Shown here: one piece after another, positions 1-64,000 of the stretch
How positions within the stretch are numbered: the stretch's first letter is position 1
Layout: every line of letters starts with the position of its first letter
Assembly: GCA_017504435.1 (NCBI GenBank)
Contig: JAFVRD010000010.1
Span: 1-64,000, forward strand
Length of the DNA: 64,000 nt
Reading direction: 5' to 3'
DNA from: Lentisphaeria bacterium
Lineage (GTDB): Bacteria > Verrucomicrobiota > Lentisphaeria > Victivallales > Victivallaceae
Position numbers and translations under genes: made by a program
Notes under the pieces: generated by a model
Told to the model about the DNA's origin: nothing
The model's database searches: none
The model's input: only the letters and a program-made list of their open reading frames with translations

Positions 1-58
1 CGGCAAACCGGGTTTTTTATTGCTGTGCCGGCGTTTTCCGCAGACTGCATGCTTTTAT

Positions 59-182
59 AAAACGGTGTATGGCGTGGTAAGGTCGCTGATAAATCAAGGC
101 AAATAAGCAGGAGTGTACATACGTACTCGACTGCGAATGTGGCCGCTGATTTGTCAAGAGATTAACCGCCATACTCCGTTTT
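59..182. repeat. Inverted-repeat-bounded intergenic element (about 124 bp)
   Basis: The 16-bp arms AAAACGGTGTATGGCG (59-74) and CGCCATACTCCGTTTT (167-182) pair at 15 of 16 positions. Inside are two related stretches of the form GCTGAT-N3-TCAAG (about 91-105 and 145-159) and the near-palindrome GAGTGTACATACGTACTC. No convincing coding frame is present. It lies downstream of the sialidase operon and may be a small non-autonomous repeat or a structured RNA. The first 58 bases show only a possible terminator tail (run of T after CCGGG) and nothing else I can name. Confidence 0.45.
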
Positions 183-189
183 TTGCAAA

Positions 190-237
190 GGGGCGCTCAC
201 GCCGCCCCCCTTGCATCCCCCCAGCGGCTTATGCCGC
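190..237 (-). terminator. Two GC-rich hairpins at the end of the sialidase operon
   Basis: Reading on the minus strand after the isomerase gene, GCGGC-ATAA-GCCGC (237-224) is followed by GGGGCG...CGCCCC (208-190) and then TTTGC. The stems are strong but the U-run is poor, so termination is plausible rather than certain. Confidence 0.4.
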
Positions 238-266
238 CGGGTCAAACGAGTTGAATCGACGCGCTA

Positions 267-1049
267 TTATTTTATTCCCATTGCTTTGAGATTGTCAAAA
301 GACATTTTTATTGAATCAAAAATATCTCTGCCGGGGAATGGCTGATCCTGTTCGATCGAATACCAGCGCACACCGGTTTTTTCAGCAGCGGCAAAAATCG
401 CCTCCCAGCGTAAATTGCCTTCGCCGATCTCACAGAATACCGGTTCATTATTCAGAATCGCAAAATCTTTGATATGCATGACCGGCATGCGGCCGGCAAC
501 TTTATTGATCCAATACACCGGATCACTGCCGCCGCGGGTCACCCAGTGGACATCTATTTCGGCAAAAACTTTATCCGGATCGGTATTTTCATAGAGAGTT
601 TCCAGCATCGTCTTTTTCATGCCCGGATATTTGGTAAATTCGAAATGGTGATTATGGTATCCCATTTTTATTCCGGCAGCAGCAAATTTTTCTCCTTGAC
701 GGTTGAGTATATCGCAAAGTTTTTCAGTGCCGAACCGTCCGCGGTACTCCTGCGGAGCCGATCCCAAAGCTGTAAAATCGCATTCCAAAGTCTGCATTTT
801 GTCAATAATCGGAGTGATATCGTCTGCGAATAATGCGGCAGCTCCTTCATGGGTTGCGCAACAGAAAAGACCATGTTTGTCCAACTGCCGCCGGATCACA
901 TCTGCCGCCAGCGGTGTACCGGAAACCTGCACCGATTGAAAACCAATTTTACAAATTTTATCCAGGGTACGATCCATGTCACTTTCATTCTGACAAAATT
1001 CACGCAAATTATAGAGCGTTACAGCGATTTGAGTGTTGGGGGCTTCCAT
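267..1049 (-). CDS. Sugar phosphate isomerase/epimerase-like TIM-barrel protein
   Basis: A 260-residue cytoplasmic protein of the xylose-isomerase-like TIM-barrel superfamily (AP endonuclease 2/IolE-type sugar isomerases and epimerases). Visible metal-site candidates follow the usual order: MGYHNHHFEF in the middle, FAEIDVHWV, VMHIKDF, then IGEGNLRW and YSIEQDQ near the C-terminus. No signal peptide is present. It is the last gene of an operon after an exported pectate-lyase-fold protein (88-bp gap) and a sialidase, so it probably handles a sugar released by them. The exact substrate cannot be read from the sequence. Family confidence is high, substrate confidence is low. Confidence 0.85.
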   Translation of the reverse strand: MEAPNTQIAVTLYNLREFCQNESDMDRTLDKICKIGFQSVQVSGTPLAADVIRRQLDKHGLFCCATHEGAAALFADDITPIIDKMQTLECDFTALGSAPQEYRGRFGTEKLCDILNRQGEKFAAAGIKMGYHNHHFEFTKYPGMKKTMLETLYENTDPDKVFAEIDVHWVTRGGSDPVYWINKVAGRMPVMHIKDFAILNNEPVFCEIGEGNLRWEAIFAAAEKTGVRWYSIEQDQPFPGRDIFDSIKMSFDNLKAMGIK

Positions 1050-1136
1050 TTTTTACTCCTTCAGATTTTTTACTAACGTTCTGTTCATTATAAAATGAGA
1101 ACAGAGTAACTTGAACAGTTCAGAAAACACATGGTC

Positions 1137-3425
1137 TTACGGTTGTGGATTCATTACGCCGAGGATCGCCACCGGGAACTCTTTGACTTCGGGTGCTTTC
1201 GCCCAGACTTTTTGATCCACTCCGAGGAAAGGACGGATCGGATTGCCGGATATACCGGTAAAAACCGCCTTGTCCGGAGCTGCTGCGGCATAAAACAATT
1301 CATTTCGGGTGTCTTTATTGGTGAATCGTGCCAAACCGCCTTCAATATACACTTTCCCGCCGGGAGCAGTTTGATGCAGCATCGAATATCCGCCTGCTTC
1401 TCCGCCGCCGCGCGGTGTGTGCATATAAACGTTGCCTCCGGCATTGTCCACCCAACGGAGATTGCCGCCAAGTTCCCAGATTTTAGTTTCTTTGGTCTTC
1501 AGATTGGTACGTTTGATACCTTTGGACACATAGGGAACAAAAAACGGTGCGCGCATCAGGCAAGTTCCTTTGCGGACAGTGAAAAACGCCTGATCATCCA
1601 TCCAGAAATTATTTGCCATCCAGCACATGACCACCTCATTGTTGGCACATTCGGTCAGCACTCCGCCGGAACCGTTCCAAAGTGAACCGGTCGCCTGGAA
1701 AAAGCAATTATTTTTACCGGTGGCAATAATGCTGTACGGAGAACTGTCATAAAAAAGACAGTCGTAAATACCGATCATACGGCTTTTGTCTCCCAGTTTG
1801 ACATTCAAAAAGCGTTTGCCGCAGTACATCATCAACGATGTGAAAATCACCGTTTCCGGATTCTCCGCAGTAAACAGGTCATAACCATCGCGTTTATCAC
1901 CGCGTATCACCGGCATGCCTTCGCCGCGCAGAGAGACGAAATCCGGCAATTTCACCGTGGATGCCAGCCGAACTCTGCCGGAAGGTATCACCAGCGTTTT
2001 GCGGGCTTTGGCAGCTGCCGCGAGAGCTTTGCTCAATGCTGCTGAATTATCTGTTTTATCATCACCTACCACCCCGAAATCAGCCGCAAAGATCTCCTCT
2101 GCCGGAGCCGGGATTGCTTCGGGCATTGCCGGAACACTGGCATGAAGCATGGGATCATCCGGATACACAAACCGTTTCATTACTTCCGGGATATTGGGGC
2201 GGATATTTTTATTACCGTGGACAATAATATTGTATTTGTGAGCCGTTGACCACGGAATACCCTGCAATTTACCTTGAAATGAGTTGCGTTCGAAATATTT
2301 CTGATCGGGATTCACCAGCCATTTTATCATCGGTACAGAGCCGTTGACATTGATATTATCGATCATTTTCAGTACACACGGAACGCGCCGCAATATGATC
2401 AACGCTTCCGGCGGACGCGGTGAATCAAAGGTACAGCGGTTGAATGTCACACTGCCGGGAATGGAGTGTCCGGGAACTTTACCGGTATTCTGATCCAATA
2501 CCGGCATGGGATTGACTGAACGGAATGTGGAATCGTTGCAGCTGAAGTGATAACCGATATTTTCAAACCAGAATTGTTTATTGGATGTGGCAGGAGCTTC
2601 AGCCTGCAAATTCCAGATCATCAGCATGTTGGGTGCCGGGCCGATCCCTTCGTGGATGATCGGTCCGACGGTGTCAGGATTGGCAACGATCCGGCAGTTG
2701 TCAAGCAAAGTACCGTCGTTGTTGAATTCAAAAGGATTGATGCAGTTGATGAATTCGCTTTTGCTGATATAAATGATATTGCTGGAAAACCATGATATCA
2801 ACTGCCTGATCGGCGGCGGAGTCAATACCGGGATGCCGTTTTTGATCGTGACTTCATGAGGCGGTATCTGAACAATGTTCTGCTGTCCCCAGCTTTTGCT
2901 GTAATCTTCGGGGGGAGCATAAAGCCGCATGGAAACACTCCGCACCGCCGGGGCGGATGAATCGCGGAACACACAGTTGCGGATATGTACCGAACTGGCA
3001 TTCCAGTTGCGGCTCCATAACTGGATCTGAGTCCGTCCGCCGACAAATTCGATGTTATTGAATATTGCTCTCCGGTAAATGCGGCAGTAAAGAATATCCT
3101 GTGTGAAGTCATCCATCACGATCCGGGTGCCTTTTTCACCGCGCCAGATCACTGAACCGTGGGCAAAAATCGTCCGGGATATTTTGTAAGTACCTTTCGG
3201 AAAAACAAGTTCATCCACATGAGTTTCGCTTGAACCTTTGTTCCAATCATCCTCCCGGCGGAAACGGTCAAGTTTGATCCGGCCGGCAAGATAAAACACC
3301 GCTTTCTGGATCGCCGCAGTATCATCGGTTCTGCCATCGCCGACAGCACCGAAATCCCGGACGTTGACGCCATGCACACTGCATATTGCGGCAAACAACA
3401 AGGTCAACAGCATTAATTTTTTCAT
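1137..3425 (-). CDS. Exported pectate-lyase-superfamily (right-handed beta-helix) protein
   Basis: 762 residues starting at ATG 3425, which has AAGGGA seven bases upstream. A longer frame from 3431 has no better start. The N-terminus MKKLMLLTLLFAAICSVHG is a clear signal peptide. Two copies of the pectate-lyase-3 opening motif are visible: DFGAVGDGRTDDTAAIQKAV directly after the signal, and DFGVVGDDKTDNSAALSKAL near residue 450. This suggests two beta-helix modules in tandem. The family includes polysaccharide lyases and hydrolases as well as catalytically silent helices, and I see no decisive catalytic set. Context (sialidase upstream, sugar isomerase downstream) supports a role in glycan breakdown outside the cytoplasm. 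Confidence 0.85.
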   Translation of the reverse strand: MKKLMLLTLLFAAICSVHGVNVRDFGAVGDGRTDDTAAIQKAVFYLAGRIKLDRFRREDDWNKGSSETHVDELVFPKGTYKISRTIFAHGSVIWRGEKGTRIVMDDFTQDILYCRIYRRAIFNNIEFVGGRTQIQLWSRNWNASSVHIRNCVFRDSSAPAVRSVSMRLYAPPEDYSKSWGQQNIVQIPPHEVTIKNGIPVLTPPPIRQLISWFSSNIIYISKSEFINCINPFEFNNDGTLLDNCRIVANPDTVGPIIHEGIGPAPNMLMIWNLQAEAPATSNKQFWFENIGYHFSCNDSTFRSVNPMPVLDQNTGKVPGHSIPGSVTFNRCTFDSPRPPEALIILRRVPCVLKMIDNINVNGSVPMIKWLVNPDQKYFERNSFQGKLQGIPWSTAHKYNIIVHGNKNIRPNIPEVMKRFVYPDDPMLHASVPAMPEAIPAPAEEIFAADFGVVGDDKTDNSAALSKALAAAAKARKTLVIPSGRVRLASTVKLPDFVSLRGEGMPVIRGDKRDGYDLFTAENPETVIFTSLMMYCGKRFLNVKLGDKSRMIGIYDCLFYDSSPYSIIATGKNNCFFQATGSLWNGSGGVLTECANNEVVMCWMANNFWMDDQAFFTVRKGTCLMRAPFFVPYVSKGIKRTNLKTKETKIWELGGNLRWVDNAGGNVYMHTPRGGGEAGGYSMLHQTAPGGKVYIEGGLARFTNKDTRNELFYAAAAPDKAVFTGISGNPIRPFLGVDQKVWAKAPEVKEFPVAILGVMNPQP

Positions 3426-3446
3426 TATCACATCCCTTTTTTTTGA

Positions 3447-4625
3447 TCAACGGTTTTTTTCGCGAATACTTTTTATTTTTATCAACAGCGGATCAAAAAC
3501 ATCTCTGATCCATTGAGCATCTGCCGCTTTGGCAGCTTCATAGCGTTCCATATCCTCCGGTACCGGAGCTTTGCTGATGATCCGGTGCAGATAAGAATTA
3601 TTATTGGTAATGCTTCCCTGTATGATATCTTCTTCAGTGATCTGCGCCATCACGATCTCTTTGCAGCTCATTCTGCCGTGGTCATAGACGATGTATATCG
3701 TTCCGTCATCGGCTTGAACTGCATCAGGATAAGATATGCCGTTGATGTGATTCTCCGCTTTGTCAAGCTGCAGAGAGTATTTCCATGTTTCACCGTCATC
3801 TTCGGAAAGTTTTGCGACCAGATCGGTACGGTAATTTGTGGAATCATTGTGAATGAGCAAAACTCTGCCGGATCGAAGCCGCCGGAGATATATTCTGCTG
3901 GTGGCATTGAGAGTGCGGGTATAAGTTCCGGGTGTCCATGAAGAGCCTTCCAGATCACTGGAAACGGTTTTGACCAGCAGCGGTTTGAGATCTCTTGCCA
4001 GCATCAGCAAAGTACCGTCCCGGCGTTCGAGGATCATAGTTTCGTCGAAATCCGGAGCAAGTTTTTTGCCCGCCTGACAGATAAACCACGTTTTGCCCTG
4101 ATCTTTGCTGCGGGAATAGCAGTAATTTTCAGTCGCCCAGTTATAGGAACACAATACCCAGTCGCCATTGGAAAGCACCGTCGGCTGAGTACGCAGGAAA
4201 CCAGGTGCGATATAACGCGGTTCACTCCATTGCAGCTCCTCCGCATCCGGATCATCGCAAATAAATGCCCAGAGTGCCAGATGTTCCAATTCGGTATCCG
4301 GCACATTCAGATACCGTTGGGTAATAAACATCCACATTCTGCCATTGGGATCAAGCCAGAGCTGGATGTCTATGGAAATAAAATTGTTTTCAGCTTCACT
4401 GGGAACGACCAGCAGCGGTTTGCTCCATGTCCATCCATTGTCAGAACTGGATATCAGCAAATTGTAATTTTCCGGAGACGGCTCTTTCGTCCCTCCGGAA
4501 TACCATCCGGCAAACAATTTTCCGCCGGGAGTCCGCAGGATCGTGGGACAGCCCTGCCAGTAACGGCTGGATAATTGATATTTCTCTCCCGGTTCCGGAA
4601 AAATATGAACAGGTGTCAACGGCAT
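3447..4625 (-). CDS. Sialidase (exo-alpha-sialidase family, BNR/Asp-box protein)
   Basis: 392 residues from ATG 4625, preceded by AAAGGAGG. The open frame extends to 4814 but that part covers the promoter, so the shorter start is chosen. Three Asp boxes of the form SxDxGxTW are visible: SSDNGWTW, SKDQGKTW and SEDDGETW. This is typical of the six-bladed propeller of bacterial and eukaryotic sialidases. The N-terminal CPTILRTPGG corresponds to the region of the first substrate-binding arginine. No signal peptide is evident, so it is either cytoplasmic or exported by another route. First gene of its operon. Related propellers act on other glycans, so sialic acid is likely but not proven. Confidence 0.8.
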   Translation of the reverse strand: MPLTPVHIFPEPGEKYQLSSRYWQGCPTILRTPGGKLFAGWYSGGTKEPSPENYNLLISSSDNGWTWSKPLLVVPSEAENNFISIDIQLWLDPNGRMWMFITQRYLNVPDTELEHLALWAFICDDPDAEELQWSEPRYIAPGFLRTQPTVLSNGDWVLCSYNWATENYCYSRSKDQGKTWFICQAGKKLAPDFDETMILERRDGTLLMLARDLKPLLVKTVSSDLEGSSWTPGTYTRTLNATSRIYLRRLRSGRVLLIHNDSTNYRTDLVAKLSEDDGETWKYSLQLDKAENHINGISYPDAVQADDGTIYIVYDHGRMSCKEIVMAQITEEDIIQGSITNNNSYLHRIISKAPVPEDMERYEAAKAADAQWIRDVFDPLLIKIKSIREKNR

Positions 4626-4668
4626 ACAACCTCCTTTGCGGTATTTTGCTGAACGACGATTTACAACC

Positions 4669-4715
4669 GGTATGGTTCCGGTATGTAATTTACCATTGTA
4701 CAAGGAGTTTGTCAA
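4669..4715 (-). promoter_or_regulatory. Promoter and operator of the sialidase operon
   Basis: On the minus strand, -35 TTGACA (4715-4710), a 17-bp spacer and -10 TAAATT (4692-4687). Just downstream are two exact direct repeats GGTATG (plus-strand reading) at 4669-4674 and 4680-4685, one helical turn (11 bp) apart. The spacer also contains the palindrome TTGTACAA (4696-4703). GGTATGTAATTTAC and TTTGTCAATAGG recur at the same spacing upstream of the GntR-type regulator near 62.09 kb, which points to shared regulation. Confidence 0.75.
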
Positions 4716-4868
4716 TAGGTGAAAATCACATTTCAGAATTTTTCTCCGCCTCTGTATTTCCGGTTTCCTCCCGCTTCGCCGCCGGAGAAGATGAATTTCT
4801 GATAAAATCATCATTAAACTGAATGTTTTTTATTTATCTTTTCCAAACAAAAACGGGACGTTTATCAA

Positions 4869-4897
4869 TTGAAAACGACCGGGAACGATGATATATT
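4869..4897 (+). promoter_or_regulatory. Promoter of the MATE gene
   Basis: TTGAAA (4869-4874), a 17-bp spacer, then TATATT (4892-4897), 38 bp before the start codon. Seen directly; strength and start point not known. Confidence 0.65.
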
Positions 4898-4934
4898 AGG
4901 CGGATAACTTTTAATACAGAAACATGGAGCAGTT

Positions 4935-6296
4935 ATGGCAGCGATCGTAAAAGATCTCAATCAGGGCAGTGTGGTAAAAACCATGCTGATCTTTGCCATG
5001 CCGCTGCTGGGCGCAAGCCTGATCCAAATGCTTTACAATACCGCTGATATGATCATTGTCGGCAAATTTGTCGGCAAAAACGGTTTGGGTGCGGTTTCGG
5101 TGGGCGGAGATGTTTTGCATTTCCTCTGTTTTGTGGCAATGGGATTTGCCAATGCCGGTCAGGTGATAATCTCTCAATACCTCGGCGCCGGAATGAAAGA
5201 AAAAATCGGCAGGATCATCGGAACACTCTTTACATTTCTGATCGTCACTGCTCTGGTTCTGGGAAGTGTGACGGTGATATTCCGGAATCAAGTGCTGGAT
5301 TGGATAAATACACCGCCGGAGGTCAGAGGTGAAACTGAAGAATATGTGGTGGTTTGTCTGGCAGGTCTGCTGTTTATATTCGGCTACAATGTCATCAGTG
5401 CCATTTTGCGGGGGATGGGAGATTCCAAACATCCGCTGATCTTTGTGGCAATCGCGGCGGTATTGAATGTTGTACTGGACATTTATTTTGTGGTAGTTTG
5501 CCATTGGGGGGTATTCGGAGTGGCACTTGCCACGGTGATAAGTCAGGCGGTCAGTTTCATATTTTCCATAATATTCCTCTGGTACCACCGTGATGAGTTC
5601 GGCTTTGACTTCAAGCCCAAAAGTTTTCTTATCGATCTTGAAGCTGTCAAGCCGCTGCTGGCATTGGGATTTCCCATGCTTTTGCAGAGCGCGTCCATAA
5701 GTTTTTCCATGCTTTTTGTCAACAGTTTTATCAACAGTTACGGTCTGATCGCCGCCGCCATGAACGGTATCGGCAACAAATTGGGCATGGTCATCAATAT
5801 CATCACCTTTTCGCTGGCATCGGCAGCATCTCCCATGATCGGACAGGCCATCGGAGCGCGGATGTACCGGAGAGTACCGAAAATCCTCGGTGTCTCTTTG
5901 TGGATAAACTGCCTGATCTCACTGATAATCGGAATATTCATCGTGATATTCCCGATGTGGGTATTCGGAATATTCACCAATGATGCTGACGTTCTGGATA
6001 TGGCATTGACTTATGTCCCGGTGATGCTGGTACTGCTGGCAGGAAGTGCGTTGCGCCCGCCGCTGAGTGCGCTGATCAACGGTTCCGGCAATTTCAAACT
6101 CAATCTGGCAGTGGGAATTCTGGACGGCGTGCTGATGCGTATCGGGCTGTCCGTGTTGCTGGGACTCACCTGTGGTTTTGGAGTATACGGATTCTGGTAC
6201 GGCCACGCGCTGGCGGGATTGACGCCGTTTTTTGTCGGTGCGGTCTACTTTATTTCCGGCAAATGGAAAACCCGGAAATATATTATCAAAGAATAA
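4935..6296 (+). CDS. MATE family efflux transporter
   Basis: 453 residues with about twelve hydrophobic segments. The opening MLIFAMPLLGASLIQMLYNT followed by ADMIIVGKFVG is characteristic of MATE exporters (NorM/DinF superfamily), and AILRGMGDSKHP is the usual loop motif after the sixth helix. These inner-membrane antiporters export cationic drugs or metabolites using Na+ or H+ gradients. It has its own promoter, stands alone between two minus-strand genes, and shows no obvious link to the neighbouring sugar operons. The substrate cannot be inferred. Confidence 0.93.
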   Translation: MAAIVKDLNQGSVVKTMLIFAMPLLGASLIQMLYNTADMIIVGKFVGKNGLGAVSVGGDVLHFLCFVAMGFANAGQVIISQYLGAGMKEKIGRIIGTLFTFLIVTALVLGSVTVIFRNQVLDWINTPPEVRGETEEYVVVCLAGLLFIFGYNVISAILRGMGDSKHPLIFVAIAAVLNVVLDIYFVVVCHWGVFGVALATVISQAVSFIFSIIFLWYHRDEFGFDFKPKSFLIDLEAVKPLLALGFPMLLQSASISFSMLFVNSFINSYGLIAAAMNGIGNKLGMVINIITFSLASAASPMIGQAIGARMYRRVPKILGVSLWINCLISLIIGIFIVIFPMWVFGIFTNDADVLDMALTYVPVMLVLLAGSALRPPLSALINGSGNFKLNLAVGILDGVLMRIGLSVLLGLTCGFGVYGFWYGHALAGLTPFFVGAVYFISGKWKTRKYIIKE

Positions 6297-6364
6297 GGCA
6301 CGGTTCCCATTGAGGATATACCCGGAGAGTGTACCGGAAATAAACCTCCGCAGTGGTGCTTGAT

Positions 6365-7378
6365 TTATTCCTGAATGGAGAAACGCTGATTTGCCAAATC
6401 GACAACTTTTAATTTGCCGGTGGATTCTGCGGGGATGAAACGGGCAGGTATTTGCAAATGCTGCCGTGCCGCGCCCCGGATCTCGGTCAGAATCTGAGCG
6501 ATTGCCTGACGTACGGAATGTTCCGCATCCTCAAGAATGACTCCGCACAATGGGAAGTGCAGTGCCGCTGCCAAAGTCCATTCATTGAATATCCCCACGG
6601 TGTCCGGGATATTTCCGAGTTCACTGCATTTGTCCATATACATACGCATGGAGTATTTGCCGTACAGAATAACCGCTTCCGGCCGTTCGGCTGCCAATTC
6701 AGCAGCCTGACGGCAATCACTGTGAATACGGCATTCCGGGATTACCCCGTACTTTTTGCAGCTGGCATCAAATATCTCTGCAGAAAGCGCGTTGTCATAT
6801 TTTTTGCCTTTGAAAAGTGCCAGGATAATGCGCTTATGTCCCCGGTCAGCAAGATATTTTACCGCATCCGGCAAAGCCTGTTTATAGTCCGGTGAAGCAG
6901 ATGAAACCTCGTATTCACTGCGTCCGCACAGAGAAAAATAGGGAAATCCGCGCCCGGTCAATGAATTCATCATTGCCTCCGGCAGCTGTTCCGACGTACA
7001 CGAACCGATGATGCCCTCCACACCGGAAGATAGAAAAAACTCCATCGCATCGGCAGTCCGTTCCGGTGAAAAACGGACGATTTGCAGTGACGTTTTGTAG
7101 CCGGATCTCCCGGCAGCATCCATCGCGGTTTCCACCGATGCCGCCAGAAACTGGTCTGTTAATATATCCACCATGATCCCCAGCGTGCGGCTGCTCCCGC
7201 GCCGCAGTGACAGAGCCAGTTCACTGGGACGGTAGCCGTGCTCAGCTGCGATCCGGCGCACCCGGTCGGCACGTTCTTTGGCATCACACCGTTTGTCTTT
7301 GGTTACCCCGGACAGGGCACGTTCCGCGGTTTTTGCGGAAACTCCCGCCAGGCGGGCTATCTCTTTTATCGTGATCAT
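6365..7378 (-). CDS. LacI-family transcriptional regulator
   Basis: 337 residues. The N-terminal helix-turn-helix TIKEIARLAGVSAKTAERAL is followed by a hinge region (GYRPSELALSLRRGSSRTLG) and a periplasmic-binding-protein-like ligand domain, the standard LacI/GalR layout and length. It is divergent from the U32/QueG-like/glycosidase operon, with mirrored promoters sharing an 18-bp palindrome (7411-7428). It is therefore probably the local repressor and autoregulated. The effector is likely a sugar or a derivative, but its identity is unknown. Confidence 0.92.
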   Translation of the reverse strand: MITIKEIARLAGVSAKTAERALSGVTKDKRCDAKERADRVRRIAAEHGYRPSELALSLRRGSSRTLGIMVDILTDQFLAASVETAMDAAGRSGYKTSLQIVRFSPERTADAMEFFLSSGVEGIIGSCTSEQLPEAMMNSLTGRGFPYFSLCGRSEYEVSSASPDYKQALPDAVKYLADRGHKRIILALFKGKKYDNALSAEIFDASCKKYGVIPECRIHSDCRQAAELAAERPEAVILYGKYSMRMYMDKCSELGNIPDTVGIFNEWTLAAALHFPLCGVILEDAEHSVRQAIAQILTEIRGAARQHLQIPARFIPAESTGKLKVVDLANQRFSIQE

Positions 7379-7387
7379 AATGTATTA

Positions 7388-7451
7388 AATATAGCACTTT
7401 TTCAACTTTTTTTCAAGATTACTTGAAATAATTGACTTCAGAGGTTATATT
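7388..7451. promoter_or_regulatory. Mirrored divergent promoters around an 18-bp palindromic operator
   Basis: The palindrome TTTCAAG-ATTA-CTTGAAA occupies 7411-7428. Its left arm forms the minus-strand -35 TTGAAA (7416-7411) of the LacI gene, with -10 TATATT at 7393-7388. Its right arm forms the plus-strand -35 TTGAAA (7423-7428), with -10 TATATT at 7446-7451. Both spacers are 17 bp. A repressor bound here would cover both -35 boxes at once. Confidence 0.75.
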
Positions 7452-7524
7452 AAATAACTGTATGACGGAGACAGTTATCTGCCTCACCCTCTTTGCGCAG
7501 GAACATATCACAGGGACAACGATA

Positions 7525-8565
7525 ATGAAATTTCAAGTCGGTTATCAGAATGACCGCCGTTTTCTGGAATATCTGCTGGCGCATAAAGATGCAGTAGGTG
7601 AACTCTATTTCCCCTGGGAATCCTTTACGACCGGACGCGGGGTGACTTTGAGCCGGAATGACCAGAGGACTCTGGAAAATGATCTGCACACATTTTCGGA
7701 AGCGGGAGTGAAACTCTGTCTGCTGCTTAACGGAAATTGTTACGGCAGAGAGGCTCTTTCCCGTCAGTTTTTCCAGAAACTCGGAGATACTGTTGATTTC
7801 ATTGCCGGAGAATATAATCTTGCTTCAGTGACCACCGCTTCGCCCCTGATCGGCAAATTCATTCACCGTAATTTTCCGGATTTGGAGGTGCGCGCCTCAG
7901 TGAATATGGAGATCGGCACGCCGGAAGGAGTTGAATATCTGGCGGAACACTTTGACAGTTTTTATCTGAAACGCGAATACAACTATTCCCGGGACGTGAT
8001 CATCCGGATGCGGGATTTCTGCCGCGGATGCGGTAAAAAACTTTATATTCTTGCCAACAGCGGCTGTTTGAATTTCTGTTCAGCGCGTACTTTTCACGAC
8101 AATCTGGTCGCGCATCAGCATGAGATTGCCGCGATGGATAATGGATTTAAATTTCACGGGATCTGTTCGACTTACATGGATGATCCGGTCAAACGTACTG
8201 CATTGCTTGCCAAAAGCAATTTCATCCGCCCGGAAGATACGGTTTTGTATGAAGATCTCTGCGACGGTATGAAACTTGCCACCCGTACCAATTTCAAACC
8301 TTTCGCAGTGGCAAAGGCATATTTTGACGGCAGCTGGAACGGTAATCTGCTGGAATTGACCGAACCTGCCCATGCGGAAAAATTTCTCCCCGCTGTCGTT
8401 GCCAATAAAAAATTTCCGGCTGATTATGCCGAACACCGTTTCCAGTGCGGAAAAATATGTGAAAAATGCGATTACTGTGCCGGAGTGCTGGCTGCGGCAA
8501 CTGTCACTTTGAACGAAAACAATACTATTTTTTATAAACAAATACAGGAAGAAAAATCATGTTGA
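7525..8565 (+). CDS. Peptidase U32-like (COG0826-type) protein
   Basis: 346 residues from ATG 7525; the longer frame from 7432 runs through the promoter. The sequence NSGCLNFCSARTFHDN (residues 178-193) is the cysteine motif typical of U32-family proteins, and a dense C-terminal cluster CGKICEKCDYC (residues 308-318) adds four cysteines. Cys181, Cys185, Cys214 and the C-terminal group could hold an iron-sulfur cluster, as known for UbiU/UbiV and RlhA in this superfamily. Those proteins support oxygen-independent hydroxylation rather than proteolysis. It overlaps the next gene by 7 bp, so translation is coupled. Function here is unknown; a redox role is inferred from the three Fe-S neighbours. 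Confidence 0.75.
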   Translation: MKFQVGYQNDRRFLEYLLAHKDAVGELYFPWESFTTGRGVTLSRNDQRTLENDLHTFSEAGVKLCLLLNGNCYGREALSRQFFQKLGDTVDFIAGEYNLASVTTASPLIGKFIHRNFPDLEVRASVNMEIGTPEGVEYLAEHFDSFYLKREYNYSRDVIIRMRDFCRGCGKKLYILANSGCLNFCSARTFHDNLVAHQHEIAAMDNGFKFHGICSTYMDDPVKRTALLAKSNFIRPEDTVLYEDLCDGMKLATRTNFKPFAVAKAYFDGSWNGNLLELTEPAHAEKFLPAVVANKKFPADYAEHRFQCGKICEKCDYCAGVLAAATVTLNENNTIFYKQIQEEKSC

Positions 8566-9626
8566 CCAGTCAAATGATCAAGGAAGCGGCTCTCGCCGCC
8601 GGTGCCGATATGTGCGGTATCGGAGATATGAACCGCTTTGAAGGTGCGCCTCCGGAAATGGATCCCAGGTATATTTTCCCGGAAGCGAAATCAGTTATCG
8701 GGATGGTATTCCGGATCCCCCGCGGTGTCCAGCGCGGCATTGAAGAAGGTACTCAATTTTACCAGTACCCCTCCATGGCTTACGGCGGCATCAACGAAAT
8801 CTATGCTCCGGCGGTACTTTATCAGGTCGGACAGTTGATCGAAGACCACGGCTATGAAGCATTCATCTACCGTAACACCGGTGCGCGCGGCTGTGTTTCT
8901 GATATGGACGGTACTCCCGGCAACACCCTTTCTCCGGAAGAACAGATCGAAGCGATGAATCAAGCCAAGCGCAAAACCAACCATCACCGTTCGGTGCAAT
9001 TCACCCGTCCGGCACGTCCCGGTCAGATGCCGCCGGATCTGCAGTTTCAGTTCCGGCTGGCGGCAGTGGCGTGCGGTCTCGGCGAAATGGGGTGGAGCAA
9101 AATGTTTCTGACCAAAGACTTCGGTCCGTTGCAGCGGGTGGCATTCATCTTTACCGATGCGGAATTGGAAGCTGATCCGCTTTATGACGGCGAACCGCTC
9201 TGCCGCCGGTGCATGGCATGTGTCAGAGAGTGTCCCGGCGGCTGTCTCAGTGCCACTGAAAGTATCAAAGTCAACGTCGGTGGAAAAATTTGCGAATGGG
9301 GCAAACTTGATGAATGGAAATGCTACGCCTTTTACACTCACGGCGGCAGAAAATTCAATCCTTTCGTTCCCAAAGCCGTCTGGGATGAAAATGAAAACGG
9401 CGATCTCGATCTTCTGGAAGGTAAATGCGAAGCCAACGAAAAAGAGATCATGAAAGTTTACCGTGCGCTGGAAAAATATTTCCCGACCTGGGTCGGTTAC
9501 AATATGGCAAAATGCGGCGGCTGCATCCGGGCTTGTGTAAGCATGCTGGAGAAAAAAGGCGGCTGCATGCACGGACGCTTCAAAGAACCCCTGCGTACCG
9601 GTAAACCGTGGGTCATGGACCGTTGA
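8559..9626 (+). CDS. QueG-like iron-sulfur protein, paralog 1
   Basis: 355 residues, with AGGAAG upstream. It resembles the epoxyqueuosine reductase/reductive dehalogenase-like family: CGLGEMGWSKMFLTKDFGP followed by FIFTDAELEADP, then a ferredoxin motif CRRCMACVRECP (about residues 215-225) and a second cysteine group CGGCIRAC near residue 317. Family members use cobalamin and two [4Fe-4S] clusters for reductive chemistry. Compared with the next two genes it carries an insertion near residue 110-150. Three different paralogs side by side argue against a simple role in queuosine synthesis. Cytoplasmic, no signal peptide. Confidence 0.75.
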   Translation: MLTSQMIKEAALAAGADMCGIGDMNRFEGAPPEMDPRYIFPEAKSVIGMVFRIPRGVQRGIEEGTQFYQYPSMAYGGINEIYAPAVLYQVGQLIEDHGYEAFIYRNTGARGCVSDMDGTPGNTLSPEEQIEAMNQAKRKTNHHRSVQFTRPARPGQMPPDLQFQFRLAAVACGLGEMGWSKMFLTKDFGPLQRVAFIFTDAELEADPLYDGEPLCRRCMACVRECPGGCLSATESIKVNVGGKICEWGKLDEWKCYAFYTHGGRKFNPFVPKAVWDENENGDLDLLEGKCEANEKEIMKVYRALEKYFPTWVGYNMAKCGGCIRACVSMLEKKGGCMHGRFKEPLRTGKPWVMDR

Positions 9627-9647
9627 GATCAGGAGAAGGATGTAATT

Positions 9648-10553
9648 ATGATAAACGCTCAGATAATCAAGCAAAAAGCTCTGGAATACGGTGCCGCTGC
9701 AGTCGGCATCGGTGATATTGAGTTGTTCAACGGAGTCATCGCCCAGCGTGACCCCAAAATGATATTGCCCCATGCCAAATGTATTATCGGATTTCTTTTC
9801 CGGGTGCCGCGTGCATTGTACCGGACGATGGATAACGGTAATCAATTCATGCAGTATACTTCCGTCGGAGTCAAATATATTGATGAGGACTTAAGTGAAA
9901 TATTCCTGCTCAAAATGGGTGGATTGATCGAAAATGAGGGTTATGATGCCTGTCTGCAGCGCAATGTTTCCAACTTGCGTATAAAAGGCGATCACACCAC
10001 CAATCCCGAATTGGTGGATACTTATGAACTTGCCAATGCCGAACCGGTTGCACCGGGCAAACCTGCCCCGGAAATCATCATTGATTTCAATCTGGCGGCA
10101 AAGATCTGCGGTTTGGGAGATGTCGGCAAATCCGGTCATCTGATCGCGCCGAAACTCGGACCGTTTCTCCGGATGGCATTCATTATCACGGATGCTCCGT
10201 TGGAGTGTGATGCACCTTTTGGCGCGACCCTCTGTGATAATTGCGGCAAATGTGTGGACAGCTGTCCGGGACATGCGATTTCCGATGCCGGAACTGACAC
10301 CTGGCAGTGTGCCGTTTATTACCGGGGAGCGCATAAGAGCAATCCGTTCATGAAAGATGATTTTCTGGCCGGTGATCCGGAACGTGAAGCGATCATAAAC
10401 GGAGAAAAACGTTTCACCCGGGAATCCGCCCGTGAAATCTACAAGAAAATAAACTTCCTGCCCAGCCGTTCAACCGGATATATCCCGTGTATCTGCGGCA
10501 AAGCGTGTGATATGGCGTGTTACCGTCATCTGAAAGATAAAGGTGTCTTATGA
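9648..10553 (+). CDS. QueG-like iron-sulfur protein, paralog 2
   Basis: 301 residues. The N-terminal half (GIGDIELFNG, LPHAKCIIGFLFRVPRAL) parallels paralog 1. The core CGLGDVGKSGHLIAPKLGP precedes the ferredoxin motif CDNCGKCVDSCPGHA (about residue 195). The C-terminal group CICGKACDMAC is spaced differently from paralog 1, so the second cluster may have a different ligand set. Its last four bases overlap the start of paralog 3 (ATGA), indicating translational coupling. Substrate unknown. Confidence 0.75.
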   Translation: MINAQIIKQKALEYGAAAVGIGDIELFNGVIAQRDPKMILPHAKCIIGFLFRVPRALYRTMDNGNQFMQYTSVGVKYIDEDLSEIFLLKMGGLIENEGYDACLQRNVSNLRIKGDHTTNPELVDTYELANAEPVAPGKPAPEIIIDFNLAAKICGLGDVGKSGHLIAPKLGPFLRMAFIITDAPLECDAPFGATLCDNCGKCVDSCPGHAISDAGTDTWQCAVYYRGAHKSNPFMKDDFLAGDPEREAIINGEKRFTRESAREIYKKINFLPSRSTGYIPCICGKACDMACYRHLKDKGVL

Positions 10554-11485
10554 AAGAGCTTAAAGATAAACTTATTGCCGCATTGAAAAAAAGTGCCGCG
10601 GATATCGTCTGCTGCGGCAGTATCGACCGGATGAGCGATCCTGCGGTCAAAAAACTTTTTCCGGAAGCCAGAACGGTGATCTGTGTCGCGTTCCGTCAAT
10701 TGCGTGGAACCCGCCGCGGGGTGGAGGAAGGAACTGTTTTCTATCAGTATTCCACCGGAGTGGAAACTCTGGAGGAGGTCATGATCCCGGGCGCATTGCT
10801 CCGGGGATGTGCCGTTTTGGAAGAGGCGGGATTCGAGGCTCTGCCGCAACGCCGCATCCTGTTGGTTACCAACGATGAAAATGAGACTAATTTTGAAGTC
10901 GATCATACCGAAGTATTCCGCGGTAAAAAGGAGGAAACGCTGTTGAATTTTGAACAGTGTGCAGTGGACTGCGGTCTGGGCGAAATCGGTATGTCCGGTT
11001 CCGTTTTGACGGATGATTTCGGTCCCGGTCAGCGTTGGGGATTCATCATTACTGATGCTGAACTTCCTGCCGATGAAGTCGCGGCTCCCCATCTGTGCGA
11101 CCGCTGCGGAGAATGTGTCAAAGCCTGTCCCGGTCATGCTCTTGCCGCTGACGGCAAAAGAAATTCCTGGCAGTGTGCGGCGTATTACAAAGGAGCCAAC
11201 CGCACCCGCAATCCCTTTATGCCTCCGGATGCCTTTGCTGATGATCCGGAACGGCTGGCGATCATTGCCGGAGAAGCGGATCTTTCCCCGGAACGGGCGA
11301 AAGAAGTCATTAATCAGATCAACTTTTATCCGCCTAACAAACACGCATTTGTAGCCAGCATGTGCGGACGTGCCTGCGATACCGCATGCTATGTCCATCT
11401 GGAAGAAAAAGGGGTATTGAAACGTAAATTCAAAACCATGTTCCGCAAGCGTCCGGTTTGGAAACTTTCTCTGGAAGGAAAATGA
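10550..11485 (+). CDS. QueG-like iron-sulfur protein, paralog 3
   Basis: 311 residues. It has the same architecture: FPEARTVICVAFRQLRGTRR, the core CGLGEIGMSGSVLTDDFGP, the ferredoxin motif CDRCGECVKACPGHAL (about residue 183) and the C-terminal CGRACDTAC. It is closer to paralog 2 than to paralog 1 in this C-terminal spacing. Six bases separate it from the glycosidase-like fusion downstream. The strict colinearity of the three genes suggests that the products work together, for example as successive reductases or as a hetero-oligomer; this is inference. Confidence 0.75.
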   Translation: MKELKDKLIAALKKSAADIVCCGSIDRMSDPAVKKLFPEARTVICVAFRQLRGTRRGVEEGTVFYQYSTGVETLEEVMIPGALLRGCAVLEEAGFEALPQRRILLVTNDENETNFEVDHTEVFRGKKEETLLNFEQCAVDCGLGEIGMSGSVLTDDFGPGQRWGFIITDAELPADEVAAPHLCDRCGECVKACPGHALAADGKRNSWQCAAYYKGANRTRNPFMPPDAFADDPERLAIIAGEADLSPERAKEVINQINFYPPNKHAFVASMCGRACDTACYVHLEEKGVLKRKFKTMFRKRPVWKLSLEGK

Positions 11486-11491
11486 TCGATC

Positions 11492-14400
11492 ATGAAGCGT
11501 CCCGAAATCACTTGGAGTTTGATGCATCCCACTCCGCTGGATCCGGATTACGTCCGGATGCTGGTGGGAAAAGCCCGCGATTACCGGGTGGACAGTTTTG
11601 AGATTTGCGGTCAATGCCATACCCCTTACGGCGGATTGGACGGATTGATAAATTATCGTGAATATCCGTCCGCATTTGCCAGTTGGGATCAGAACATTGT
11701 CAGTGGGAATCAGCAGAAACTCAATGAGATCATGGCAGTAAGTCATGCTGCCGGCAAAGCAGTGTACCTCTGGCACCGGGAAGTGATGATTCCGCCGGGA
11801 CTGCTTCAGGATATTCCGGAATTGCTGGATGAAAACGGTGAATTTGATTTGACCGGAGCGGCATTCGCCGATTTGATCCGTTACAAACTGGAACAAACCT
11901 TTATTGCCGTACCGGAATTGGATGGGGTGGTGCTGACTCTGACCGAAGCGGACTTTTCCGCCATCCACAATTCCAATACCGAAAAATATCCTCCGGTGGA
12001 GGTGGTACGCTTCATCATCGAAATCTTTGCATCTGAATTGGAGAAACGCGGTAAACGTTTTATTATGCGTTCTTTCGGTTCGATCGCTCAGGATTATGAG
12101 GATATTCTTGCCGGAGCGGAAAAACTGGCGGGGAAACACCATTTTGAAATCGAAACCAAAATAACCCCTTATGATTTTGACCCGTTCCTGCCCATGAACC
12201 CGTTTTTGCGGAAGAGCCCGAATTTCACTCTTTCTGCGGAGTGTGAAACTACCGGAGAATTCATGGGACAGGGCAATATGCCTTTTGAGCATGTTGACCA
12301 CATTGTCCGTTATGTCCGGGAGGGACAGGCGGCAGATGTGGATCGTTATGTGATCCGCATTGACCGGCGCGGCAACTGTATTTTTGATATTTACGAATTG
12401 AACTACTATGCCTATGACCGGGCACTGGCTGATGAAAATATCACTGCTGATGAGATCCGCCGGGAGTGGTATGATAAAAATTATCCGCCGCAATTCCGCG
12501 ATGCATTCATCAAATTGGATAAAATCGGCTGGGAAATGGTCTGCAAAACCTATTTCATTGACAAACATGTGCTGTTTCACGGCAATTACTCGATGAAATA
12601 TCTTAAAGCCGGATTTGTGTTTGCGCTCTTTGCCGAGGGCAGACGCACGTTGAAAAACGGCAGCGGCATCTGGTCGATTTTGACTGACCGTATGACTCCG
12701 GGCCGGGGAGAGATCCTGGAAGAAAAAATCCGGGCGGTAACACTGGCTGATCAAGGACTTGCATTGTTAAAAAGTCTGAATGTCCCGGCTGATGATTTCC
12801 GGCACCGGCTCTGGAAAAATGCGCCCATCATCACCCGGGCAGTGCTGGAATTGACCAAGTGCATCATCTGTTATTGTGATGATATGGAGTGGGAAAAATC
12901 TGACTTCCCTCATCTCAAAGCTCAGGTGGCAGCTTCGATGCAGGAATTTGAACGTCTCGCCGGGCATAAGGTTGAGATCATCAAACGTGATGTCATCAAT
13001 GGTTTGGAACACCGGTTGACGGAATACCGCCGCTCCATTGAAGAAATTTGTATTGAACCGCTGGCGGCGATCTGCCAGGAACTCCTGAAAGAATTTCCGG
13101 CGGAATATAACGCCAGAGAGAAATTTCTGACCGGTTGTGAAGACGGCATTATCACCGGAGGCATCTCCGATGACTGGCGTATCGTCCGTTACATGCATGC
13201 CTCTCATGCGTTTTTGCACAACGGTTTGCCGGCACGCTGGGCTGGCAATCGGGTATTCCCCAACGGTTTTATGGAAATGGAGCTCAAACGCGGTGATGAA
13301 TTGCTCATTCACGGAGCGATCGAAGATACCCGGAAATTCACCCTGGTTTGTGACGGAGAACGTATTGAAGCTGAATTTGACGACAATGGGGTGTTCTCCA
13401 TGCCGTTGCCGAAATCAGATCGCCCGGTGTCGATCCGTTTGGAAAAAAACGGAGTTTGCTATCCGCTGTTTCATGCTGTTTTGACCCGTAATCACGACTG
13501 GCATACCAAAAAAAAACTTCCGCTGTTTTCATGGCGTGAAGATATAATGCCCCGGGAATCGGTGCCTGAACCGGTTTATGATGAAAAAAGTGAGCTGCTG
13601 GAATTTTATTATACAGCATGGCAATCGGCATGGACTCACATTTTTACTTGCCGCGGCGCACCGGTTTCCCCGTATATGAATGAGGGGATACGCATCAACC
13701 GTATCTGGATATGGGATACCTGCTTTATGGTGCAATTCTGCCGTTATGCGGCAGATGTATTCCCCGGCATCCAGAGTCTGGATAATTTTTACCGGGTGAT
13801 CCATGACGGAGAAAGTATGGTGCTGAAAGTCCATATTCCTGACAATCCGCCGCTGTTTGCATGGACGGAATATGAATACTTCAAGCACACCGGTGATGTT
13901 GAACGGGTGAAAAAACTCCTGCTGGAGACCCGGTATTTGCAGAAACATTATCACTGGCTCAATTCGTTATCTGCCGGTCAACTTTTTGACTATGCCACCA
14001 GCGTGACCGGAGCAGAATTTGTGTCCGGCAAAGGTTTCAAATGGCACGGCGGAAAAGCCGGCATGGATAATACTCCGCGCGGTGATGATGATTATGCTTC
14101 GATATATTATGTCGACCTTTCCTGCCAGCAGGCATTGAGCGCATTGTACATTTCCCGGCTTGCTGAAGCGATCGGAGAAAATGCGTTGGCAGCACAGTGG
14201 CATGAGGAATATGAAAAGCAGAAACAGTTTGTCAATGACCGCTTCTGGTCCGAAAAAGATCAGCTTTATCTCGACCGTTTCATTGATGAAAGCGGTTTCT
14301 GCAAATTGCTCACTCCTGCATCATTGTGGCCGCTGCTGGCAGAAGTCGCTGAACCGCATCAGGTCAAGGCACTGGCAGATGCCGTTGCCGACCCGAACCG

Positions 14401-14962
14401 GCTCGGTGGCACCAGACCCATACCCAGTGTAAGCCGGGATGATCACCGTTTTTCTCCGGTCGGGACCTACTGGCGCGGCGGGATCTGGATGCCCAAAGTA
14501 TACATGACCGTCAAAGGTCTGGAGAAAAATGGACAGTACGCTCTTGCTGATGAAGTGGCGCGTAATATGCTGCTTTTACAATACCGGACCTGGAAAGATT
14601 TTGAACCGCATACGATCTGGGAATGCTATTCTCCGACAGAGGACAAGCCTGCCACGAATAAAATCGGCGGTTATTCGCGTCCGGATTTCTGCGGCTGGTC
14701 GGCATTGGGTCCGATTTCGCTTTTCATTGAAAACGTACTTGGCATCCGGGAAGTCAACGCATTGGAAAAACGCATCGTCTGGGAACCGTCATCCGGCAAA
14801 CGCAACGGTATAAAAAATCTCAAAATGGGCGGTAAAAATTTCACCCTGATCGCATATCCGGAACGCGGAGAAGCTGAAATTTCTGCGGCGGCAGATTTTG
14901 TACTGCAGCTCAACGGCAGAAATATTCCTCTGACAGCCGGAAATCACACGGTGAAACTGTAA
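11492..14962 (+). CDS. Two-part glycoside hydrolase-like fusion with GH63/GH37-type C-terminal barrel
   Basis: 1156 residues, no signal peptide, so probably cytoplasmic. The C-terminal half (about 640-1130) carries the landmarks of MGH1/GH63-like (alpha/alpha)6 glycosidases: WIWDTCF (about 742), GMDNTPRG (about 856, where the catalytic acid lies in the family motif), YWRGGIW (about 993), WECYSPT (about 1043, general-base region) and GWSALGP (about 1068). The N-terminal half (about 1-560) looks like a TIM barrel, possibly alpha-glucuronidase-like, with VVLTLTEADF as a candidate strand end; that call is weak. Last gene of the LacI-controlled operon. Two glycosidase-like halves in one chain may act sequentially on one oligosaccharide. 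Confidence 0.75.
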   Translation: MKRPEITWSLMHPTPLDPDYVRMLVGKARDYRVDSFEICGQCHTPYGGLDGLINYREYPSAFASWDQNIVSGNQQKLNEIMAVSHAAGKAVYLWHREVMIPPGLLQDIPELLDENGEFDLTGAAFADLIRYKLEQTFIAVPELDGVVLTLTEADFSAIHNSNTEKYPPVEVVRFIIEIFASELEKRGKRFIMRSFGSIAQDYEDILAGAEKLAGKHHFEIETKITPYDFDPFLPMNPFLRKSPNFTLSAECETTGEFMGQGNMPFEHVDHIVRYVREGQAADVDRYVIRIDRRGNCIFDIYELNYYAYDRALADENITADEIRREWYDKNYPPQFRDAFIKLDKIGWEMVCKTYFIDKHVLFHGNYSMKYLKAGFVFALFAEGRRTLKNGSGIWSILTDRMTPGRGEILEEKIRAVTLADQGLALLKSLNVPADDFRHRLWKNAPIITRAVLELTKCIICYCDDMEWEKSDFPHLKAQVAASMQEFERLAGHKVEIIKRDVINGLEHRLTEYRRSIEEICIEPLAAICQELLKEFPAEYNAREKFLTGCEDGIITGGISDDWRIVRYMHASHAFLHNGLPARWAGNRVFPNGFMEMELKRGDELLIHGAIEDTRKFTLVCDGERIEAEFDDNGVFSMPLPKSDRPVSIRLEKNGVCYPLFHAVLTRNHDWHTKKKLPLFSWREDIMPRESVPEPVYDEKSELLEFYYTAWQSAWTHIFTCRGAPVSPYMNEGIRINRIWIWDTCFMVQFCRYAADVFPGIQSLDNFYRVIHDGESMVLKVHIPDNPPLFAWTEYEYFKHTGDVERVKKLLLETRYLQKHYHWLNSLSAGQLFDYATSVTGAEFVSGKGFKWHGGKAGMDNTPRGDDDYASIYYVDLSCQQALSALYISRLAEAIGENALAAQWHEEYEKQKQFVNDRFWSEKDQLYLDRFIDESGFCKLLTPASLWPLLAEVAEPHQVKALADAVADPNRLGGTRPIPSVSRDDHRFSPVGTYWRGGIWMPKVYMTVKGLEKNGQYALADEVARNMLLLQYRTWKDFEPHTIWECYSPTEDKPATNKIGGYSRPDFCGWSALGPISLFIENVLGIREVNALEKRIVWEPSSGKRNGIKNLKMGGKNFTLIAYPERGEAEISAAADFVLQLNGRNIPLTAGNHTVKL

Positions 14963-14989
14963 CTGCCGGAACAGATGAGTTTCCGGCAG
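14963..14989 (+). terminator. Hairpin after the glycosidase-like fusion gene
   Basis: CTGCCGGAA (14963-14971) pairs with TTTCCGGCAG (14980-14989) across an 8-base loop directly after the stop codon. Only TTT follows a few bases later, so the terminator call is moderate. Confidence 0.5.
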
Positions 14990-15007
14990 TGCAGCTGTTT
15001 AAGATCG

Positions 15008-15223
15008 TCACAAGAACAGATATTTGGCGATAAACAACAGAGAAATCAGCCACAACAGCCAATTTGACCGGCGTTTTTTGCCGCAGTTGAGGATCGTATA
15101 GAATATGATCCCCAAGCCCAAACCGTCGCTGATATTGCAGGTGAATACCGTAGCGGTAATAAGGATATAAGCCAGAACCGCTCCGGTAATATCATTCCAG
15201 TCGATCCGGACAATTGCCGCAGG
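15008..15223 (-). pseudogene. C-terminal remnant of an NCS2/AzgA-type purine permease
   Basis: On the minus strand a 71-codon frame reads IDWNDITGAVLAYILIT then FTCNISDGLGLGIIFYTILN and ends at TGA (15010-15008). This matches the last membrane segments of AzgA-type xanthine/guanine/hypoxanthine permeases. The frame is closed upstream by a stop at 15226-15224, and the tandem repeat array begins right there, so the rest of the gene is gone. It is probably a decayed fragment left after the repeat expanded or a deletion joined the two. Confidence 0.6.
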
Positions 15224-15254
15224 TCATGTTAATGATATCTTCCGTAGACGTAAT

Positions 15255-15835
15255 AAAACCGTTTGATATTTCGCAGACTTGGACGGGACTTGACGGAATG
15301 AGCGCAGCGAATGAGTGCCTGAATAAAATGGATGCAACCCGTCAAAAAAGTTCCGTCCCGGAGACAAAATAAAACCGTTTGATATTTCGCAGAGTTGGAC
15401 GGGATTTGACGGAATGAGCGCAGCGAATGAGTGCCTGAATGAAATGAAGGCAACCCGTCAAAAAAGTTCCGTCCCGGAGACAAAATAAAACCGTTTGATA
15501 TTTCGCAGAGTTGGACGGGACTTGACGGAATGAGCGCAGCGAATGAGTGCCTGAATGAAATGAAGGCAACCCGTCAAAAAAAGTTCCGTCCCGGAGACAG
15601 AATAAAACCGTTTGATATTTCGCAGAGTTGGACGGGACTTGACGGAATGAGCGCAGCGAATGAGTGCCTGAATAAAATGAAGGCAACCCGTCAAAAAAGT
15701 TCCGTCCCGGAGACAGAATAAAACCGTTTGATATTTCGCAGACTTGGACGGGACTTGACGGAATGAGCGCAGCGAATGAGTGCCTGAATGAAATGAAGGC
15801 AACCCGTCAAAAAAGTTCCGTCCCGGAGACAAAAT
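15255..15835. repeat. Five tandem repeats of 116-117 bp
   Basis: Units start at 15255, 15371, 15487, 15604 and 15720, each opening with AAAACCGTTTGATATTTCGC. Four are 116 bp and one is 117 bp (an extra A in the A-run). Units differ at only a few positions. Each contains GGACGGGACTTGACGG and, about 60 bp on, CCGTCAAAAAAGTTCCGTCC, which can form an imperfect hairpin. Unit length is not a multiple of three and the overlapping frames change from unit to unit, so these are not protein repeats. The 13-mer GGACGGGACTTGA is shared exactly with the T-arm/acceptor part of the adjacent tRNA-Leu gene. Confidence 0.9.
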
Positions 15836-15852
15836 AAAAAATTTTTTTATTT

Positions 15853-15936
15853 TGGTATCCGGGACGGGACTTGAACCCGTACGCCTTGCGGCACAAGATT
15901 TTAAGTCTCGTGTGTCTGCCATTCCACCACCCGGAC
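15853..15936 (-). tRNA. tRNA-Leu (anticodon UAA)
   Basis: An 84-nt class II tRNA with CCA encoded. Acceptor arm GTCCGGG/CCCGGAT (G-U first pair) and discriminator A. The anticodon loop CTTAAAA sits in the stem CGAGA/TCTTG. It has a variable arm, and the T-arm ACGGGTTCAAGTCCCGT. It reads UUA/UUG leucine codons. The AT-rich palindrome at about 15831-15852 follows directly and may end transcription; beyond it lie the tandem repeats, in the same direction. Confidence 0.95.
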
Positions 15937-15945
15937 GCCGTTCAT

Positions 15946-15974
15946 AATATAGTTCCATTTTGCAGTAAAATCAA
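15946..15974 (-). promoter_or_regulatory. Promoter of tRNA-Leu
   Basis: TTGATT (15974-15969), a 17-bp spacer, TATATT (15951-15946), ten bases before the tRNA 5' end. Confidence 0.65.
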
Positions 15975-16020
15975 ACTTTTTTTCCAGTTATCTGATGGAA
16001 TTGCTGTTTTTTTACCGCTT

Positions 16021-16041
16021 AAAACAGCTTTTAACTGTTTT
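16021..16041 (-). terminator. Weak hairpin at the end of murJ
   Basis: AAAACAG and CTGTTTT flank a 7-base loop and include the murJ stop codon. The stem is AT-rich and the U-run short, so this is a tentative end for the long thrS-murJ gene run. Confidence 0.3.
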
Positions 16042-17623
16042 TTCGGTGGCGGACAACGGACATAAATTCCTGTAATTCTCCGGCGCGGCAAATCGCCGAA
16101 AAAAGCAAATACAGACACCCGAATGCTGCTGAAATGGATATCAGCAGAATAATATCTTTGCCTATCGAGCCGCATCCGGCGATGCCGAAACCGAGCTTTC
16201 TCAAGCTGTACCAGACCATCGCGCCAGCCAATATGGCAGCTGCCAGAGAGCGAAGCGGCGAGAAAAAGGTTTTGAAATTGATCCCCAATCCCTGTTTTCT
16301 CAATATCATCATCAGCAGCGAATTATTTACCAGCGAGGATATCACGGTGGCGAGAGCCAGACCTCCCTGTTTGAGGGGGATCATTAAAATGAGATTCATT
16401 ACTATATTCACCGCAATGGCAACCAGTGATACATAGAATGGAGTTTTCATTTGTTTGCGGGCGTAAAATGCCGGGAGCAGGACTTTCAGCGAACAGAAAA
16501 AAGGTATTCCCATACCGTAAAAAACGGCGACCATTCTGGCGGCATGAAGATCTTCCATCGTATATTTACCTCCGAGACAGAGTACCCGCAGCACATCCGC
16601 ATGAAAAAATATGACTCCTGCGGCAAGCGGCGCACAGACGAACCAGACATGGCGGATGGAGAATTCCAGCTGCCGGAGCATGCTTTCACGGTCGGCTTCA
16701 GCGGCGGCTTTCGCCATGCCTGCCATCAAAACAGAACCGAGTGAAACGGCGAATATTCCGATGGGCAGATCGATTATTCTGTCCACGTAAGTCAGGGCAG
16801 GGACTGCCCGGTCTCCCAGGGAAACTGCCAAAGCGCGGTCAATCACAAAACTCACCTGCAACGCTCCGTAACCCAGAATACCCGGAGTGGCAAGTTTGAA
16901 AAGCCGTTTCAGAATCTCTCTGTCGTACCAGAAGCCTTTGTAAAAAACAGGGAATCTGCCGCATTTGGCAAGCATCCACAGCATCAGAAACAATTGGATC
17001 GCCCCGGCAACCGGGGTGAGGATTGCCAGAAACGGCAGGATGATTTCAGCAGAAAAATTACCGAACCATGCCGCACTCAACCCGGCAAGCATGAAAATAT
17101 TGAAAAGCAGTGCTGTCAATGCCGGCAGAAAAAATATTTTTGCATAATTCAGCACCGCTCCGATAACTCCGGTCAAACAGATGAAAAACGCATACGGCAT
17201 CAACAGCGGCAGGAGTTTGAGCATCATGGTGTAACGGTCACTGCGCCAGTAGGCATTGCCGTACCATTCAATAAGCTGTCCGGATAAAAGTGCGGCAAGC
17301 GAAAACAGTACCACGATCAATGCCAGCAAGGTTCCGAGTGCAGTTAATACCGTCGCTAACTTGCGCCGGACTTCCGGGATCCCGTCATGTTCCTCAATTT
17401 CTGCGATCAACGGGACCAGAGCTGTTCCCAGTGCGCCTTCACCCAGCAGCCGGCGGAATAAATTCGGGATCATGAATGCCAGAAACCACGCACTTGCCAG
17501 CGCACCGCCGCCGAGAATGGCAGATTCCAGGCGTACCCGGAGCAGACCGCACAGCCGGCTGGCAAATGTGGCGCCGGCGACGGCAAAGCTGCTTTTCAGA
17601 AATTTTCCGGGCTGGAAATTCAT
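16031..17623 (-). CDS. murJ: Lipid II flippase MurJ (MviN)
   Basis: 530 residues with about 14 membrane segments. The opening SSFAVAGATFASRLCGLLRV and the motif NLFRRLLGEGALGTALVPL are hallmark MurJ/MviN sequences. It moves the peptidoglycan precursor lipid II across the inner membrane. It is last in the long minus-strand housekeeping run and overlaps the preceding 248-codon gene by 4 bp. Length is normal for the family. Confidence 0.95.
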   Translation of the reverse strand: MNFQPGKFLKSSFAVAGATFASRLCGLLRVRLESAILGGGALASAWFLAFMIPNLFRRLLGEGALGTALVPLIAEIEEHDGIPEVRRKLATVLTALGTLLALIVVLFSLAALLSGQLIEWYGNAYWRSDRYTMMLKLLPLLMPYAFFICLTGVIGAVLNYAKIFFLPALTALLFNIFMLAGLSAAWFGNFSAEIILPFLAILTPVAGAIQLFLMLWMLAKCGRFPVFYKGFWYDREILKRLFKLATPGILGYGALQVSFVIDRALAVSLGDRAVPALTYVDRIIDLPIGIFAVSLGSVLMAGMAKAAAEADRESMLRQLEFSIRHVWFVCAPLAAGVIFFHADVLRVLCLGGKYTMEDLHAARMVAVFYGMGIPFFCSLKVLLPAFYARKQMKTPFYVSLVAIAVNIVMNLILMIPLKQGGLALATVISSLVNNSLLMMILRKQGLGINFKTFFSPLRSLAAAILAGAMVWYSLRKLGFGIAGCGSIGKDIILLISISAAFGCLYLLFSAICRAGELQEFMSVVRHRKNS

Positions 17624-18366
17624 TTATGCAACTCCGTAAGAATCAATTTGTTCAATTCCAGATATACTGAGGGGTCAGCATTTTTTCCGGGAGCGAAAAT
17701 CATTACAGGCTGCACGGCCCCTGCCGGACGGATGAATTTCAATATCCGTTGGAGCAGTGTTCCGCTGAGATAATTTCCGGCAGCGGCATCAAAAACTATC
17801 CTGAACATATCGCAATCAAACGGCAATTCTGCTGCAAATTTTTCCATGATTTCCAGTGCGCCGGGTTCATGAGGGTGCAGGACACACATGGTACGCAACG
17901 GGTAGAGCAATGAGTGTTTGAAATGAGCGAATTTTTCTGTGGCACCGGCGGCAATTCCGGGAATACGTACTTCCAATGCCAGAGGAGTACGATGTTTTTC
18001 TGCAAATCCGAAACACATGGCAAACGCATCGCGCAAAACGGGATTGGCAGGAACGGCAAATGCACTTTCCAATTCCGGAGCGAATGTTGCATATACGGCT
18101 TGTAAATTTTCTGCAGCGGCACAGCGGTGTTCACAGAGACGGTAGAAATCCTGCCGGACTCCGGAACTGGCATCGGGAATAGTGTTAAAAAATTTCCGTT
18201 CATCACTGTTGCAGATGATTATGGATTTTTTTTGCAGATGCTCAGGCAGGGCAAAATCCGGAGCCGTCGCCAATTCGCCGGACAATTCCAGAATTTGTAC
18301 CGCCGGTACATTGGGCAGTAGCGAAATATCCCGGTCTGAAAAACTTATGCCGTAGATCGTTTTCAC
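17620..18366 (-). CDS. Unknown 248-residue protein coupled to ribE and murJ
   Basis: I do not recognise this protein. It is soluble, without signal peptide or membrane segment, with alternating strands and helices that could be a barrel or Rossmann-like fold (for example LALEVRIPGI, MFRIVFDAAAGNYLSG and VQPVMIFAPGKN). It overlaps ribE upstream and murJ downstream by 4 bp each, so it is almost certainly translated. The ending resembles TIM-barrel sugar-isomerase-like proteins, but no metal motif is clear. Confidence 0.7.
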   Translation of the reverse strand: MKTIYGISFSDRDISLLPNVPAVQILELSGELATAPDFALPEHLQKKSIIICNSDERKFFNTIPDASSGVRQDFYRLCEHRCAAAENLQAVYATFAPELESAFAVPANPVLRDAFAMCFGFAEKHRTPLALEVRIPGIAAGATEKFAHFKHSLLYPLRTMCVLHPHEPGALEIMEKFAAELPFDCDMFRIVFDAAAGNYLSGTLLQRILKFIRPAGAVQPVMIFAPGKNADPSVYLELNKLILTELHK

Positions 18367-19007
18367 AGAAATCCGGCCTCCTGCAGAGTTTCCAGCGTGA
18401 TCCCGGAATCCCGTGCGTCCGGCTGTTGTTGCAGCTCCAGCATCCGGAGAATATATCTGCCCAGAACATCAAATTCCAGATTTACTTTTGTCCCGGGGAG
18501 GCGTTCTTCCAGTGCTGTTTCGTGCCGGGTGACCGGGATCAGGCGGACGCAGAAATGCTCCCGGGCAGCTTCAGTTACTGTCAGTGAAACTCCATCAATG
18601 GCAATGCCGCCTTTTTCAACGACCAGGGGCGCAAATTGTTTGTCCAGTGCGATTTTCAGCAGATAATCCCCGTCCGGAAGTCTGCCCTGTGCCAGTACCT
18701 CTGCGGCGGTATCCACATGACCTTGAACAATGTGTCCCCCCAGCCGGTCTCCCAACCGGAGCGCGCGTTCCAGATTGACGGTACTTCCAACAGGCAATAT
18801 ACCCAGATTGGTACGTCGCAAACTCTCTTCCATGGTGTGAAATATCAGCACGTTATCAGTGACGCGTTCCAGAGTCAGGCAGCAACCGTTTACTGCGATG
18901 CTTTCCCCGTATTCCGGTGCGTTGACCGGCACATCGGGACGGATTTCCAAAGTGCTGCCGGAACGGGCAGTGATCCTGCCTTTGCCTTGAACCAATCCGG
19001 TAAACAT
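18363..19007 (-). CDS. ribE: Riboflavin synthase, alpha chain
   Basis: 214 residues made of two similar lumazine-binding barrels. The first begins with MFTGLVQGKG and the second follows RLGGHIVQGHVDT. The enzyme converts two 6,7-dimethyl-8-ribityllumazine molecules to riboflavin. It lies 3 bp after ribD, and ribH lies a few genes upstream, so the last steps of riboflavin synthesis are grouped but interrupted by nusB and ftsY. Confidence 0.95.
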   Translation of the reverse strand: MFTGLVQGKGRITARSGSTLEIRPDVPVNAPEYGESIAVNGCCLTLERVTDNVLIFHTMEESLRRTNLGILPVGSTVNLERALRLGDRLGGHIVQGHVDTAAEVLAQGRLPDGDYLLKIALDKQFAPLVVEKGGIAIDGVSLTVTEAAREHFCVRLIPVTRHETALEERLPGTKVNLEFDVLGRYILRMLELQQQPDARDSGITLETLQEAGFL

Positions 19008-19010
19008 GAT

Positions 19011-20042
19011 TTACTCCTCTTGTAAATATCCGCTGACGGCGAGGTCATCACCATACTGGGTGTAAGTGACATTGTAAAGTTTCATTGCTTCATCCATTCC
19101 TTCCGGAGAAAAGCCGCCGACAGCCGGAATACTGTTTCTGCCGCCGAGGATTTTGGGTGCGATGTGAAATTCCACCATGTCGACCGCGTTGGCGCGCAGT
19201 GCGGCGGCGGCAACTTCCCCGCCGCCTTCTATAAGAATGGTCGAATAGTTGCGTTCTCCCAGTTCCCGCAAATATTTTTCCCAAGCCGCATTGTCCGGCA
19301 ACTCCACGATTTCAGCTCTGCCGTCGGGAAAATATTCCTGCAGATCATCATTACTCAAAGTGGATGAAACAATAATACGCTGCGGCTGACGGGGCCAGTT
19401 TTCCGGTTCTCTGACGGTCAATTGCGGATTGTCGTTCCGTAATGTATTGCCGCCGATCATGATCGCATCGGCGAGCCGGCGCAACTGCTGTACGCGGCGG
19501 CGCGCCTCTACGCCGGTGACCCATTTGGAATCTCCGTTTTCAGTAGCGATCCTGCCGTCAAGAGTCATTGCCATTTTGAGGATGACAAATGGTTTTCCGG
19601 ATGATATCCAACGGAAAAAGTGACGGTTCAATTCACAACATTCGCTGTTTTCCACGCCGCAAATCACCTCGATCCCGGCATTTTTGAGCAAATCTACTCC
19701 CCGCCCGGCATGTTTGGGGTTGGGGTCAAGTGCGCCGATAACGACTTTGGATATTCCGGCATTGATGATGGCATCCGTGCATGGGGGGGTACGTCCGTAG
19801 GATGAGCATGGTTCCAGTGTGACATAAAGCGTTGCACCTTCCGGAGAGAAGTCATGTTTTGTCACATCACGCAGAGCATTGATCTCCGCATGAGCTTCTC
19901 CGGCTTTCTGATGAAATCCCCTGCCGATAATGCTGCCGTTTTTGACAATGACGCATCCGACCATGGGATTGGGATTGGTCAATCCCCATCCCATGCGTGC
20001 CAGAGAGATGGCTTCAAGCATGAAATCAGAATCACTGTTCAT
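19011..20042 (-). CDS. ribD: Bifunctional pyrimidine deaminase/reductase RibD
   Basis: 343 residues. The N-terminal deaminase domain has the zinc set HAEINAL (His51, catalytic Glu53) and EPCSSYGRTPPC (Cys79, Cys88). The C-terminal reductase domain begins near residue 150 (VILKMAMTLDGRIAT). It catalyses the second and third steps of riboflavin synthesis from GTP. It abuts ftsY upstream and ribE downstream. No FMN riboswitch is visible here. Confidence 0.96.
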   Translation of the reverse strand: MNSDSDFMLEAISLARMGWGLTNPNPMVGCVIVKNGSIIGRGFHQKAGEAHAEINALRDVTKHDFSPEGATLYVTLEPCSSYGRTPPCTDAIINAGISKVVIGALDPNPKHAGRGVDLLKNAGIEVICGVENSECCELNRHFFRWISSGKPFVILKMAMTLDGRIATENGDSKWVTGVEARRRVQQLRRLADAIMIGGNTLRNDNPQLTVREPENWPRQPQRIIVSSTLSNDDLQEYFPDGRAEIVELPDNAAWEKYLRELGERNYSTILIEGGGEVAAAALRANAVDMVEFHIAPKILGGRNSIPAVGGFSPEGMDEAMKLYNVTYTQYGDDLAVSGYLQEE

Positions 20043-20965
20043 TATTTCTCCAAACCGAAAAGGGCATTGGCATAAAATTCCGGGTCAAACTCCTGGAGAT
20101 CTTCCGGAGCTTCTCCGAATCCGGCAAAAAATGTGGGCAATCCGAATTCTTCATGCAAAGCTACAGCCATACCGCCTCTGCCGGTGCCGTCCAATTTGGT
20201 CAATACCAGACCGGATACCCCGGCTGTTTTGCCGAATTCCCGGGCTTGATTGATCACATTTGCTCCCAGAGAGGCATCCACCGTCAGCCAGACTTCGTGC
20301 GGAGCTCCGGGCAGCACTTTGCCGATCGAACGGCAGATTTTGTTCAATTCCGCCATCAAATTCTGTTGATTTTGCTGACGGCCTGCGGTATCAATAAGCA
20401 GAATATCTGCGCCGCGGGATTTTGCCGCCATCGTTGCATCAAATGCCACGCTGGCGGGATCGGCACCGTGTTTGGATGAAATCACCTGACACCCGGTACG
20501 CTCTCCCCACAACTGTAATTGTTCCACTGCGGCGGCACGGAATGTATCACATGCTCCGAGAATAACTTTTTTGCCTTCAGCTTTCCACTTTGCCGCCAGT
20601 TTGCCGATGGTAGTGGTTTTGCCGCTGCCGTTGACTCCGACCATGAGGATGACCAGTAATTCACCATCAGGGACGGTGCGGATATCGCGCATGCCCTGTT
20701 TCAAAATTGCAGAAACTTCATCTCTGGCAGTGACGATCAGATCGGCGTCGGTGGCGATTTTTCCGCGTTCATAACGGTCGCGGATACCGGCAACCACTTT
20801 TTTTGCTGCTGAGACTCCGAAATCTGCAGAGATCAACATAGCTTCCAAATCATCAAAACTGGCGGCATTATGTGCTTTTATTCCGGAAAAAACACCATTG
20901 ACCACTCTGGATAATTTAGTCGCGCTTTTTTCCAAACCGCGCTTGAAAATAGAAAAAATCGACAT
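20042..20965 (-). CDS. ftsY: Signal recognition particle receptor FtsY
   Basis: 307 residues with NG domains of SRP GTPases: G1 GVNGSGKTTTIGKLA (about residue 110), DTFRAAA, the switch DTAGRQQN and the guanine-specificity motif TKLDGTGRGG. The acidic A domain of longer homologs is missing, as in many bacteria. It docks ribosome-SRP complexes at the membrane. Confidence 0.96.
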   Translation of the reverse strand: MSIFSIFKRGLEKSATKLSRVVNGVFSGIKAHNAASFDDLEAMLISADFGVSAAKKVVAGIRDRYERGKIATDADLIVTARDEVSAILKQGMRDIRTVPDGELLVILMVGVNGSGKTTTIGKLAAKWKAEGKKVILGACDTFRAAAVEQLQLWGERTGCQVISSKHGADPASVAFDATMAAKSRGADILLIDTAGRQQNQQNLMAELNKICRSIGKVLPGAPHEVWLTVDASLGANVINQAREFGKTAGVSGLVLTKLDGTGRGGMAVALHEEFGLPTFFAGFGEAPEDLQEFDPEFYANALFGLEK

Positions 20966-20973
20966 GATTCAGG

Positions 20974-21450
20974 TCAGTTCCCGGCAAATTCATTATCTTT
21001 GATCGAATTAAGTACGCCGTTGATGAAATTTCCGGCTTCCACACCTGAAAAATCTCTGGCGATCTCAACTGCTTCGTCAATGCTTACGATCGGCGGGACA
21101 TCTTTGAATTTATACATTTCCGCTACTGCGATCCGCATGATATTGCGGTCGACCGGGGAGAGCCGGTCCATATCCCAGTTGCGGCAGTATTTGCTGATGA
21201 TAGCGTCGATATACTCTTTTTCCAAAGTAACAGTTTCGTAAAGTTTAACGGCGTATTCCCGGGCCCTGCGGGTGATGCGGTTATCCAGCAGAGTGAATTC
21301 TTCCTGGATCGATTCCATGAAAAGCTCAAACGCTGCCGCACCGGGAAGTTCCTGTTTCAATTCGCAACTGAAAAGAAACTCCATCGCCAATTCCCGTCCC
21401 AAACGTTTGGAATGCGGGGCCTGATTGCCGTTGGCATTAGATTCACGCAT
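20974..21450 (-). CDS. nusB: Transcription antitermination factor NusB
   Basis: 158 residues, all-helical. The ending DVPPIVSIDEAVEIARDFS followed by GNFINGVL is the family signature, and LGRELAMEFLFSCEL matches the N-terminal helix. It works with NusE(S10) at boxA during rRNA transcription. It overlaps ribH by 8 bp, a frequent ribH-nusB pairing in bacteria. Confidence 0.94.
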   Translation of the reverse strand: MRESNANGNQAPHSKRLGRELAMEFLFSCELKQELPGAAAFELFMESIQEEFTLLDNRITRRAREYAVKLYETVTLEKEYIDAIISKYCRNWDMDRLSPVDRNIMRIAVAEMYKFKDVPPIVSIDEAVEIARDFSGVEAGNFINGVLNSIKDNEFAGN

Positions 21451-21928
21451 TTTTTATCGTCCGGGTCAAGTTTACCATTTCAACAGCCGCCAGAGCAGCA
21501 TCCACACCTTTGTTACCGGCTTTTACGCCGCTGCGGTTGATAGCCTGTTCCAGGTTATCAGCCGTGACCATGCCATAAGTGACCGGCACACCGTAATCAA
21601 GACCGAGTTGAGCCAGACCTTTGGCAACTTCGGAATTGATATAAGATGCGTGGGGAGTATCTCCCTGAATAACCACGCCCAACGCGATCACCGCATCAAA
21701 TTCTTTACGGTCAAGCATTTTTTTGACTGCAAACGGCACTTCGTATGAACCGGGGACATAAGCAACCGCAATATTTTCGGCATCTCCGCCGTGACGCACG
21801 ATGGCATCTATGGCACCGGAGAGCAGACGGCTGACCAGAAAATCATTGAACCGGGCGCAAACGATACCCAATTTCATGCCTTCGGCATTGAGGGAACCTT
21901 CAAAAATCTTTCCTGCATTTTTTTCCAT
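21443..21928 (-). CDS. ribH: 6,7-dimethyl-8-ribityllumazine synthase
   Basis: 161 residues. Family motifs in order: IVCARFNDFLVSRLLSGA, VPGSYEVPFAVK, IALGVVIQGDTPHASYI and YGMVTADNLEQAINRSG. It condenses 3,4-dihydroxybutanone phosphate with the ribitylaminopyrimidine, feeding RibE. Its position just after pheT and before nusB separates it from ribD-ribE. Confidence 0.96.
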   Translation of the reverse strand: MEKNAGKIFEGSLNAEGMKLGIVCARFNDFLVSRLLSGAIDAIVRHGGDAENIAVAYVPGSYEVPFAVKKMLDRKEFDAVIALGVVIQGDTPHASYINSEVAKGLAQLGLDYGVPVTYGMVTADNLEQAINRSGVKAGNKGVDAALAAVEMVNLTRTIKNA

Positions 21929-21955
21929 GATAAAGATCCTTTCATTTACAACGCG

Positions 21956-24361
21956 TCAGCGCAATTCGATTTTAAGTTCACTGGCAAGACGGCTTCTCAA
22001 TTTATCCATCGCCGCGTTGACCTCAGTATCAGTCAAAGTACGTTCCCGGTTGCGGAATGTCAAACTGTAAGCCATGCTTTTCTGATGAGCTTTTTTCAAT
22101 GTGTCATCCACAAAAATATCAAAGAGCCGCACTGATTCAAAATTGGGAGCTTTGCATTTACGGATGAAATCAATTACTTCACCGTGAGTCAATGAATCCG
22201 GTGCCGTGAATGCGATATCCCGGCTGGTAGCAGGGAATTGAGCCAGCGGTTTGCAGCTTTTTTCCACCCGTCCGGCGGCATTGAGCAATGCCGTGACATC
22301 GATCTGGGCAAAAAACACTGCCGATCCGCCGCGCCATGAGGTACTCAATTTGGGATTGAGTTCGCCGAATATACCCGCTTCTTTACCTTCAAGATAAAGT
22401 GTCAGAGCATGACCTTCGCGGCAGCGGCCGTCCGGAGTTGCGGGAGCTGTCATCCGGAAATTGCGGATGGCGAATTTCTCCAGCAATGTCTCCACCACGC
22501 CTTTGATATCATAGAAATCACATTTTGCTTCGCCATCAGCAGAGAAAAGTTCCGGATGACGGCAGCCGGTCATTACGATCAGCAGCTCATTGCGTTCTTC
22601 GGGGAATTTTGCCGGATTTTTACAGAATGCTTTGTCCAATTCAAAAAGCCGCAGATTCCGGTTGCCGCGGGCAAAATTCCGACCGACAGTGCCGAGCATT
22701 TCTCCCAGCAGACCGGGACGCATCCAGCCATTATCCGGAGAAAGCGGATTGCTCAATTCGATCAGATCACTTTTTTCAAAACGGCTGTCTGCCAATGCAG
22801 ATGCACTGCTGACAATACTGTAATGTACACATTCATCAAAACCCATGCCGATGATCTCATCCCGGAGCATCCGCAACGGGGCATAAGCATCTTCACTGTC
22901 CGGATGACAGATTTTTCCGGTGACCGGGATCGCCGGGATTTTATCCAGACCGTCGATACGGGCGACCTCTTCTGCAAGGTCGGCTTCCCGGGTCAGATCG
23001 AGCCGGAACAACGGTGCTGTAACCGTGCAATCTGCCGCCGTAATGTTTTCAACTTTCAAATGAAGTTTTTGCAGAATATCCACGATCCGTTCATTGGTCA
23101 CAGCAGTACCGATCAATGTGCGGATTTTTTCGAACCGGCATTGGATAACCGGTTCCGCCGGGCGGGTGCCGGTAATTTCCATGGGGGCACAGGCAAGTTC
23201 ACCGCCGGCAGTAGCGAGGATCAACTGGCAGGCACGTTTTGCTGCCAATTCAGCCATATCGAAATCCACGCCGCGTTCATAACGGTAACTGGCATCGGTC
23301 GATACACCCAATTCTCTGCTGGTAGAACGGATATGAGATGATTTGAAAACGGCACTTTCAAGCAGAATTTCAGTGGTGTCATCATTGACCCCGGAGAACT
23401 CTCCACCCATCACTCCGGCGAGAGCCATGGGTTTTTCTGCGTCGGCAATGACCAGATGTTTTTCGGCAAGTTCGATCACTTTTCCATCCAGCAGAGTAAT
23501 TTTTTCACCGGCTTTTGCCCGTCTCACGACCACTCTGTTTCCGGCGAGGCGGTTGCGGTCAAAGGCATGAAGCGGCTGACCGAGTTCCAGCATGACAAAA
23601 TTTGTCACGTCCACCACGTTGTTTATCGGGCGCAAACCGACACTCTCCAAACGTTCCTGTATCCAGGCGGGGGAGGGGCCGATTTTGACATTTTTGATAA
23701 CTTGACCGATGTAACGCGGGCAAAGTTCCTGATCTTCAACGGTGACCAGATCGGCAATTTTGCTGCTGCATTCGGGGGCAGTAATTTCCGGCAGTTGTGC
23801 CGGAGTGGACAACAGGCATGAAACATCTCTTGCTACTCCCCACATGGAGAGGCAATCCGGACGGTTCGGGGTGATTTCCAATTCAATTCTGGTATCTCCG
23901 GGAAAGAAATCGGTCAGCGGTTTGCCCAAAACGGTATCTTCCGGCAGGATCATCAAGCCGTCGTGATTGTCGGAAATGCCCAATTCTGATTCACTGCACA
24001 TCATTCCGAAAGATTCAACACCGCGCAGTTTGGATTTTTTGATTTTGAATTCGCCTTCTGCGGTTTGGAACACCGTGCCGATCTTTGCCAGCGGCACGAT
24101 CTTACCGGCATCACAATTCGGTGCGCCGCAGACGATCTGCAATTCTTCACTGCCATCGGTGACTTTGCATACCGACAAATGGTCGCTGCCGGGATGCGGT
24201 TCCCGGCTCAAAATTTTTGCGGTGACCACTCCGGCAGGTATTGTGGAGGTGTTTTCAACTTTTTCGACCTCAATTCCTGCCATGGTCAGTTTGTCACATA
24301 AATACGCATCGTCACAATTCAGTGTGACGTAATCACTCAGCCATTTTCTTGAAATATCCAT
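21956..24361 (-). CDS. pheT: Phenylalanyl-tRNA synthetase beta subunit
   Basis: 801 residues, full length. An N-terminal tRNA-binding domain (about 40-150, GSDHLSVCKVTDG) precedes the B3/B4 editing and B5 domains (ITPNRPDCLSMWGVARDV), and a C-terminal FDX-ACB domain (PATSRDIAFTAPDSLTHGEV). It forms the (alpha-beta)2 enzyme with PheS, encoded 12 bp upstream. Confidence 0.96.
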   Translation of the reverse strand: MDISRKWLSDYVTLNCDDAYLCDKLTMAGIEVEKVENTSTIPAGVVTAKILSREPHPGSDHLSVCKVTDGSEELQIVCGAPNCDAGKIVPLAKIGTVFQTAEGEFKIKKSKLRGVESFGMMCSESELGISDNHDGLMILPEDTVLGKPLTDFFPGDTRIELEITPNRPDCLSMWGVARDVSCLLSTPAQLPEITAPECSSKIADLVTVEDQELCPRYIGQVIKNVKIGPSPAWIQERLESVGLRPINNVVDVTNFVMLELGQPLHAFDRNRLAGNRVVVRRAKAGEKITLLDGKVIELAEKHLVIADAEKPMALAGVMGGEFSGVNDDTTEILLESAVFKSSHIRSTSRELGVSTDASYRYERGVDFDMAELAAKRACQLILATAGGELACAPMEITGTRPAEPVIQCRFEKIRTLIGTAVTNERIVDILQKLHLKVENITAADCTVTAPLFRLDLTREADLAEEVARIDGLDKIPAIPVTGKICHPDSEDAYAPLRMLRDEIIGMGFDECVHYSIVSSASALADSRFEKSDLIELSNPLSPDNGWMRPGLLGEMLGTVGRNFARGNRNLRLFELDKAFCKNPAKFPEERNELLIVMTGCRHPELFSADGEAKCDFYDIKGVVETLLEKFAIRNFRMTAPATPDGRCREGHALTLYLEGKEAGIFGELNPKLSTSWRGGSAVFFAQIDVTALLNAAGRVEKSCKPLAQFPATSRDIAFTAPDSLTHGEVIDFIRKCKAPNFESVRLFDIFVDDTLKKAHQKSMAYSLTFRNRERTLTDTEVNAAMDKLRSRLASELKIELR

Positions 24362-24373
24362 GATCAGATCACC

Positions 24374-25393
24374 TTAAAATTGTTCGAGGAAGCGGACGTC
24401 GTTGTCATAGAGGAACCGCAAATCCGGAATCCGGTAACGGAGCATTGCCAAACGTTCCAAGCCGAGTCCGAAAGCGTAACCGCTCCAGATTTCCGGGTCA
24501 TAACCGACATTTTTCAAAACGTTGGGATCAACCATACCGGCACCGGCAATTTCAATATAACCGGAATTTTTGCAGACATTACATCCTTTTCCGCCGCAAA
24601 CCACACAACTGAAGTCGTATTCCACACTGGGTTCGGTGAACGGGAAAAAGTGCGGACGGAGCCGGATTTTTACATCTTTACCGAACATTTCCCAGGCGAA
24701 GGTCTGCAAGACACTTTTCAAATCCGCCATAGAAAGGTTTTTGTCAATGCTCAATCCTTCGATCTGGTGAAAATTCATTCCGTGAGTGGCATCCGGAGTA
24801 TCCCGCCGGAATACCCGTCCGGGAGCAACGATCCGTACCGGCGGTTCATGAGTTTCCATGACCCGGATCTGAACCGGACTGGTCTGGGAACGCAAAATCC
24901 TGCCGTCCGGAAAATAGAATGTATCTTTCGGATCGCGGGACGGATGGTCATCCGGCGTATTCAAAGCATCAAAATTGTGGTAGATATCCTCGATTTCCGG
25001 GCCGTCAACGGCAACAAATCCCATCCGGCGGAAAACCGAAACACACTCGTCAGCCAACTGAGTTATCGGATGCCGGTGTCCGGCTTTATTGCGGCGGCCG
25101 GGCAGGGTGAGGTCGATGGCATTTTCAGCAGTTTTACTGCCGGTGCCGAGTCTGGCCGCTGCTGCATCCAACGCCTGCTGGATACGGTTTCTGCCGGTGT
25201 TGAATGCACAACCGGTATCTTTACGCTGCTCCGGAGGTACCGAACCCATTTTTCTGGAAAGTTCCGGGAACAAGCCGTTGCGTCCGAGATATTCAATACG
25301 CAACGCTTCCAATGCGGCGGTATCGACTGCTGCTGCGGCTTTACTTTCAGCATCAGCGGCAGCACGGTTTACCGCTTCAATGATCTCATTCAT
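24374..25393 (-). CDS. pheS: Phenylalanyl-tRNA synthetase alpha subunit
   Basis: 339 residues from ATG 25393, which follows AAGGATTGATT. A TTG six bases earlier is less likely. Class II motifs are visible: GRVFRRDTPDATHGMNFHQI and FGLGLERLAMLRYRIPDLR. The CVVCGGKGCNVC stretch is a common feature of bacterial PheS. Charges tRNA-Phe with PheT. An unusual three-hairpin leader precedes it. Confidence 0.96.
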   Translation of the reverse strand: MNEIIEAVNRAAADAESKAAAAVDTAALEALRIEYLGRNGLFPELSRKMGSVPPEQRKDTGCAFNTGRNRIQQALDAAAARLGTGSKTAENAIDLTLPGRRNKAGHRHPITQLADECVSVFRRMGFVAVDGPEIEDIYHNFDALNTPDDHPSRDPKDTFYFPDGRILRSQTSPVQIRVMETHEPPVRIVAPGRVFRRDTPDATHGMNFHQIEGLSIDKNLSMADLKSVLQTFAWEMFGKDVKIRLRPHFFPFTEPSVEYDFSCVVCGGKGCNVCKNSGYIEIAGAGMVDPNVLKNVGYDPEIWSGYAFGLGLERLAMLRYRIPDLRFLYDNDVRFLEQF

Positions 25394-25435
25394 AATCAAT
25401 CCTTACAAAAATACTGTTTGATTTGTCCGATATTT

Positions 25436-25610
25436 TTTCCGGTATCTCCCGATTTTATTTCGGGGAATACCGGAAACTGTACCGGTGAAAAACAAAAAAC
25501 AGCTTGAACTCCGGTGAAAAAAGTCACCTGTTCCAAGCTGTCTTTCGGGATCGTTCCGGGGGATATTTCAGAAGTTTCCGGTATCGCTTTTTATTGCCGA
25601 CACCGGAAAA
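25436..25610 (-). promoter_or_regulatory. Three-hairpin leader of pheST with internal terminator
   Basis: Reading on the minus strand between rplT and pheS: hairpin 1 (25610-25575) has arms TTTTCCGGT and ACCGGAAA. Hairpin 2 is a terminator (AGCTTGGAAC/GTTCAAGCT with an inner GGTGA/TCACC) followed by U-rich sequence. Hairpin 3 (25476-25436) has 17-bp arms, TTTCCGGTAT in one and ATACCGGAAA in the other. Hairpins 1 and 3 share nearly the same arm sequences, so alternative pairing is possible. No T-box consensus and no Phe-rich leader peptide are visible. Confidence 0.45.
25488..25540 (-). terminator. Intrinsic terminator between rplT and pheS
   Basis: A hairpin at 25540-25500 is followed on the minus strand by TTTTTTGTTTTTC (25499-25487). 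This would cut the thrS-rplT transcript from pheST unless it is read through. Confidence 0.75.
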
Positions 25611-25629
25611 TTTCATAGACCCCGTTACC

Positions 25630-25980
25630 TCAGGCCTGGGTGACTTTCTCCACCAGAGCCTTAAATTCCGCCGGCTCGTTGACCGCAAGATCAGCGAGAA
25701 CTTTGCGGTTGAGAGCGATATTGGCTTTTTTCAGACCGTTCATGAAAGTGCTGTAATTGACTTCCAACGCGCGGCATGCGGCGTTGATACGCACGATCCA
25801 AAGCTGACGGTACTGCTGTTTTTTCTGCTTACGGCCTTTGTAGGAATGGACGAGAGCTTTATCGACCGCATCATAAGCGGTACGGATGTTGCGGCTCGCA
25901 TTTCCGTAGAAACCTTTAGCACGGGCAAGCACCATTTTACGGCGTTTGCGGGACGGAACGGCATAAGTACTTCTGGACAT
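25630..25980 (-). CDS. rplT: 50S ribosomal protein L20
   Basis: 116 residues, normal length. It opens with [39 protein letters not shown] is the typical core. It binds 23S rRNA early in 50S assembly and in some bacteria also represses its own operon. Follows rpmI in the conserved infC-rpmI-rplT order. Confidence 0.97.
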
Positions 25981-26004
25981 TTTTCGCAGTCTCCTCTCTC
26001 AGAA

Positions 26005-26205
26005 TTAAAGACCATACGGCAACGCGACCTGGATACGACGTTTCTCTGCGTGAGAGACGGCTGCATCCTGACGGAGACGGCGTTTACGTTTGGCATTTTT
26101 GCTGCTTTTGAGGTGACGGGCTCCCGCCTTGTGGTGGCGGAACGAACCGGTGCCGGTCTGTTTCAGACGTTTGGCGGCACACTTTCTGGTTTTGAGTTTC
26201 GGCAT
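26005..26205 (-). CDS. rpmI: 50S ribosomal protein L35
   Basis: 66 residues, highly basic (MPKLKTRKCAAKRLKQTGTG, with KAGARHLKSSKNAKRKRR later). Standard length and position between infC and rplT. Confidence 0.96.
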   Translation of the reverse strand: MPKLKTRKCAAKRLKQTGTGSFRHHKAGARHLKSSKNAKRKRRLRQDAAVSHAEKRRIQVALPYGL

Positions 26206-26305
26206 TGTTTACATCCTTTATTTTGATGTTTATCCGCCGCATGGGTCAATGCTTTACCCTTTACGGCAGCGGCAGCGGCCAATAGCTGATGCCTGTTTTT
26301 ATTAT

Positions 26306-26323
26306 ATCCCCGCGAACGGGGAT
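26306..26323 (-). promoter_or_regulatory. Strong hairpin between infC and rpmI
   Basis: On the minus strand ATCCCCG-TTCG-CGGGGAT forms a 7-bp stem with a UUCG loop in the 134-bp infC-rpmI gap. No U-run follows, so it is not a typical terminator. In other bacteria L20 represses its operon near this point, so an L20-binding site is possible but unproven. Confidence 0.35.
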
Positions 26324-26339
26324 CTTAACCACTATATTT

Positions 26340-26852
26340 TCAGTTTTTCGGCGCGAAATTGACGGAGATATTTCTGCCGAGCAATTTCGGTTTGCCGTCA
26401 GCTTCTGCGTAGGGAGTCAGAGCTTCAGTGACTTTTTCCATCAATTCAAAAGCCATATCCTGATGCGCCATTTCCCGTCCGCGGAGCGCAAGCGTAACTT
26501 TCAGCCGGAATTTCTTTTCCAAAAAATCCAACGCCCGGCTGAGTTTAGTTTCATAATCGTGCTGGTCGATATTGATATGAAACTTGATCTCTTTGATTTT
26601 CTGAGCAGCAGTATTCTTGCGTTGTGCCTTGAGATTCTTTTTTTGCTCGTAGCACAATTTGCCGAAATTCATGATCCGTACTACCGGCGGATTGGATGTA
26701 TCCGACACCAATACCAGATCCTCTCCTGATTCGATCGCCAATTCCTTCGCTCTGGCATAAGGAACCACGCCCAGCTGGTCGCCATCGGCACCGATCAGAC
26801 GAACCTGATCCAGCTGAACACTGTGATCATTGGGTTTCAACAACTTGGCGAT
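26340..26852 (-). CDS. infC: Translation initiation factor IF-3, probable ATC start
   Basis: 170 residues if started at ATC 26852. The core VRLIGADGDQLGVVPYARA, VRIMNFGKL and EIKFHINIDQHDYETKLSRA is standard IF-3; the C-terminal domain ends in NISVNFAPKN. No ATG lies near the N-terminus. AGGAGG (26866-26861) is 8 bases before ATC, 2 bases before an ATT (26858) and 17 before a TTG (26843), so ATC is best placed. A rare AUU-type start is a known self-regulatory device of infC, since IF-3 rejects non-canonical starts. Confidence 0.93.
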   Translation of the reverse strand: MAKLLKPNDHSVQLDQVRLIGADGDQLGVVPYARAKELAIESGEDLVLVSDTSNPPVVRIMNFGKLCYEQKKNLKAQRKNTAAQKIKEIKFHINIDQHDYETKLSRALDFLEKKFRLKVTLALRGREMAHQDMAFELMEKVTEALTPYAEADGKPKLLGRNISVNFAPKN

Positions 26853-26936
26853 AAGAATACCCTCCTCTCAAAGACTCTTTCTAAAAAATTAAACATTAAA
26901 ACTTCCGGCATTATCCGGCACATTTTATATAATATA

Positions 26937-28664
26937 TTACCAAATTACCTTATTGTCAACTTCGGAACGCATTTTTTCGGCAAGTTTATCAATCGTCATC
27001 TCACCGAGTTCACCTTCTTTGCGGTTGCGGACGGCAACGGTACGGTTTTCGGCTTCACGTTCACCGAGTACCAGCAAATAGGGGACACGTTCTGAACGGG
27101 CGGTCCGGATTTTTGCTCCCAAACCGGCGGCCTGAGTATCGATACCGACCCGGAATCCTTTGGCGCGCAGTTCGGCGCAGAACTCTTTGGCAAGATCAAG
27201 CTGCTTGTCGGACACCGGCAGGATACGGGCCTGTTCCGGAGCCAGCCACACCGGGAATGCTCCGGCGTAGTGTTCGACCAGAATACCGAAGAAACGCTCC
27301 AGCGAACCGAGCAGAGCCCGGTGCACCATGAAAGGACGGTGTTTTTTGCCGTCTTCTCCGATATAGGTCATGTCAAAACGTTCCGGCAAGTTGAAGTCAA
27401 ACTGAATCGTGGTAGTCTGCCATTCACGGCCGATGGCATCGCGGAGTTTTAGGTCGATTTTAGGACCATAGAACGCACCGCCGCCTTCATCGACATCGCA
27501 TTCCAGTTCGCATTTCGCCACTGCTTTACGCAGAGAATCAATCGCTTTTTCCCAACGTTCAGGTTCACCGACTGCTTTTTCCGGACGGGTTGACAAATAC
27601 GCTTTGATATCAGTAAATCCGAATGCCCGGTTGATCGCCAAACTGAAACGGAGAACCTCTGCGATCTCATCTTCAATAGATTCCGGAGTACAGATGATGT
27701 GAGAGTCATCCTGCGTGAATCCGCGCACCCGCATCAAGCCGTGCAGGGAACCGGATTTCTCATAGCGGTAAACTGTTCCCAGCTCCGCCCAGCGCAGCGG
27801 CAGTTCGCGGTAACTGCGCAAACGGGAACGGTACACTTCAATATGGAACGGGCAGTTCATCGGTTTGACATAATAATCTTTTTCATCGATCTCCATGGAT
27901 GAATACATGCCGTCACGGTAGAAATTCAGGTGTCCGCTGGTTTCCCAGAGATTGCTCTGACCGATATGGGGGGTGTAGAGCAATTCATAGCCGTTTTTGT
28001 AGTGTTCATCTTTCCAGAAGCTTTCCATCAGGTGACGGATCAGCGCGCCTTTGGGGTGCCACAGGACCAGACCGGGACCGACACATTCGGAAAATCCGAA
28101 AAGATCCAGTTCGGTTCCCAGTTTGCGGTGGTCACGTTTGGCTGCTTCTTCCAGCTGTTTCAAATATGCCTGCAATTCTTCCTGAGAGGCAAATGCCGTA
28201 CCGTAAATGCGTTGCAGCATCGGATTTTTTTCATCCCCGCGGAAATAGCTTCCGGCAATACCGGTTAATTTTATCGCACCGATCTGACCGGAGTGTTCCA
28301 CATGGGGGCCGCGGCAGAGATCGATGTAATCACCGGTGCGGTAGAAGCTGATGGCGTCACCTTCTTCAATATCGGCCAGACGGGAAAGTTTGTAATCCTG
28401 ACCGGCAAGCAGTGCTTTGGCTTCGTCGCGGGTGGTTTCAAAACGTTCAAACGGCAATTTGCGGCCGATGATTTTTTTCATGATCTTTTCGATCTCTTTG
28501 AGATCTTCGTTGACCAGACGGTGTTCCATGTCAAAGTCGTAGTAGAATCCGTTTTCGGTTGCCGGACCGATGTCAAATTTGGCATCGGGATAAAGCTGTT
28601 TTACGGCGGCGGCCATGACATGTGCCGCGCTGTGACGGATGGTTTCCAAAGGATAGTCGCTCAT
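26937..28664 (-). CDS. thrS: Threonyl-tRNA synthetase lacking the TGS domain
   Basis: 575 residues against about 640 usual. It begins directly with the editing domain (RHSAAHVMAAAVKQLYP and, later, DLCRGPHVEHSG). The class II catalytic core has YVKPMNCPFHIEVY and RVRGFTQDDSHIIC, and the anticodon domain ends the protein. The ATG is preceded by CCGGAG and its own promoter, so the missing N-terminal TGS domain is not an annotation error. First gene of the thrS-infC-rpmI-rplT-pheST run. Confidence 0.95.
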   Translation of the reverse strand: MSDYPLETIRHSAAHVMAAAVKQLYPDAKFDIGPATENGFYYDFDMEHRLVNEDLKEIEKIMKKIIGRKLPFERFETTRDEAKALLAGQDYKLSRLADIEEGDAISFYRTGDYIDLCRGPHVEHSGQIGAIKLTGIAGSYFRGDEKNPMLQRIYGTAFASQEELQAYLKQLEEAAKRDHRKLGTELDLFGFSECVGPGLVLWHPKGALIRHLMESFWKDEHYKNGYELLYTPHIGQSNLWETSGHLNFYRDGMYSSMEIDEKDYYVKPMNCPFHIEVYRSRLRSYRELPLRWAELGTVYRYEKSGSLHGLMRVRGFTQDDSHIICTPESIEDEIAEVLRFSLAINRAFGFTDIKAYLSTRPEKAVGEPERWEKAIDSLRKAVAKCELECDVDEGGGAFYGPKIDLKLRDAIGREWQTTTIQFDFNLPERFDMTYIGEDGKKHRPFMVHRALLGSLERFFGILVEHYAGAFPVWLAPEQARILPVSDKQLDLAKEFCAELRAKGFRVGIDTQAAGLGAKIRTARSERVPYLLVLGEREAENRTVAVRNRKEGELGEMTIDKLAEKMRSEVDNKVIW

Positions 28665-28710
28665 AATATTTTTCTCCGGAAAATTGGTTTTAAAATCTTG
28701 ATATAATTAT

Positions 28711-28739
28711 AATATAATACTCCTCGATCACAAATACAA
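28711..28739 (-). promoter_or_regulatory. Promoter of thrS
   Basis: TTGTAT (28739-28734), a 17-bp spacer, TATATT (28716-28711), about 46 bp before the start codon. Confidence 0.65.
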
Positions 28740-28764
28740 CTTTCAAATATTGTATTGAGTGCCA

Positions 28765-28783
28765 CCCGCGCCGGTTGCGCGGG
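28765..28783 (-). terminator. GC hairpin between rnhB and thrS
   Basis: CCCGCGC and GCGCGGG form a perfect 7-bp stem with a 5-base loop, 38 bp after rnhB. There is no U-run on the minus strand, so it may pause or weakly terminate the rpsP-rnhB operon. Confidence 0.4.
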
Positions 28784-28821
28784 GTATGCCTCCTTGAGTA
28801 CAGAAAATCTTTTTCACGATA

Positions 28822-29481
28822 TCACAAATCCAATGTTCCCTGAACCGGCGTATCCGGCAATAATTCCCGCACCGGCCGGAAACTTTTCCGGTGCAGTTCA
28901 GACGGCCCGTATTTTTTCAACCTTTTCAGGTGTTCTGCGGTACCGTACCCTTTATGAGTTTCAAATGCGTATTGCGGAAATTTTTCCGCTGCCTGTTCCA
29001 TTAATCTGTCGCGGGTGACTTTGGCGATGATACTCGCCGCTGCGATGCTGGCAGATTTGGCATCACCTTTGATTATATTGCGCGATGGCAGCATGAATTG
29101 AACCGGCAAGCCGTCTACCAATACAAAATCCGCTTTTTCCAATTTATTCACTGCTCTGCGCATGGCAAGATGAGTGGCGCGCAAAATGTTCAGGCGGTCG
29201 ATCTCTTCCACGGAAGCTTCCGCCACGCCGATCTGAATGCCGTCAAGATGGTGCAATTCATCGAATAATTCATCTCTTTCCGCGGCACTCAACTGTTTTG
29301 AATCGAACACTCCGGGCGGACAATTCAAATCCGGCGGCAGCACTACTGCTGCCGCCACTACCGGGCCGGCGAGAGGACCTCTGCCCGCCTCATCCACTCC
29401 GGCAATCCAACAAAAACCCTCCGTCCGAAGCTGTCGCTCCGACCGGAGGAGTTCCTGTGAGTCAATTTTTCGCTGTGCCAT
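28822..29481 (-). CDS. rnhB: Ribonuclease HII
   Basis: 219 residues from ATG 29481 (MAQRKIDSQELLRSERQ). The longer frame to 29781 only overlaps rplS and is rejected. Catalytic motif GVDEAGRGPLAGPVVAAAV carries the DE pair; later DSKQLSAAERDEL and GDAKSASIAAASIIAKVTRD hold the remaining acidic and Ser/Lys family residues. It removes ribonucleotides from DNA. No good ribosome binding site is seen, so translation may depend on rplS, 16 bp upstream. Confidence 0.92.
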   Translation of the reverse strand: MAQRKIDSQELLRSERQLRTEGFCWIAGVDEAGRGPLAGPVVAAAVVLPPDLNCPPGVFDSKQLSAAERDELFDELHHLDGIQIGVAEASVEEIDRLNILRATHLAMRRAVNKLEKADFVLVDGLPVQFMLPSRNIIKGDAKSASIAAASIIAKVTRDRLMEQAAEKFPQYAFETHKGYGTAEHLKRLKKYGPSELHRKSFRPVRELLPDTPVQGTLDL

Positions 29482-29497
29482 ATATGCACAAACAAAA

Positions 29498-29842
29498 TTA
29501 CTTGACGCGCAACTCTTTGACGCGGGCGGCTTTGCCGACTTTGTCACGCAGGTAGTAGAGTTTGGCACGGCGAACCATACCGCGACGGATAACTTCGATA
29601 CCGGCGATACGGGGGCTGTTGATCGGGAAGACACGCTCGACACCCTGACCGGCCTGCACCCGGCGTACGGTGAAAGTTTCTTCAATGCCGCTGCCGCGAC
29701 GGGCAATAACAGTACCCTGGAAATTCTGGATACGTTCGGTGGTACCTTCAATGATTTTGACGGAAATACGGATGGTATCACCGACGGAGAAATTGAAATC
29801 GGCTTTGGCTTCTGCTTTGCGGATGTTGTCCACGATATTCAT
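29498..29842 (-). CDS. rplS: 50S ribosomal protein L19
   Basis: 114 residues, standard. [40 protein letters not shown] and [17 protein letters not shown] are family motifs. L19 lies at the 30S-50S interface. It follows trmD by 2 bp, the classic rpsP-trmD-rplS order. Confidence 0.97.
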
Positions 29843-29844
29843 AA

Positions 29845-30543
29845 TTAAACCTCTTTAAGTTCTGCTTGCAGATACTTTTCCCATAAATCCGGACGTCTTT
29901 CGCGGGTAATTTTTTCCGCTTCACGTTTCCGGAACTCAGCTACTTTGCCATGATCGCCGCTGAGCAGCACATCAGGCACCTTCATCCCCCTGAATACGGG
30001 GGGGCGTGTATACTGCGGATATTCCAGAAGCCCCATAGAATGGGACTCTTCAAGCGCAGATTCATCATCACCCAGCACTCCAGGCATCAGCCTGATTACC
30101 GCATCGGCTATTGCCATAGCTGCGATATTGCCGCTGGAGAGGACGAAATCTCCGATTGAGATCTCGCGGTCAACCGCCAGATCTATTACCCGTTGATCCA
30201 CACCTTCATAATGACCGGCAACGAGGATCAAATGCTCCTCTTTTGCCAATTCTGCCGCCAGACGCTGGTTCATTACTTCACCGCGTGGTGAAGTTAAAAT
30301 GACCATGCTGCCGGCACTGCGCACGGATTCGATAGCTTTGACCAGTACGTCCGGCATCATCAACATGCCCGGACCGCCGCCGTAAGGCTTTTCATCCACC
30401 GTGCCGCGTGCATCATTGGCAAATTTTCTGACATCCACGGCATTTACCGTGATTTTTCCCTGCCGTGCAGCTCTGCCGATCACACTCTCTCCAAGTGGAC
30501 CGGGGAACAACTCCGGAAAGAGCGTCAGTATATCAATTTGCAT
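29845..30543 (-). CDS. trmD: tRNA (guanine-N1)-methyltransferase TrmD
   Basis: 232 residues from ATG 30543, with GGAG nine bases upstream; a TTG at 30558 is the only earlier option. Motifs: [44 protein letters not shown] and the knot loop [13 protein letters not shown], then [15 protein letters not shown]-like sequence. It methylates G37 of tRNAs using S-adenosylmethionine, preventing frameshifts. Confidence 0.96.
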
Positions 30544-30571
30544 GGATACACGCTCCAAAAAATTTCAAACA

Positions 30572-30883
30572 TCAATCCATCACGTCAACAGAAACGCGTT
30601 TGCGCTGTCTGCCGGCGGCACCGCTCACCAGTGAACGGATCGCCATGATGGTTTTGCCGCGTTTACCGACAATTTTGCCAATATCTTCCTTGCAGCAGCT
30701 GATCTTGATTGTGGCACCGTCTTCGTTTTCAACGGTGGTGATCTCCACTTCGGCGGGATTGTCCACCAGAGTTTTTACCACGTATTCAACGAAAGATTCC
30801 AAATCCTGCAATGATCCTGCAGCACCGTCGGAAACCGATTTTTTATTTCCGCCGGTAAGGAAGCTGAACAACTTCTTAAACAT
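30572..30883 (-). CDS. khpA: KH-domain RNA-binding protein KhpA
   Basis: 103 residues. An N-terminal extension of about 25 residues precedes a single KH domain with the GxxG loop IGKIVGKRGKTIMAIR. Related proteins (YlqC/KhpA) bind RNA and sit between rpsP and trmD in many genomes, exactly as here. Role in vivo is broad RNA binding; the extension is unusual but small. Confidence 0.9.
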   Translation of the reverse strand: MFKKLFSFLTGGNKKSVSDGAAGSLQDLESFVEYVVKTLVDNPAEVEITTVENEDGATIKISCCKEDIGKIVGKRGKTIMAIRSLVSGAAGRQRKRVSVDVMD

Positions 30884-30898
30884 CGGAACTTACCCCAA

Positions 30899-31288
30899 TT
30901 ATGCCTCAGGAGCAGCTTCAGCGGCTTCAGCAGCAGCGGCTTCAGCAGCAGCTTTGGCTTCAGCTTCGGCGGCGGCTTTAGCTTCGGCTTCAGCAGCAGC
31001 TTTGGCTTTGGCTTTTTCGGACATCGCCGGTTTGCGGACGCGATCTTTCAGGGAAATTCCGGCGCGGACACGGTCAATGATGTCTTTGGCGGTTTCGGAG
31101 ACTTCAGCACCGACGCTCATCCAGTAATCAGCACGTTCGAGGTTGATTTTTTCCTCTTTACTGCGGGGATTGTAGAAACCCAATTCCTCAATAGCTTTGC
31201 CGTCACGGCTGGAACGCTGATCCATGACCACTACCCGGAAGCAGAGTGCGTTACGGGTTCCGGTACGTTTCAATCTGATTCTTACCAT
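30899..31288 (-). CDS. rpsP: 30S ribosomal protein S16 with Ala/Glu/Lys-rich tail
   Basis: 129 residues. The core (MVRIRLKRTGTRNALCFRVV, then GFYNPRSKEEKINLERADYW) is normal S16. The last 35 or so residues form a low-complexity tail of AEAK/AAEA repeats, encoded by repeated GCTTCAGC-type DNA on the plus strand. The tail is probably solvent-exposed and helical. First recognised gene of the rpsP-khpA-trmD-rplS-rnhB operon. Confidence 0.96.
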   Translation of the reverse strand: MVRIRLKRTGTRNALCFRVVVMDQRSSRDGKAIEELGFYNPRSKEEKINLERADYWMSVGAEVSETAKDIIDRVRAGISLKDRVRKPAMSEKAKAKAAAEAEAKAAAEAEAKAAAEAAAAEAAEAAPEA

Positions 31289-31390
31289 AAGAACTCTTGA
31301 TTACCTCTTGTTAAAAAATTCTTCATTTCTTCATTCTTTCCGGTGCCGGCAAAAACTTCAGGGAACAGCCACGTTATTTTCCGGTTCAAT

Positions 31391-31516
31391 TCAGAAGTGA
31401 TTGGCAATCAGATATTTCGGTTTGTCTTTATGCCCTCTGAAATGCACCCGGAACCCCTGAGAAATCACCATGCCGGACTCACAGGCCCAGAGGATTTCGG
31501 CCATAAGTCCACGCAT
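31391..31516 (-). CDS. Candidate 41-residue small protein in the rpsP leader
   Basis: Between the rpsP promoter and rpsP lies a 41-codon frame with ATG starts at 31516 and 31504 and stop TGA 31393-31391. It reads MAEILWACESGMVISQGF followed by a basic stretch HFRGHKDKPKYLIANHF. The composition looks protein-like, but ribosome binding sites are weak. It may be a real small protein, a regulatory leader frame, or chance within a structured leader RNA (for example ACGC-TTAT-GCGT). I do not recognise it. The remaining leader (31289-31390) shows nothing else. Confidence 0.35.
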   Translation of the reverse strand: MRGLMAEILWACESGMVISQGFRVHFRGHKDKPKYLIANHF

Positions 31517-31537
31517 AAGCGTCTCGAAAAGTCTTAT

Positions 31538-31566
31538 AATATACTCTGCAATCAGTAATTATGCAA
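31538..31566 (-). promoter_or_regulatory. Promoter of the rpsP operon
   Basis: TTGCAT (31566-31561), a 17-bp spacer, TATATT (31543-31538). It lies about 250 bp before rpsP, giving an unusually long leader. Confidence 0.65.
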
Positions 31567-31611
31567 ACGGATAAGTGAAAAAAACTGATTTTTTCATTCC
31601 GTTCGGAGTAA

Positions 31612-32925
31612 TTATTTTATCCGGTTATCGATAACCCGTTTTGCTTTGCCTTCGCTGCGGGCGATGGTTTTGGGAGCAACGAGTTTGATCCGGATGCGCA
31701 GACCGATGACCGATTCCACGGCGGCGGCGATGCGTTTTTGCAGAGCTTCCAACTCTCTGACCTGATCGGAGAAAGAATTTTCGTTTACTTCGACATTCAA
31801 TTCGATGTTATCCATACCGTTTTCGGTAGTAAGGATGATCAGGTAGTTTGCGGTCACTCCTTCGACGGTCAGCAGAGCTGATTCGATCTGGGACGGGAAT
31901 ACATTGACGCCGCGGATGATGAACATATCGTCACTGCGGGCGGATATCCGGTCGATACGGCGGATGGTGCGTCCGCATTTACACGGTTCGGTGATAATGC
32001 GGGTCAGGTCGCGGGTGCGGTAACGGATCATCGGCATGGCATATTTGCTTAATGTGGTCAGTACCAATTCACCGAATTCACCATCGGGCAGCACTTCGCC
32101 GGTATCAGGGTCGATGATTTCAGGATAAAAGTGATCTTCGAAAACGTGCATTCCGGCGTGTTCGGTACACTCTACTGCAACCCCGGGACCGATGATTTCA
32201 GAAAGACCGTAAATATCGAATGCTTCGATGCCGCCTCCGGATTCCAGCTGTTCACGCATGCCTTGAGACCAGGGTTCAGCACCGAAAATGCCGACTCTGA
32301 TCGGGAGTTCCCGCATGTCGATCCCGGCGGCATTGGCTTGTTCGATCAGGTGGAGGAAGTAGCTGGGGGTGCAGCAAATGCCGTTTACGCCGAAATCGCG
32401 CATGAGCATGACCTGCCGCTGAGTATTTCCGACTGATGCCGGGACGACTGTAGCACCGATTTTTTCCACGCCGGCATGGGCGCCGAGACCGCCGGTGAAA
32501 AGACCGTAACCATACGCTACTTGAATTATATCATTGCGGGTCAATCCGGCGCCGGCAAGAGCGCGGCCCATTACTTCGCTCCAGATATCCAGATCCTGCT
32601 GGGTATAGGCTACCACGATGGGTTTTCCGGTGGTGCCGCTGGAAGCGTGCAGACGCACGATTTTGCTCTGAGGGACGGCGAACAATCCGAATGGGTAGGT
32701 GTCACGCAGGTCGATTTTTTTGAAAAACGGCAGCAGGGCAATATCTTTCAGGGTTTTGATGTGTTCCGGTTTTACGCCGCGTTCATCCATGCGGGAACGG
32801 AACAGGGCGACGTTATCGTAAGCGTGCCGGACAATTTTCTGCAGCCGGATCAACTGCAGTGCACGTAAATGTTCGACTTTGACAAAATCAGCAGAACACA
32901 AAGAATCAATCGGATCAAAAGTCAT
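31612..32925 (-). CDS. Phenylacetate-CoA ligase family protein
   Basis: 437 residues of the PaaK-type adenylate-forming family. The phosphate-binding loop LHASSGTTGKPIVVAYT, the motif IYGLSEIIGPGVAVECTEHAG, and the C-terminal KRVIDNRIK are characteristic. It activates phenylacetate or indoleacetate to the CoA thioester. No other phenylacetate-degradation genes are nearby; in anaerobes the enzyme often works in amino-acid fermentation together with ferredoxin oxidoreductases, but that link is inferred. It has its own promoter. Confidence 0.9.
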   Translation of the reverse strand: MTFDPIDSLCSADFVKVEHLRALQLIRLQKIVRHAYDNVALFRSRMDERGVKPEHIKTLKDIALLPFFKKIDLRDTYPFGLFAVPQSKIVRLHASSGTTGKPIVVAYTQQDLDIWSEVMGRALAGAGLTRNDIIQVAYGYGLFTGGLGAHAGVEKIGATVVPASVGNTQRQVMLMRDFGVNGICCTPSYFLHLIEQANAAGIDMRELPIRVGIFGAEPWSQGMREQLESGGGIEAFDIYGLSEIIGPGVAVECTEHAGMHVFEDHFYPEIIDPDTGEVLPDGEFGELVLTTLSKYAMPMIRYRTRDLTRIITEPCKCGRTIRRIDRISARSDDMFIIRGVNVFPSQIESALLTVEGVTANYLIILTTENGMDNIELNVEVNENSFSDQVRELEALQKRIAAAVESVIGLRIRIKLVAPKTIARSEGKAKRVIDNRIK

Positions 32926-32964
32926 GATACAGCTCCCAGATTGTTAGAATATCAAATTATGGTT

Positions 32965-32993
32965 AATATAGCATCGTTTTATTTGTAAGGCAA
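32965..32993 (-). promoter_or_regulatory. Promoter of the phenylacetate-CoA ligase gene
   Basis: TTGCCT (32993-32988), a 17-bp spacer ending in TGC, TATATT (32970-32965). Confidence 0.65.
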
Positions 32994-33003
32994 GGTTTTT
33001 TGC

Positions 33004-33582
33004 TCACTCTTTGCGATAGTTTTTCATAATATTGATAACATATTGCCGGGTCCCCGGCCAAGTGATCAAAGGGATAACTTCTCCGTCTTTTGCTGACGGT
33101 TTCCATTTTGCGGCATTGGCGGCACCGGCATTGTACTGTGCCAGAGCCAGTTCCGTGCCGTGCCGGTATTGTTTCCATTTATTTATTGCTCTGGCGAGGT
33201 ACCAGCATCCGATATTCAAATTTACATTCACATCCATAAGTTGAGCAGGAGACGGAACCGGGCACCGGTTGATCCTTGCCCATTCAGCGGCGGCACCTGC
33301 GGGGTGGATCTGCATCAGACCGATTTCTCCGTCTTTGCCGATGGCGCGCGGATAAAATTTGCTTTCCTGCCGGATCAATGCTTTGACCAGATCTACCGGA
33401 AGACCATATTTTTTTGCAGCGGTGGAAATTTCTGTTTTGAAAGTATCTGCGTTGTAAAAGCAGTATGGCAGCCAGAGTTTCCGGCTGTACAGTAAAGTAC
33501 CTCCCGCCGCAGCAACCGCAATGATGAATCCTGCAATAAAAAGTTTGCTTTTCAGGGATTTACAGTGTTGATTCCGTTTCAT
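33004..33582 (-). CDS. Membrane-anchored lytic transglycosylase (SLT family)
   Basis: 192 residues. A single N-terminal membrane segment (LFIAGFIIAVAAAGGTLLY) is followed by an SLT fold: catalytic Glu in ALIRQESKFYP, then GEIGLMQIHP and LALAQYNAGAAN. It cleaves peptidoglycan glycan strands to anhydro-muropeptides in the periplasm. It overlaps the end of the preceding exported-protein gene, in the aspS operon. Length fits small YjbJ/Slt-type members. Confidence 0.92.
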   Translation of the reverse strand: MKRNQHCKSLKSKLFIAGFIIAVAAAGGTLLYSRKLWLPYCFYNADTFKTEISTAAKKYGLPVDLVKALIRQESKFYPRAIGKDGEIGLMQIHPAGAAAEWARINRCPVPSPAQLMDVNVNLNIGCWYLARAINKWKQYRHGTELALAQYNAGAANAAKWKPSAKDGEVIPLITWPGTRQYVINIMKNYRKE

Positions 33583-34408
33583 GATGTTCTGTCGCAGTTG
33601 TCATGGCAGCGGGTAATTCTCCGGTTTCAAAAAACAGTTTGTTTTTCTGCAGCCGGAATGTAAATGATGATGCGAACATGATCGCTTCTTCCGGAGAGAT
33701 ACCGCCGCGCTGAATCAATAATGCAGTCAGCGATTTTTTGAAAATAACCGGCATCTCTCCGGATTGAGTGGAATCGGTAAAATGGATTTCTCCACGCAAA
33801 AACATTTTTTCGGCTGTACACGAGATCGCGGCGCAAAAAAAGATGATTTGCTCGTACGGAGCTTTATTGATCCGCGGCAATCCGGCGGCTGTAAATTGTC
33901 CGGATGGCATCCTTTGGCGCAGTTCATCCGGAATCCCTGCATAATCACAGCGAAAAGGTGTTCCGGATGGAAAATTGCTGTACTTTGCCATTACTCCCGG
34001 AGCCAAAATCGCGGCGTATTGGCAATCAAGCCGGGTTTGGGAGCTTGCTTTGATGCGAAACAGTAAGATCCGGCGTTCTGCCGGCATCGGAACTGCATGT
34101 TCCGACAGTGAGTTCCACATCATATCCCACTCTTTTTGCCGGTAAAAGCTGCTTAAAACCGTGGTTTTTCTGCCGGTGGAGTCACAGCTGAAATAAATCT
34201 TTTTGCCGTAACATTGCCAATCCGGTACGTTGAATAATTTCAACAGCAGCGGATGTTTTTTCATGATGTCGGTGTCTGCCTGGACGGCAATCTCCGAAAA
34301 AGAAGGCAGGAGTGAAAGCCCATCGGCTCCCACTCCCGTTAATTCTGAGCAGCACAGCATCAGTGCGGCAATGACCGCACTTACTGTTTTTCTGCTGGTT
34401 TTTCGCAT
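33560..34408 (-). CDS. Exported protein of unknown function
   Basis: 282 residues with an N-terminal signal peptide (TVSAVIAALMLCCSELTGVGA). I do not recognise a domain; it contains mixed strands and scattered cysteines (FSCDSTG, FFCAAISCTAEKMF). It follows aspS with overlapping ends and overlaps the lytic transglycosylase gene by 23 bp, so the two envelope proteins are probably made together. The N-terminal part (FSEIAVQADTDIMKKHPLL) recalls periplasmic proteins in PVC bacteria, but I cannot name a family. Confidence 0.75.
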   Translation of the reverse strand: MRKTSRKTVSAVIAALMLCCSELTGVGADGLSLLPSFSEIAVQADTDIMKKHPLLLKLFNVPDWQCYGKKIYFSCDSTGRKTTVLSSFYRQKEWDMMWNSLSEHAVPMPAERRILLFRIKASSQTRLDCQYAAILAPGVMAKYSNFPSGTPFRCDYAGIPDELRQRMPSGQFTAAGLPRINKAPYEQIIFFCAAISCTAEKMFLRGEIHFTDSTQSGEMPVIFKKSLTALLIQRGGISPEEAIMFASSFTFRLQKNKLFFETGELPAAMTTATEHHETESTL

Positions 34409-36207
34409 CAGGCGTTCTCCGCCGGAGCTTCGGTTTTTTCCGGTTTTTTGGGCAGTTTGACTTCGATATGAAGCTCACGAAGCTGTTTGAGGGTGACTTC
34501 GCTGGGAGCATTCATCATCAAATCTTCTGCCTGCTGGTTGAAGGGGAACGCGATGACTTCGCGGATATTCGGTTCATCAGCCAACAGCATTACCAGGCGG
34601 TCGACTCCCGGAGCGATACCGCCGTGCGGAGGTGCGCCGTGTTTGAATGCGTTGATCATGCCGCCGAATTTATTATCCACCGTTTCCGGACCGTAACCGG
34701 CGATCTCAAACGCCCGGTACATGATTTCCGGACGGTGATTGCGGATGGCACCGCTGGAAAGTTCCACGCCGTTGCAGACAATGTCATACTGCCATGCCAG
34801 AATATCCAAGGGGGCTTTGTTGTTGAGGGCATCCAATCCGCCTTGCGGCATGGAGAAGGGGTTGTGAGAGAAGATGATCTCTCCGGTCTCTTCGTCTTCT
34901 TCAAACATCGGGAAGTCCACGATCCAGCAGAATTTGAATTCGTTCTGATCGATGAGTTCCAACCGGCGTCCCAATTCCGGGATGACCGCGCCGCCGATTT
35001 TGCAGGCGACTTTTTCTTTGTCGGCAAGGAAGAACAGGGCATCGCCGTCCTCGACTTTACCGGCGGCTTTGAGACCGTCGATAACTTCACGGGAGAGGAA
35101 TTTGACGATCGGACTTTTTTCAGTACCTTCGCTCCAGATGATGTAAGCCATGCCTTTTGCGCCGTTTTCCTGGGCAAAGGCGATCATATCATCGAAAAAT
35201 TTACGGGGTTTGCCGGCAACTTTCGGAGCTTTGATGGCACGGACGACACCGCCGTTGGCGACTGTAGATGCGAAAGCTTTGAATTCGCTGTTGCGGAAGA
35301 ATTCGGAAACGTCGATCATTTCCAGCGGGTTGCGCAGATCGGGTTTGTCAGAACCGAAACGGCTGATTGCTTCGCGGTAGGGAATGCGCGGGAAGGCTTC
35401 GGTGCTGTATTTCTTTTTGGAGAATTTTTTGAGGATATCCTGCAGCAATCCTTCGACAACGGCAAAAATATCATCCTGCTCCACGAAACTCATTTCAATA
35501 TCCAGCTGATAGAATTCGCCGGGGCTGCGGTCGGCACGCGCATCTTCATCGCGGAAGCAGGGGGCGATCTGGAAATAACGGTCAAAACCGGAGACCATCA
35601 GCAGCTGTTTGAATTGCTGGGGGGCCTGCGGCAGGGCATAAAATTTGCCCGGATGCAGACGGGAGGGAACCAGATAGTCGCGGGCTCCTTCAGGACTGCT
35701 GGCGGTCAGGATCGGGGTCTGAAATTCAGTGAATCCGGCACCGGTCATATAGGCACGAATGGCGGCAATGACCTGACTGCGGAGGATGATATTGTTGTGG
35801 AGTTTCTCTTTGCGGAGGTCGAGGAAACGGTATTTGAGCCGCATAGCTTCCGGTGCGCCGTCATCTTTGGCGACCTGGAACGGCAGGACTTCTGCTTCTC
35901 CGAGCATTTCCATGCCGGTGGCGGAAACTTCGATTTCGCCGGTGGCAAGTTTCGGGTTGACGGTTTCGGCGGAGCGGGCAACGACGGTGCCGTCAAATTG
36001 AACGACGCTTTCCACGCGCCATTTATCAAGAGCCTGATAGAAATCCCGTTCCGGGTCGATAACGATCTGAGTCAGACCATAATTGTCACGCAAGTCGATA
36101 AAGATCACGCCGCCGTGGTCGCGGACACTGTGGATCCATCCGGAGACCCGGACGCTCTTTCCGGCATCTGCTTTACGCAGTTCGCCGCAGGTATGGGTAC
36201 GGTACAT
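34408..36207 (-). CDS. aspS: Aspartyl-tRNA synthetase
   Basis: 599 residues, bacterial type. The OB-fold anticodon domain ([20 protein letters not shown]) is followed by the class II core ([40 protein letters not shown]) with the GAD insertion, and the C-terminal [20 protein letters not shown] is motif 3. It charges tRNA-Asp, and possibly tRNA-Asn if asparagine is made on tRNA. First gene of a three-gene operon. The long open frame on the opposite strand is a shadow. Confidence 0.96.
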
Positions 36208-36254
36208 TTTTCAATTCCTTGTGTTTGAGGTTGATTTACATATAAAATCGTTAT

Positions 36255-36283
36255 AATATAGCACCGCAAAAGCACTTTTTCAC
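36255..36283 (-). promoter_or_regulatory. Promoter of aspS
   Basis: GTGAAA (36283-36278), a 17-bp spacer ending in TGC, TATATT (36260-36255). The -35 is off consensus; the extended -10 may compensate. Confidence 0.55.
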
Positions 36284-36351
36284 CCCCGGTTTTAAAAAAA
36301 ATGGCTACTAAATCGTTTTTGCGGTTAAAAAACGGCAGTATCCGCCATGTT

Positions 36352-37389
36352 TCAAGTTTCCGGAACGGAGATGAATTCCTGATCAGGCAGGGTAAAATGC
36401 GGCGGTTCGGTGAATGTGAAAAAAGCCTGTCCGGCATCGGCAATGGTATTGAGAAAGAGTTGGAGATTGTTCTCATCCAATTCGCCGGTGACATCATCGG
36501 CAAGCACCGCCACCGGAATATTGCTGTGTCGGCTGATAAGTTTGAATTGAGCAAGTTTGAGCATCATGGATATCAGCCGGATTTGTCCGGTTGAGCCGTA
36601 TGTCCGCAGCAGTTTGCCGTTGAAAAACATGTCGAATTCATCCAATTGCGCTCCGGAAAGGGTGCATTGCCGGCGGATTTCGCTTTCCCGTTTCAAGTCA
36701 AAAAGTTTGCGGTGTTCCGCGGCACTGGTTCCGGAATCGGTACGGTGCATGATCGAAAACTCTCCCCGGTCTCCGAGCAGTGCGGCACATTCTGCGGTCA
36801 CCAGAGCTGCATAACTGCATCTGGCGGCGGCGATGAACGGAGCCTGTTCCGCTAATTCTTCTTCAAAAGCGGCGGCAGTGCGCGGGGCGGTTTTCAATGC
36901 CCGGTTGCGCTGGGCGAGAGCGCGGTGATAACGGGAGAGCCGCAATAAATATTCCGGTTCGGTCTGGGAAATGAGAATGTCGAAAAAACGGCGTCTGAAT
37001 CCGGAGCTTCCGGCGACGATCATCCGGTCTTCGGGTGCGAAGATGACCGTATGGAACTCCCGGATGAAATCACTGCTTTTGCGGACCGGTGCTTCCTGAA
37101 TGAATAATTCCCGTTTCCCGGAAAGATGATCTGTAATACGCAGATCTTTGTGTCCGAGACGGGTTTTGATCCGGGTTTTTATCTGGAAACTGCGGCATCC
37201 CAGCCGGATCATTTCCCGGGAGGACGAGCCCCGGAATGAGCGCAGCAAACTGGAAAAACCGATACTTTCAAGTAAATTGCTTTTACCGGAACCGTTTGGA
37301 CCGGTAAAAATAATATTGCGGTTATGAAAAACCAATTTCCGCGACATGAAGTTGCGGAAATTGGTCAGTTCCAGAGCTTCTACTATCAC
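36352..37389 (-). CDS. recF: DNA replication/repair protein RecF
   Basis: About 345 residues from GTG 37389, eight bases after the dnaN stop. An ATG at 37425 inside dnaN is an alternative. ALELTNFRNFMSRKLVFHN leads into the Walker A motif IIFTGPNGSGKSNLLESIGF; the C-terminal ABC signature GSTGQIRLISMMLKLAQF and Walker B VAVLADDVTGELDENNL follow. RecF loads RecA at gaps with RecO and RecR. The dnaN-recF order matches the replication-origin cluster of many bacteria, but dnaA and gyrB are absent here. Confidence 0.93.
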   Translation of the reverse strand: MIVEALELTNFRNFMSRKLVFHNRNIIFTGPNGSGKSNLLESIGFSSLLRSFRGSSSREMIRLGCRSFQIKTRIKTRLGHKDLRITDHLSGKRELFIQEAPVRKSSDFIREFHTVIFAPEDRMIVAGSSGFRRRFFDILISQTEPEYLLRLSRYHRALAQRNRALKTAPRTAAAFEEELAEQAPFIAAARCSYAALVTAECAALLGDRGEFSIMHRTDSGTSAAEHRKLFDLKRESEIRRQCTLSGAQLDEFDMFFNGKLLRTYGSTGQIRLISMMLKLAQFKLISRHSNIPVAVLADDVTGELDENNLQLFLNTIADAGQAFFTFTEPPHFTLPDQEFISVPET

Positions 37390-37396
37390 CGGCGGA

Positions 37397-38491
37397 TCAT
37401 TTTTTACGGATCGGCATGATGACATAGATGAAACCTTCACCGGCTTCAATGGCGACCGGGCTGAGAGGATCATTCAATTTGAAACGTACCATGTCGGCAT
37501 CGGTGTTGCGCAGCGGATCGGCGAGATACACCGGGTTGAAAGACACTTCAAAAGGTTCGCCTTCGCAGGCGGTTTCGATCAGGTCACTGCCTTCGCCGAC
37601 CTCGGCACTGGATGCCTGCAGCTGCAGCTGATTGTCGCCAAAATGGAGAATGATATAGCTGTTGGCTTCGGAAAGCATCAATGCCACTGTTTCGATTTTT
37701 GCAAGCAGTGTCTGCACCGGCAGTTCGATCTCCCGCTGGAATTTGCTCGGCACGACCTGCCGGTAATTGGGGTACGCACCTTCAATAAGTTTGCTGGTCA
37801 GCGTGATGTTTCCGGTGGTGAAACGGCAGAGTTTATCGCCCAGTTCAATGGTCATGGTTTCATCACCTTCAAGCAGTCTGCGGATCTCCGACATAGCTTT
37901 GAGGGGGACGATGGAGTCGCCATCGCCTCCGGAAATGGCATCCGGGGTGTTTTCCTGCATTGCCATACGTTTGCCGTCGGTGGCGACAAGGGTCATGGCG
38001 GTTTCACGGAGGTTGAGCAATATGCCGGTCAGTACTTTGCGTGAATCATCGGCACTGACGGCATAGGAGATCGAACCGATCATCCGTTTGAAAACGCTTT
38101 CTTTGATTTTGACTTCGCGCACGGTGTCAAAGGCGATTGCTTCGGGGAAATCTGCTGCCGAAAGACCGTGCAAAGTGAATTTTGCAGTGCCGCAGGTGAT
38201 GCGGGCGAAATCTTTTTCATCGACATCGAAATCAACGTTTGCGGCTGAAAAAGATCCGATCAGAGATGCCAGTTTGCGGGCAGGCAGGGTGGTCGCGCCG
38301 GTTTCCGCAACTTCTGCTTCCACGCGGGTAACAAGACGCAATTCCAGATCAGTGGTGCTCAATTCAAGGGCATTTTCTTCGGCACGGATCAACACATTGC
38401 CCAGCAGCGGCAGCATGGAACGGGAACCGATAATATTTCCCACCCGCTGCAATGATTTTTGTAATTTGACTCTGTCAACAGTGAATTTCAT
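37397..38491 (-). CDS. dnaN: DNA polymerase III beta subunit (sliding clamp)
   Basis: 364 residues from ATG 38491, preceded by TTGGAGG. It starts MKFTVDRVKLQKSLQRVGNI and has three clamp-domain repeats; the ending FIYVIMPIRKK matches the usual MPMR-type C-terminus. It forms the ring that tethers polymerase III to DNA. Confidence 0.96.
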   Translation of the reverse strand: MKFTVDRVKLQKSLQRVGNIIGSRSMLPLLGNVLIRAEENALELSTTDLELRLVTRVEAEVAETGATTLPARKLASLIGSFSAANVDFDVDEKDFARITCGTAKFTLHGLSAADFPEAIAFDTVREVKIKESVFKRMIGSISYAVSADDSRKVLTGILLNLRETAMTLVATDGKRMAMQENTPDAISGGDGDSIVPLKAMSEIRRLLEGDETMTIELGDKLCRFTTGNITLTSKLIEGAYPNYRQVVPSKFQREIELPVQTLLAKIETVALMLSEANSYIILHFGDNQLQLQASSAEVGEGSDLIETACEGEPFEVSFNPVYLADPLRNTDADMVRFKLNDPLSPVAIEAGEGFIYVIMPIRKK

Positions 38492-38545
38492 AGAAATTTC
38501 CTCCAATAATAAAATATACGATACTTAACAATATTGTCATAGAGT

Positions 38546-38573
38546 AATATAATCCGGTTTATTGTTACTGCAA
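38546..38573 (-). promoter_or_regulatory. Promoter of dnaN-recF
   Basis: TTGCAG (38573-38568), a 16-bp spacer, TATATT (38551-38546). Confidence 0.55.
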
Positions 38574-38577
38574 GCGG

Positions 38578-38600
38578 AAAACTCAGAAAAAATGAGTTTT
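38578..38600 (-). terminator. Hairpin between the ATP-cone-like gene and dnaN
   Basis: AAAACTCA and TGAGTTTT form a symmetrical stem with T-runs on both strands; it may end the 38635-39576 transcript. Confidence 0.4.
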
Positions 38601-38634
38601 TTTCCGGGCCGTGAAAAAACGGGGACCGGGAGTA

Positions 38635-39576
38635 TCAACCCGACACCAGATTGTAGAGTTTGCATTTAAATCCTGTGCAGAGTGCGGCGGCGAATTCCTC
38701 CGCCAGAGCCGGGTCGGGATGTTCTCCTGCGTATGAATTCATGAAAACGGACATATCCGGCAATGTCAGGCAGCAGGGGAGTTCTCCGGCGGCGGGAAAA
38801 GCGTTATTGATCGCACTTCTGGCGTCTTCCAATGTATTGCCGGCGGCATACAGCAGCGGGATTATTTCCAATTCAGTGACCGGTTTGCCCAGTTGGTTGA
38901 CAACGGCAAATTTATTCATAAAAAAGAAAAACCTGATACTGGGAAATAGTGTGGTCATATCATTTATCCGCAGAATTCCGGCATCAACCAGCATACGGGC
39001 ATTCTCCGGAAGCAGGGCATGGATATCCGCTTTGGTCATAGTCACTTGCGGCGGAGTGCCGGCGATGTTCACGGAACCGACCGAATCCTGTTCGGCAAGA
39101 TCGCGTTCAAAATGCCGGGCCAGTTCCATAAGCAAATGGGGCGTAGCGGCGGTTATTCCCAGGATACGGAGTTTTTCGCAGACGATCCTGGCTGTTTTTG
39201 CGGCGCGTTCATTGGAGCATCCCAGATGGGCGGTAAAGAGTCTTTCCAGAGCTTCTTGAGATACTGCGATGCGGTTGATCTGTTCGTGTCCGGTGGCGCG
39301 GAATGCCGCAGCTGCTTCCGGATAGCCGGTGCTTTCCAGGGTGCGGATCACGGCGGCATCAACTTCGGCGGTGCTGAAAACCGGTTCCGGGCGTGAGGCG
39401 GTCAGCAAAGTGTATTCCAGTGCGAGTACGATTTCTTCGGAAATGCAGCTTTCCTCTTTGAGTCCGGCGGCAAGAAATGCCGAGATGAGCCGGGTTTGCA
39501 GTGCATAGGCATCAAACGGAGTCACGCCGCCGTCTGAATCCCGCAAAAACAGCCTTTTTTCTACACTTTTGACCAT
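38635..39576 (-). CDS. ATP-cone-like domain protein of unknown function
   Basis: 313 residues. The first 90 or so resemble an ATP-cone as found at the N-terminus of ribonucleotide reductases and in NrdR (RLFLRDSDGGVTPFDAYALQ, then VDAAVIRTLESTG). The remainder contains a further helical region and no radical-enzyme or zinc motif that I recognise. No reductase gene is adjacent. It has a clear promoter and is divergent from prmC. It could be a nucleotide-sensing regulator; this is speculation. Confidence 0.6.
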   Translation of the reverse strand: MVKSVEKRLFLRDSDGGVTPFDAYALQTRLISAFLAAGLKEESCISEEIVLALEYTLLTASRPEPVFSTAEVDAAVIRTLESTGYPEAAAAFRATGHEQINRIAVSQEALERLFTAHLGCSNERAAKTARIVCEKLRILGITAATPHLLMELARHFERDLAEQDSVGSVNIAGTPPQVTMTKADIHALLPENARMLVDAGILRINDMTTLFPSIRFFFFMNKFAVVNQLGKPVTELEIIPLLYAAGNTLEDARSAINNAFPAAGELPCCLTLPDMSVFMNSYAGEHPDPALAEEFAAALCTGFKCKLYNLVSG

Positions 39577-39607
39577 AATTTATGAATTCTCCCAAAATAT
39601 TTTTCAC

Positions 39608-39683
39608 AATATAACCTCCCAATGAAAAAAGTTCAATATGAAAACAAAAAAATGTTGCATGGAAGATGCTTGTGTGCTATATT
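39608..39683. promoter_or_regulatory. Back-to-back promoters for the ATP-cone-like gene and prmC
   Basis: Minus strand: TTGAAC (39636-39631), 17-bp spacer, TATATT (39613-39608). Plus strand: TTGCAT (39655-39660), 17-bp spacer ending in TGC, TATATT (39678-39683). No palindrome between them is evident. Confidence 0.65.
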
Positions 39684-39714
39684 TTTCTCCGGCAGATAAA
39701 TCAGGGTGAATGAT

Positions 39715-40482
39715 ATGTTGAGAGAAGACATCGAATTGATATTGCGTTCCGCCGGGGTGGAGAATTTTGCCCGGGAATCCCGCTGGATAGTGCAGGAGAG
39801 TGTTTCTGATGAAGCGGCATTGCAGGCGGCGCGCCGCCGGGCGGCAGGAGAACCTCTGCAGTATGTGTTAGGCAACGCTCCGTTCCGTTACATAACTTTG
39901 GATGTCGATCCGCGGGTACTTATCCCCCGGCCGGAGACGGAATCGCTGGTGGAGTGGGTGCTGAAACACGCCCCCCATGGAGCATCGGTATTGGATCTGG
40001 GCTGCGGCAGCGGAGCGATTGCGCTGTCATTGGCGCATGAACGCCCGGATTTGCAGGTGACGGCGGCGGATTTGAGTTTGGATGCGTTGACTCTGGCACG
40101 TCATAATGCGGTGAAAAATAATTTGGAAGATCGGGTCGAATTTTATCACACTGATCTTTTTTCCGCCTTTTCAGGACGTAAATTTGATATTGTTGCGGCG
40201 AATTTACCTTATGTTACTTTGGCAGAATATCCGCTGCTTGATGCCGAAGTGAGGGATTATGAACCGCGAATGGCTCTGGTCGCTGAAGATGATGGTTTGG
40301 CTTTGATATTGCAAAGTATTGCGGAACTGGATAAATACCTGAATAAGCCGGGGATGGCGATCTATGAATTATCTCCTCCGCAGGCAGCGCGTACCGCAGA
40401 GGCATTGCAGTCGCATGGGTTTGAAGCGGCAATAGTTCATGATCTTTGCGGCAGGGAACGTTTTGTAACCGGAGTTCGCTGA
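39715..40482 (+). CDS. prmC: Release factor glutamine methyltransferase PrmC
   Basis: 255 residues from ATG 39715, with AGGG eight bases upstream; a GTG at 39706 overlaps that site. The SAM-binding loop VLDLGCGSGAIALSLA and RPETESLVEWVL are family motifs. The substrate motif is NLPY (FDIVAANLPYVTLAEY) instead of the usual NPPY. It methylates the GGQ glutamine of release factors 1 and 2. Neither prfA nor prfB is in the window. It leads a small plus-strand operon with yraN and comF. Confidence 0.92.
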   Translation: MLREDIELILRSAGVENFARESRWIVQESVSDEAALQAARRRAAGEPLQYVLGNAPFRYITLDVDPRVLIPRPETESLVEWVLKHAPHGASVLDLGCGSGAIALSLAHERPDLQVTAADLSLDALTLARHNAVKNNLEDRVEFYHTDLFSAFSGRKFDIVAANLPYVTLAEYPLLDAEVRDYEPRMALVAEDDGLALILQSIAELDKYLNKPGMAIYELSPPQAARTAEALQSHGFEAAIVHDLCGRERFVTGVR

Positions 40483-40486
40483 ATCC

Positions 40487-40903
40487 ATGTTTGCCCGGAA
40501 ACGCAGATATCATCAACAGCTCGGACGTGCCGGAGAAAATGCAGCGTGCAAATTGCTGGAAAATTCCGGCATGGAGATATTGGCACGGAATTGGAAGTGC
40601 CGTGCCGGAGAATTGGATATTGTCGCTCTGGATGGCGAATTTCTGGTTTTTGTGGAAGTGAAAACCACCCGTTACCGTCCGGGGTTCACTCCATCGGGGA
40701 ATTTATCTTATCATCAGCGGAGGCGCAATTACCATGCTGCCAAAGCTTATTTCCGGATACATGATATCACCGGACATCCGGGGCGTTTCGATCTGGTGGA
40801 AGTTTCATACAAAAACTGGTTTGTAAGCCGGATCGTCCGGCATGGTGATTATTTGCCGCAGCTTCCGGCAAGGGAGGTGAAAACAGATGCGTTTCCCGGA
40901 TAG
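40487..40903 (+). CDS. YraN/UPF0102 family nuclease-fold protein
   Basis: 138 residues. LGRAGENAACKLLENSGMEI, RAGELDIVALDGEFLVFVEV and KTTRYRPGF give the PD-(D/E)XK-like set (E, D, E-V-K) of the UPF0102 family. A Holliday-junction-resolvase-like fold is known but the biological role is unclear. Lies 5 bp after prmC and overlaps comF. Confidence 0.9.
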   Translation: MFARKRRYHQQLGRAGENAACKLLENSGMEILARNWKCRAGELDIVALDGEFLVFVEVKTTRYRPGFTPSGNLSYHQRRRNYHAAKAYFRIHDITGHPGRFDLVEVSYKNWFVSRIVRHGDYLPQLPAREVKTDAFPG

Positions 40904-41612
40904 CTTATTCCAAAACATAAGTTTTCCCTGTCCGGGGTGTGATTCCGATGATGCTCCTCCGGGCGGCAGGGGATTTTGTCCGGCATGCACCGCGAAATTG
41001 CACATTTATCCGGATGATATGTTGTTTTGTCCCGGTTGCGGCGGACCGCATGACGGCGCATTGGCAGTTTGTTCCCAGTGCCTTGCTGAACCGGTGCGTT
41101 TGTGGCAGAGTGCAGCCGCGGTATTTCCGTATTACGGTTTCGGGAAAAAGTTGATCCGGGAGTTTAAGTTTGCCAACCGTCCGGAATTTGCCCGTCCGTT
41201 TGGTGCATTGCTGGCACAGGCTGTTTCAAGAAGCAACTTTTGTCCGGATGTGCTGGTGCCGGTACCGCTGCATTTCAGCAGTTTCTGGAGACGTTCTTAC
41301 AATCAGGCGGAGTTGTTGGCGAAAGTCTGCGGCAGAGAATTGGATATACCGGTAATATCTGCACTCCGGAGAATCCATGCCGGAACCAAGCAGGCCAAAT
41401 TGGGGCGGCGTGAGCGTCATGTTTTGAAAAAGTCGTTTTTATGTGTGAAACCGGATAAATTAAAAGGATGCCGGGTCATGTTGATAGATGATGTACTGAC
41501 CACCGGCGCGACATTGAGTGCCGCCGCCGGAGTTCTTTGGGCATGTGGTATCAGTGAATTGGCAGTCGCGGTTGCAGCACGTACTCCGGCATTCGGAGCA
41601 ATGACTCAATAA
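40887..41612 (+). CDS. ComF family phosphoribosyltransferase-like protein
   Basis: 241 residues. N-terminal zinc-type cysteines (CPGCDSDD, CPAC, CPGCGGPH, CSQC) are followed by VPVPLHFSSFWRRSYNQAE and the PRPP loop VMLIDDVLTTGATLSAAA. The family includes ComF/GntX proteins linked to DNA uptake, though most members are uncharacterised. The start has GGGAGGTGA eight bases upstream. No other competence genes are near. Confidence 0.9.
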   Translation: MRFPDSLFQNISFPCPGCDSDDAPPGGRGFCPACTAKLHIYPDDMLFCPGCGGPHDGALAVCSQCLAEPVRLWQSAAAVFPYYGFGKKLIREFKFANRPEFARPFGALLAQAVSRSNFCPDVLVPVPLHFSSFWRRSYNQAELLAKVCGRELDIPVISALRRIHAGTKQAKLGRRERHVLKKSFLCVKPDKLKGCRVMLIDDVLTTGATLSAAAGVLWACGISELAVAVAARTPAFGAMTQ

Positions 41613-41708
41613 AAAAATCCGGAAAACGATGGAAATTGTCATTCATCGCAGTATATTATATCAGAAGGCATGAAAATATTGTACAGTTGAATACATAAAG
41701 GGAGGAAG

Positions 41709-43130
41709 ATGATGGACGGAAAATTGTTGGAACGCATTCGTGAAGCCGGGCAGGAACAGGTGTTGCGTTTTTATGATGAGTTGCCGGAAGAATCCCGGCG
41801 TGCTTTTGAAATCCAGCTTGCGGAAGTGAATTGGGAAGCACTGCCGGAATTAGCGCGAGACTATGTTTTGAACCGTCCGGAAACTGCTATCCCGGAAGAT
41901 CTTGCTCCGGCCGAATTTTTCCCGCTTGAACCGCAAAATGAGAATATGCGTGCCTTATATGCTCAAGCCGACCTCAAAGGAGCTGAATTGCTCCGGAACG
42001 GCAAAGTTTGTTGTTTGACTGTTGCCGGAGGGCAGGGGACAAGATTGGGATTTGACGGACCGAAAGGCACCTATCCCATCGGGCCGGTGTCCGGAAAAAC
42101 ACTCTTTGAATATTTTGCCGGTTCGATAATCAGAACTCAGGAAAAATATCAGACCCGCATGCTCTGGTTCATCATGACCAGTCCGATCAACCGTCAGGCG
42201 ACAGAAGAGTATTTCAGTAATAATAATTATCTGGGATTGCAGCCGGAACAGGTGTTTTTCTTTACTCAGGGAACGATGCCGGCATTCGGCAGGAACGGTA
42301 AATTGCTGTTGGGCGCGAAAGATTCTCTCTCTCTGTCGCCGGATGGTCACGGCGGAACCCTGCTTGCCCTCCGCCGTTCCGGAGCATTGGCAAAAATGGC
42401 AGAATCAGGCTGTGAATATATCTCCTATTTCCAGGTGGATAATCCGCTGGTTCCGGTAGCTGATCCGCGTTTCATCGGTCTGCATGCACTGGAAAATTCC
42501 GAAATGAGTGCGATCATGCTGAGTAAAACCAATGCCAAAGAGAAACTGGGCAATTTCTGTGTTTCCAACGGCAAAGTACAGATCATCGAATACAGCGATT
42601 TGCCGGATGAACTTGCTGAACGCCGCAATCCGGATGGAACATTGGCATTTATCGCCGGCAGTCCGGCTATCCACGTTATTTCCCGGACTTTTGTGGAAAA
42701 ACTCACCGCCGGAAATACGCTCCGTCTGCCGTGGCACCGGGCGGATAAAAAAATATCCGCATTGGATGACAAAGGCCGGGTTTGTGTTCCGGATACCCCC
42801 AATGGGGTCAAATTGGAATCCTTCATTTTTGATGCCCTGCCGCTGGCTGCCAAAGTGATGATATTGGAAGGCGACCGGAAAGAGGTTTTTGCTCCGACCA
42901 AAAATGCCACCGGGGTCGATTCTGCTGAAAGCTGCCGGCAGATGATTTCCGAGCGCAATGCCCGGCGTCTGAAAGCCGCCGGCGTTGCTTTGCCGCTGCA
43001 TCCGGACGGATCTGTTGATGCGGTCATTGAATTGGATCCTCGGCGGGTCCTGGATGATGCTGATGCTCTCGAATTGGTCAATAAAACCGGCTTGAAGGCG
43101 ATTTTGCCGGGAGAGGCAGTTGTATTGTGA
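41709..43130 (+). CDS. UDP-sugar pyrophosphorylase (UAP/UGP1 family)
   Basis: 473 residues. The nucleotide-binding signature LTVAGGQGTRLGFDGPKGTY and the motif VDNPLVPVADPRFIG are those of eukaryotic-type UDP-N-acetylglucosamine pyrophosphorylases, which also occur in PVC bacteria. It makes UDP-GlcNAc or a related UDP-sugar from UTP and sugar-1-phosphate. Its neighbours ftsW and murG consume UDP-GlcNAc-derived precursors, which supports a role in peptidoglycan synthesis in place of GlmU. Overlaps ftsW by 4 bp. Confidence 0.9.
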   Translation: MMDGKLLERIREAGQEQVLRFYDELPEESRRAFEIQLAEVNWEALPELARDYVLNRPETAIPEDLAPAEFFPLEPQNENMRALYAQADLKGAELLRNGKVCCLTVAGGQGTRLGFDGPKGTYPIGPVSGKTLFEYFAGSIIRTQEKYQTRMLWFIMTSPINRQATEEYFSNNNYLGLQPEQVFFFTQGTMPAFGRNGKLLLGAKDSLSLSPDGHGGTLLALRRSGALAKMAESGCEYISYFQVDNPLVPVADPRFIGLHALENSEMSAIMLSKTNAKEKLGNFCVSNGKVQIIEYSDLPDELAERRNPDGTLAFIAGSPAIHVISRTFVEKLTAGNTLRLPWHRADKKISALDDKGRVCVPDTPNGVKLESFIFDALPLAAKVMILEGDRKEVFAPTKNATGVDSAESCRQMISERNARRLKAAGVALPLHPDGSVDAVIELDPRRVLDDADALELVNKTGLKAILPGEAVVL

Positions 43131-44332
43131 GCTTCAGTGGCAATTATAATTCACCTGATCCGGCAATGGATGCTGAAAATCAGAGTCCGGGACTGGGCAA
43201 TCTTTTCGGACTTCTGTCGGTAACGATGGTATTGGTTGCATTCGGATTGAATATGCTTTATTCCGCCGGAGGCAGTGATATGGGAGTTGCTTCGCGTCTG
43301 TTTTATAACCAGTTGGCAATGACGGTATTGGGCGTGTTGGGCGGAACTGTCGTATTCATACTGTCGCCCCGTTTTTTCTGCAAGCGTTCATTGTGGTGGC
43401 TGGCAGGATGTGCCGTTTTGCTGATCTGGGCGCGTTTTTCCAAGGAGGTAAACGGGGCTCACCGCTGGATACATGTTGCCGGGCATACATTTCAGCCTTC
43501 TGAATTGGCGAAGATCGCGGTAGCGATATTTGTGGCAGATTATTGTGCCGAGCATCAGCGTACATTCAACACTCTTGATCCCCGCAGCCATTATGGGATG
43601 CTTCCGTTGGCAGCAGGTGTCGGGATCATGCTGCTGCTGATCGTTATCGGCAAAGATCTCGGTACGACACTGCTGGTGGCGGCGGTGGCATTTTTGACGA
43701 TGTGTGTCGCCAATTTGAAGTGGTATTTCTATGCGGTACCTTTAGCACTTGCTCCGGTCGGAGTGTTGTTTATCCGTTTTTTTGACCCGATGCGCTGGGC
43801 GCGGATGACGATTTATCTGGATCCGGAAAGATACAAAAATCAGGAAGGCTACCAACTCTGGAACGCATTTATGGCATTGGGGTCCGGAGCATGGTATGGT
43901 GTCGGTCTCGGTCACAGCCGGCTGAAAGCCAAATATCTTCCGGAGGCTCATACGGACTTTATCATTGCCATTATCGGTGAAGAATTGGGTTATCTGGGGG
44001 TATTGGCAGTTATATTGCTTTATATAGTATGGGGATTTTTTGCGATCCGTATTGCGCTGCAGGCAAGGAAACGGAGTTATATGCTGCTGGGCTGTGCGTT
44101 GACATTGGGAGTGGTATTGCAGGCAATAATCAATCTGGGCGTGGTTTCCGGACTGTTTCCGACCAAAGGCATGCCGGCGCCGTTTATCAGTTACGGCGGC
44201 AGCAATATGGTATGTTCATTGCTGGCAACTGGATTTCTGGCGGCGATAGCCATGGACAACTGTATATCTGATTACAATGTGAAGTGGTGGCGGCAATTCA
44301 AAAACTTTCTCCGTCCGGGTAGAAATGAATAA
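43127..44332 (+). CDS. ftsW: Peptidoglycan glycosyltransferase FtsW (SEDS family)
   Basis: 401 residues, about ten membrane segments, starting at GTG 43127 within the preceding stop (GTGA). Motifs: GAHRWIHVAGHTFQPSELAK, FLPEAHTDFIIA-like YLPEAHTDFIIAIIGEELGY, and PTKGMPAPFISYGGSNMV. SEDS proteins polymerise lipid II during division or elongation; adjacency to murG favours FtsW over RodA. Confidence 0.94.
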   Translation: MSFSGNYNSPDPAMDAENQSPGLGNLFGLLSVTMVLVAFGLNMLYSAGGSDMGVASRLFYNQLAMTVLGVLGGTVVFILSPRFFCKRSLWWLAGCAVLLIWARFSKEVNGAHRWIHVAGHTFQPSELAKIAVAIFVADYCAEHQRTFNTLDPRSHYGMLPLAAGVGIMLLLIVIGKDLGTTLLVAAVAFLTMCVANLKWYFYAVPLALAPVGVLFIRFFDPMRWARMTIYLDPERYKNQEGYQLWNAFMALGSGAWYGVGLGHSRLKAKYLPEAHTDFIIAIIGEELGYLGVLAVILLYIVWGFFAIRIALQARKRSYMLLGCALTLGVVLQAIINLGVVSGLFPTKGMPAPFISYGGSNMVCSLLATGFLAAIAMDNCISDYNVKWWRQFKNFLRPGRNE

Positions 44333-44345
44333 GAGGTATGAAAAT

Positions 44346-45455
44346 ATGACATTGGAACGTTTGGCTGTAACTTGCGGTGGCACGGGTGGGCATTTTTACC
44401 CGGGGTTGAGTGTGGCACGGGAATTTAAAAGCCGTGGCGGAGAGGTGCTGCTGCTGTTATCCGGGGTGCATGCTGCCGAGCAGAAAAAGGTTGCCGAGTC
44501 GTTTGGAATCGCAGCAGTGGCATTGCCCAAAATGCCCGATCCGAAAAAATCTCCGCTGAAGTTTTTGTGGGGATTGGCGGGAGGTTTTTTTGCAGCCGTG
44601 CGGGAATTGCGTAAATTTGATGCCCAGGCACTGCTCGGAATGGGGTCTTTTGCTACGACGCCGCCGGTTTTCGCGGCAGTCGTGTTGCGGATACCTTTGT
44701 TTCTGCATGACGGAAATGCCCGCATCGGCAAAGCCAATCGCATATTCAGCCGTTTTGCCCGCAAAACCGGGACTGCGTTTCCGGCGGTTAATTTGCCAAG
44801 CAGCCGATGCCCGGTTCTTTGTACCGGAATGCCAGTACGTCCGGAACTGCGTAAAATGTGCGGATTGACCCGCAATGAGGCGTTGAAATTGCTGAATGAG
44901 CGTTTCAGAACCGCATTTGTGCCGGAACTGCCGGTGTTTCTTATTACCGGCGGCAGTCAGGGGGCGGCGATATTCAATACGGTTTTGCCGGAAGTCCTGA
45001 ACCGCAGAGAGGAAAAATTTCAGGTCATTCATTTGACCGGCAAAGGAAAAATGGATGATGCACTAAAAGGCTATGGATGTGCCGGGATCCCGAAACTTAT
45101 CCTGGAATCCTGCAGTGAAATGGAACTATGTCTCAGTGCAGCTGATCTGGTATTCAGCCGATCCGGCGGCAGTACGGCGGCGGAATTGGCACTTTTCGGT
45201 AAAAGTTCGGTATTGATACCGTATCCTTATGCTGCAGAAGGTCACCAAATGGATAATGCCCGTTATTTCGCCGGTCAGAATGCGGCGATCGTAATTGAAA
45301 ATTCGGCATTTAATATTGAAGCAGCCCATGAATTGCTGGATGATTTTTTCAGCAATCCGGAGAAATGGCGCAAAATGGGAGAAGCGATGGGAAAAATGGC
45401 TATCCCTGCCGCCGCTGAACTGATGCTGTCTGAAATTTCTGATTCTTTGGATTGA
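44346..45455 (+). CDS. murG: UDP-GlcNAc:lipid I N-acetylglucosaminyltransferase MurG
   Basis: 369 residues from ATG 44346, with AAGAGG upstream; the frame is open from 44325. The N-terminal VTCGGTGGHFYPGLSVARE is the MurG donor/acceptor loop, and VFLITGGSQGAAIFNTVLPE plus FSRSGGSTAAELALFGKSSV lie in the C-terminal lobe. It makes lipid II, substrate of MurJ and FtsW encoded in the same window. Confidence 0.96.
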   Translation: MTLERLAVTCGGTGGHFYPGLSVAREFKSRGGEVLLLLSGVHAAEQKKVAESFGIAAVALPKMPDPKKSPLKFLWGLAGGFFAAVRELRKFDAQALLGMGSFATTPPVFAAVVLRIPLFLHDGNARIGKANRIFSRFARKTGTAFPAVNLPSSRCPVLCTGMPVRPELRKMCGLTRNEALKLLNERFRTAFVPELPVFLITGGSQGAAIFNTVLPEVLNRREEKFQVIHLTGKGKMDDALKGYGCAGIPKLILESCSEMELCLSAADLVFSRSGGSTAAELALFGKSSVLIPYPYAAEGHQMDNARYFAGQNAAIVIENSAFNIEAAHELLDDFFSNPEKWRKMGEAMGKMAIPAAAELMLSEISDSLD

Positions 45456-45480
45456 CTTGTGCCGTAAATGGTGGTATAGT
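45452..45480 (+). promoter_or_regulatory. Promoter for the small exported protein and dciA-like gene
   Basis: TTGACT (45452-45457), overlapping the murG stop codon, a 17-bp spacer, then TATAGT (45475-45480). Confidence 0.65.
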
Positions 45481-45522
45481 ATAATCCTGTGCATTTGTAT
45501 CGGATGAATTATGGAATAAATT

Positions 45523-45897
45523 ATGAGACGGATGTTATTGATAACTTTGACACTGATATTGATCATGTCGGTGACGGTGCCCAGAGCCCGGGCTATTGAT
45601 CCGGTCACCATGGCGATACTTGCTCCGATTGCATTGAAAGTTGCGGAAGCAGCCAAGCCCTATCTGATCCGTTCATTGGTGCGTACCGGTAAAGGTATGA
45701 TCGATATAGGGAAAGATGCTTTTGAGTTGCTTTATCTGCCCTACGGGATCGGAGAAATGACCATCGGTGCGCCATTTAAGAAATTCCGCAAAGGAATAGT
45801 GCATGTGGTGCGCGGCGGGGTGATTGCTCCGATAAAATTGTTTTTGCATATTCTTATTCTGCCGGTTCACATGGCAGGGGCAAAAGTCAATATATGA
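45523..45897 (+). CDS. Small exported or membrane-associated protein of unknown function
   Basis: 124 residues. A clear signal peptide (MLLITLTLILIMSVTVPRARA) is followed by hydrophobic and basic stretches (IAPIKLFLHILILPVHM near the end) that could lie along the membrane. I do not recognise a family. It has its own promoter and overlaps the DciA-like gene by 4 bp, so it is probably expressed. Confidence 0.65.
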   Translation: MRRMLLITLTLILIMSVTVPRARAIDPVTMAILAPIALKVAEAAKPYLIRSLVRTGKGMIDIGKDAFELLYLPYGIGEMTIGAPFKKFRKGIVHVVRGGVIAPIKLFLHILILPVHMAGAKVNI

Positions 45898-46322
45898 AAA
45901 AATTTTCTCCGGAACCGGGTTTTTCCACTGATCCGCTGCCCGCCCGGCAATACGCTTTGCGGCGCAGGCGTATGGAATTGCTTACCTTATGGTACGGTAG
46001 AGAACGTGCCGCTGCAGAAATATCCTGTCACACCCGGCAGCCGCAGGAAATCAGTGTGTTGATCAATGATGTACTTTCCAATATCAAACGTCCGGAAAAT
46101 GGCATATTGATCAAGCTCCGTGCCGATTGGGGCAAATTGATCGGCAGTGGTTTTTCCAGATATACAGAACCGGTTGCATTGAAAAACGGAGTCTTGACCT
46201 TGAAAGTCAAACACAGCGCGCTGCTGATGGAATTGCAGCCCTCATTGGATCTCATTCAGGACCGTATCAACCGGGAACTGGGGGAAAATACCTGCCAGGA
46301 TATAAAGCTTACCGTTGGATGA
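45894..46322 (+). CDS. DUF721/DciA-family protein
   Basis: 142 residues. The C-terminal region DWGKLIGSGFSRYTEPVALK followed by LTLKVKHSALLMELQ is the DUF721 pattern. DciA members help load the replicative helicase DnaB in bacteria that lack DnaC. A helicase-loading role is likely by family but not proven here; dnaN-recF lie 8 kb away. Confidence 0.8.
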   Translation: MKKFSPEPGFSTDPLPARQYALRRRRMELLTLWYGRERAAAEISCHTRQPQEISVLINDVLSNIKRPENGILIKLRADWGKLIGSGFSRYTEPVALKNGVLTLKVKHSALLMELQPSLDLIQDRINRELGENTCQDIKLTVG

Positions 46323-46368
46323 TTTTACCGACACGATTGGCGTTGTGCTGAAAAATTCTTATGATAAA

Positions 46369-46530
46369 ACGCTCTGTTCCCATTGAGGGTAGATAGTTTA
46401 TTTACACACTTGGGAATGACTGCTTTTTAAAGAAGCTTCGCTTTTCTTCCGTCTTCGTTGCACTACGCCGTGACAAGTGAAAAGGGATAGCGGGACTCCC
46501 GAATATCGCCACTTGTCTGGAACAGAGCGT
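46369..46530. repeat. 162-bp structured element with perfect 12-bp terminal inverted repeats
   Basis: ACGCTCTGTTCC (46369-46380) and GGAACAGAGCGT (46519-46530) are exact reverse complements. Inside, GACAAGTG (46472-46479) pairs with CACTTGTC (46509-46516) around GGGACTCCC, and AAAGAAG...CTTTTCTT can form another stem. No gene fits. It could be a miniature transposable element or a folded RNA between dciA and the oxidoreductase terminator. Confidence 0.55.
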
Positions 46531-46533
46531 AAT

Positions 46534-46569
46534 AAAAAAAGCCGCAGGTTTTGTAACCTGCGGCTTTTT
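46534..46569. terminator. Bidirectional intrinsic terminator
   Basis: GCCGCAGGTT (46541-46550) and AACCTGCGGC (46555-46564) form a perfect 10-bp stem, flanked by A7 on one side and T5 on the other. It can end both the dciA-like transcript and the minus-strand oxidoreductase transcript. Confidence 0.9.
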
Positions 46570-46582
46570 GATTTCCTCAATT

Positions 46583-50113
<3,531 letters not shown>

Positions 50114-50176
50114 TGTTTTGCTCCTTGTTCCATTTGGTTGGTTAGGTTGAATGCGAAAAAAATATTATTTCTATAT

Positions 50177-50205
50177 AACATACACCGGAATTGTGTTTTT
50201 TTCAA
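50177..50205 (-). promoter_or_regulatory. Promoter of the pyruvate oxidoreductase gene
   Basis: TTGAAA (50205-50200), a 17-bp spacer, TATGTT (50182-50177). Confidence 0.6.
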
Positions 50206-50214
50206 CCCTGCAAT

Positions 50215-50243
50215 ACAAAAAAATCCCCCGTATGCACGGGGGA
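50215..50243 (-). terminator. Intrinsic terminator of the GntR-regulator operon
   Basis: CCCCCGTGCATACGGGGG followed by TTTTTTT on the minus strand, 18 bp after the last gene of the operon. Confidence 0.9.
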
Positions 50244-50260
50244 AGATCACCATGTATATA

Positions 50261-53200
50261 TTATTTGATACCGATAAGCAGGAAGTGGTTCCCGGGGATG
50301 TCGATATTGCCGATTTCAGAAACCTTTACCAGATCATCCCGGACACCCTGACCGCGGATTTCTTTGTTTTTCCAGATATTGGTGACGGCTTTGGGTGTCT
50401 CTACTCCGAGGGCGGCAAAATCAATTTTCATCGCGGCTTTGACCGGGGTGCGATTGAAGTTGCTTATCATCAGAACGACCCGGTAAGGTGCGCCTTTCTT
50501 ATTGATTTTGTAGTAGGAGCAATAGGTTTTGGGAGCTGTCGGCACTGCGGCGGTATTTTCCCAGTAGCCGTGGAATTCGACTTCATCGCTGCCCAATCCG
50601 ATATGTTCTCTGATGAACCACCAGTTGTTGACAGTACGGTTGTATACAAATGTGGGCCAGGTGTTGAAGTCATGGATGATCGCCGGGGCGAGGGCACGCA
50701 GCGCGAATTCCGGACTGTTTTCCACCCGGGCGCGCTCTTTTTTGAATGCCGGGGTAAAGCGGCAGAGCCGTCCGCTCTGGATGATCAGTGTATACGGCAC
50801 ACCGGCTTTGACCCAATTGAAATCGGTTTGATATTGTTCCAGCGGGATCTCTTCGCAATATCCGTAATCAAGGTTTTTCGCCATGATGTGGAATGTGTTT
50901 TCGCCCGGGGCAAAAATGTCGATGAAAGCGTGACTCATCGGCAGGAACTGGACATGGCTGTGCAGCAGAATGGAACCGTTGTTTTTGTGAACGGTTTTGT
51001 AGGTGCGCATGAGGAAATTCCGCAGACCGAGCGCATCACTGGTGATGTACGGCTGACCGAAAATATCTTTGCCGCCGCAGCCATGAGTGATATTTTCGCA
51101 GAATTTGGTGGATGCCACGTCATAATAGAGACCTTCGATGGGGTATTCTTTCATGGTTTTGTCAATATTGTAGCTCCACAGATCGGCGGTCAGGTCGGTG
51201 GCATTGAAGCAGAAATAGTCCAGGATCCACGGTTTGCCCAGTTTGATGCCGGAATGGTTCAATCGGGGACTGCTCCAGTTGTCTCTGCCGATGTAATCGT
51301 AATCTGCCACTGCATCGGAAACCTGTCCCGGCATGGTGTAGATATGATTTTTGATTTTTCTGGCTTTGTACGGAGCGAGGAACTTGAGCATTTCTTCGCG
51401 GTAAGCCGGAATACAGCTGGTCAGCGCGGTCATATCGCTGGGATTAGCGGCGTTGGCCATATATCCGAAGTTGATCGGTTGATAGTTGCAATGGCTGTTG
51501 CGCAAATAGCCGTTATAATTGACCAGACGGTGTTCTTTCATCGGCACGCGGCTGGGGGTTCCCATGAAGACCATGGTGTAAGAGGCTTTTCCCGGCATTT
51601 TGACCGGGCGGGAAATAATATTGATCCGGGCAGATGTACCGGAAGGATCTTTTTTGGCGGTCAACGGTTTTTCGTCGCGGTTATTGACCCAGTTGGCATT
51701 GGATTTGGTCCAGAAAAACACCCCTTTTTCATGACCGGAGAGCCACAGGATGTTATCTTTCCGGCGGGCATCACCGCCCAGACCGATGGCGACCTCATCT
51801 TTGAAAGGCACATAGATGGGGTCCATCGCAAATTTACCGGCAACTGCGGGAAGTTTATATGAAACGTTGAAAGATTTGACTTCAGCATTCTTTTTCAGCG
51901 GAATGAGGTCGATATTGACGATCCACGCTCCGTCGAACCAGAGTTCACCTTTCCATTCCAGAGCCAGATCTCCGGCAGTACCGCGGCCGGTATAAACGGC
52001 AAAATCCTGGTGAATGGCACTGCGCTTGGGGGCATCCCATTTGACTTCGGTGCCGTTGATGTTCCATGCCGGAGGCGCGAGGAGCAATTCCGTATCGCCG
52101 TGAGTGATGCGGGTCGGAAAAGCATTGCCGGAAAGCTGAATGGTATTGGTCAGGGTCTGATAACGGTCGTTGCCGAGATCTTTCAGCGGCAGCCACGGAT
52201 CCGGAACGCTGTGATCCATACCGAGGCGAACTTTGTACGGGGTCAGATCGGGAACACGGAACGGTATCTGCCGGGTGAAAGATGTGCCTTTGCCGGTAGT
52301 CGCGGCCTCAATGGTATAAGTGCCGGCGATCAGGTCAGCGGGCAGAGCCAACGTGATTTCATCTTTGATATTTTTCAGCGTAAATCCGGTGTTGGAGACG
52401 GTTTTGCCCGTCGGGTCGAGCAGTTTTGCTGTACCGGAAATAACACCTTTACGCAATGTTTCAGCAACGGCACTTCCGGCATTGGTAAGGTCGATTTCAA
52501 GTTTCAGTTTTTTATCGGCAGGATTGCAGCTGTGACGAAGTTCCAGCGGATAATCGACGGCGAAATTATAATAGAATTTGAACTTTTTGGATTCTACCGC
52601 CAGCCGCTGTTTTCCGGCGGGCAGGGTGCGTTCCCAGGTTACTCCGTTGAAATCTGCAGGATAGACAAACGTGGAGTAGCCGTCGGGGGTGATGCCGGCA
52701 GTAACTTTATCTCCTTTGAGATCGCCTTTGCCGGAAATTTTGAGATTTCCGGTGTTGAGTTTGAGGGGATCGGCATCCAGCTGGAAATAACTGTCATCAT
52801 TGTTGAAGTGGATGATGTCGCGGGCCTGATAAACTCTGCCGGTATAATTGCCCCAGTGATAATAGTGAATGGTACTGCGGTCATGGATGCTGATGCAGAA
52901 TTCAGCTTGGCAATCTTTACCGGTGAGCAGATCTTTACCGCCGAGATCATCCAGCGGGATGACGGCTTCCAGAGTCCAGAAATCTTTACCGATCTCCGGT
53001 TTTACGGTCGCTTTACCGTTCCATGAGACTTGGGTGTTGCAGCTGTCGTAAATAGCACCTGCGCTGTTGAAAATATATTGATTCTGCTGTTTGCCTCCGG
53101 GGGCGTGAAAATGGAACTCCACGCTGTCATCTTCCCAGAGTTTACCGTCCCGGACGGTGGCGGGGGTTTTAGTTTTGAGGGGGGCTTTGCCGACAAAATA

Positions 53201-54157
53201 TTTGACAAAGAGATTTTTATTATTGTGGGCAAGCATGATGTATGCCGGAATGTGCGGGGCAGGGGCGAGTTGGGCAGCGATCGGCATTTTCAATGCTTTG
53301 GACCAATCGGGGGTATCTCCCTGCTGGCAGGGGATCGCTGCGAAATTGAGTGCTGCCTGTACCGGGGCAGGCGGAATGACCATTTCGTACTCTTTACGGA
53401 TCTCCACAGGTCCGAGTACGCGGTTGCGGATGGTCAATTTATCAATAGCGGTTTTGTGAGTACGGTCGACCTCTTTGCGGGTTTGCCAGTCGAAACGGGT
53501 TCCGATACAGAATCTGCCGGAGGCATCCGGGTAGTTTTGTTTGGCTCTGAAAAGCCGGATCGGATTAGTTGGACGCACCCGGGTATTTTTGCCGATTTTG
53601 TCCGGAGTTTTCTGCGGTATTTTACCGTCGATATACAACGAAATCTTTTCTTCATCCCAGGTGACATCTATTTTGTGCCAGCGTCCGGGAGCCCAGTCTG
53701 CGGCATCACATCTGGCGACTGCGGTCAGAGCATGCTGTTTGTCACCGGCGGGACGGTTGACGATGGTCGCTTCGATATAACCGGGAGTCAATTTATTTAT
53801 CCGCAACTGGAAATCTTTCTGCCAGGCAAAAAAGAAAGTCTGCCAGCCTTCTCCGTAGAGCTGCCAGTTGATCGGGCAGACCCAGATGGATACCGTGCCG
53901 CCTTTGGGGTTGAAATTTTTGGGCATGAGGTATTCCACACATTCGCTGTTGGCGAGGTTGAGGCTGTTACCTTTGCCGTTGACTCCGGGGAACATGCGCA
54001 GCTGCAGATCGCCGTCTTTGAAACGGTAAACCCGTTTGTCACCGGCGATCCCGGGGGCGACTCCGTAATCGTCAAAGTCGACTTCAAATGTTTTTCCGGC
54101 AAAACTCATTGTCGGGAGCATCGCTGCACCCAGCAATGCCAAAATGATTTTTTTCAT
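50261..54157 (-). CDS. Large exported glycan-active protein, tandem paralog B
   Basis: 1298 residues with a signal peptide (MKKIILALLGAAMLPTMSFA). Domains, roughly: a concanavalin-A/LamG-like lectin domain (22-215, with WHKIDVTWDEEKISLYIDGK), a CBM9-like binding domain (about 290-460, LWEDDSVEFHF), a middle beta-sandwich, and a C-terminal part (about 660-1298) that recalls GH123/DUF6067-type glycosidase regions, with HSHVQFLPMSHAFIDIFAPG and YCEEIPLEQYQTDFNW highly conserved in the paralog. Catalytic residues are not identified. Last gene of the operon; the next gene upstream is its paralog, with near-identical DNA over 53892-54088. Confidence 0.75.
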   Translation of the reverse strand: MKKIILALLGAAMLPTMSFAGKTFEVDFDDYGVAPGIAGDKRVYRFKDGDLQLRMFPGVNGKGNSLNLANSECVEYLMPKNFNPKGGTVSIWVCPINWQLYGEGWQTFFFAWQKDFQLRINKLTPGYIEATIVNRPAGDKQHALTAVARCDAADWAPGRWHKIDVTWDEEKISLYIDGKIPQKTPDKIGKNTRVRPTNPIRLFRAKQNYPDASGRFCIGTRFDWQTRKEVDRTHKTAIDKLTIRNRVLGPVEIRKEYEMVIPPAPVQAALNFAAIPCQQGDTPDWSKALKMPIAAQLAPAPHIPAYIMLAHNNKNLFVKYFVGKAPLKTKTPATVRDGKLWEDDSVEFHFHAPGGKQQNQYIFNSAGAIYDSCNTQVSWNGKATVKPEIGKDFWTLEAVIPLDDLGGKDLLTGKDCQAEFCISIHDRSTIHYYHWGNYTGRVYQARDIIHFNNDDSYFQLDADPLKLNTGNLKISGKGDLKGDKVTAGITPDGYSTFVYPADFNGVTWERTLPAGKQRLAVESKKFKFYYNFAVDYPLELRHSCNPADKKLKLEIDLTNAGSAVAETLRKGVISGTAKLLDPTGKTVSNTGFTLKNIKDEITLALPADLIAGTYTIEAATTGKGTSFTRQIPFRVPDLTPYKVRLGMDHSVPDPWLPLKDLGNDRYQTLTNTIQLSGNAFPTRITHGDTELLLAPPAWNINGTEVKWDAPKRSAIHQDFAVYTGRGTAGDLALEWKGELWFDGAWIVNIDLIPLKKNAEVKSFNVSYKLPAVAGKFAMDPIYVPFKDEVAIGLGGDARRKDNILWLSGHEKGVFFWTKSNANWVNNRDEKPLTAKKDPSGTSARINIISRPVKMPGKASYTMVFMGTPSRVPMKEHRLVNYNGYLRNSHCNYQPINFGYMANAANPSDMTALTSCIPAYREEMLKFLAPYKARKIKNHIYTMPGQVSDAVADYDYIGRDNWSSPRLNHSGIKLGKPWILDYFCFNATDLTADLWSYNIDKTMKEYPIEGLYYDVASTKFCENITHGCGGKDIFGQPYITSDALGLRNFLMRTYKTVHKNNGSILLHSHVQFLPMSHAFIDIFAPGENTFHIMAKNLDYGYCEEIPLEQYQTDFNWVKAGVPYTLIIQSGRLCRFTPAFKKERARVENSPEFALRALAPAIIHDFNTWPTFVYNRTVNNWWFIREHIGLGSDEVEFHGYWENTAAVPTAPKTYCSYYKINKKGAPYRVVLMISNFNRTPVKAAMKIDFAALGVETPKAVTNIWKNKEIRGQGVRDDLVKVSEIGNIDIPGNHFLLIGIK

Positions 54158-54192
54158 GTGGTCTTTCCCTTATATTTTTTCAAATGGATTGT

Positions 54193-57100
54193 TTATTTGA
54201 TGCCGATGATCGCGAAGTGATTGCCGGGGATGGTGATATCATTGATCGCTTCCAGCGGAATTTCGTGATCGGTCCAGTTGCGCACACCTTTTTTGGTTTT
54301 GTTGCGCCAGATTTCAGTGACGGTAACCGGTTTTTCGATGCCCAGAGCGTTGAAATCTATTTTGCATGCGGCTTTGACCGGGGTACGGTTGAAGTTGCCG
54401 AACAGCAGCAGCCGGCGGTACGGAGCTCCGGGAGTATTGATGACATAATACGAGCAATAGGTTTTATCGTCCAGCGGTTTGACGGCCTTGTTTTCCCAGT
54501 AGCCTGTAAAGTCTGCGTCACCGCCTAATCCGAGTTTTTTCCGCAATCCCCACCAGTGATTGACTGTGGGATTGTATACAAATGTGGCCCAGGTGTTGAA
54601 GTCATGGAGGATCGGCGGAGTCAGTGCCCGCAGGGCGTATTCCGGATAATTCTCGACCTTGTTTCTAAGTTTTTTGAATGCCGGGACATTGCGGCATATT
54701 CTGCCGTACTGGATGATGTGGCAATAGGGGACACCGGCTTTTTTCCAGTTGAAATCGACCTGATATTGTTCCGGCGGGATCTCTTCACAATATCCGTGTT
54801 CAAAGTTTTTGATCAGAACGTGGAACGTATTTTCACCCGGTGCAAACATATCAATAAATCCGTGACTCATGGGGAGGAACTGGACATGACTGTGCAGCAT
54901 AATAGAACCGTTATATTTATGAACGGTTTTATATACCCGCATCAGGAATGTCCGCAACCCCAACGCATCACTGGAAATATAATCCTGACCGAAAACATCT
55001 TTGCCGCCGCAGCCGTGGATCCGGTTTTCGCAGAATTTGGTGGCTGCCACATCAAAGTAGGGGCCATCGATGATTTTCGGAAAATCCCGCAGGGTCTTAT
55101 CGAGGTTGTAACACCACCAGTCTGAAGTGCGGTCAGTGGCATTGAAACAGAAATAATCCAGTATCCACCGCTGTCCCAGTTTGGTACCGGAATGGTTGAG
55201 ACGCGGAGTACTCCAGTTATTTTTACCGATATAATCGTATGCCGGTTCCAAATTGGAAATCTGTCCGGGCATGGAGTAAATATGAGTTTTTATGTTGCGT
55301 GCCAATTTCGATTTGATTCCCTCTCCGTTACGGAGTTTTTCCGGATATGCCGGAACACAGCTGGTCAAAGTGGTCATATCTGTTGGGCTGGCAGTGTTGT
55401 AGAATCCAGACCAGTTGATGGAATGGTAGGTTAAATTTGAATTACGGGTCGAGCCGTAATTTGCCAGCCGGAATTCTTTCATCGGAGTACGGCTTGGAGT
55501 GCCCATGAACACCATAGTGTATTCCGCCGGGCGGGGCAGGGTGACCGGACGGGAGATCACGTTGAGCTGAACAGAAGTGCCGGAGGCGTCTTTGCGGGCG
55601 GTCAACGGCTTTTCGTCGCGGTTATTGACCCAGTTGGCATTGGATTTGACCCAGAAAAACACCCCTTTTTCATGGCCGGATATCCAGAGGATATTATCTT
55701 TCCGGCGGGCATCGCCGCCCAGTGCTACGGCGACTTTGCCGTCTTTGAAAGGCACATAAATCGGGTCCATGGCAAATTTTCCGGCTTCCGGAGCTACCTG
55801 ATAGCTGATATTGAAGCTGTCAAGTCGGGCATTTTTATCAACGGGGATAAGTTTGAAATTGACGATCCACGCTCCATCGAACCACAATTCGCCCCGCCAA
55901 TCGATTTTTACATTGCCGGCATCTCCGGTTCCGGTATAGACCGCATAATCATCAAAAATTTCTTCGCGTTTGAATTTTTCCCATTTAACAGCTTTGCCGT
56001 TGAGCATCCAGATTGGGGATTTCGTAAGCAGTTCGACACCTTTATTGGTCAACTGTGCCGGGAATGCGCCGGGACCGAGCTGAATGGTTCCGGTCAAAGT
56101 CTGATAACGGTCATTGCCCAGGGATTTGAGCGGCTGCCACGGATCGGGAACGGTATGATCTTTGCCGAGCCGGAGTTTGAATGGGGTCATATCCGGAACG
56201 CGGAACGGAACATTACGGGTGAACGAGGTATGATCGCCGGAGGTTGAAACTGCGACCTGATATGTTCCGGCAGCCGGGTCTTTCGGCAGGGAAATCGCCG
56301 CAGTACCTTTGACCGCACTCATGGTGAAAGTGGATTCGCAAACAATTTTACCGGAAGGATCCAGCAATTTTACCTTGCCGGGGATCGTTTTGCTGCGCAG
56401 AATATTATGAGTTGTTTCTCCGGCATTGACCAGATCGAGGTCAAGCGAGAGTACACTGGTATCAGGATCGCAGTTGACGGAAACTTCCAGCGGATAATCC
56501 ACTTCAAAATCGTAATAATAGCGGAAACGGTCGGATTTCACAGTCAGATTATGTTTACCGGCGGCAAGACGGCGTTTCCAGGTCACATCACGGAAATCTC
56601 CGGGATAAAATTCTTCGGGATACCCCTCCTGAGTGATTTTTGCGGAGATGTTTTCAGTTTTGAGATTACCTTTTCCGGAAATATCCATATTGCCGGTTTT
56701 AAGCTGTATCGGATCGATATCCAATTGATAATAGCTGTCATCGGTGGCAAGTTTGATGATATCCCGGGCTTTGTATGTGGTGCCGGTGGCAGTTCCCCAA
56801 TGGTAGTAATTCTGCTGCCGTCCTTTTTGTATACTTACACAAAAGGCAGCCATAAGTTCTTTGCCGATAAGTTCTTTGCCGCCGAGATCATCCAGCGGTA
56901 TCGCCATTTCGACGGTCCAGAAATCTTTTTTCTGTCCGGCGGTGATTTTGGCATTGCCGTTCCATTTGGAGTTGAGATTGCGGCTGTCAAAATAAACACC
57001 GCGGCTGTTGACGATATACTGATTTTGCTGTTTGCCGTCACCGGAGGCAAAGTGAAATTCAATGCTGTCATCTTCCCAGAGGTTACCGTCCCGGACGGTT

Positions 57101-58092
57101 ATATCAGTTTTTTGAGCTGTGTTGTAGATCAGATATTTCAGAAAGAGAGTTTCGCCGTTGTGAGCTGCCAGCACGTCTGCCCGGAGCAGTTCCACCGGTC
57201 TGAGCTGAGTGGCAATGGGAAGTTTCAACGCCTTGCTCCAATCGGGGGCAGAGCCTTTCTGCATCGGGATTTCGGCGTAATTGAGAATTCTTTTTCTTAC
57301 CGGCGGCGGAATGATTTTTTCATATTCCTGCTGGATCTCTTTGGCACTCAGTATCCGGTCATGAATGGTCAGACTGTCGATGGCGGTTTTATGTTCGCGG
57401 TTGACCTGCTTGCGTTTCTGCCAGTCGTGGCGGGTGCCGATGCAGAATCGTCCGGCTGCCTGCGGCAGATCCGGTTTGATTTTGAATGTTCCTGCCGGAC
57501 GGGTCGGTCCGACTCTGCCGGATTTACCGACGGATATCGGCGTTTTCGGAGGAACTTTGCCGTCGATATAAAGGCGGATATTTTCATTATCCCAGGTGAC
57601 ATCTATTTTGTGCCAGCGTCCGGCACTCCATTCTTTGGCATCACATCTGGCCTGTACGGTGATCGCCTGCATTGCGGAACCTGCCGGACGGTGAACGATC
57701 GTTGCTTTGATATAATGGGCGGCCAGTTTGTGGATGCGCAATTCAAAATCTTTCTGCCATGCAAAAAAGAACACCTGCCATTCCGGATCGGAGAGTTTCC
57801 AGTTTACCGGGCTGACCCACAGAGAAACCGTGCCGCCTTTGGGGTTGAAATTTTTGGGCATGAGGTATTCCACACATTCGCTGTTGGCGAGATTGAGGCT
57901 GTTACCTTTGCCGTTGACTCCGGGGAACATGCGCAGCTGCAGGTCGCCGTCTTTGAAACGGTAAACCCGTTTGTCACCGGCGATCCCGGGGGCGACTCCG
58001 TAATCGTCAAAATCGACTTCAAAGAGTTTTTCTGCGAAAACAGCCGCCGGAAGCAAAGCCGCAGTCAGCAGTGCAAGCACAGTTTTTTTCAT
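54193..58092 (-). CDS. Large exported glycan-active protein, tandem paralog A
   Basis: 1299 residues with a signal peptide (TVLALLTAALLPAAVFA). The same domain order as its downstream paralog: LamG-like (WHKIDVTWDNENIRLYIDGK), CBM9-like (LWEDDSIEFHFASGDGKQ), beta-sandwich and a long C-terminal catalytic-like region with LGGDARRKDNILWISGHEKG and HSHVQFLPMSHGFIDMFAPG. Co-transcription with a sialate O-acetylesterase suggests action on acetylated host glycans. Two diverged copies kept in tandem may differ in linkage preference. No family assignment is certain beyond GH123/DUF6067 resemblance. Confidence 0.75.
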   Translation of the reverse strand: MKKTVLALLTAALLPAAVFAEKLFEVDFDDYGVAPGIAGDKRVYRFKDGDLQLRMFPGVNGKGNSLNLANSECVEYLMPKNFNPKGGTVSLWVSPVNWKLSDPEWQVFFFAWQKDFELRIHKLAAHYIKATIVHRPAGSAMQAITVQARCDAKEWSAGRWHKIDVTWDNENIRLYIDGKVPPKTPISVGKSGRVGPTRPAGTFKIKPDLPQAAGRFCIGTRHDWQKRKQVNREHKTAIDSLTIHDRILSAKEIQQEYEKIIPPPVRKRILNYAEIPMQKGSAPDWSKALKLPIATQLRPVELLRADVLAAHNGETLFLKYLIYNTAQKTDITVRDGNLWEDDSIEFHFASGDGKQQNQYIVNSRGVYFDSRNLNSKWNGNAKITAGQKKDFWTVEMAIPLDDLGGKELIGKELMAAFCVSIQKGRQQNYYHWGTATGTTYKARDIIKLATDDSYYQLDIDPIQLKTGNMDISGKGNLKTENISAKITQEGYPEEFYPGDFRDVTWKRRLAAGKHNLTVKSDRFRYYYDFEVDYPLEVSVNCDPDTSVLSLDLDLVNAGETTHNILRSKTIPGKVKLLDPSGKIVCESTFTMSAVKGTAAISLPKDPAAGTYQVAVSTSGDHTSFTRNVPFRVPDMTPFKLRLGKDHTVPDPWQPLKSLGNDRYQTLTGTIQLGPGAFPAQLTNKGVELLTKSPIWMLNGKAVKWEKFKREEIFDDYAVYTGTGDAGNVKIDWRGELWFDGAWIVNFKLIPVDKNARLDSFNISYQVAPEAGKFAMDPIYVPFKDGKVAVALGGDARRKDNILWISGHEKGVFFWVKSNANWVNNRDEKPLTARKDASGTSVQLNVISRPVTLPRPAEYTMVFMGTPSRTPMKEFRLANYGSTRNSNLTYHSINWSGFYNTASPTDMTTLTSCVPAYPEKLRNGEGIKSKLARNIKTHIYSMPGQISNLEPAYDYIGKNNWSTPRLNHSGTKLGQRWILDYFCFNATDRTSDWWCYNLDKTLRDFPKIIDGPYFDVAATKFCENRIHGCGGKDVFGQDYISSDALGLRTFLMRVYKTVHKYNGSIMLHSHVQFLPMSHGFIDMFAPGENTFHVLIKNFEHGYCEEIPPEQYQVDFNWKKAGVPYCHIIQYGRICRNVPAFKKLRNKVENYPEYALRALTPPILHDFNTWATFVYNPTVNHWWGLRKKLGLGGDADFTGYWENKAVKPLDDKTYCSYYVINTPGAPYRRLLLFGNFNRTPVKAACKIDFNALGIEKPVTVTEIWRNKTKKGVRNWTDHEIPLEAINDITIPGNHFAIIGIK

Positions 58093-58117
58093 GGCAAAAG
58101 TCTCCTGTAATAATATT

Positions 58118-60172
58118 TCACGGTTTCAATTTATGAAATTCATAAGCATCGGAGCGGAACGGGAACGCGGGCAGGTTGTGACCGTTCTGCAGATTGCAGT
58201 CGCCGCGGAAACTGACGTAAGCGTAACGGACAAACGCCGGATTTTTCACTTCCGGAGCCGAAACGATCACGGTATTGCCGTCAATGACTGCGTTGGCAAG
58301 GACAAATTTTTTGTCGCTGCCGGCGATATAGAATGCTCCGGGGGCTTTGCCGTCGGAGGTTTTCAGACCGCCTTCAGTATTGGTGAAATATACCCGGATG
58401 CGACCGTTTTCGACTTTGGCTTCCTTGAACATCGGGCCGCGGCTGACTACATTTTTGCCGTAGACCATCCGTTCCGCTTCCAGCGCGAGGCGGAATCCGA
58501 CATCCTGTTTATTGCCGGGGTGGATGTTATCCACTTCGCCGATATCAATAGCAGTGATCAGCCCGACATTGGGCAGTTCCAGCATCTGCTGCTGGCAATC
58601 CCGTGCCATGGCGTAGCGCGGAGCCGGTTCTATAAAGGTCTGCCAATCTTTTTTGCGTTCCGGGCCGTATCCGGCGAGCTGAACGATAATAAAAGGCATT
58701 TCCGGATTTTTCCACTGTTTTCTCCAGTCATTGATCAGAGCCTTGAGCAGCAGATAATAACGGGGATCACCGGCACGGGCACAGCCCTGATACCAGAGGA
58801 TGCCGCGTACCGGCAGCCGGGTCCAGCCTGTGACCATGCTGTTGTATAAATTGGACGGGAACACGCTGCTGTGGTAAGGTATACTGATGAATTTCGGAGC
58901 ATTTTTGCGCAGTTTTTTTGCGGAGATGGCAAATTCATCGCACTCTTTCCATTTGCGTTTGATGACAAAGGTTTTGCCGTCAACTTTCAACCCGGTGCGT
59001 TCCAGCAGATTTATCATTGAACTGCGATCCGGACCGCGGTGGAAATAACCGGCGCGGACAGATATTTGATTGCTGCCTCTGGCGTTGAAAAGTTCTGCGG
59101 GCAAAGTGACATCGATTTTCTTTTCCTCCTCCGGAATACAGGGGAGATATTCCGCAACTTTTTTTCCGTTTATGAATACTTCCACGAAGTCTCCGCCTTT
59201 GGGCATGATCAACTGAAGCGGTTTGTTGCGCATCCAGCTGAACAGCCGGAAATTCATTCTGTACCAACGGACGGTGTATTTACGGAGCGAGACCCATTTG
59301 GCAGGTTTCCATTTGGAATCATCAAAATCCGGTTTGTCCCAACCGGCGGCAAAAGCGCGGGCTTTTGCGTCGGCACCGGCTTTTTCAAAATGGGGATACC
59401 AGGCGGTGAGCTGTTTGAGATAACGGGCTTTTTCGGCAGCTTCAAACTCTTTTTTTCCGGCTTCATCAAGTTTGAAGCGGTCGATAAGCTGCAATTCTTT
59501 CTGCAATCCGGCAGTACGGAAACCGTCATCGGAAATCCACGGTTCGGCGGGAGTACCGCCCCACGCGGCTTTGATAACGCCGACGGGGATATTGAGGTCT
59601 TTATGGATCTTACGGGCGAAAAAGTATCCTGCCGCGCTGAAGTTGACTACGGTTTTGGGGGAACATGGAACCCATTTGCCGAAAGGATCGATCGCCGCGG
59701 GGATTTCTTTCAAATGGGAATAGACCATTTTCTGAAAAGCCAGCCGGATATCCGGATAATTGGCATTGGCGTGTTCGACTTCGCAATTATTGACGGTCGT
59801 GCCGCGGATGAATTTATTACCGAGGCGCATATACATATTGGATTGACCGGAGCAGAACCAGACTTCTCCGAGTTTGAGGTTGGTCAGTTCCACGGAGTTG
59901 GATTTGCCGGAAAATTTGGCTGTATACGGTTTATTATCAGCTTTCATTGCCGGGAAATCGACTTGCCAGCTGCCGTCATTCCCGGCGGTGGTATTCAGGT
60001 TTTTTCCGGCAAATTCAGCGGTGATTTTTTCCCCGGGATCAGCCGTGCCGAAAAATGGAATATCCTTTTCCTGCTGCAAAATCATATCCGATGAGAATAC
60101 CGGATCGAGTTTGACTTCAGCAAGAAGTGTTCCGGCACAGAGTGCCGCCAAAAAAAGAGTTGTTTTTTTCAT
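58118..60172 (-). CDS. Sialate O-acetylesterase (SASA family), exported
   Basis: 684 residues with signal peptide (MKKTTLFLAALCAGTLLA). The nucleophile motif WFCSGQSNMYMRL places Ser111; the Asp/His pair lies in DIGEVDNIHPGNKQ. Family members remove O-acetyl groups from sialic acid or from xylan-type glycans so that glycosidases can act. The usual WYQGE motif reads WYQGCARAG, a departure from most members. Downstream lie the two large exported proteins. A sialidase under the same predicted operator supports sialic-acid substrates. Confidence 0.88.
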   Translation of the reverse strand: MKKTTLFLAALCAGTLLAEVKLDPVFSSDMILQQEKDIPFFGTADPGEKITAEFAGKNLNTTAGNDGSWQVDFPAMKADNKPYTAKFSGKSNSVELTNLKLGEVWFCSGQSNMYMRLGNKFIRGTTVNNCEVEHANANYPDIRLAFQKMVYSHLKEIPAAIDPFGKWVPCSPKTVVNFSAAGYFFARKIHKDLNIPVGVIKAAWGGTPAEPWISDDGFRTAGLQKELQLIDRFKLDEAGKKEFEAAEKARYLKQLTAWYPHFEKAGADAKARAFAAGWDKPDFDDSKWKPAKWVSLRKYTVRWYRMNFRLFSWMRNKPLQLIMPKGGDFVEVFINGKKVAEYLPCIPEEEKKIDVTLPAELFNARGSNQISVRAGYFHRGPDRSSMINLLERTGLKVDGKTFVIKRKWKECDEFAISAKKLRKNAPKFISIPYHSSVFPSNLYNSMVTGWTRLPVRGILWYQGCARAGDPRYYLLLKALINDWRKQWKNPEMPFIIVQLAGYGPERKKDWQTFIEPAPRYAMARDCQQQMLELPNVGLITAIDIGEVDNIHPGNKQDVGFRLALEAERMVYGKNVVSRGPMFKEAKVENGRIRVYFTNTEGGLKTSDGKAPGAFYIAGSDKKFVLANAVIDGNTVIVSAPEVKNPAFVRYAYVSFRGDCNLQNGHNLPAFPFRSDAYEFHKLKP

Positions 60173-60177
60173 ATTTA

Positions 60178-60891
60178 TTAATCCCTTCCGTCTTCTTCTT
60201 CCAAGATTTCTTCTTTGGTTTCCGTGTGACCGTCAAGCATCAGAGTATTCATCTTTTTATTATGATTGAATCCCATTCGGGAAGTATGGATCTTCCACAT
60301 ATTGCTTGTTGACGGCTTCCGGTTGCTGTATACGCGGAGACTGTCGGGCATGGTGCCGGTGAGTGTGCCGCCCTCTCTTTCATGGAGAGCCATTTCCATC
60401 AAATGGATGACTTTGGACGGGTTTTTATAGTGCTTTTTGTATCTGTAATCAAGATTACCGTCACTATCTGTTCCGGTATAAAAATAGGCGTTCATGCCGT
60501 AACTCCAGAATGCAATGGCTTTGTTTGACCAGTCGGATTGAAGTTCGCTGCTGTCATGGGTGTCACAGCCGTTGAAAGAACGTCCCAAAGACCAGACATC
60601 CTGAGGCATTCCGGGAGCGATGGTTCTGCGGAGAAAACAATCATAATTTTCCCATCCTACAGAGCTTCCGTTGGGCTTGATGGCATTGCGCGGGTGCGGC
60701 CAGTTGTCAAAGGTCTGGGTATACAACTGCATGCCGACGCCCCACTGTTTGAGGTTGTTGATACATTTGGTGGCTCTGGCGCGTTCTCTGGCATTTCTCA
60801 ATGCGGGAAGCAGCATCGCCGCCAGAATTGCGATGATAGCAATCACGACCAGCAATTCAATCAAAGTGAAACAACGTGTTTTTTTCATCAT
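60178..60891 (-). CDS. Prepilin-like protein with H-X9-DG signature
   Basis: About 237 residues starting at ATG 60891 or 60888, both near AGAGG; the frame is open to 60918. [20 protein letters not shown] is a type IV prepilin cleavage/methylation signal and first helix. Near the C-terminus [12 protein letters not shown] fits H-X9-DG, a type abundant in Planctomycetes and Lentisphaerota. Function is unknown; such proteins may be pseudopilins or surface proteins that help secretion or glycan binding. It lies between the regulator and the esterase in one operon. Confidence 0.9.
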
Positions 60892-60914
60892 TGACCTCTT
60901 TTGTTCAGTTATAT

Positions 60915-62045
60915 TCAAAGCTGAAAATTTTCAAAATTTATTTTTTCGCCGCAGACATTCCGGGTTGTTTCCCCCTGGATGAGGGATGCTTTGAGAATGG
61001 TTTTCTGCGGTATTTCCTGATTGTCGCGGATTTTGGCGATGAGCAGCTCCACCGCTTTGGCACCGATTTCCGCGTGCGGCAGTTTAATATGGGTCAGCAT
61101 GGGGATGGTGCGCTGCAGGTCCATATCATTTGCGTATCCCAGCAGTTGGATTTTCTCAGGGATCTGCCAGTTATTTTTCTGGGCGATATGCAGTAAAGTC
61201 AGTGAAATCGTGGGATTGGCGCAAAAAATCGCATCCGGCAGATCGGTACGGCGGTCAAAAATATTCAGCATCCGGTGAAATATTTTTTCGGAACTGTCCG
61301 GCAGCAATATTATATTTTCATCCGGAATGGTCATTCCGCGTTTAGCGAAATCCTCTTTGAATGCGGCAATTTTCTGATTCCATGAAAAACTGTTTTTACT
61401 GCCGCGTCCCAGCAGCATGATGGAGCGGCAGCCGTTGTCCCGGATATGTCCGGTTGCCAGAGTCATGGCTTGTGCGCGATCATAATAGACATGCGGGAAC
61501 ATGCTTTGATTGCAGAAAACACACGGGAACCCCGCGTCGATCAAAATTCTTGCCGAAGCATCAAATTCCTCGGACGGGAAGATCACTCCCGCGTAAGAAT
61601 CGGTCAGGTGCTGAGCCAGTACTTCGGCTTCGGTTTTATCCGCGTAAGGACGGGCAACTTGAAAACTGATTGCGGCATTGTGCTGCGCTCCTGCGGCAAC
61701 GATGCCCCTCCACAGAGTGGAGTTGGTGACAAAGTTGTCATATCCCTGATAAAGCAGCGAGATCTCCGGTTCAGGAAAAACAAAAGCGATATTGATATTG
61801 TTTTTCACCGGAGTGCTGCGGATAAACGTGCCTTTGGCAGGGATGCGCACCAGAAAGCCGTCTTCTTCCAGAGCGCGCAGGGCGGTACGGATGGTGTCGC
61901 GGCTGACATTCAATTCTTTGGCAAGCACTCTTTCGCCGGGGATTTTTTCCTCCGGTTTCAAAACTCCTTTCCGTACCAGCTTTTCCAAATGCGATTGCAC
62001 CCGGCGGTAGAGAAATATATTTCCTTTAACAATGTGATTTTTCAT
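60915..62045 (-). CDS. GntR-type HTH regulator with LacI-like ligand domain
   Basis: 376 residues. An N-terminal winged helix ([20 protein letters not shown], then [19 protein letters not shown]) is followed by a periplasmic-binding-like sensor ([39 protein letters not shown] at the end). This AraR-like layout fits a sugar-responsive repressor. It heads the operon with the esterase and the large exported proteins, and the DNA before it carries the same operator as the sialidase operon, so autoregulation and control of both are inferred. Confidence 0.93.
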
Positions 62046-62072
62046 AAAAATGCCGAATTTTACTGTAAAACT

Positions 62073-62119
62073 GGTTGTAATCTGGTATGTAATTTACTTC
62101 ATGATACCGGATTTGTCAA
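62073..62119 (-). promoter_or_regulatory. Promoter and operator of the GntR-regulator operon
   Basis: Minus strand: TTGACA (62119-62114), a 17-bp spacer, TAAATT (62096-62091). Downstream are GGTTGT (62073-62078, degenerate) and GGTATG (62084-62089) on the plus strand, 11 bp apart. GGTATGTAATTTAC and TTTGTCAATAGG match the sialidase promoter exactly, with the same spacing. Confidence 0.75.
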
Positions 62120-62190
62120 TAGGGGCCGGGAATTTTTTTTGATTTTCCCCGGAGACATGTTTTTTTTAGAAAATTTTTTTCGATAAAGTA

Positions 62191-62228
62191 TTGACAAATG
62201 TCATTTTTTGTGGTATGTTACTGGTATG
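62191..62228 (+). promoter_or_regulatory. Promoter and operator-like repeats of the beta-helix protein gene
   Basis: TTGACA (62191-62196), a 17-bp spacer, TATGTT (62214-62219). Exact GGTATG repeats at 62212-62217 and 62223-62228, again 11 bp apart, overlap the -10 and the expected start point. Relative to the promoter the repeats are in the opposite orientation to the other two sites. Confidence 0.65.
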
Positions 62229-62269
62229 AATTTGTCAACTTTATGTTCAACGTAAGGAAAGGGCTTATC

Positions 62270-64000
62270 ATGACAGACGCAAATTCCATCAACGATATTC
62301 AGGACATCAATGTACAAATCGCAGAATCGCTTTCAGTTGTATCTGACAATGAAATCACTCCGGACTACACTTATAAAGACACCGAGTATACCAAGCTGCT
62401 CAACGGCGCCAACAATAAATATGGCGGGGCAATTTATATTAATAAAAATGCCAAAGTTTATTTGGTAGATAATTGTGTTTTTACCGGAAACACTTCCGCT
62501 AACCCAGCGGGAGATGTGGGACGTGGCGGAGCTGTATTTGCGCGGAGCACAGCCACTGATTTTACCGCCGAAGGAGTCGCTACAACGTTGATCGTGAAAA
62601 ACTCAACGTTCAGTGATAATGTCTCTGTCGAGCAAGGTGGTGCGATCGGAGCCATGTATCAAGTTGTTTTGGATATTTCCAACACAACTTTCAGTGGAAA
62701 CACATCAGCTCAGGGCGGCGCAATTTATGCTCAGGGTGGGACAGTTAATATTTCCAAAACAAAATTTTCCGGAAATATTGCCAACTCTGGCGGAGCGATC
62801 TTTTTTAATGGCAGCGGAGATTCGGTATACACGGTTTCTGATTCGACATTTGAGACCGGAAAGGATATGGTCTATTCCAAAGCTGAAGTTCGGTTGGACG
62901 GAACCAATACGGTAAATGCGACTTTTACGGGGTCCAGTTCTTATTGTTATATACTTGTAGAGAATGCCGATTTGATTTTTAACAACAGTTCGACCATCAC
63001 CATGAACAGGTTGCAGTGTGAGGGCGGCAATGTTTTGAATTTCAACGGTTCTGCCACTGTCAAGTTTTCCGGCGGTACGTTGCTGTCTTTGAGCGGGGCT
63101 ACTGCCAATTTGGGATTTTATGGTACTGCTTCAACGGTCTTTTCCGGTTATGACCCCTCGCAGCTGACGATCGCGATCGATGGGGAAGTCGTTGAACTCG
63201 GCAAAAAATATCTCAATGGCAGTGCCGGAAAAATCTGGACGTTGTCCACCAACACCGATAAAAATGCTTTGCTCCGGACATCCGCGGATGTGACTGCCGC
63301 AAGCGGCACGGTGATCGAGACCGGTCTGCATGAACTTAAGCAGGCGGCATTGATCACCGATGATGAATTTAATGTTATCCGGGTGAAAGATGAGTATTTC
63401 ACTGGAACGACATATTCTTCCTTTGCAAACATCGAGGCCGCAGATGGTGTGACTCAGGCGATAGTCAGCGGTATGACTTATTCATCCCGGTTGGGGGTCA
63501 GCGCGAGCAATGGTATTACCGGTGTTATTGTCGACCGGACTGTTTTTGAAAATATCAGCAGCTCTGGAAACGGCGCGGCATTCAGTTCCACTTTGAATAC
63601 TTTGATAACCAACAGTGATTTCCGGAACAACAGCACCTCTATAGAAGGCGGAGCGATTTATGTTGCAACCGATGGGATGACTCTGACTATAGAAAACAGC
63701 CGCTTTACCGGAAACAAAATTTCCTCCGGCTCTGGCGGCGGCGGTGCGATCCGCTCCCGGAATGATGTTGATACGGTTATTTGCGGTTCTACGTTTTCCG
63801 GAAATGATGCTCGTCCTGCTGAAAACGGTTGCGGCGGTGCAATTTATGTTACTCAAGAAGGTACTTTGACGCTTCGCGGTACCACCGTGACTGGAGAGGA
63901 TGGCAAAGTTGCTGTTCAGCAAAATGTTTTTGACCGTAATGTCGGCAGATACGGCGGTGCGGTCTATGCAAAGATCGTTGATATAAGCGATACGGAGTTT
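62270..64000 (+). CDS. Pmp-like right-handed beta-helix repeat protein (5' part)
   Basis: Open from ATG 62270 (AAGGAAAGGG just upstream) to the right edge, 577 codons with no stop. It contains repeated GGAIY/GGAIF/GGAVY blocks (for example YGGAIYINKNAKVYLVDN) alternating with FSGNT, FTGN and FRNN blocks. This is the GGA(I/V/L) and FxxN pattern of chlamydial polymorphic membrane proteins and related adhesin helices. No signal peptide is visible at this start, nor with the in-frame ATG at 62243. The C-terminus, where an autotransporter or sorting domain would be, is outside the window. Probably surface adhesin or glycan-binding; export route unknown. Confidence 0.85.
   Translation, partial: MTDANSINDIQDINVQIAESLSVVSDNEITPDYTYKDTEYTKLLNGANNKYGGAIYINKNAKVYLVDNCVFTGNTSANPAGDVGRGGAVFARSTATDFTAEGVATTLIVKNSTFSDNVSVEQGGAIGAMYQVVLDISNTTFSGNTSAQGGAIYAQGGTVNISKTKFSGNIANSGGAIFFNGSGDSVYTVSDSTFETGKDMVYSKAEVRLDGTNTVNATFTGSSSYCYILVENADLIFNNSSTITMNRLQCEGGNVLNFNGSATVKFSGGTLLSLSGATANLGFYGTASTVFSGYDPSQLTIAIDGEVVELGKKYLNGSAGKIWTLSTNTDKNALLRTSADVTAASGTVIETGLHELKQAALITDDEFNVIRVKDEYFTGTTYSSFANIEAADGVTQAIVSGMTYSSRLGVSASNGITGVIVDRTVFENISSSGNGAAFSSTLNTLITNSDFRNNSTSIEGGAIYVATDGMTLTIENSRFTGNKISSGSGGGGAIRSRNDVDTVICGSTFSGNDARPAENGCGGAIYVTQEGTLTLRGTTVTGEDGKVAVQQNVFDRNVGRYGGAVYAKIVDISDTEF

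Follow-up and report, generated by a model that had tools for sequence, protein, structure and literature searches.

To our knowledge, two types of reaction, dehalogenation and the reduction of epoxides, are established for the superfamily of QueG and RdhA, and U32 proteins count among the main known routes to hydroxylation without O2. QueG carries a DYH motif with the catalytic Tyr and Asp and has been produced in Bacillus megaterium (PMC4646009).

We analyzed a 64,000-nucleotide stretch of a Lentisphaeria genome (the window; genome size 2.26 Mb, 95% complete) in which the gene for a U32-like protein is followed by three genes for QueG/RdhA-type proteins, here called Q1, Q2 and Q3. We propose, at odds of about one in two, that these four genes form a horizontally spread, substrate-induced and probably cobamide-dependent reductive module that works together with a U32 Fe-S protein on a carbohydrate-associated substrate in anaerobes. 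A limited search of the open-access literature found no paper describing the U32-Q1-Q2-Q3 unit, none joining “peptidase U32” with “epoxyqueuosine reductase”, and none with “QueG-like” or “DUF5696”.

A conserved four-gene unit and its two-gene version

The module spans positions 7525–11485 of the plus strand and consists of the U32-like, putative Fe-S protein P0001 (7525–8565, 346 aa), Q1 (P0002, 8559–9626, 355 aa), Q2 (P0003, 9648–10553, 301 aa) and Q3 (P0004, 10550–11485, 311 aa). It is followed on the same strand by P0005 (11492–14962). The sequence-only reading had described a tightly packed operon of five plus-strand genes; all five are present, and the junctions are as described: a 7-bp overlap (U32/Q1), a 21-bp gap (Q1/Q2), a 4-bp overlap (Q2/Q3) and a 6-bp gap (Q3/P0005). 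The conserved unit, however, has four genes, or two in a shorter version, and P0005 is an optional partner. Upstream of the module, positions 1137–6296 encode, as assigned by eye, a pectate-lyase-type protein, a sialidase-type protein and a MATE-type transporter. At 15342–15958, beside a tRNA-Leu gene (15853–15936), a short sequence is repeated several times and shows as a repeated peptide in the ORF translation.

A scan for relatives of Q1, in which each species was represented by one genome, gave 174, of which the best 80 loci were examined, with genes in the other genomes called by a simple script. The complete U32-Q1-Q2-Q3 order is present in 68 of these 80 loci, which is far more than chance; among the other 12, one has the genes in a different arrangement and most are cut off by a contig edge, while four non-edge loci have no adjacent U32 gene (L110, L112, L122 and L135). 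L110, which carries Q1-Q2-Q3, is from Oligosphaera ethanolica DSM 24202. The genes might have proved not to be conserved together in any relative; instead, the same order recurs across Lentisphaerota, Verrucomicrobiota, Planctomycetota and Clostridia. Hosts among the best 80 include Lentisphaerota (with the cultured Oligosphaera ethanolica), Verrucomicrobiota of the Opitutales, Planctomycetia, a record titled Kiritimatiellae and, on the clostridial side, Lachnospiraceae, Oscillospiraceae and Christensenella; many of the 80 loci come from herbivore guts. Identity to the window proteins in this set is 75–94% for Q1, 53–84% for Q2, 48–89% for Q3 and 42–66% for U32; the best conserved of the four is Q1 rather than U32. 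One clostridial locus, L149, has a radical SAM/SPASM gene (9057–9980) between U32 and Q1; its similarity is to TIGR04317, a family of tungsten-cofactor maturases (238 bits, cut-off 380).

Within the order, close Q2 orthologs occur in 28 of 137 genomes, almost always next to Q1 and Q3 and also adjoining U32 wherever the contig extends far enough; the four genes are inherited together. In the tree, Q1, Q2 and Q3 form three clades with 100% support, each spanning phyla, and the set was therefore formed once, before it spread. Q1 groups with single-copy relatives, and Q2 with Q3. In one genome (G039, loci L058/L111) Q2 and Q3 are fused in one reading frame, which hints at a complex.

The association of Q and U32 genes also exists in a smaller form. 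A Q-family match lies within 4 kb of 66 of the 71 best U32-family matches in the order. In three genomes (G096, G107 and G114), a single Q1-like gene (37% identical) and a U32 gene (42%) stand where the window has the tetrad, flanked by the window-type LacI (63%) and by the P0005 N-domain (66%), here a separate gene of 665–672 aa. Since this domain stands as a gene of its own in the pair genomes, P0005 is a fusion; and since the pair replaces the tetrad between the same LacI and N-domain, pair and tetrad are interchangeable in one operon and probably do equivalent jobs.

Regulation and carbohydrate context

Translation of the U32 gene has its conserved start at the ATG at 7525, and the promoter lies within 7411–7524. 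The LacI-family regulator gene (6365–7378, minus strand), recognized as an ORF with LacI-family NCBIfam matches, is divergent from the module, in line with the sequence-only reading of a LacI-controlled operon; its orthologs are 57–61% identical beside several tetrads and 63% identical beside the three Q+U32 pairs. The intergenic region holds a TCAAG-N4-CTTGA dyad, a sigma70-type promoter and the element TAACTGTATnACGGAGACAGTTA. The dyad, TCAAG-ATTA-CTTGA (7413–7426), is an inverted repeat seen directly and a candidate LacI operator; a similar dyad occurs in locus L037. The predicted promoter, read from the sequence, is TTGAAA – 17 bp – TATATT (7423–7451, plus strand), and comparable promoters lie at the same place in related loci. 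The module-specific promoter element TAACTGTATGACGGAGACAGTTA (7455–7477, plus strand) is the sole match in the window, with 0 expected. Searched for in 137 genomes, its exact core, TATNNCGRAGACAGTTA, has nine matches; every one lies upstream of a U32/Q unit, in eight cases a tetrad and in one a pair, compared with four scattered matches for the reversed pattern used as a control. Two weaker matches, in G092 and G108, fall within or next to unrelated genes and were ascribed to chance. A comparison of the element with Rfam gave no meaningful match to a known RNA family, and an RNA hairpin is unlikely, because the two element types differ in one arm with no compensating change in the other, and because the element and the predicted start site overlap.

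In Clostridia, a divergent AraC gene takes the place of LacI, and the AraC cluster spans 35 of the loci examined. An element of the 7455–7477 type was not found in Clostridia; GTTTGTTTT repeats occur there instead, recurring upstream of U32 in loci L117–L161 (the 9-mer in 17 of 40), and are likely AraC sites.

P0005 had been read as a two-part glycosidase-like fusion. This holds for its C-terminal half, which is MGH1/GH63/trehalase-like (PF22422, 110.1 bits, cut-off 27). The N-terminal half, of about 665 aa, has no significant match to a known family in PDB or Pfam; a GH67-C hint (E 0.056) was set aside. Fusion to this domain, and presence with the module in close relatives only, distinguish P0005 from known MGH1-like, GH63 and trehalase glycosidases. 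Module neighbors vary between loci and include MGH1-like, DUF5696 (GH129/GH101-like), DUF4838, heparinase-like, GH3, GH28 and GH116 proteins, as well as a Gfo/Idh/MocA protein nearest DgpA and a small gene that looks cupin-like by eye. No one glycosidase is found with the module throughout, and several operons in Clostridia hold nothing but the four module genes. The earlier suggestion of a sugar-linked pathway thus retains the carbohydrate-type regulators and many of the neighbors in its favor, but the host genomes are glycosidase-rich anyway, and a link between module and carbohydrates is therefore plausible rather than demonstrated.

Relationship of the module proteins to QueG, RdhA and U32 proteins

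The motif CxxCxxCxxxCP is found in all of Q1, Q2 and Q3, and the QueG/RdhA-like core ascribed to the three paralogs is borne out by profile and predicted fold. Scores against the NCBIfam models are 38, 58 and 37 bits (Q1, Q2, Q3) for TIGR02486 (RDH; cut-off 160) and 24, 46 and 40 bits for TIGR00276 (QueG; cut-off 200), so far under the curated cut-offs that true RdhA or QueG membership was rejected. Against PDB, the Q-family profile matches RdhA best (2e-19; PDB 8q4h, 4uqu and 4ras), with QueG next (5d08 and 5d6s), and profile–profile comparison of the Q family with QueG gives 99%. The predicted Q1 model, of moderate quality (pLDDT 79, TM about 0.45), has RdhA, which heads the list, and QueG as its only matches at E<=0.001; the matches that follow are CblD and MMACHC, human chaperones of B12. 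Predicted fold and cysteine motif together correspond to class III, a nitroreductase-like B12-binding fold with a ferredoxin domain. Based on the sub-cut-off matches, the profile comparison and the Q1 fold, Q1–Q3 are, as judged from sequence and model, diverged members of the cobamide/4Fe-4S reductase superfamily, and their chemistry is probably reductive and of the Fe-S/corrinoid type, as had been supposed.

With QueG, Q1–Q3 share the core and ferredoxin-domain profile and the predicted superfamily fold, but the C-terminal helical repeat domain of QueG was not found in them, nor was its DYH motif in the aligned region, a result that depends on the alignment. They also differ from QueG in being three tandem paralogs accompanied by a U32 protein, in a genome that uses QueH. 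From RdhA they are set apart by the sugar-type regulators, the constant U32 partner and perhaps the residue equivalent to the active-site Tyr246 of PceA, which in a gap-free, GYxA-anchored alignment is Glu in 80/80 Q1, 77/77 Q2 and 35/35 scored Q3 sequences; the assignment depends on this alignment, since HMMER puts Tyr246 two residues off the invariant Glu. In the single-copy relatives, the residue at this position (Glu80 in Q1) varies, as read by eye.

The U32 assignment of P0001, also made by the sequence-only reading, is weak by sequence and is supported by the predicted fold. P0001 scores 13.7 bits against PF01136, under the gathering score of 22.4, and of 19 members, 3 have a match to this model at E<=0.01. 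Its model (pLDDT 88) has a clear best PDB fold match in archaeal Mk0906 (E 1.8e-10, TM 0.69 by target length), with which it has a TIM-barrel-type fold in common; as far as the model can be relied upon, P0001 is of U32 type and remote by sequence. Its conserved RASVN and KRE-type segments align with E. coli U32 proteins. The five Cys residues invariant across 19 U32-like sequences, however, are spaced unlike those of the E. coli U32 proteins, and P0001 further differs from known U32 proteins in its constant association with QueG/RdhA-type proteins. Genomes G043–G055 (genus g47) carry up to five tandem U32-family copies each, more distant from the window U32.

All characterized U32 proteins in our comparison set have RNA or ubiquinone as their substrate, and the substrate of QueG is tRNA. 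By analogy with TrhP/RlhA/UbiUV and QueG, the module could therefore serve RNA modification or cofactor synthesis, U32 hydroxylating and the Q proteins reducing a nucleoside or quinone, and a conservation of Q1 as strong as that of housekeeping enzymes would suit such a role. We nevertheless consider it improbable: the patchy presence of close Q2 orthologs in the order and the spread between phyla fit an inducible catabolic unit better, the module adjoins sugar-type regulators and is interchangeable with the pair in an operon of LacI/glycosidase type, and queuosine is already covered. The window genome has QueH (155.7 bits) and no TIGR00276 match over the cut-off, on which grounds queuosine synthesis by Q1–Q3, doubted from the outset, was rejected. 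Across the order, QueH and QueG-like proteins look complementary; the window genus carries QueH, and several lineages without it have higher-scoring QueG-like proteins (80–180 bits, under the cut-off). A QueG-like protein in these genomes is not necessarily an epoxyqueuosine reductase, QueH being the likely enzyme here.

Cobamide supply and proposed function

CobS is absent from the window genome, which therefore probably imports cobamides. A cobamide-free host was rejected: the genome has a BtuF-like gene, an AdoCbl-riboswitch-like match and a B12-binding-domain protein, the latter as its sole PF02310 match (G000:C29:13038-13343) in a frame of about 800 aa, possibly a short MetH; most genomes of the genus have the match in such a frame. 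The inability to complete cobamide synthesis and the Glu found at the position of the catalytic Tyr of PceA in the gap-free alignment would be compatible with Q proteins that no longer hold a corrinoid and instead serve U32 as Fe-S electron carriers or as a scaffold; U32 would then do the chemistry. We judge this unlikely, as the Q1 model keeps the B12-binding-type fold and Q1 rather than U32 is the member under strongest conservation.

An MFS transporter gene is divergent from the BtuF-like gene in both the window genome and G115; in the window genome the riboswitch-like match (35.9 bits, gathering score 50) lies between the two. In G115 the module element, with two mismatches, sits 42 nt before the MFS gene, whose product is a homolog (41–47%) of the module-associated MFS in four Opitutales/Planctomycetia loci, and in G101 a member of this MFS family lies directly behind a strong cobalamin riboswitch (64.8 bits). 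This genomic context makes corrinoid use by Q1–Q3 more likely. In two genomes (L224:4477-7860 and L184:4771-8182), a BtuF-like gene is divergent from an MFS gene and an M42-type peptidase follows; the MFS protein there may be an uncharacterised corrinoid transporter.

The element before an MFS gene that adjoins a BtuF-like gene, the riboswitch before its homolog, the missing CobS and the CblD and MMACHC fold matches would also suit a module for corrinoid handling or the reactivation of corrinoid proteins (cobamide reduction, remodelling or salvage) in place of a catabolic reductase. We assign this a low probability: the matches to RdhA and QueG are much the stronger ones and extend over the 4Fe-4S domain, regulators of sugar type and glycosidase partners are out of keeping with it, and the B12-binding-domain protein, present in 32 of the 34 genomes of the genus, has a much wider distribution than the tetrad.

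For the substrate-induced reductive module that we favor, we infer a cobamide cofactor, a single complex, a carbohydrate-linked substrate and the following course of reaction. LacI in the window, or AraC in Clostridia, would activate the module when a carbohydrate-related inducer is present, and lineage-specific glycosidases and transporters would free or import the substrate. Q1, Q2 and Q3 would most likely be subunits of a single reductase, the main corrinoid site lying in Q1, with Q2 and Q3 passing on electrons or holding further sites. The U32-like Fe-S protein would act on the same substrate or intermediate as the Q complex, in analogy to the O2-independent oxygen transfer of UbiU/UbiV, TrhP and RlhA.

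More tentatively, the locus may represent an anaerobic pathway not described before. In it, a U32 protein active in oxygen transfer and a cobamide/Fe-S reductase of three subunits would together catalyze a novel reaction whose substrates are sugars or glycoside aglycones, and gene transfer would have spread the pathway among gut Lentisphaerota, Planctomycetota, Verrucomicrobiota and Clostridia; as a whole, we hold this more specific proposal to be doubtful. The U32-Q1-Q2-Q3 unit is in any case a testable candidate for new oxygen-free chemistry, and offers a direct handle on such chemistry in herbivore gut bacteria. If confirmed, it would give the QueG/RdhA superfamily a third role and U32 proteins a catabolic one.

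Follow-up and report, generated by a model that had tools for sequence, protein, structure and literature searches.

The protein encoded at 11492–14962 of the window (the whole stretch of 64,000 nucleotides analyzed here, from a gut-type Lentisphaeria bacterium) joins two glycosidase-like units in one reading frame, an N half with the predicted fold and the putative catalytic residues of alpha-uronidases, and a C half of the GH63 type. From sequence comparison and structure modeling, we consider it reasonably probable (about 0.6) that the product is a cytoplasmic exo-glycosidase with two sites, an alpha-uronidase and an alpha-glucosidase or alpha-mannosidase. In the proposed mechanism, the N half (residues 1–667) would be an inverting enzyme that releases a uronic acid (glucuronate or galacturonate) from an alpha linkage, using E152 as the acid and D228 and E256 on the base side, and the C half (residues 691–1156) would remove an alpha-linked glucose or mannose, also with inversion, using D859 as the acid and E1044 as the base. 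The two sites would probably act in succession on the same imported acidic oligosaccharide, and the covalent linkage would keep both activities together. The parts are of known fold classes, and the C half is of a known family; the N half lies outside Pfam and NCBIfam as searched, and no description of its coupling, i.e. of GH67 and GH63 paired as a fusion, was found in the open-access literature searched. An earlier suggestion, made from the sequence only, that this layout is unusual and possibly represents a new architecture is thus a fair one.

Domain organization of the fusion protein

The reading frame opens with ATG, lies on the forward strand and encodes 1156 aa. It represents a genuine protein, neither a chance frame nor the product of one chimeric assembly, since the family of its N half (hereafter the N family) was found in 38 of the 197 genomes searched in the class, nine of them with the C half in the same frame, and the aligned fused proteins are 70–77% identical to that of the window. 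The predicted domains and putative catalytic positions are as follows.

11492..12481, forward strand: residues 1–330, TIM-barrel domain, GH67/GH138-like, putative alpha-uronidase (AF2, Foldseek, VIA-align, hhalign to GH67)
12482..13129, forward strand: residues 331–546, helical domain after the barrel (AF2 secondary structure)
13130..13492, forward strand: residues 547–667, beta-sandwich closing the N unit, where stand-alone relatives end (AF2, ends of homologues)
13493..13561, forward strand: residues 668–690, linker of lower confidence, 65 in block 671–680 (full-length AF2; linker remnant in locus L038)
13562..14737, forward strand: residues 691–1082, GH63/MGH1-like (alpha/alpha)6 barrel (Pfam PF22422/PF03200; hmmsearch of PDB, YgjK E 3e-25; AF2)
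14738..14962, forward strand: residues 1083–1156, C-terminal strands and stop (AF2)
11945..11947, forward strand: E152, putative general acid of the N active site (34/34 rows; pairs with E291 of the GH67 set)
12173..12175, forward strand: D228, putative base-side carboxylate of the N active site (34/34 rows; pairs with D365 of the GH67 set)
12257..12259, forward strand: E256, putative base-side carboxylate of the N active site (34/34 rows; pairs with E393 of the GH67 set)
14066..14068, forward strand: D859 in a GMDN motif, putative general acid of the C active site (23/23 rows; aligned with GLDDYPR of the Chaetomium glucosidase)
14621..14623, forward strand: E1044 in WECYSP, putative general base of the C active site (23/23 rows; aligned at ENYNP of YgjK)

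The full-length AF2 model reached a pLDDT of 89.5 and a pTM of 0.67, and the latter value leaves the relative placement of the two halves unsure. No signal peptide was seen by eye at the N terminus (MKRPEITWSLM), and it is from this absent leader that we infer a cytoplasmic location.

Fold of the N half and its nearest structures

Searches by sequence placed the N half in no established family: residues 1–593 gave no Pfam match at E <= 10, the Glyco_hydro_67M profile included; NCBIfam matches of the whole protein were confined to the C half; a PDB sequence search with the N-family profile returned no glycosidase, only spurious matches; and PF07488 had no match in the own genome at E <= 1e-5. 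The AF2 model of residues 1–667, built on a 34-row alignment, reached a pLDDT of 92.3 and a pTM of 0.92; strands and helices alternate in it, as in a TIM barrel, as far as residue ~330, after which come helices up to residue ~546 and then strands. When this model was compared with the PDB by Foldseek, the best match was the GH138 alpha-galacturonidase BP0997 (6hzf; E 4e-16, TM 0.54 by query length), followed by GH115 (E 5e-12) and GH67 alpha-glucuronidases, and the top 14 rows all belonged to these three families. VIA-align put GH67 first (1l8n; Z 22.5, 427 residues aligned over model residues 2–484, rmsd 4.6 A); chains of GH20 and GH84, at Z 18–20, came within 2–4 Z units of GH67. These model comparisons support placing the barrel with the alpha-uronidase folds of GH67, GH138 and GH115.

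The sequence-only reading had predicted a glycosidase-type barrel here that it could not assign, which the modeled barrel and helical domain, with alpha-uronidase folds nearest and three invariant carboxylates that align with those of GH67, bear out. Its boundary near residue 560 did not stand, as most stand-alone relatives end near the position equivalent to residue 667, which makes 1–667 the natural unit. Nor did the N half turn out to be merely a non-catalytic, beta-rich accessory domain, the beta-sandwich occupying only residues ~551–667.

The likeness to each of the three families has its own extent. GH67 enzymes (1l8n, 1gqi, 1mqq) share with the N half a barrel followed by a helical domain, and their catalytic carboxylates align with residues that are invariant in the N family. 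Unlike GH67, the N half is without the GH67 N-terminal domain (its barrel begins at about residue 5 of the reading frame, and the aligned GH67 chain residues begin at about 140), carries an extra C-terminal beta-sandwich, and is seen in no xylan context; in structure alignments its identity to GH67 and GH138 is only ~11%. GH138 BP0997, which targets the pectin rhamnogalacturonan II, covers most of the N half with just 10–12% identity, a likeness of fold, and we know of no GH138 enzyme fused to GH63. GH115 (7pug, 5by3, 4c90) is related in fold, but the N half keeps the active-site residues of GH67, from which those of GH115 differ according to PMC3879575.

Putative catalytic residues in the N-terminal unit

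As a reference set, 11 canonical GH67 sequences of the phylum were aligned and compared with the N family by hhalign. The 34-row N-family profile aligned to this set with Prob 95.2 and E 2.8e-8; among its rows are four distantly related bridging proteins, of which two match the GH67 middle domain below threshold. A 14-row profile without these four gave Prob 41.7 and E 2.7e-4, its register near D228 and E256 being unchanged, and the N profile against a GH63-like profile, as a control, gave Prob 3.7%. In the 34-row register, E152, D228 and E256 stand opposite E291, D365 and E393, and R193 and K223 opposite R324 and K360 of the GH67 set. The three carboxylates are present in every one of the 34 aligned relatives, in fused and stand-alone proteins alike, and R193 and K223 in 33 of the 34, the exception being a distant bridging protein (L086). 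We take the aligned GH67 positions to be the acid, the base-side carboxylates and the carboxylate-binding residues, an assignment helped by mutants named in PDB titles (E292A, E285N, E386Q).

The closeness of GH20 and GH84 in the structural list (Z 18–20 vs 22.5) raises another reading, namely that the N half belongs to the same barrel superfamily and acts on a non-uronic sugar, e.g. an N-acetylhexosamine, so that a different activity would be paired with the GH63-like half. We regard this as unlikely, though deserving of serious weight, because the first 14 Foldseek rows hold uronidase families only, because the GH67 carboxylates and the positions of R193 and K223 align with GH67, and because relatives of the N half lie near genes for uronic-acid polysaccharides (see below).

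The GH63-like C half

The C half was readily recognized from its sequence, scoring 110 bits against PF22422 (MGH1-like_GH; cut-off 27) over residues 785–1055, 54.8 bits against PF03200 (Glyco_hydro_63; cut-off 22.4) and 59 bits, over the cut-off, against PF01204 (Trehalase); the NCBIfam model for glucosylglycerate hydrolase gave 21.8 bits, far below its cut-off of 550. When a 23-row C profile was run against the PDB by hmmsearch, it matched GH63 YgjK (E 3e-25) and processing glucosidase I (E 3e-24), as well as trehalases and Thermus and mycobacterial hydrolases. With GH63 (YgjK, processing glucosidase I, mannosylglycerate and glucosylglycerate hydrolases) the C half shares the (alpha/alpha)6 barrel, the acid and base, and the WxWD and YWRGxxW motifs, and it forms a separate GH63 subgroup. 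D859, E1044, W741, W994 and W999 are conserved in all 23 rows, and D742 and Y993 in 21, the exceptions being two Opitutaceae-type rows. The GH63-type assignment made earlier was therefore upheld by the Pfam and PDB matches, by the conserved acid and base and by Foldseek of the full-length model, and both halves look catalytic from their sequences and models.

The top Foldseek row for the full-length model was BT_1020 (5mqr), a multidomain Bacteroides pectin enzyme, which likewise couples an (alpha/alpha)6 barrel to another module. It prompted us to consider a GH142-like C half, a candidate that was rejected since the sequence is closer to GH63 than to BT_1020 (E 3e-25 vs 1e-4). WxWD and YWRGxxW are spaced in keeping with the -1 site of MhGgH, for which PMC6608630 gives Trp40, Trp42, Asp43, Tyr375, Trp376 and Trp381 as sugar-site residues, Asp182 as the acid and Glu419 as the base; the correspondence was drawn from the motifs rather than from an alignment with MhGgH. 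One GH63-like relative of the C half (L099:1441-3918) bears a C-terminal extension of InlB-type repeat domains.

Distribution and evolution of the fusion

Outside the class-level search, the N family was found in 29 of 387 genomes searched in the phylum (14-row profile) and in 26 loci of a public genome collection, including one Opitutaceae and one Bacteroidales contig; the own genome also holds a stand-alone N paralogue (G000:C29:17547-19589). Among 40 distinct N domains, nine have a GH63-like half after them and one has another domain there; a further one has a GH63-like domain in front, and the remaining 29 have no such partner on either side. Each half is also found alone. Fused and unfused rows are intermixed in one well-supported group of 19 in the N-domain tree, and all nine fused C halves fall into a single clade (97/97), next to the stand-alone C-type proteins L139 and L140, which are 63–64% identical to the query. 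Because the fused C halves form one clade, a single gain followed by losses is likely, and it is the simplest reading of the sequence trees. In one relative (L038) the C half was lost by a clean deletion, its DNA matching that of L035 through the linker and resuming just past the C half of L035. The fusion is also absent from several close relatives, so the linkage is dispensable.

The N-type domain is coupled to other units in more than one way. At L044:3991-7272 it is joined to a BNR_2 sialidase-like propeller in place of the GH63-like half; in L141 the order is reversed (GH63-N) within one 1277-aa frame that has no internal stop and possible internal starts between the domains; and in L056 (Opitutaceae) a GH63-like unit and then an N-type unit lie as adjacent genes. 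The fusion can be read as a natural record of a pairing that probably arose a single time and was then lost on more than one occasion, with another module taken on in one case.

These variants bear on whether the halves work together at all. That they act on different substrates, and are joined for co-regulation only, would agree with the sialidase-like partner in L044 and with loss of the C half in a close relative; we consider it distinctly improbable, since distant Opitutaceae-type genomes have the same pairing, in reversed order and as neighboring genes, and this points to a shared pathway. It is very improbable indeed that catalysis in the fusion is confined to the C half and that the N half now serves as a substrate-binding or structural module, for although catalytically dead barrels serving in binding exist and the N family has no proven member, the putative catalytic residues are invariant in fused and stand-alone proteins, and it is the N half that persists after loss of the C half in L038.

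Returning to a two-site exo-glycosidase, we put forward tentatively, and at less than even odds, that the N half founds a new GH family of alpha-uronidases with the catalytic residues of GH67 and without the GH67 sequence or N-terminal domain, which bacteria of this group have repeatedly coupled to a second exo-glycosidase (GH63-like after or before it, sialidase-like after it) to give one-chain enzymes for acidic oligosaccharides in which an alpha-hexose is carried by, or adjoins, an alpha-uronic acid. To our knowledge, no close-family member of either half has a characterized activity. The alpha-uronidase reading gives a domain outside Pfam, present in 38 of the 197 genomes searched in the class, a concrete, testable activity, and it links sequence-divergent alpha-uronidase families through common catalytic residues; if confirmed, it would add a further family of alpha-uronidases with which acidic glycans of plants or hosts could be dissected.

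Genomic surroundings and candidate substrates

The fusion gene follows a series of tightly spaced genes on the forward strand, which lie opposite a divergent regulator gene.

6365..7378, reverse strand: divergent LacI-family regulator gene (Pfam PF00356/PF13377)
7432..8565, forward strand: U32-peptidase-like gene, first of the tightly spaced upstream genes (PF01136 E 0.04, below cut-off; PDB 5d88 E 0.017)
8559-9626, 9648-10553 and 10550-11485, forward strand: three QueG/RdhA-like iron-sulfur protein genes (NCBIfam TIGR02486/TIGR00276 below cut-off; second gene, PDB QueG and PceA)

Of the 26 public loci, 10 have U32-like and QueG-like genes upstream of the N family, one of these 10 being truncated at the end of its contig. 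In 33 others of the 197 genomes the first QueG-like protein is 79–94% identical, more conserved than the adjoining fusion, and it was found in 91 of the 197 at E <= 1e-30, several of these copies being on contigs other than that of the fusion. Its occurrence away from the fusion weakens the idea that the iron-sulfur and U32-like genes are obligatory to the fusion, as does another genome (G175), where no such gene stands out by eye beside the fusion in the list of reading frames for its locus (L158).

In relatives, the surroundings of the N family fit the breakdown of uronic-acid polysaccharides. A pectic lyase-like gene lies near it in three loci (by Pfam in one and by homology in two), the Bacteroidales locus (L059) holds GH88, heparinase II/III-like and acetyl esterase genes, and loci outside the group of the window also have sulfatase-like (by eye) and DUF4838 genes nearby. 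Uronate isomerase (UxaC) is present in the own genome, and the UxuA and altronate dehydratase families were not found there, a combination that does not decide between glucuronate and galacturonate. In one relative only (L038:2715-3896), the LacI gene of the operon has a galactonate dehydratase-like gene upstream, which scores above its cut-off in NCBIfam.

As to the substrate, a bold candidate is the head group of plant sphingolipids, which consists of Man/GlcN-GlcA-inositol, and pectin-derived fragments are a more ordinary one. The head-group idea drew no support from a recurring phosphoesterase: genes of this type lie beside L034 and the stand-alone sister L139, but no phosphoesterase cluster reached three loci.

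PADLOC gave no match. Across 7300-15400, promoter-like sites numbered 12 vs 10.5 in shuffled sequences, i.e. no excess, and terminator-like sites 18 vs 9.2, but the latter were scattered through coding sequence. Downstream of the fusion, a tandem array of a 116-base unit (15252-15839; ~5 copies, 97% match) adjoins a tRNA-Leu gene (15853-15936). Further along the window, at 50264-58092, two neighboring reading frames of 1298 and 1299 residues have near-identical N termini with a leader-like start, apparently the result of a recent duplication.
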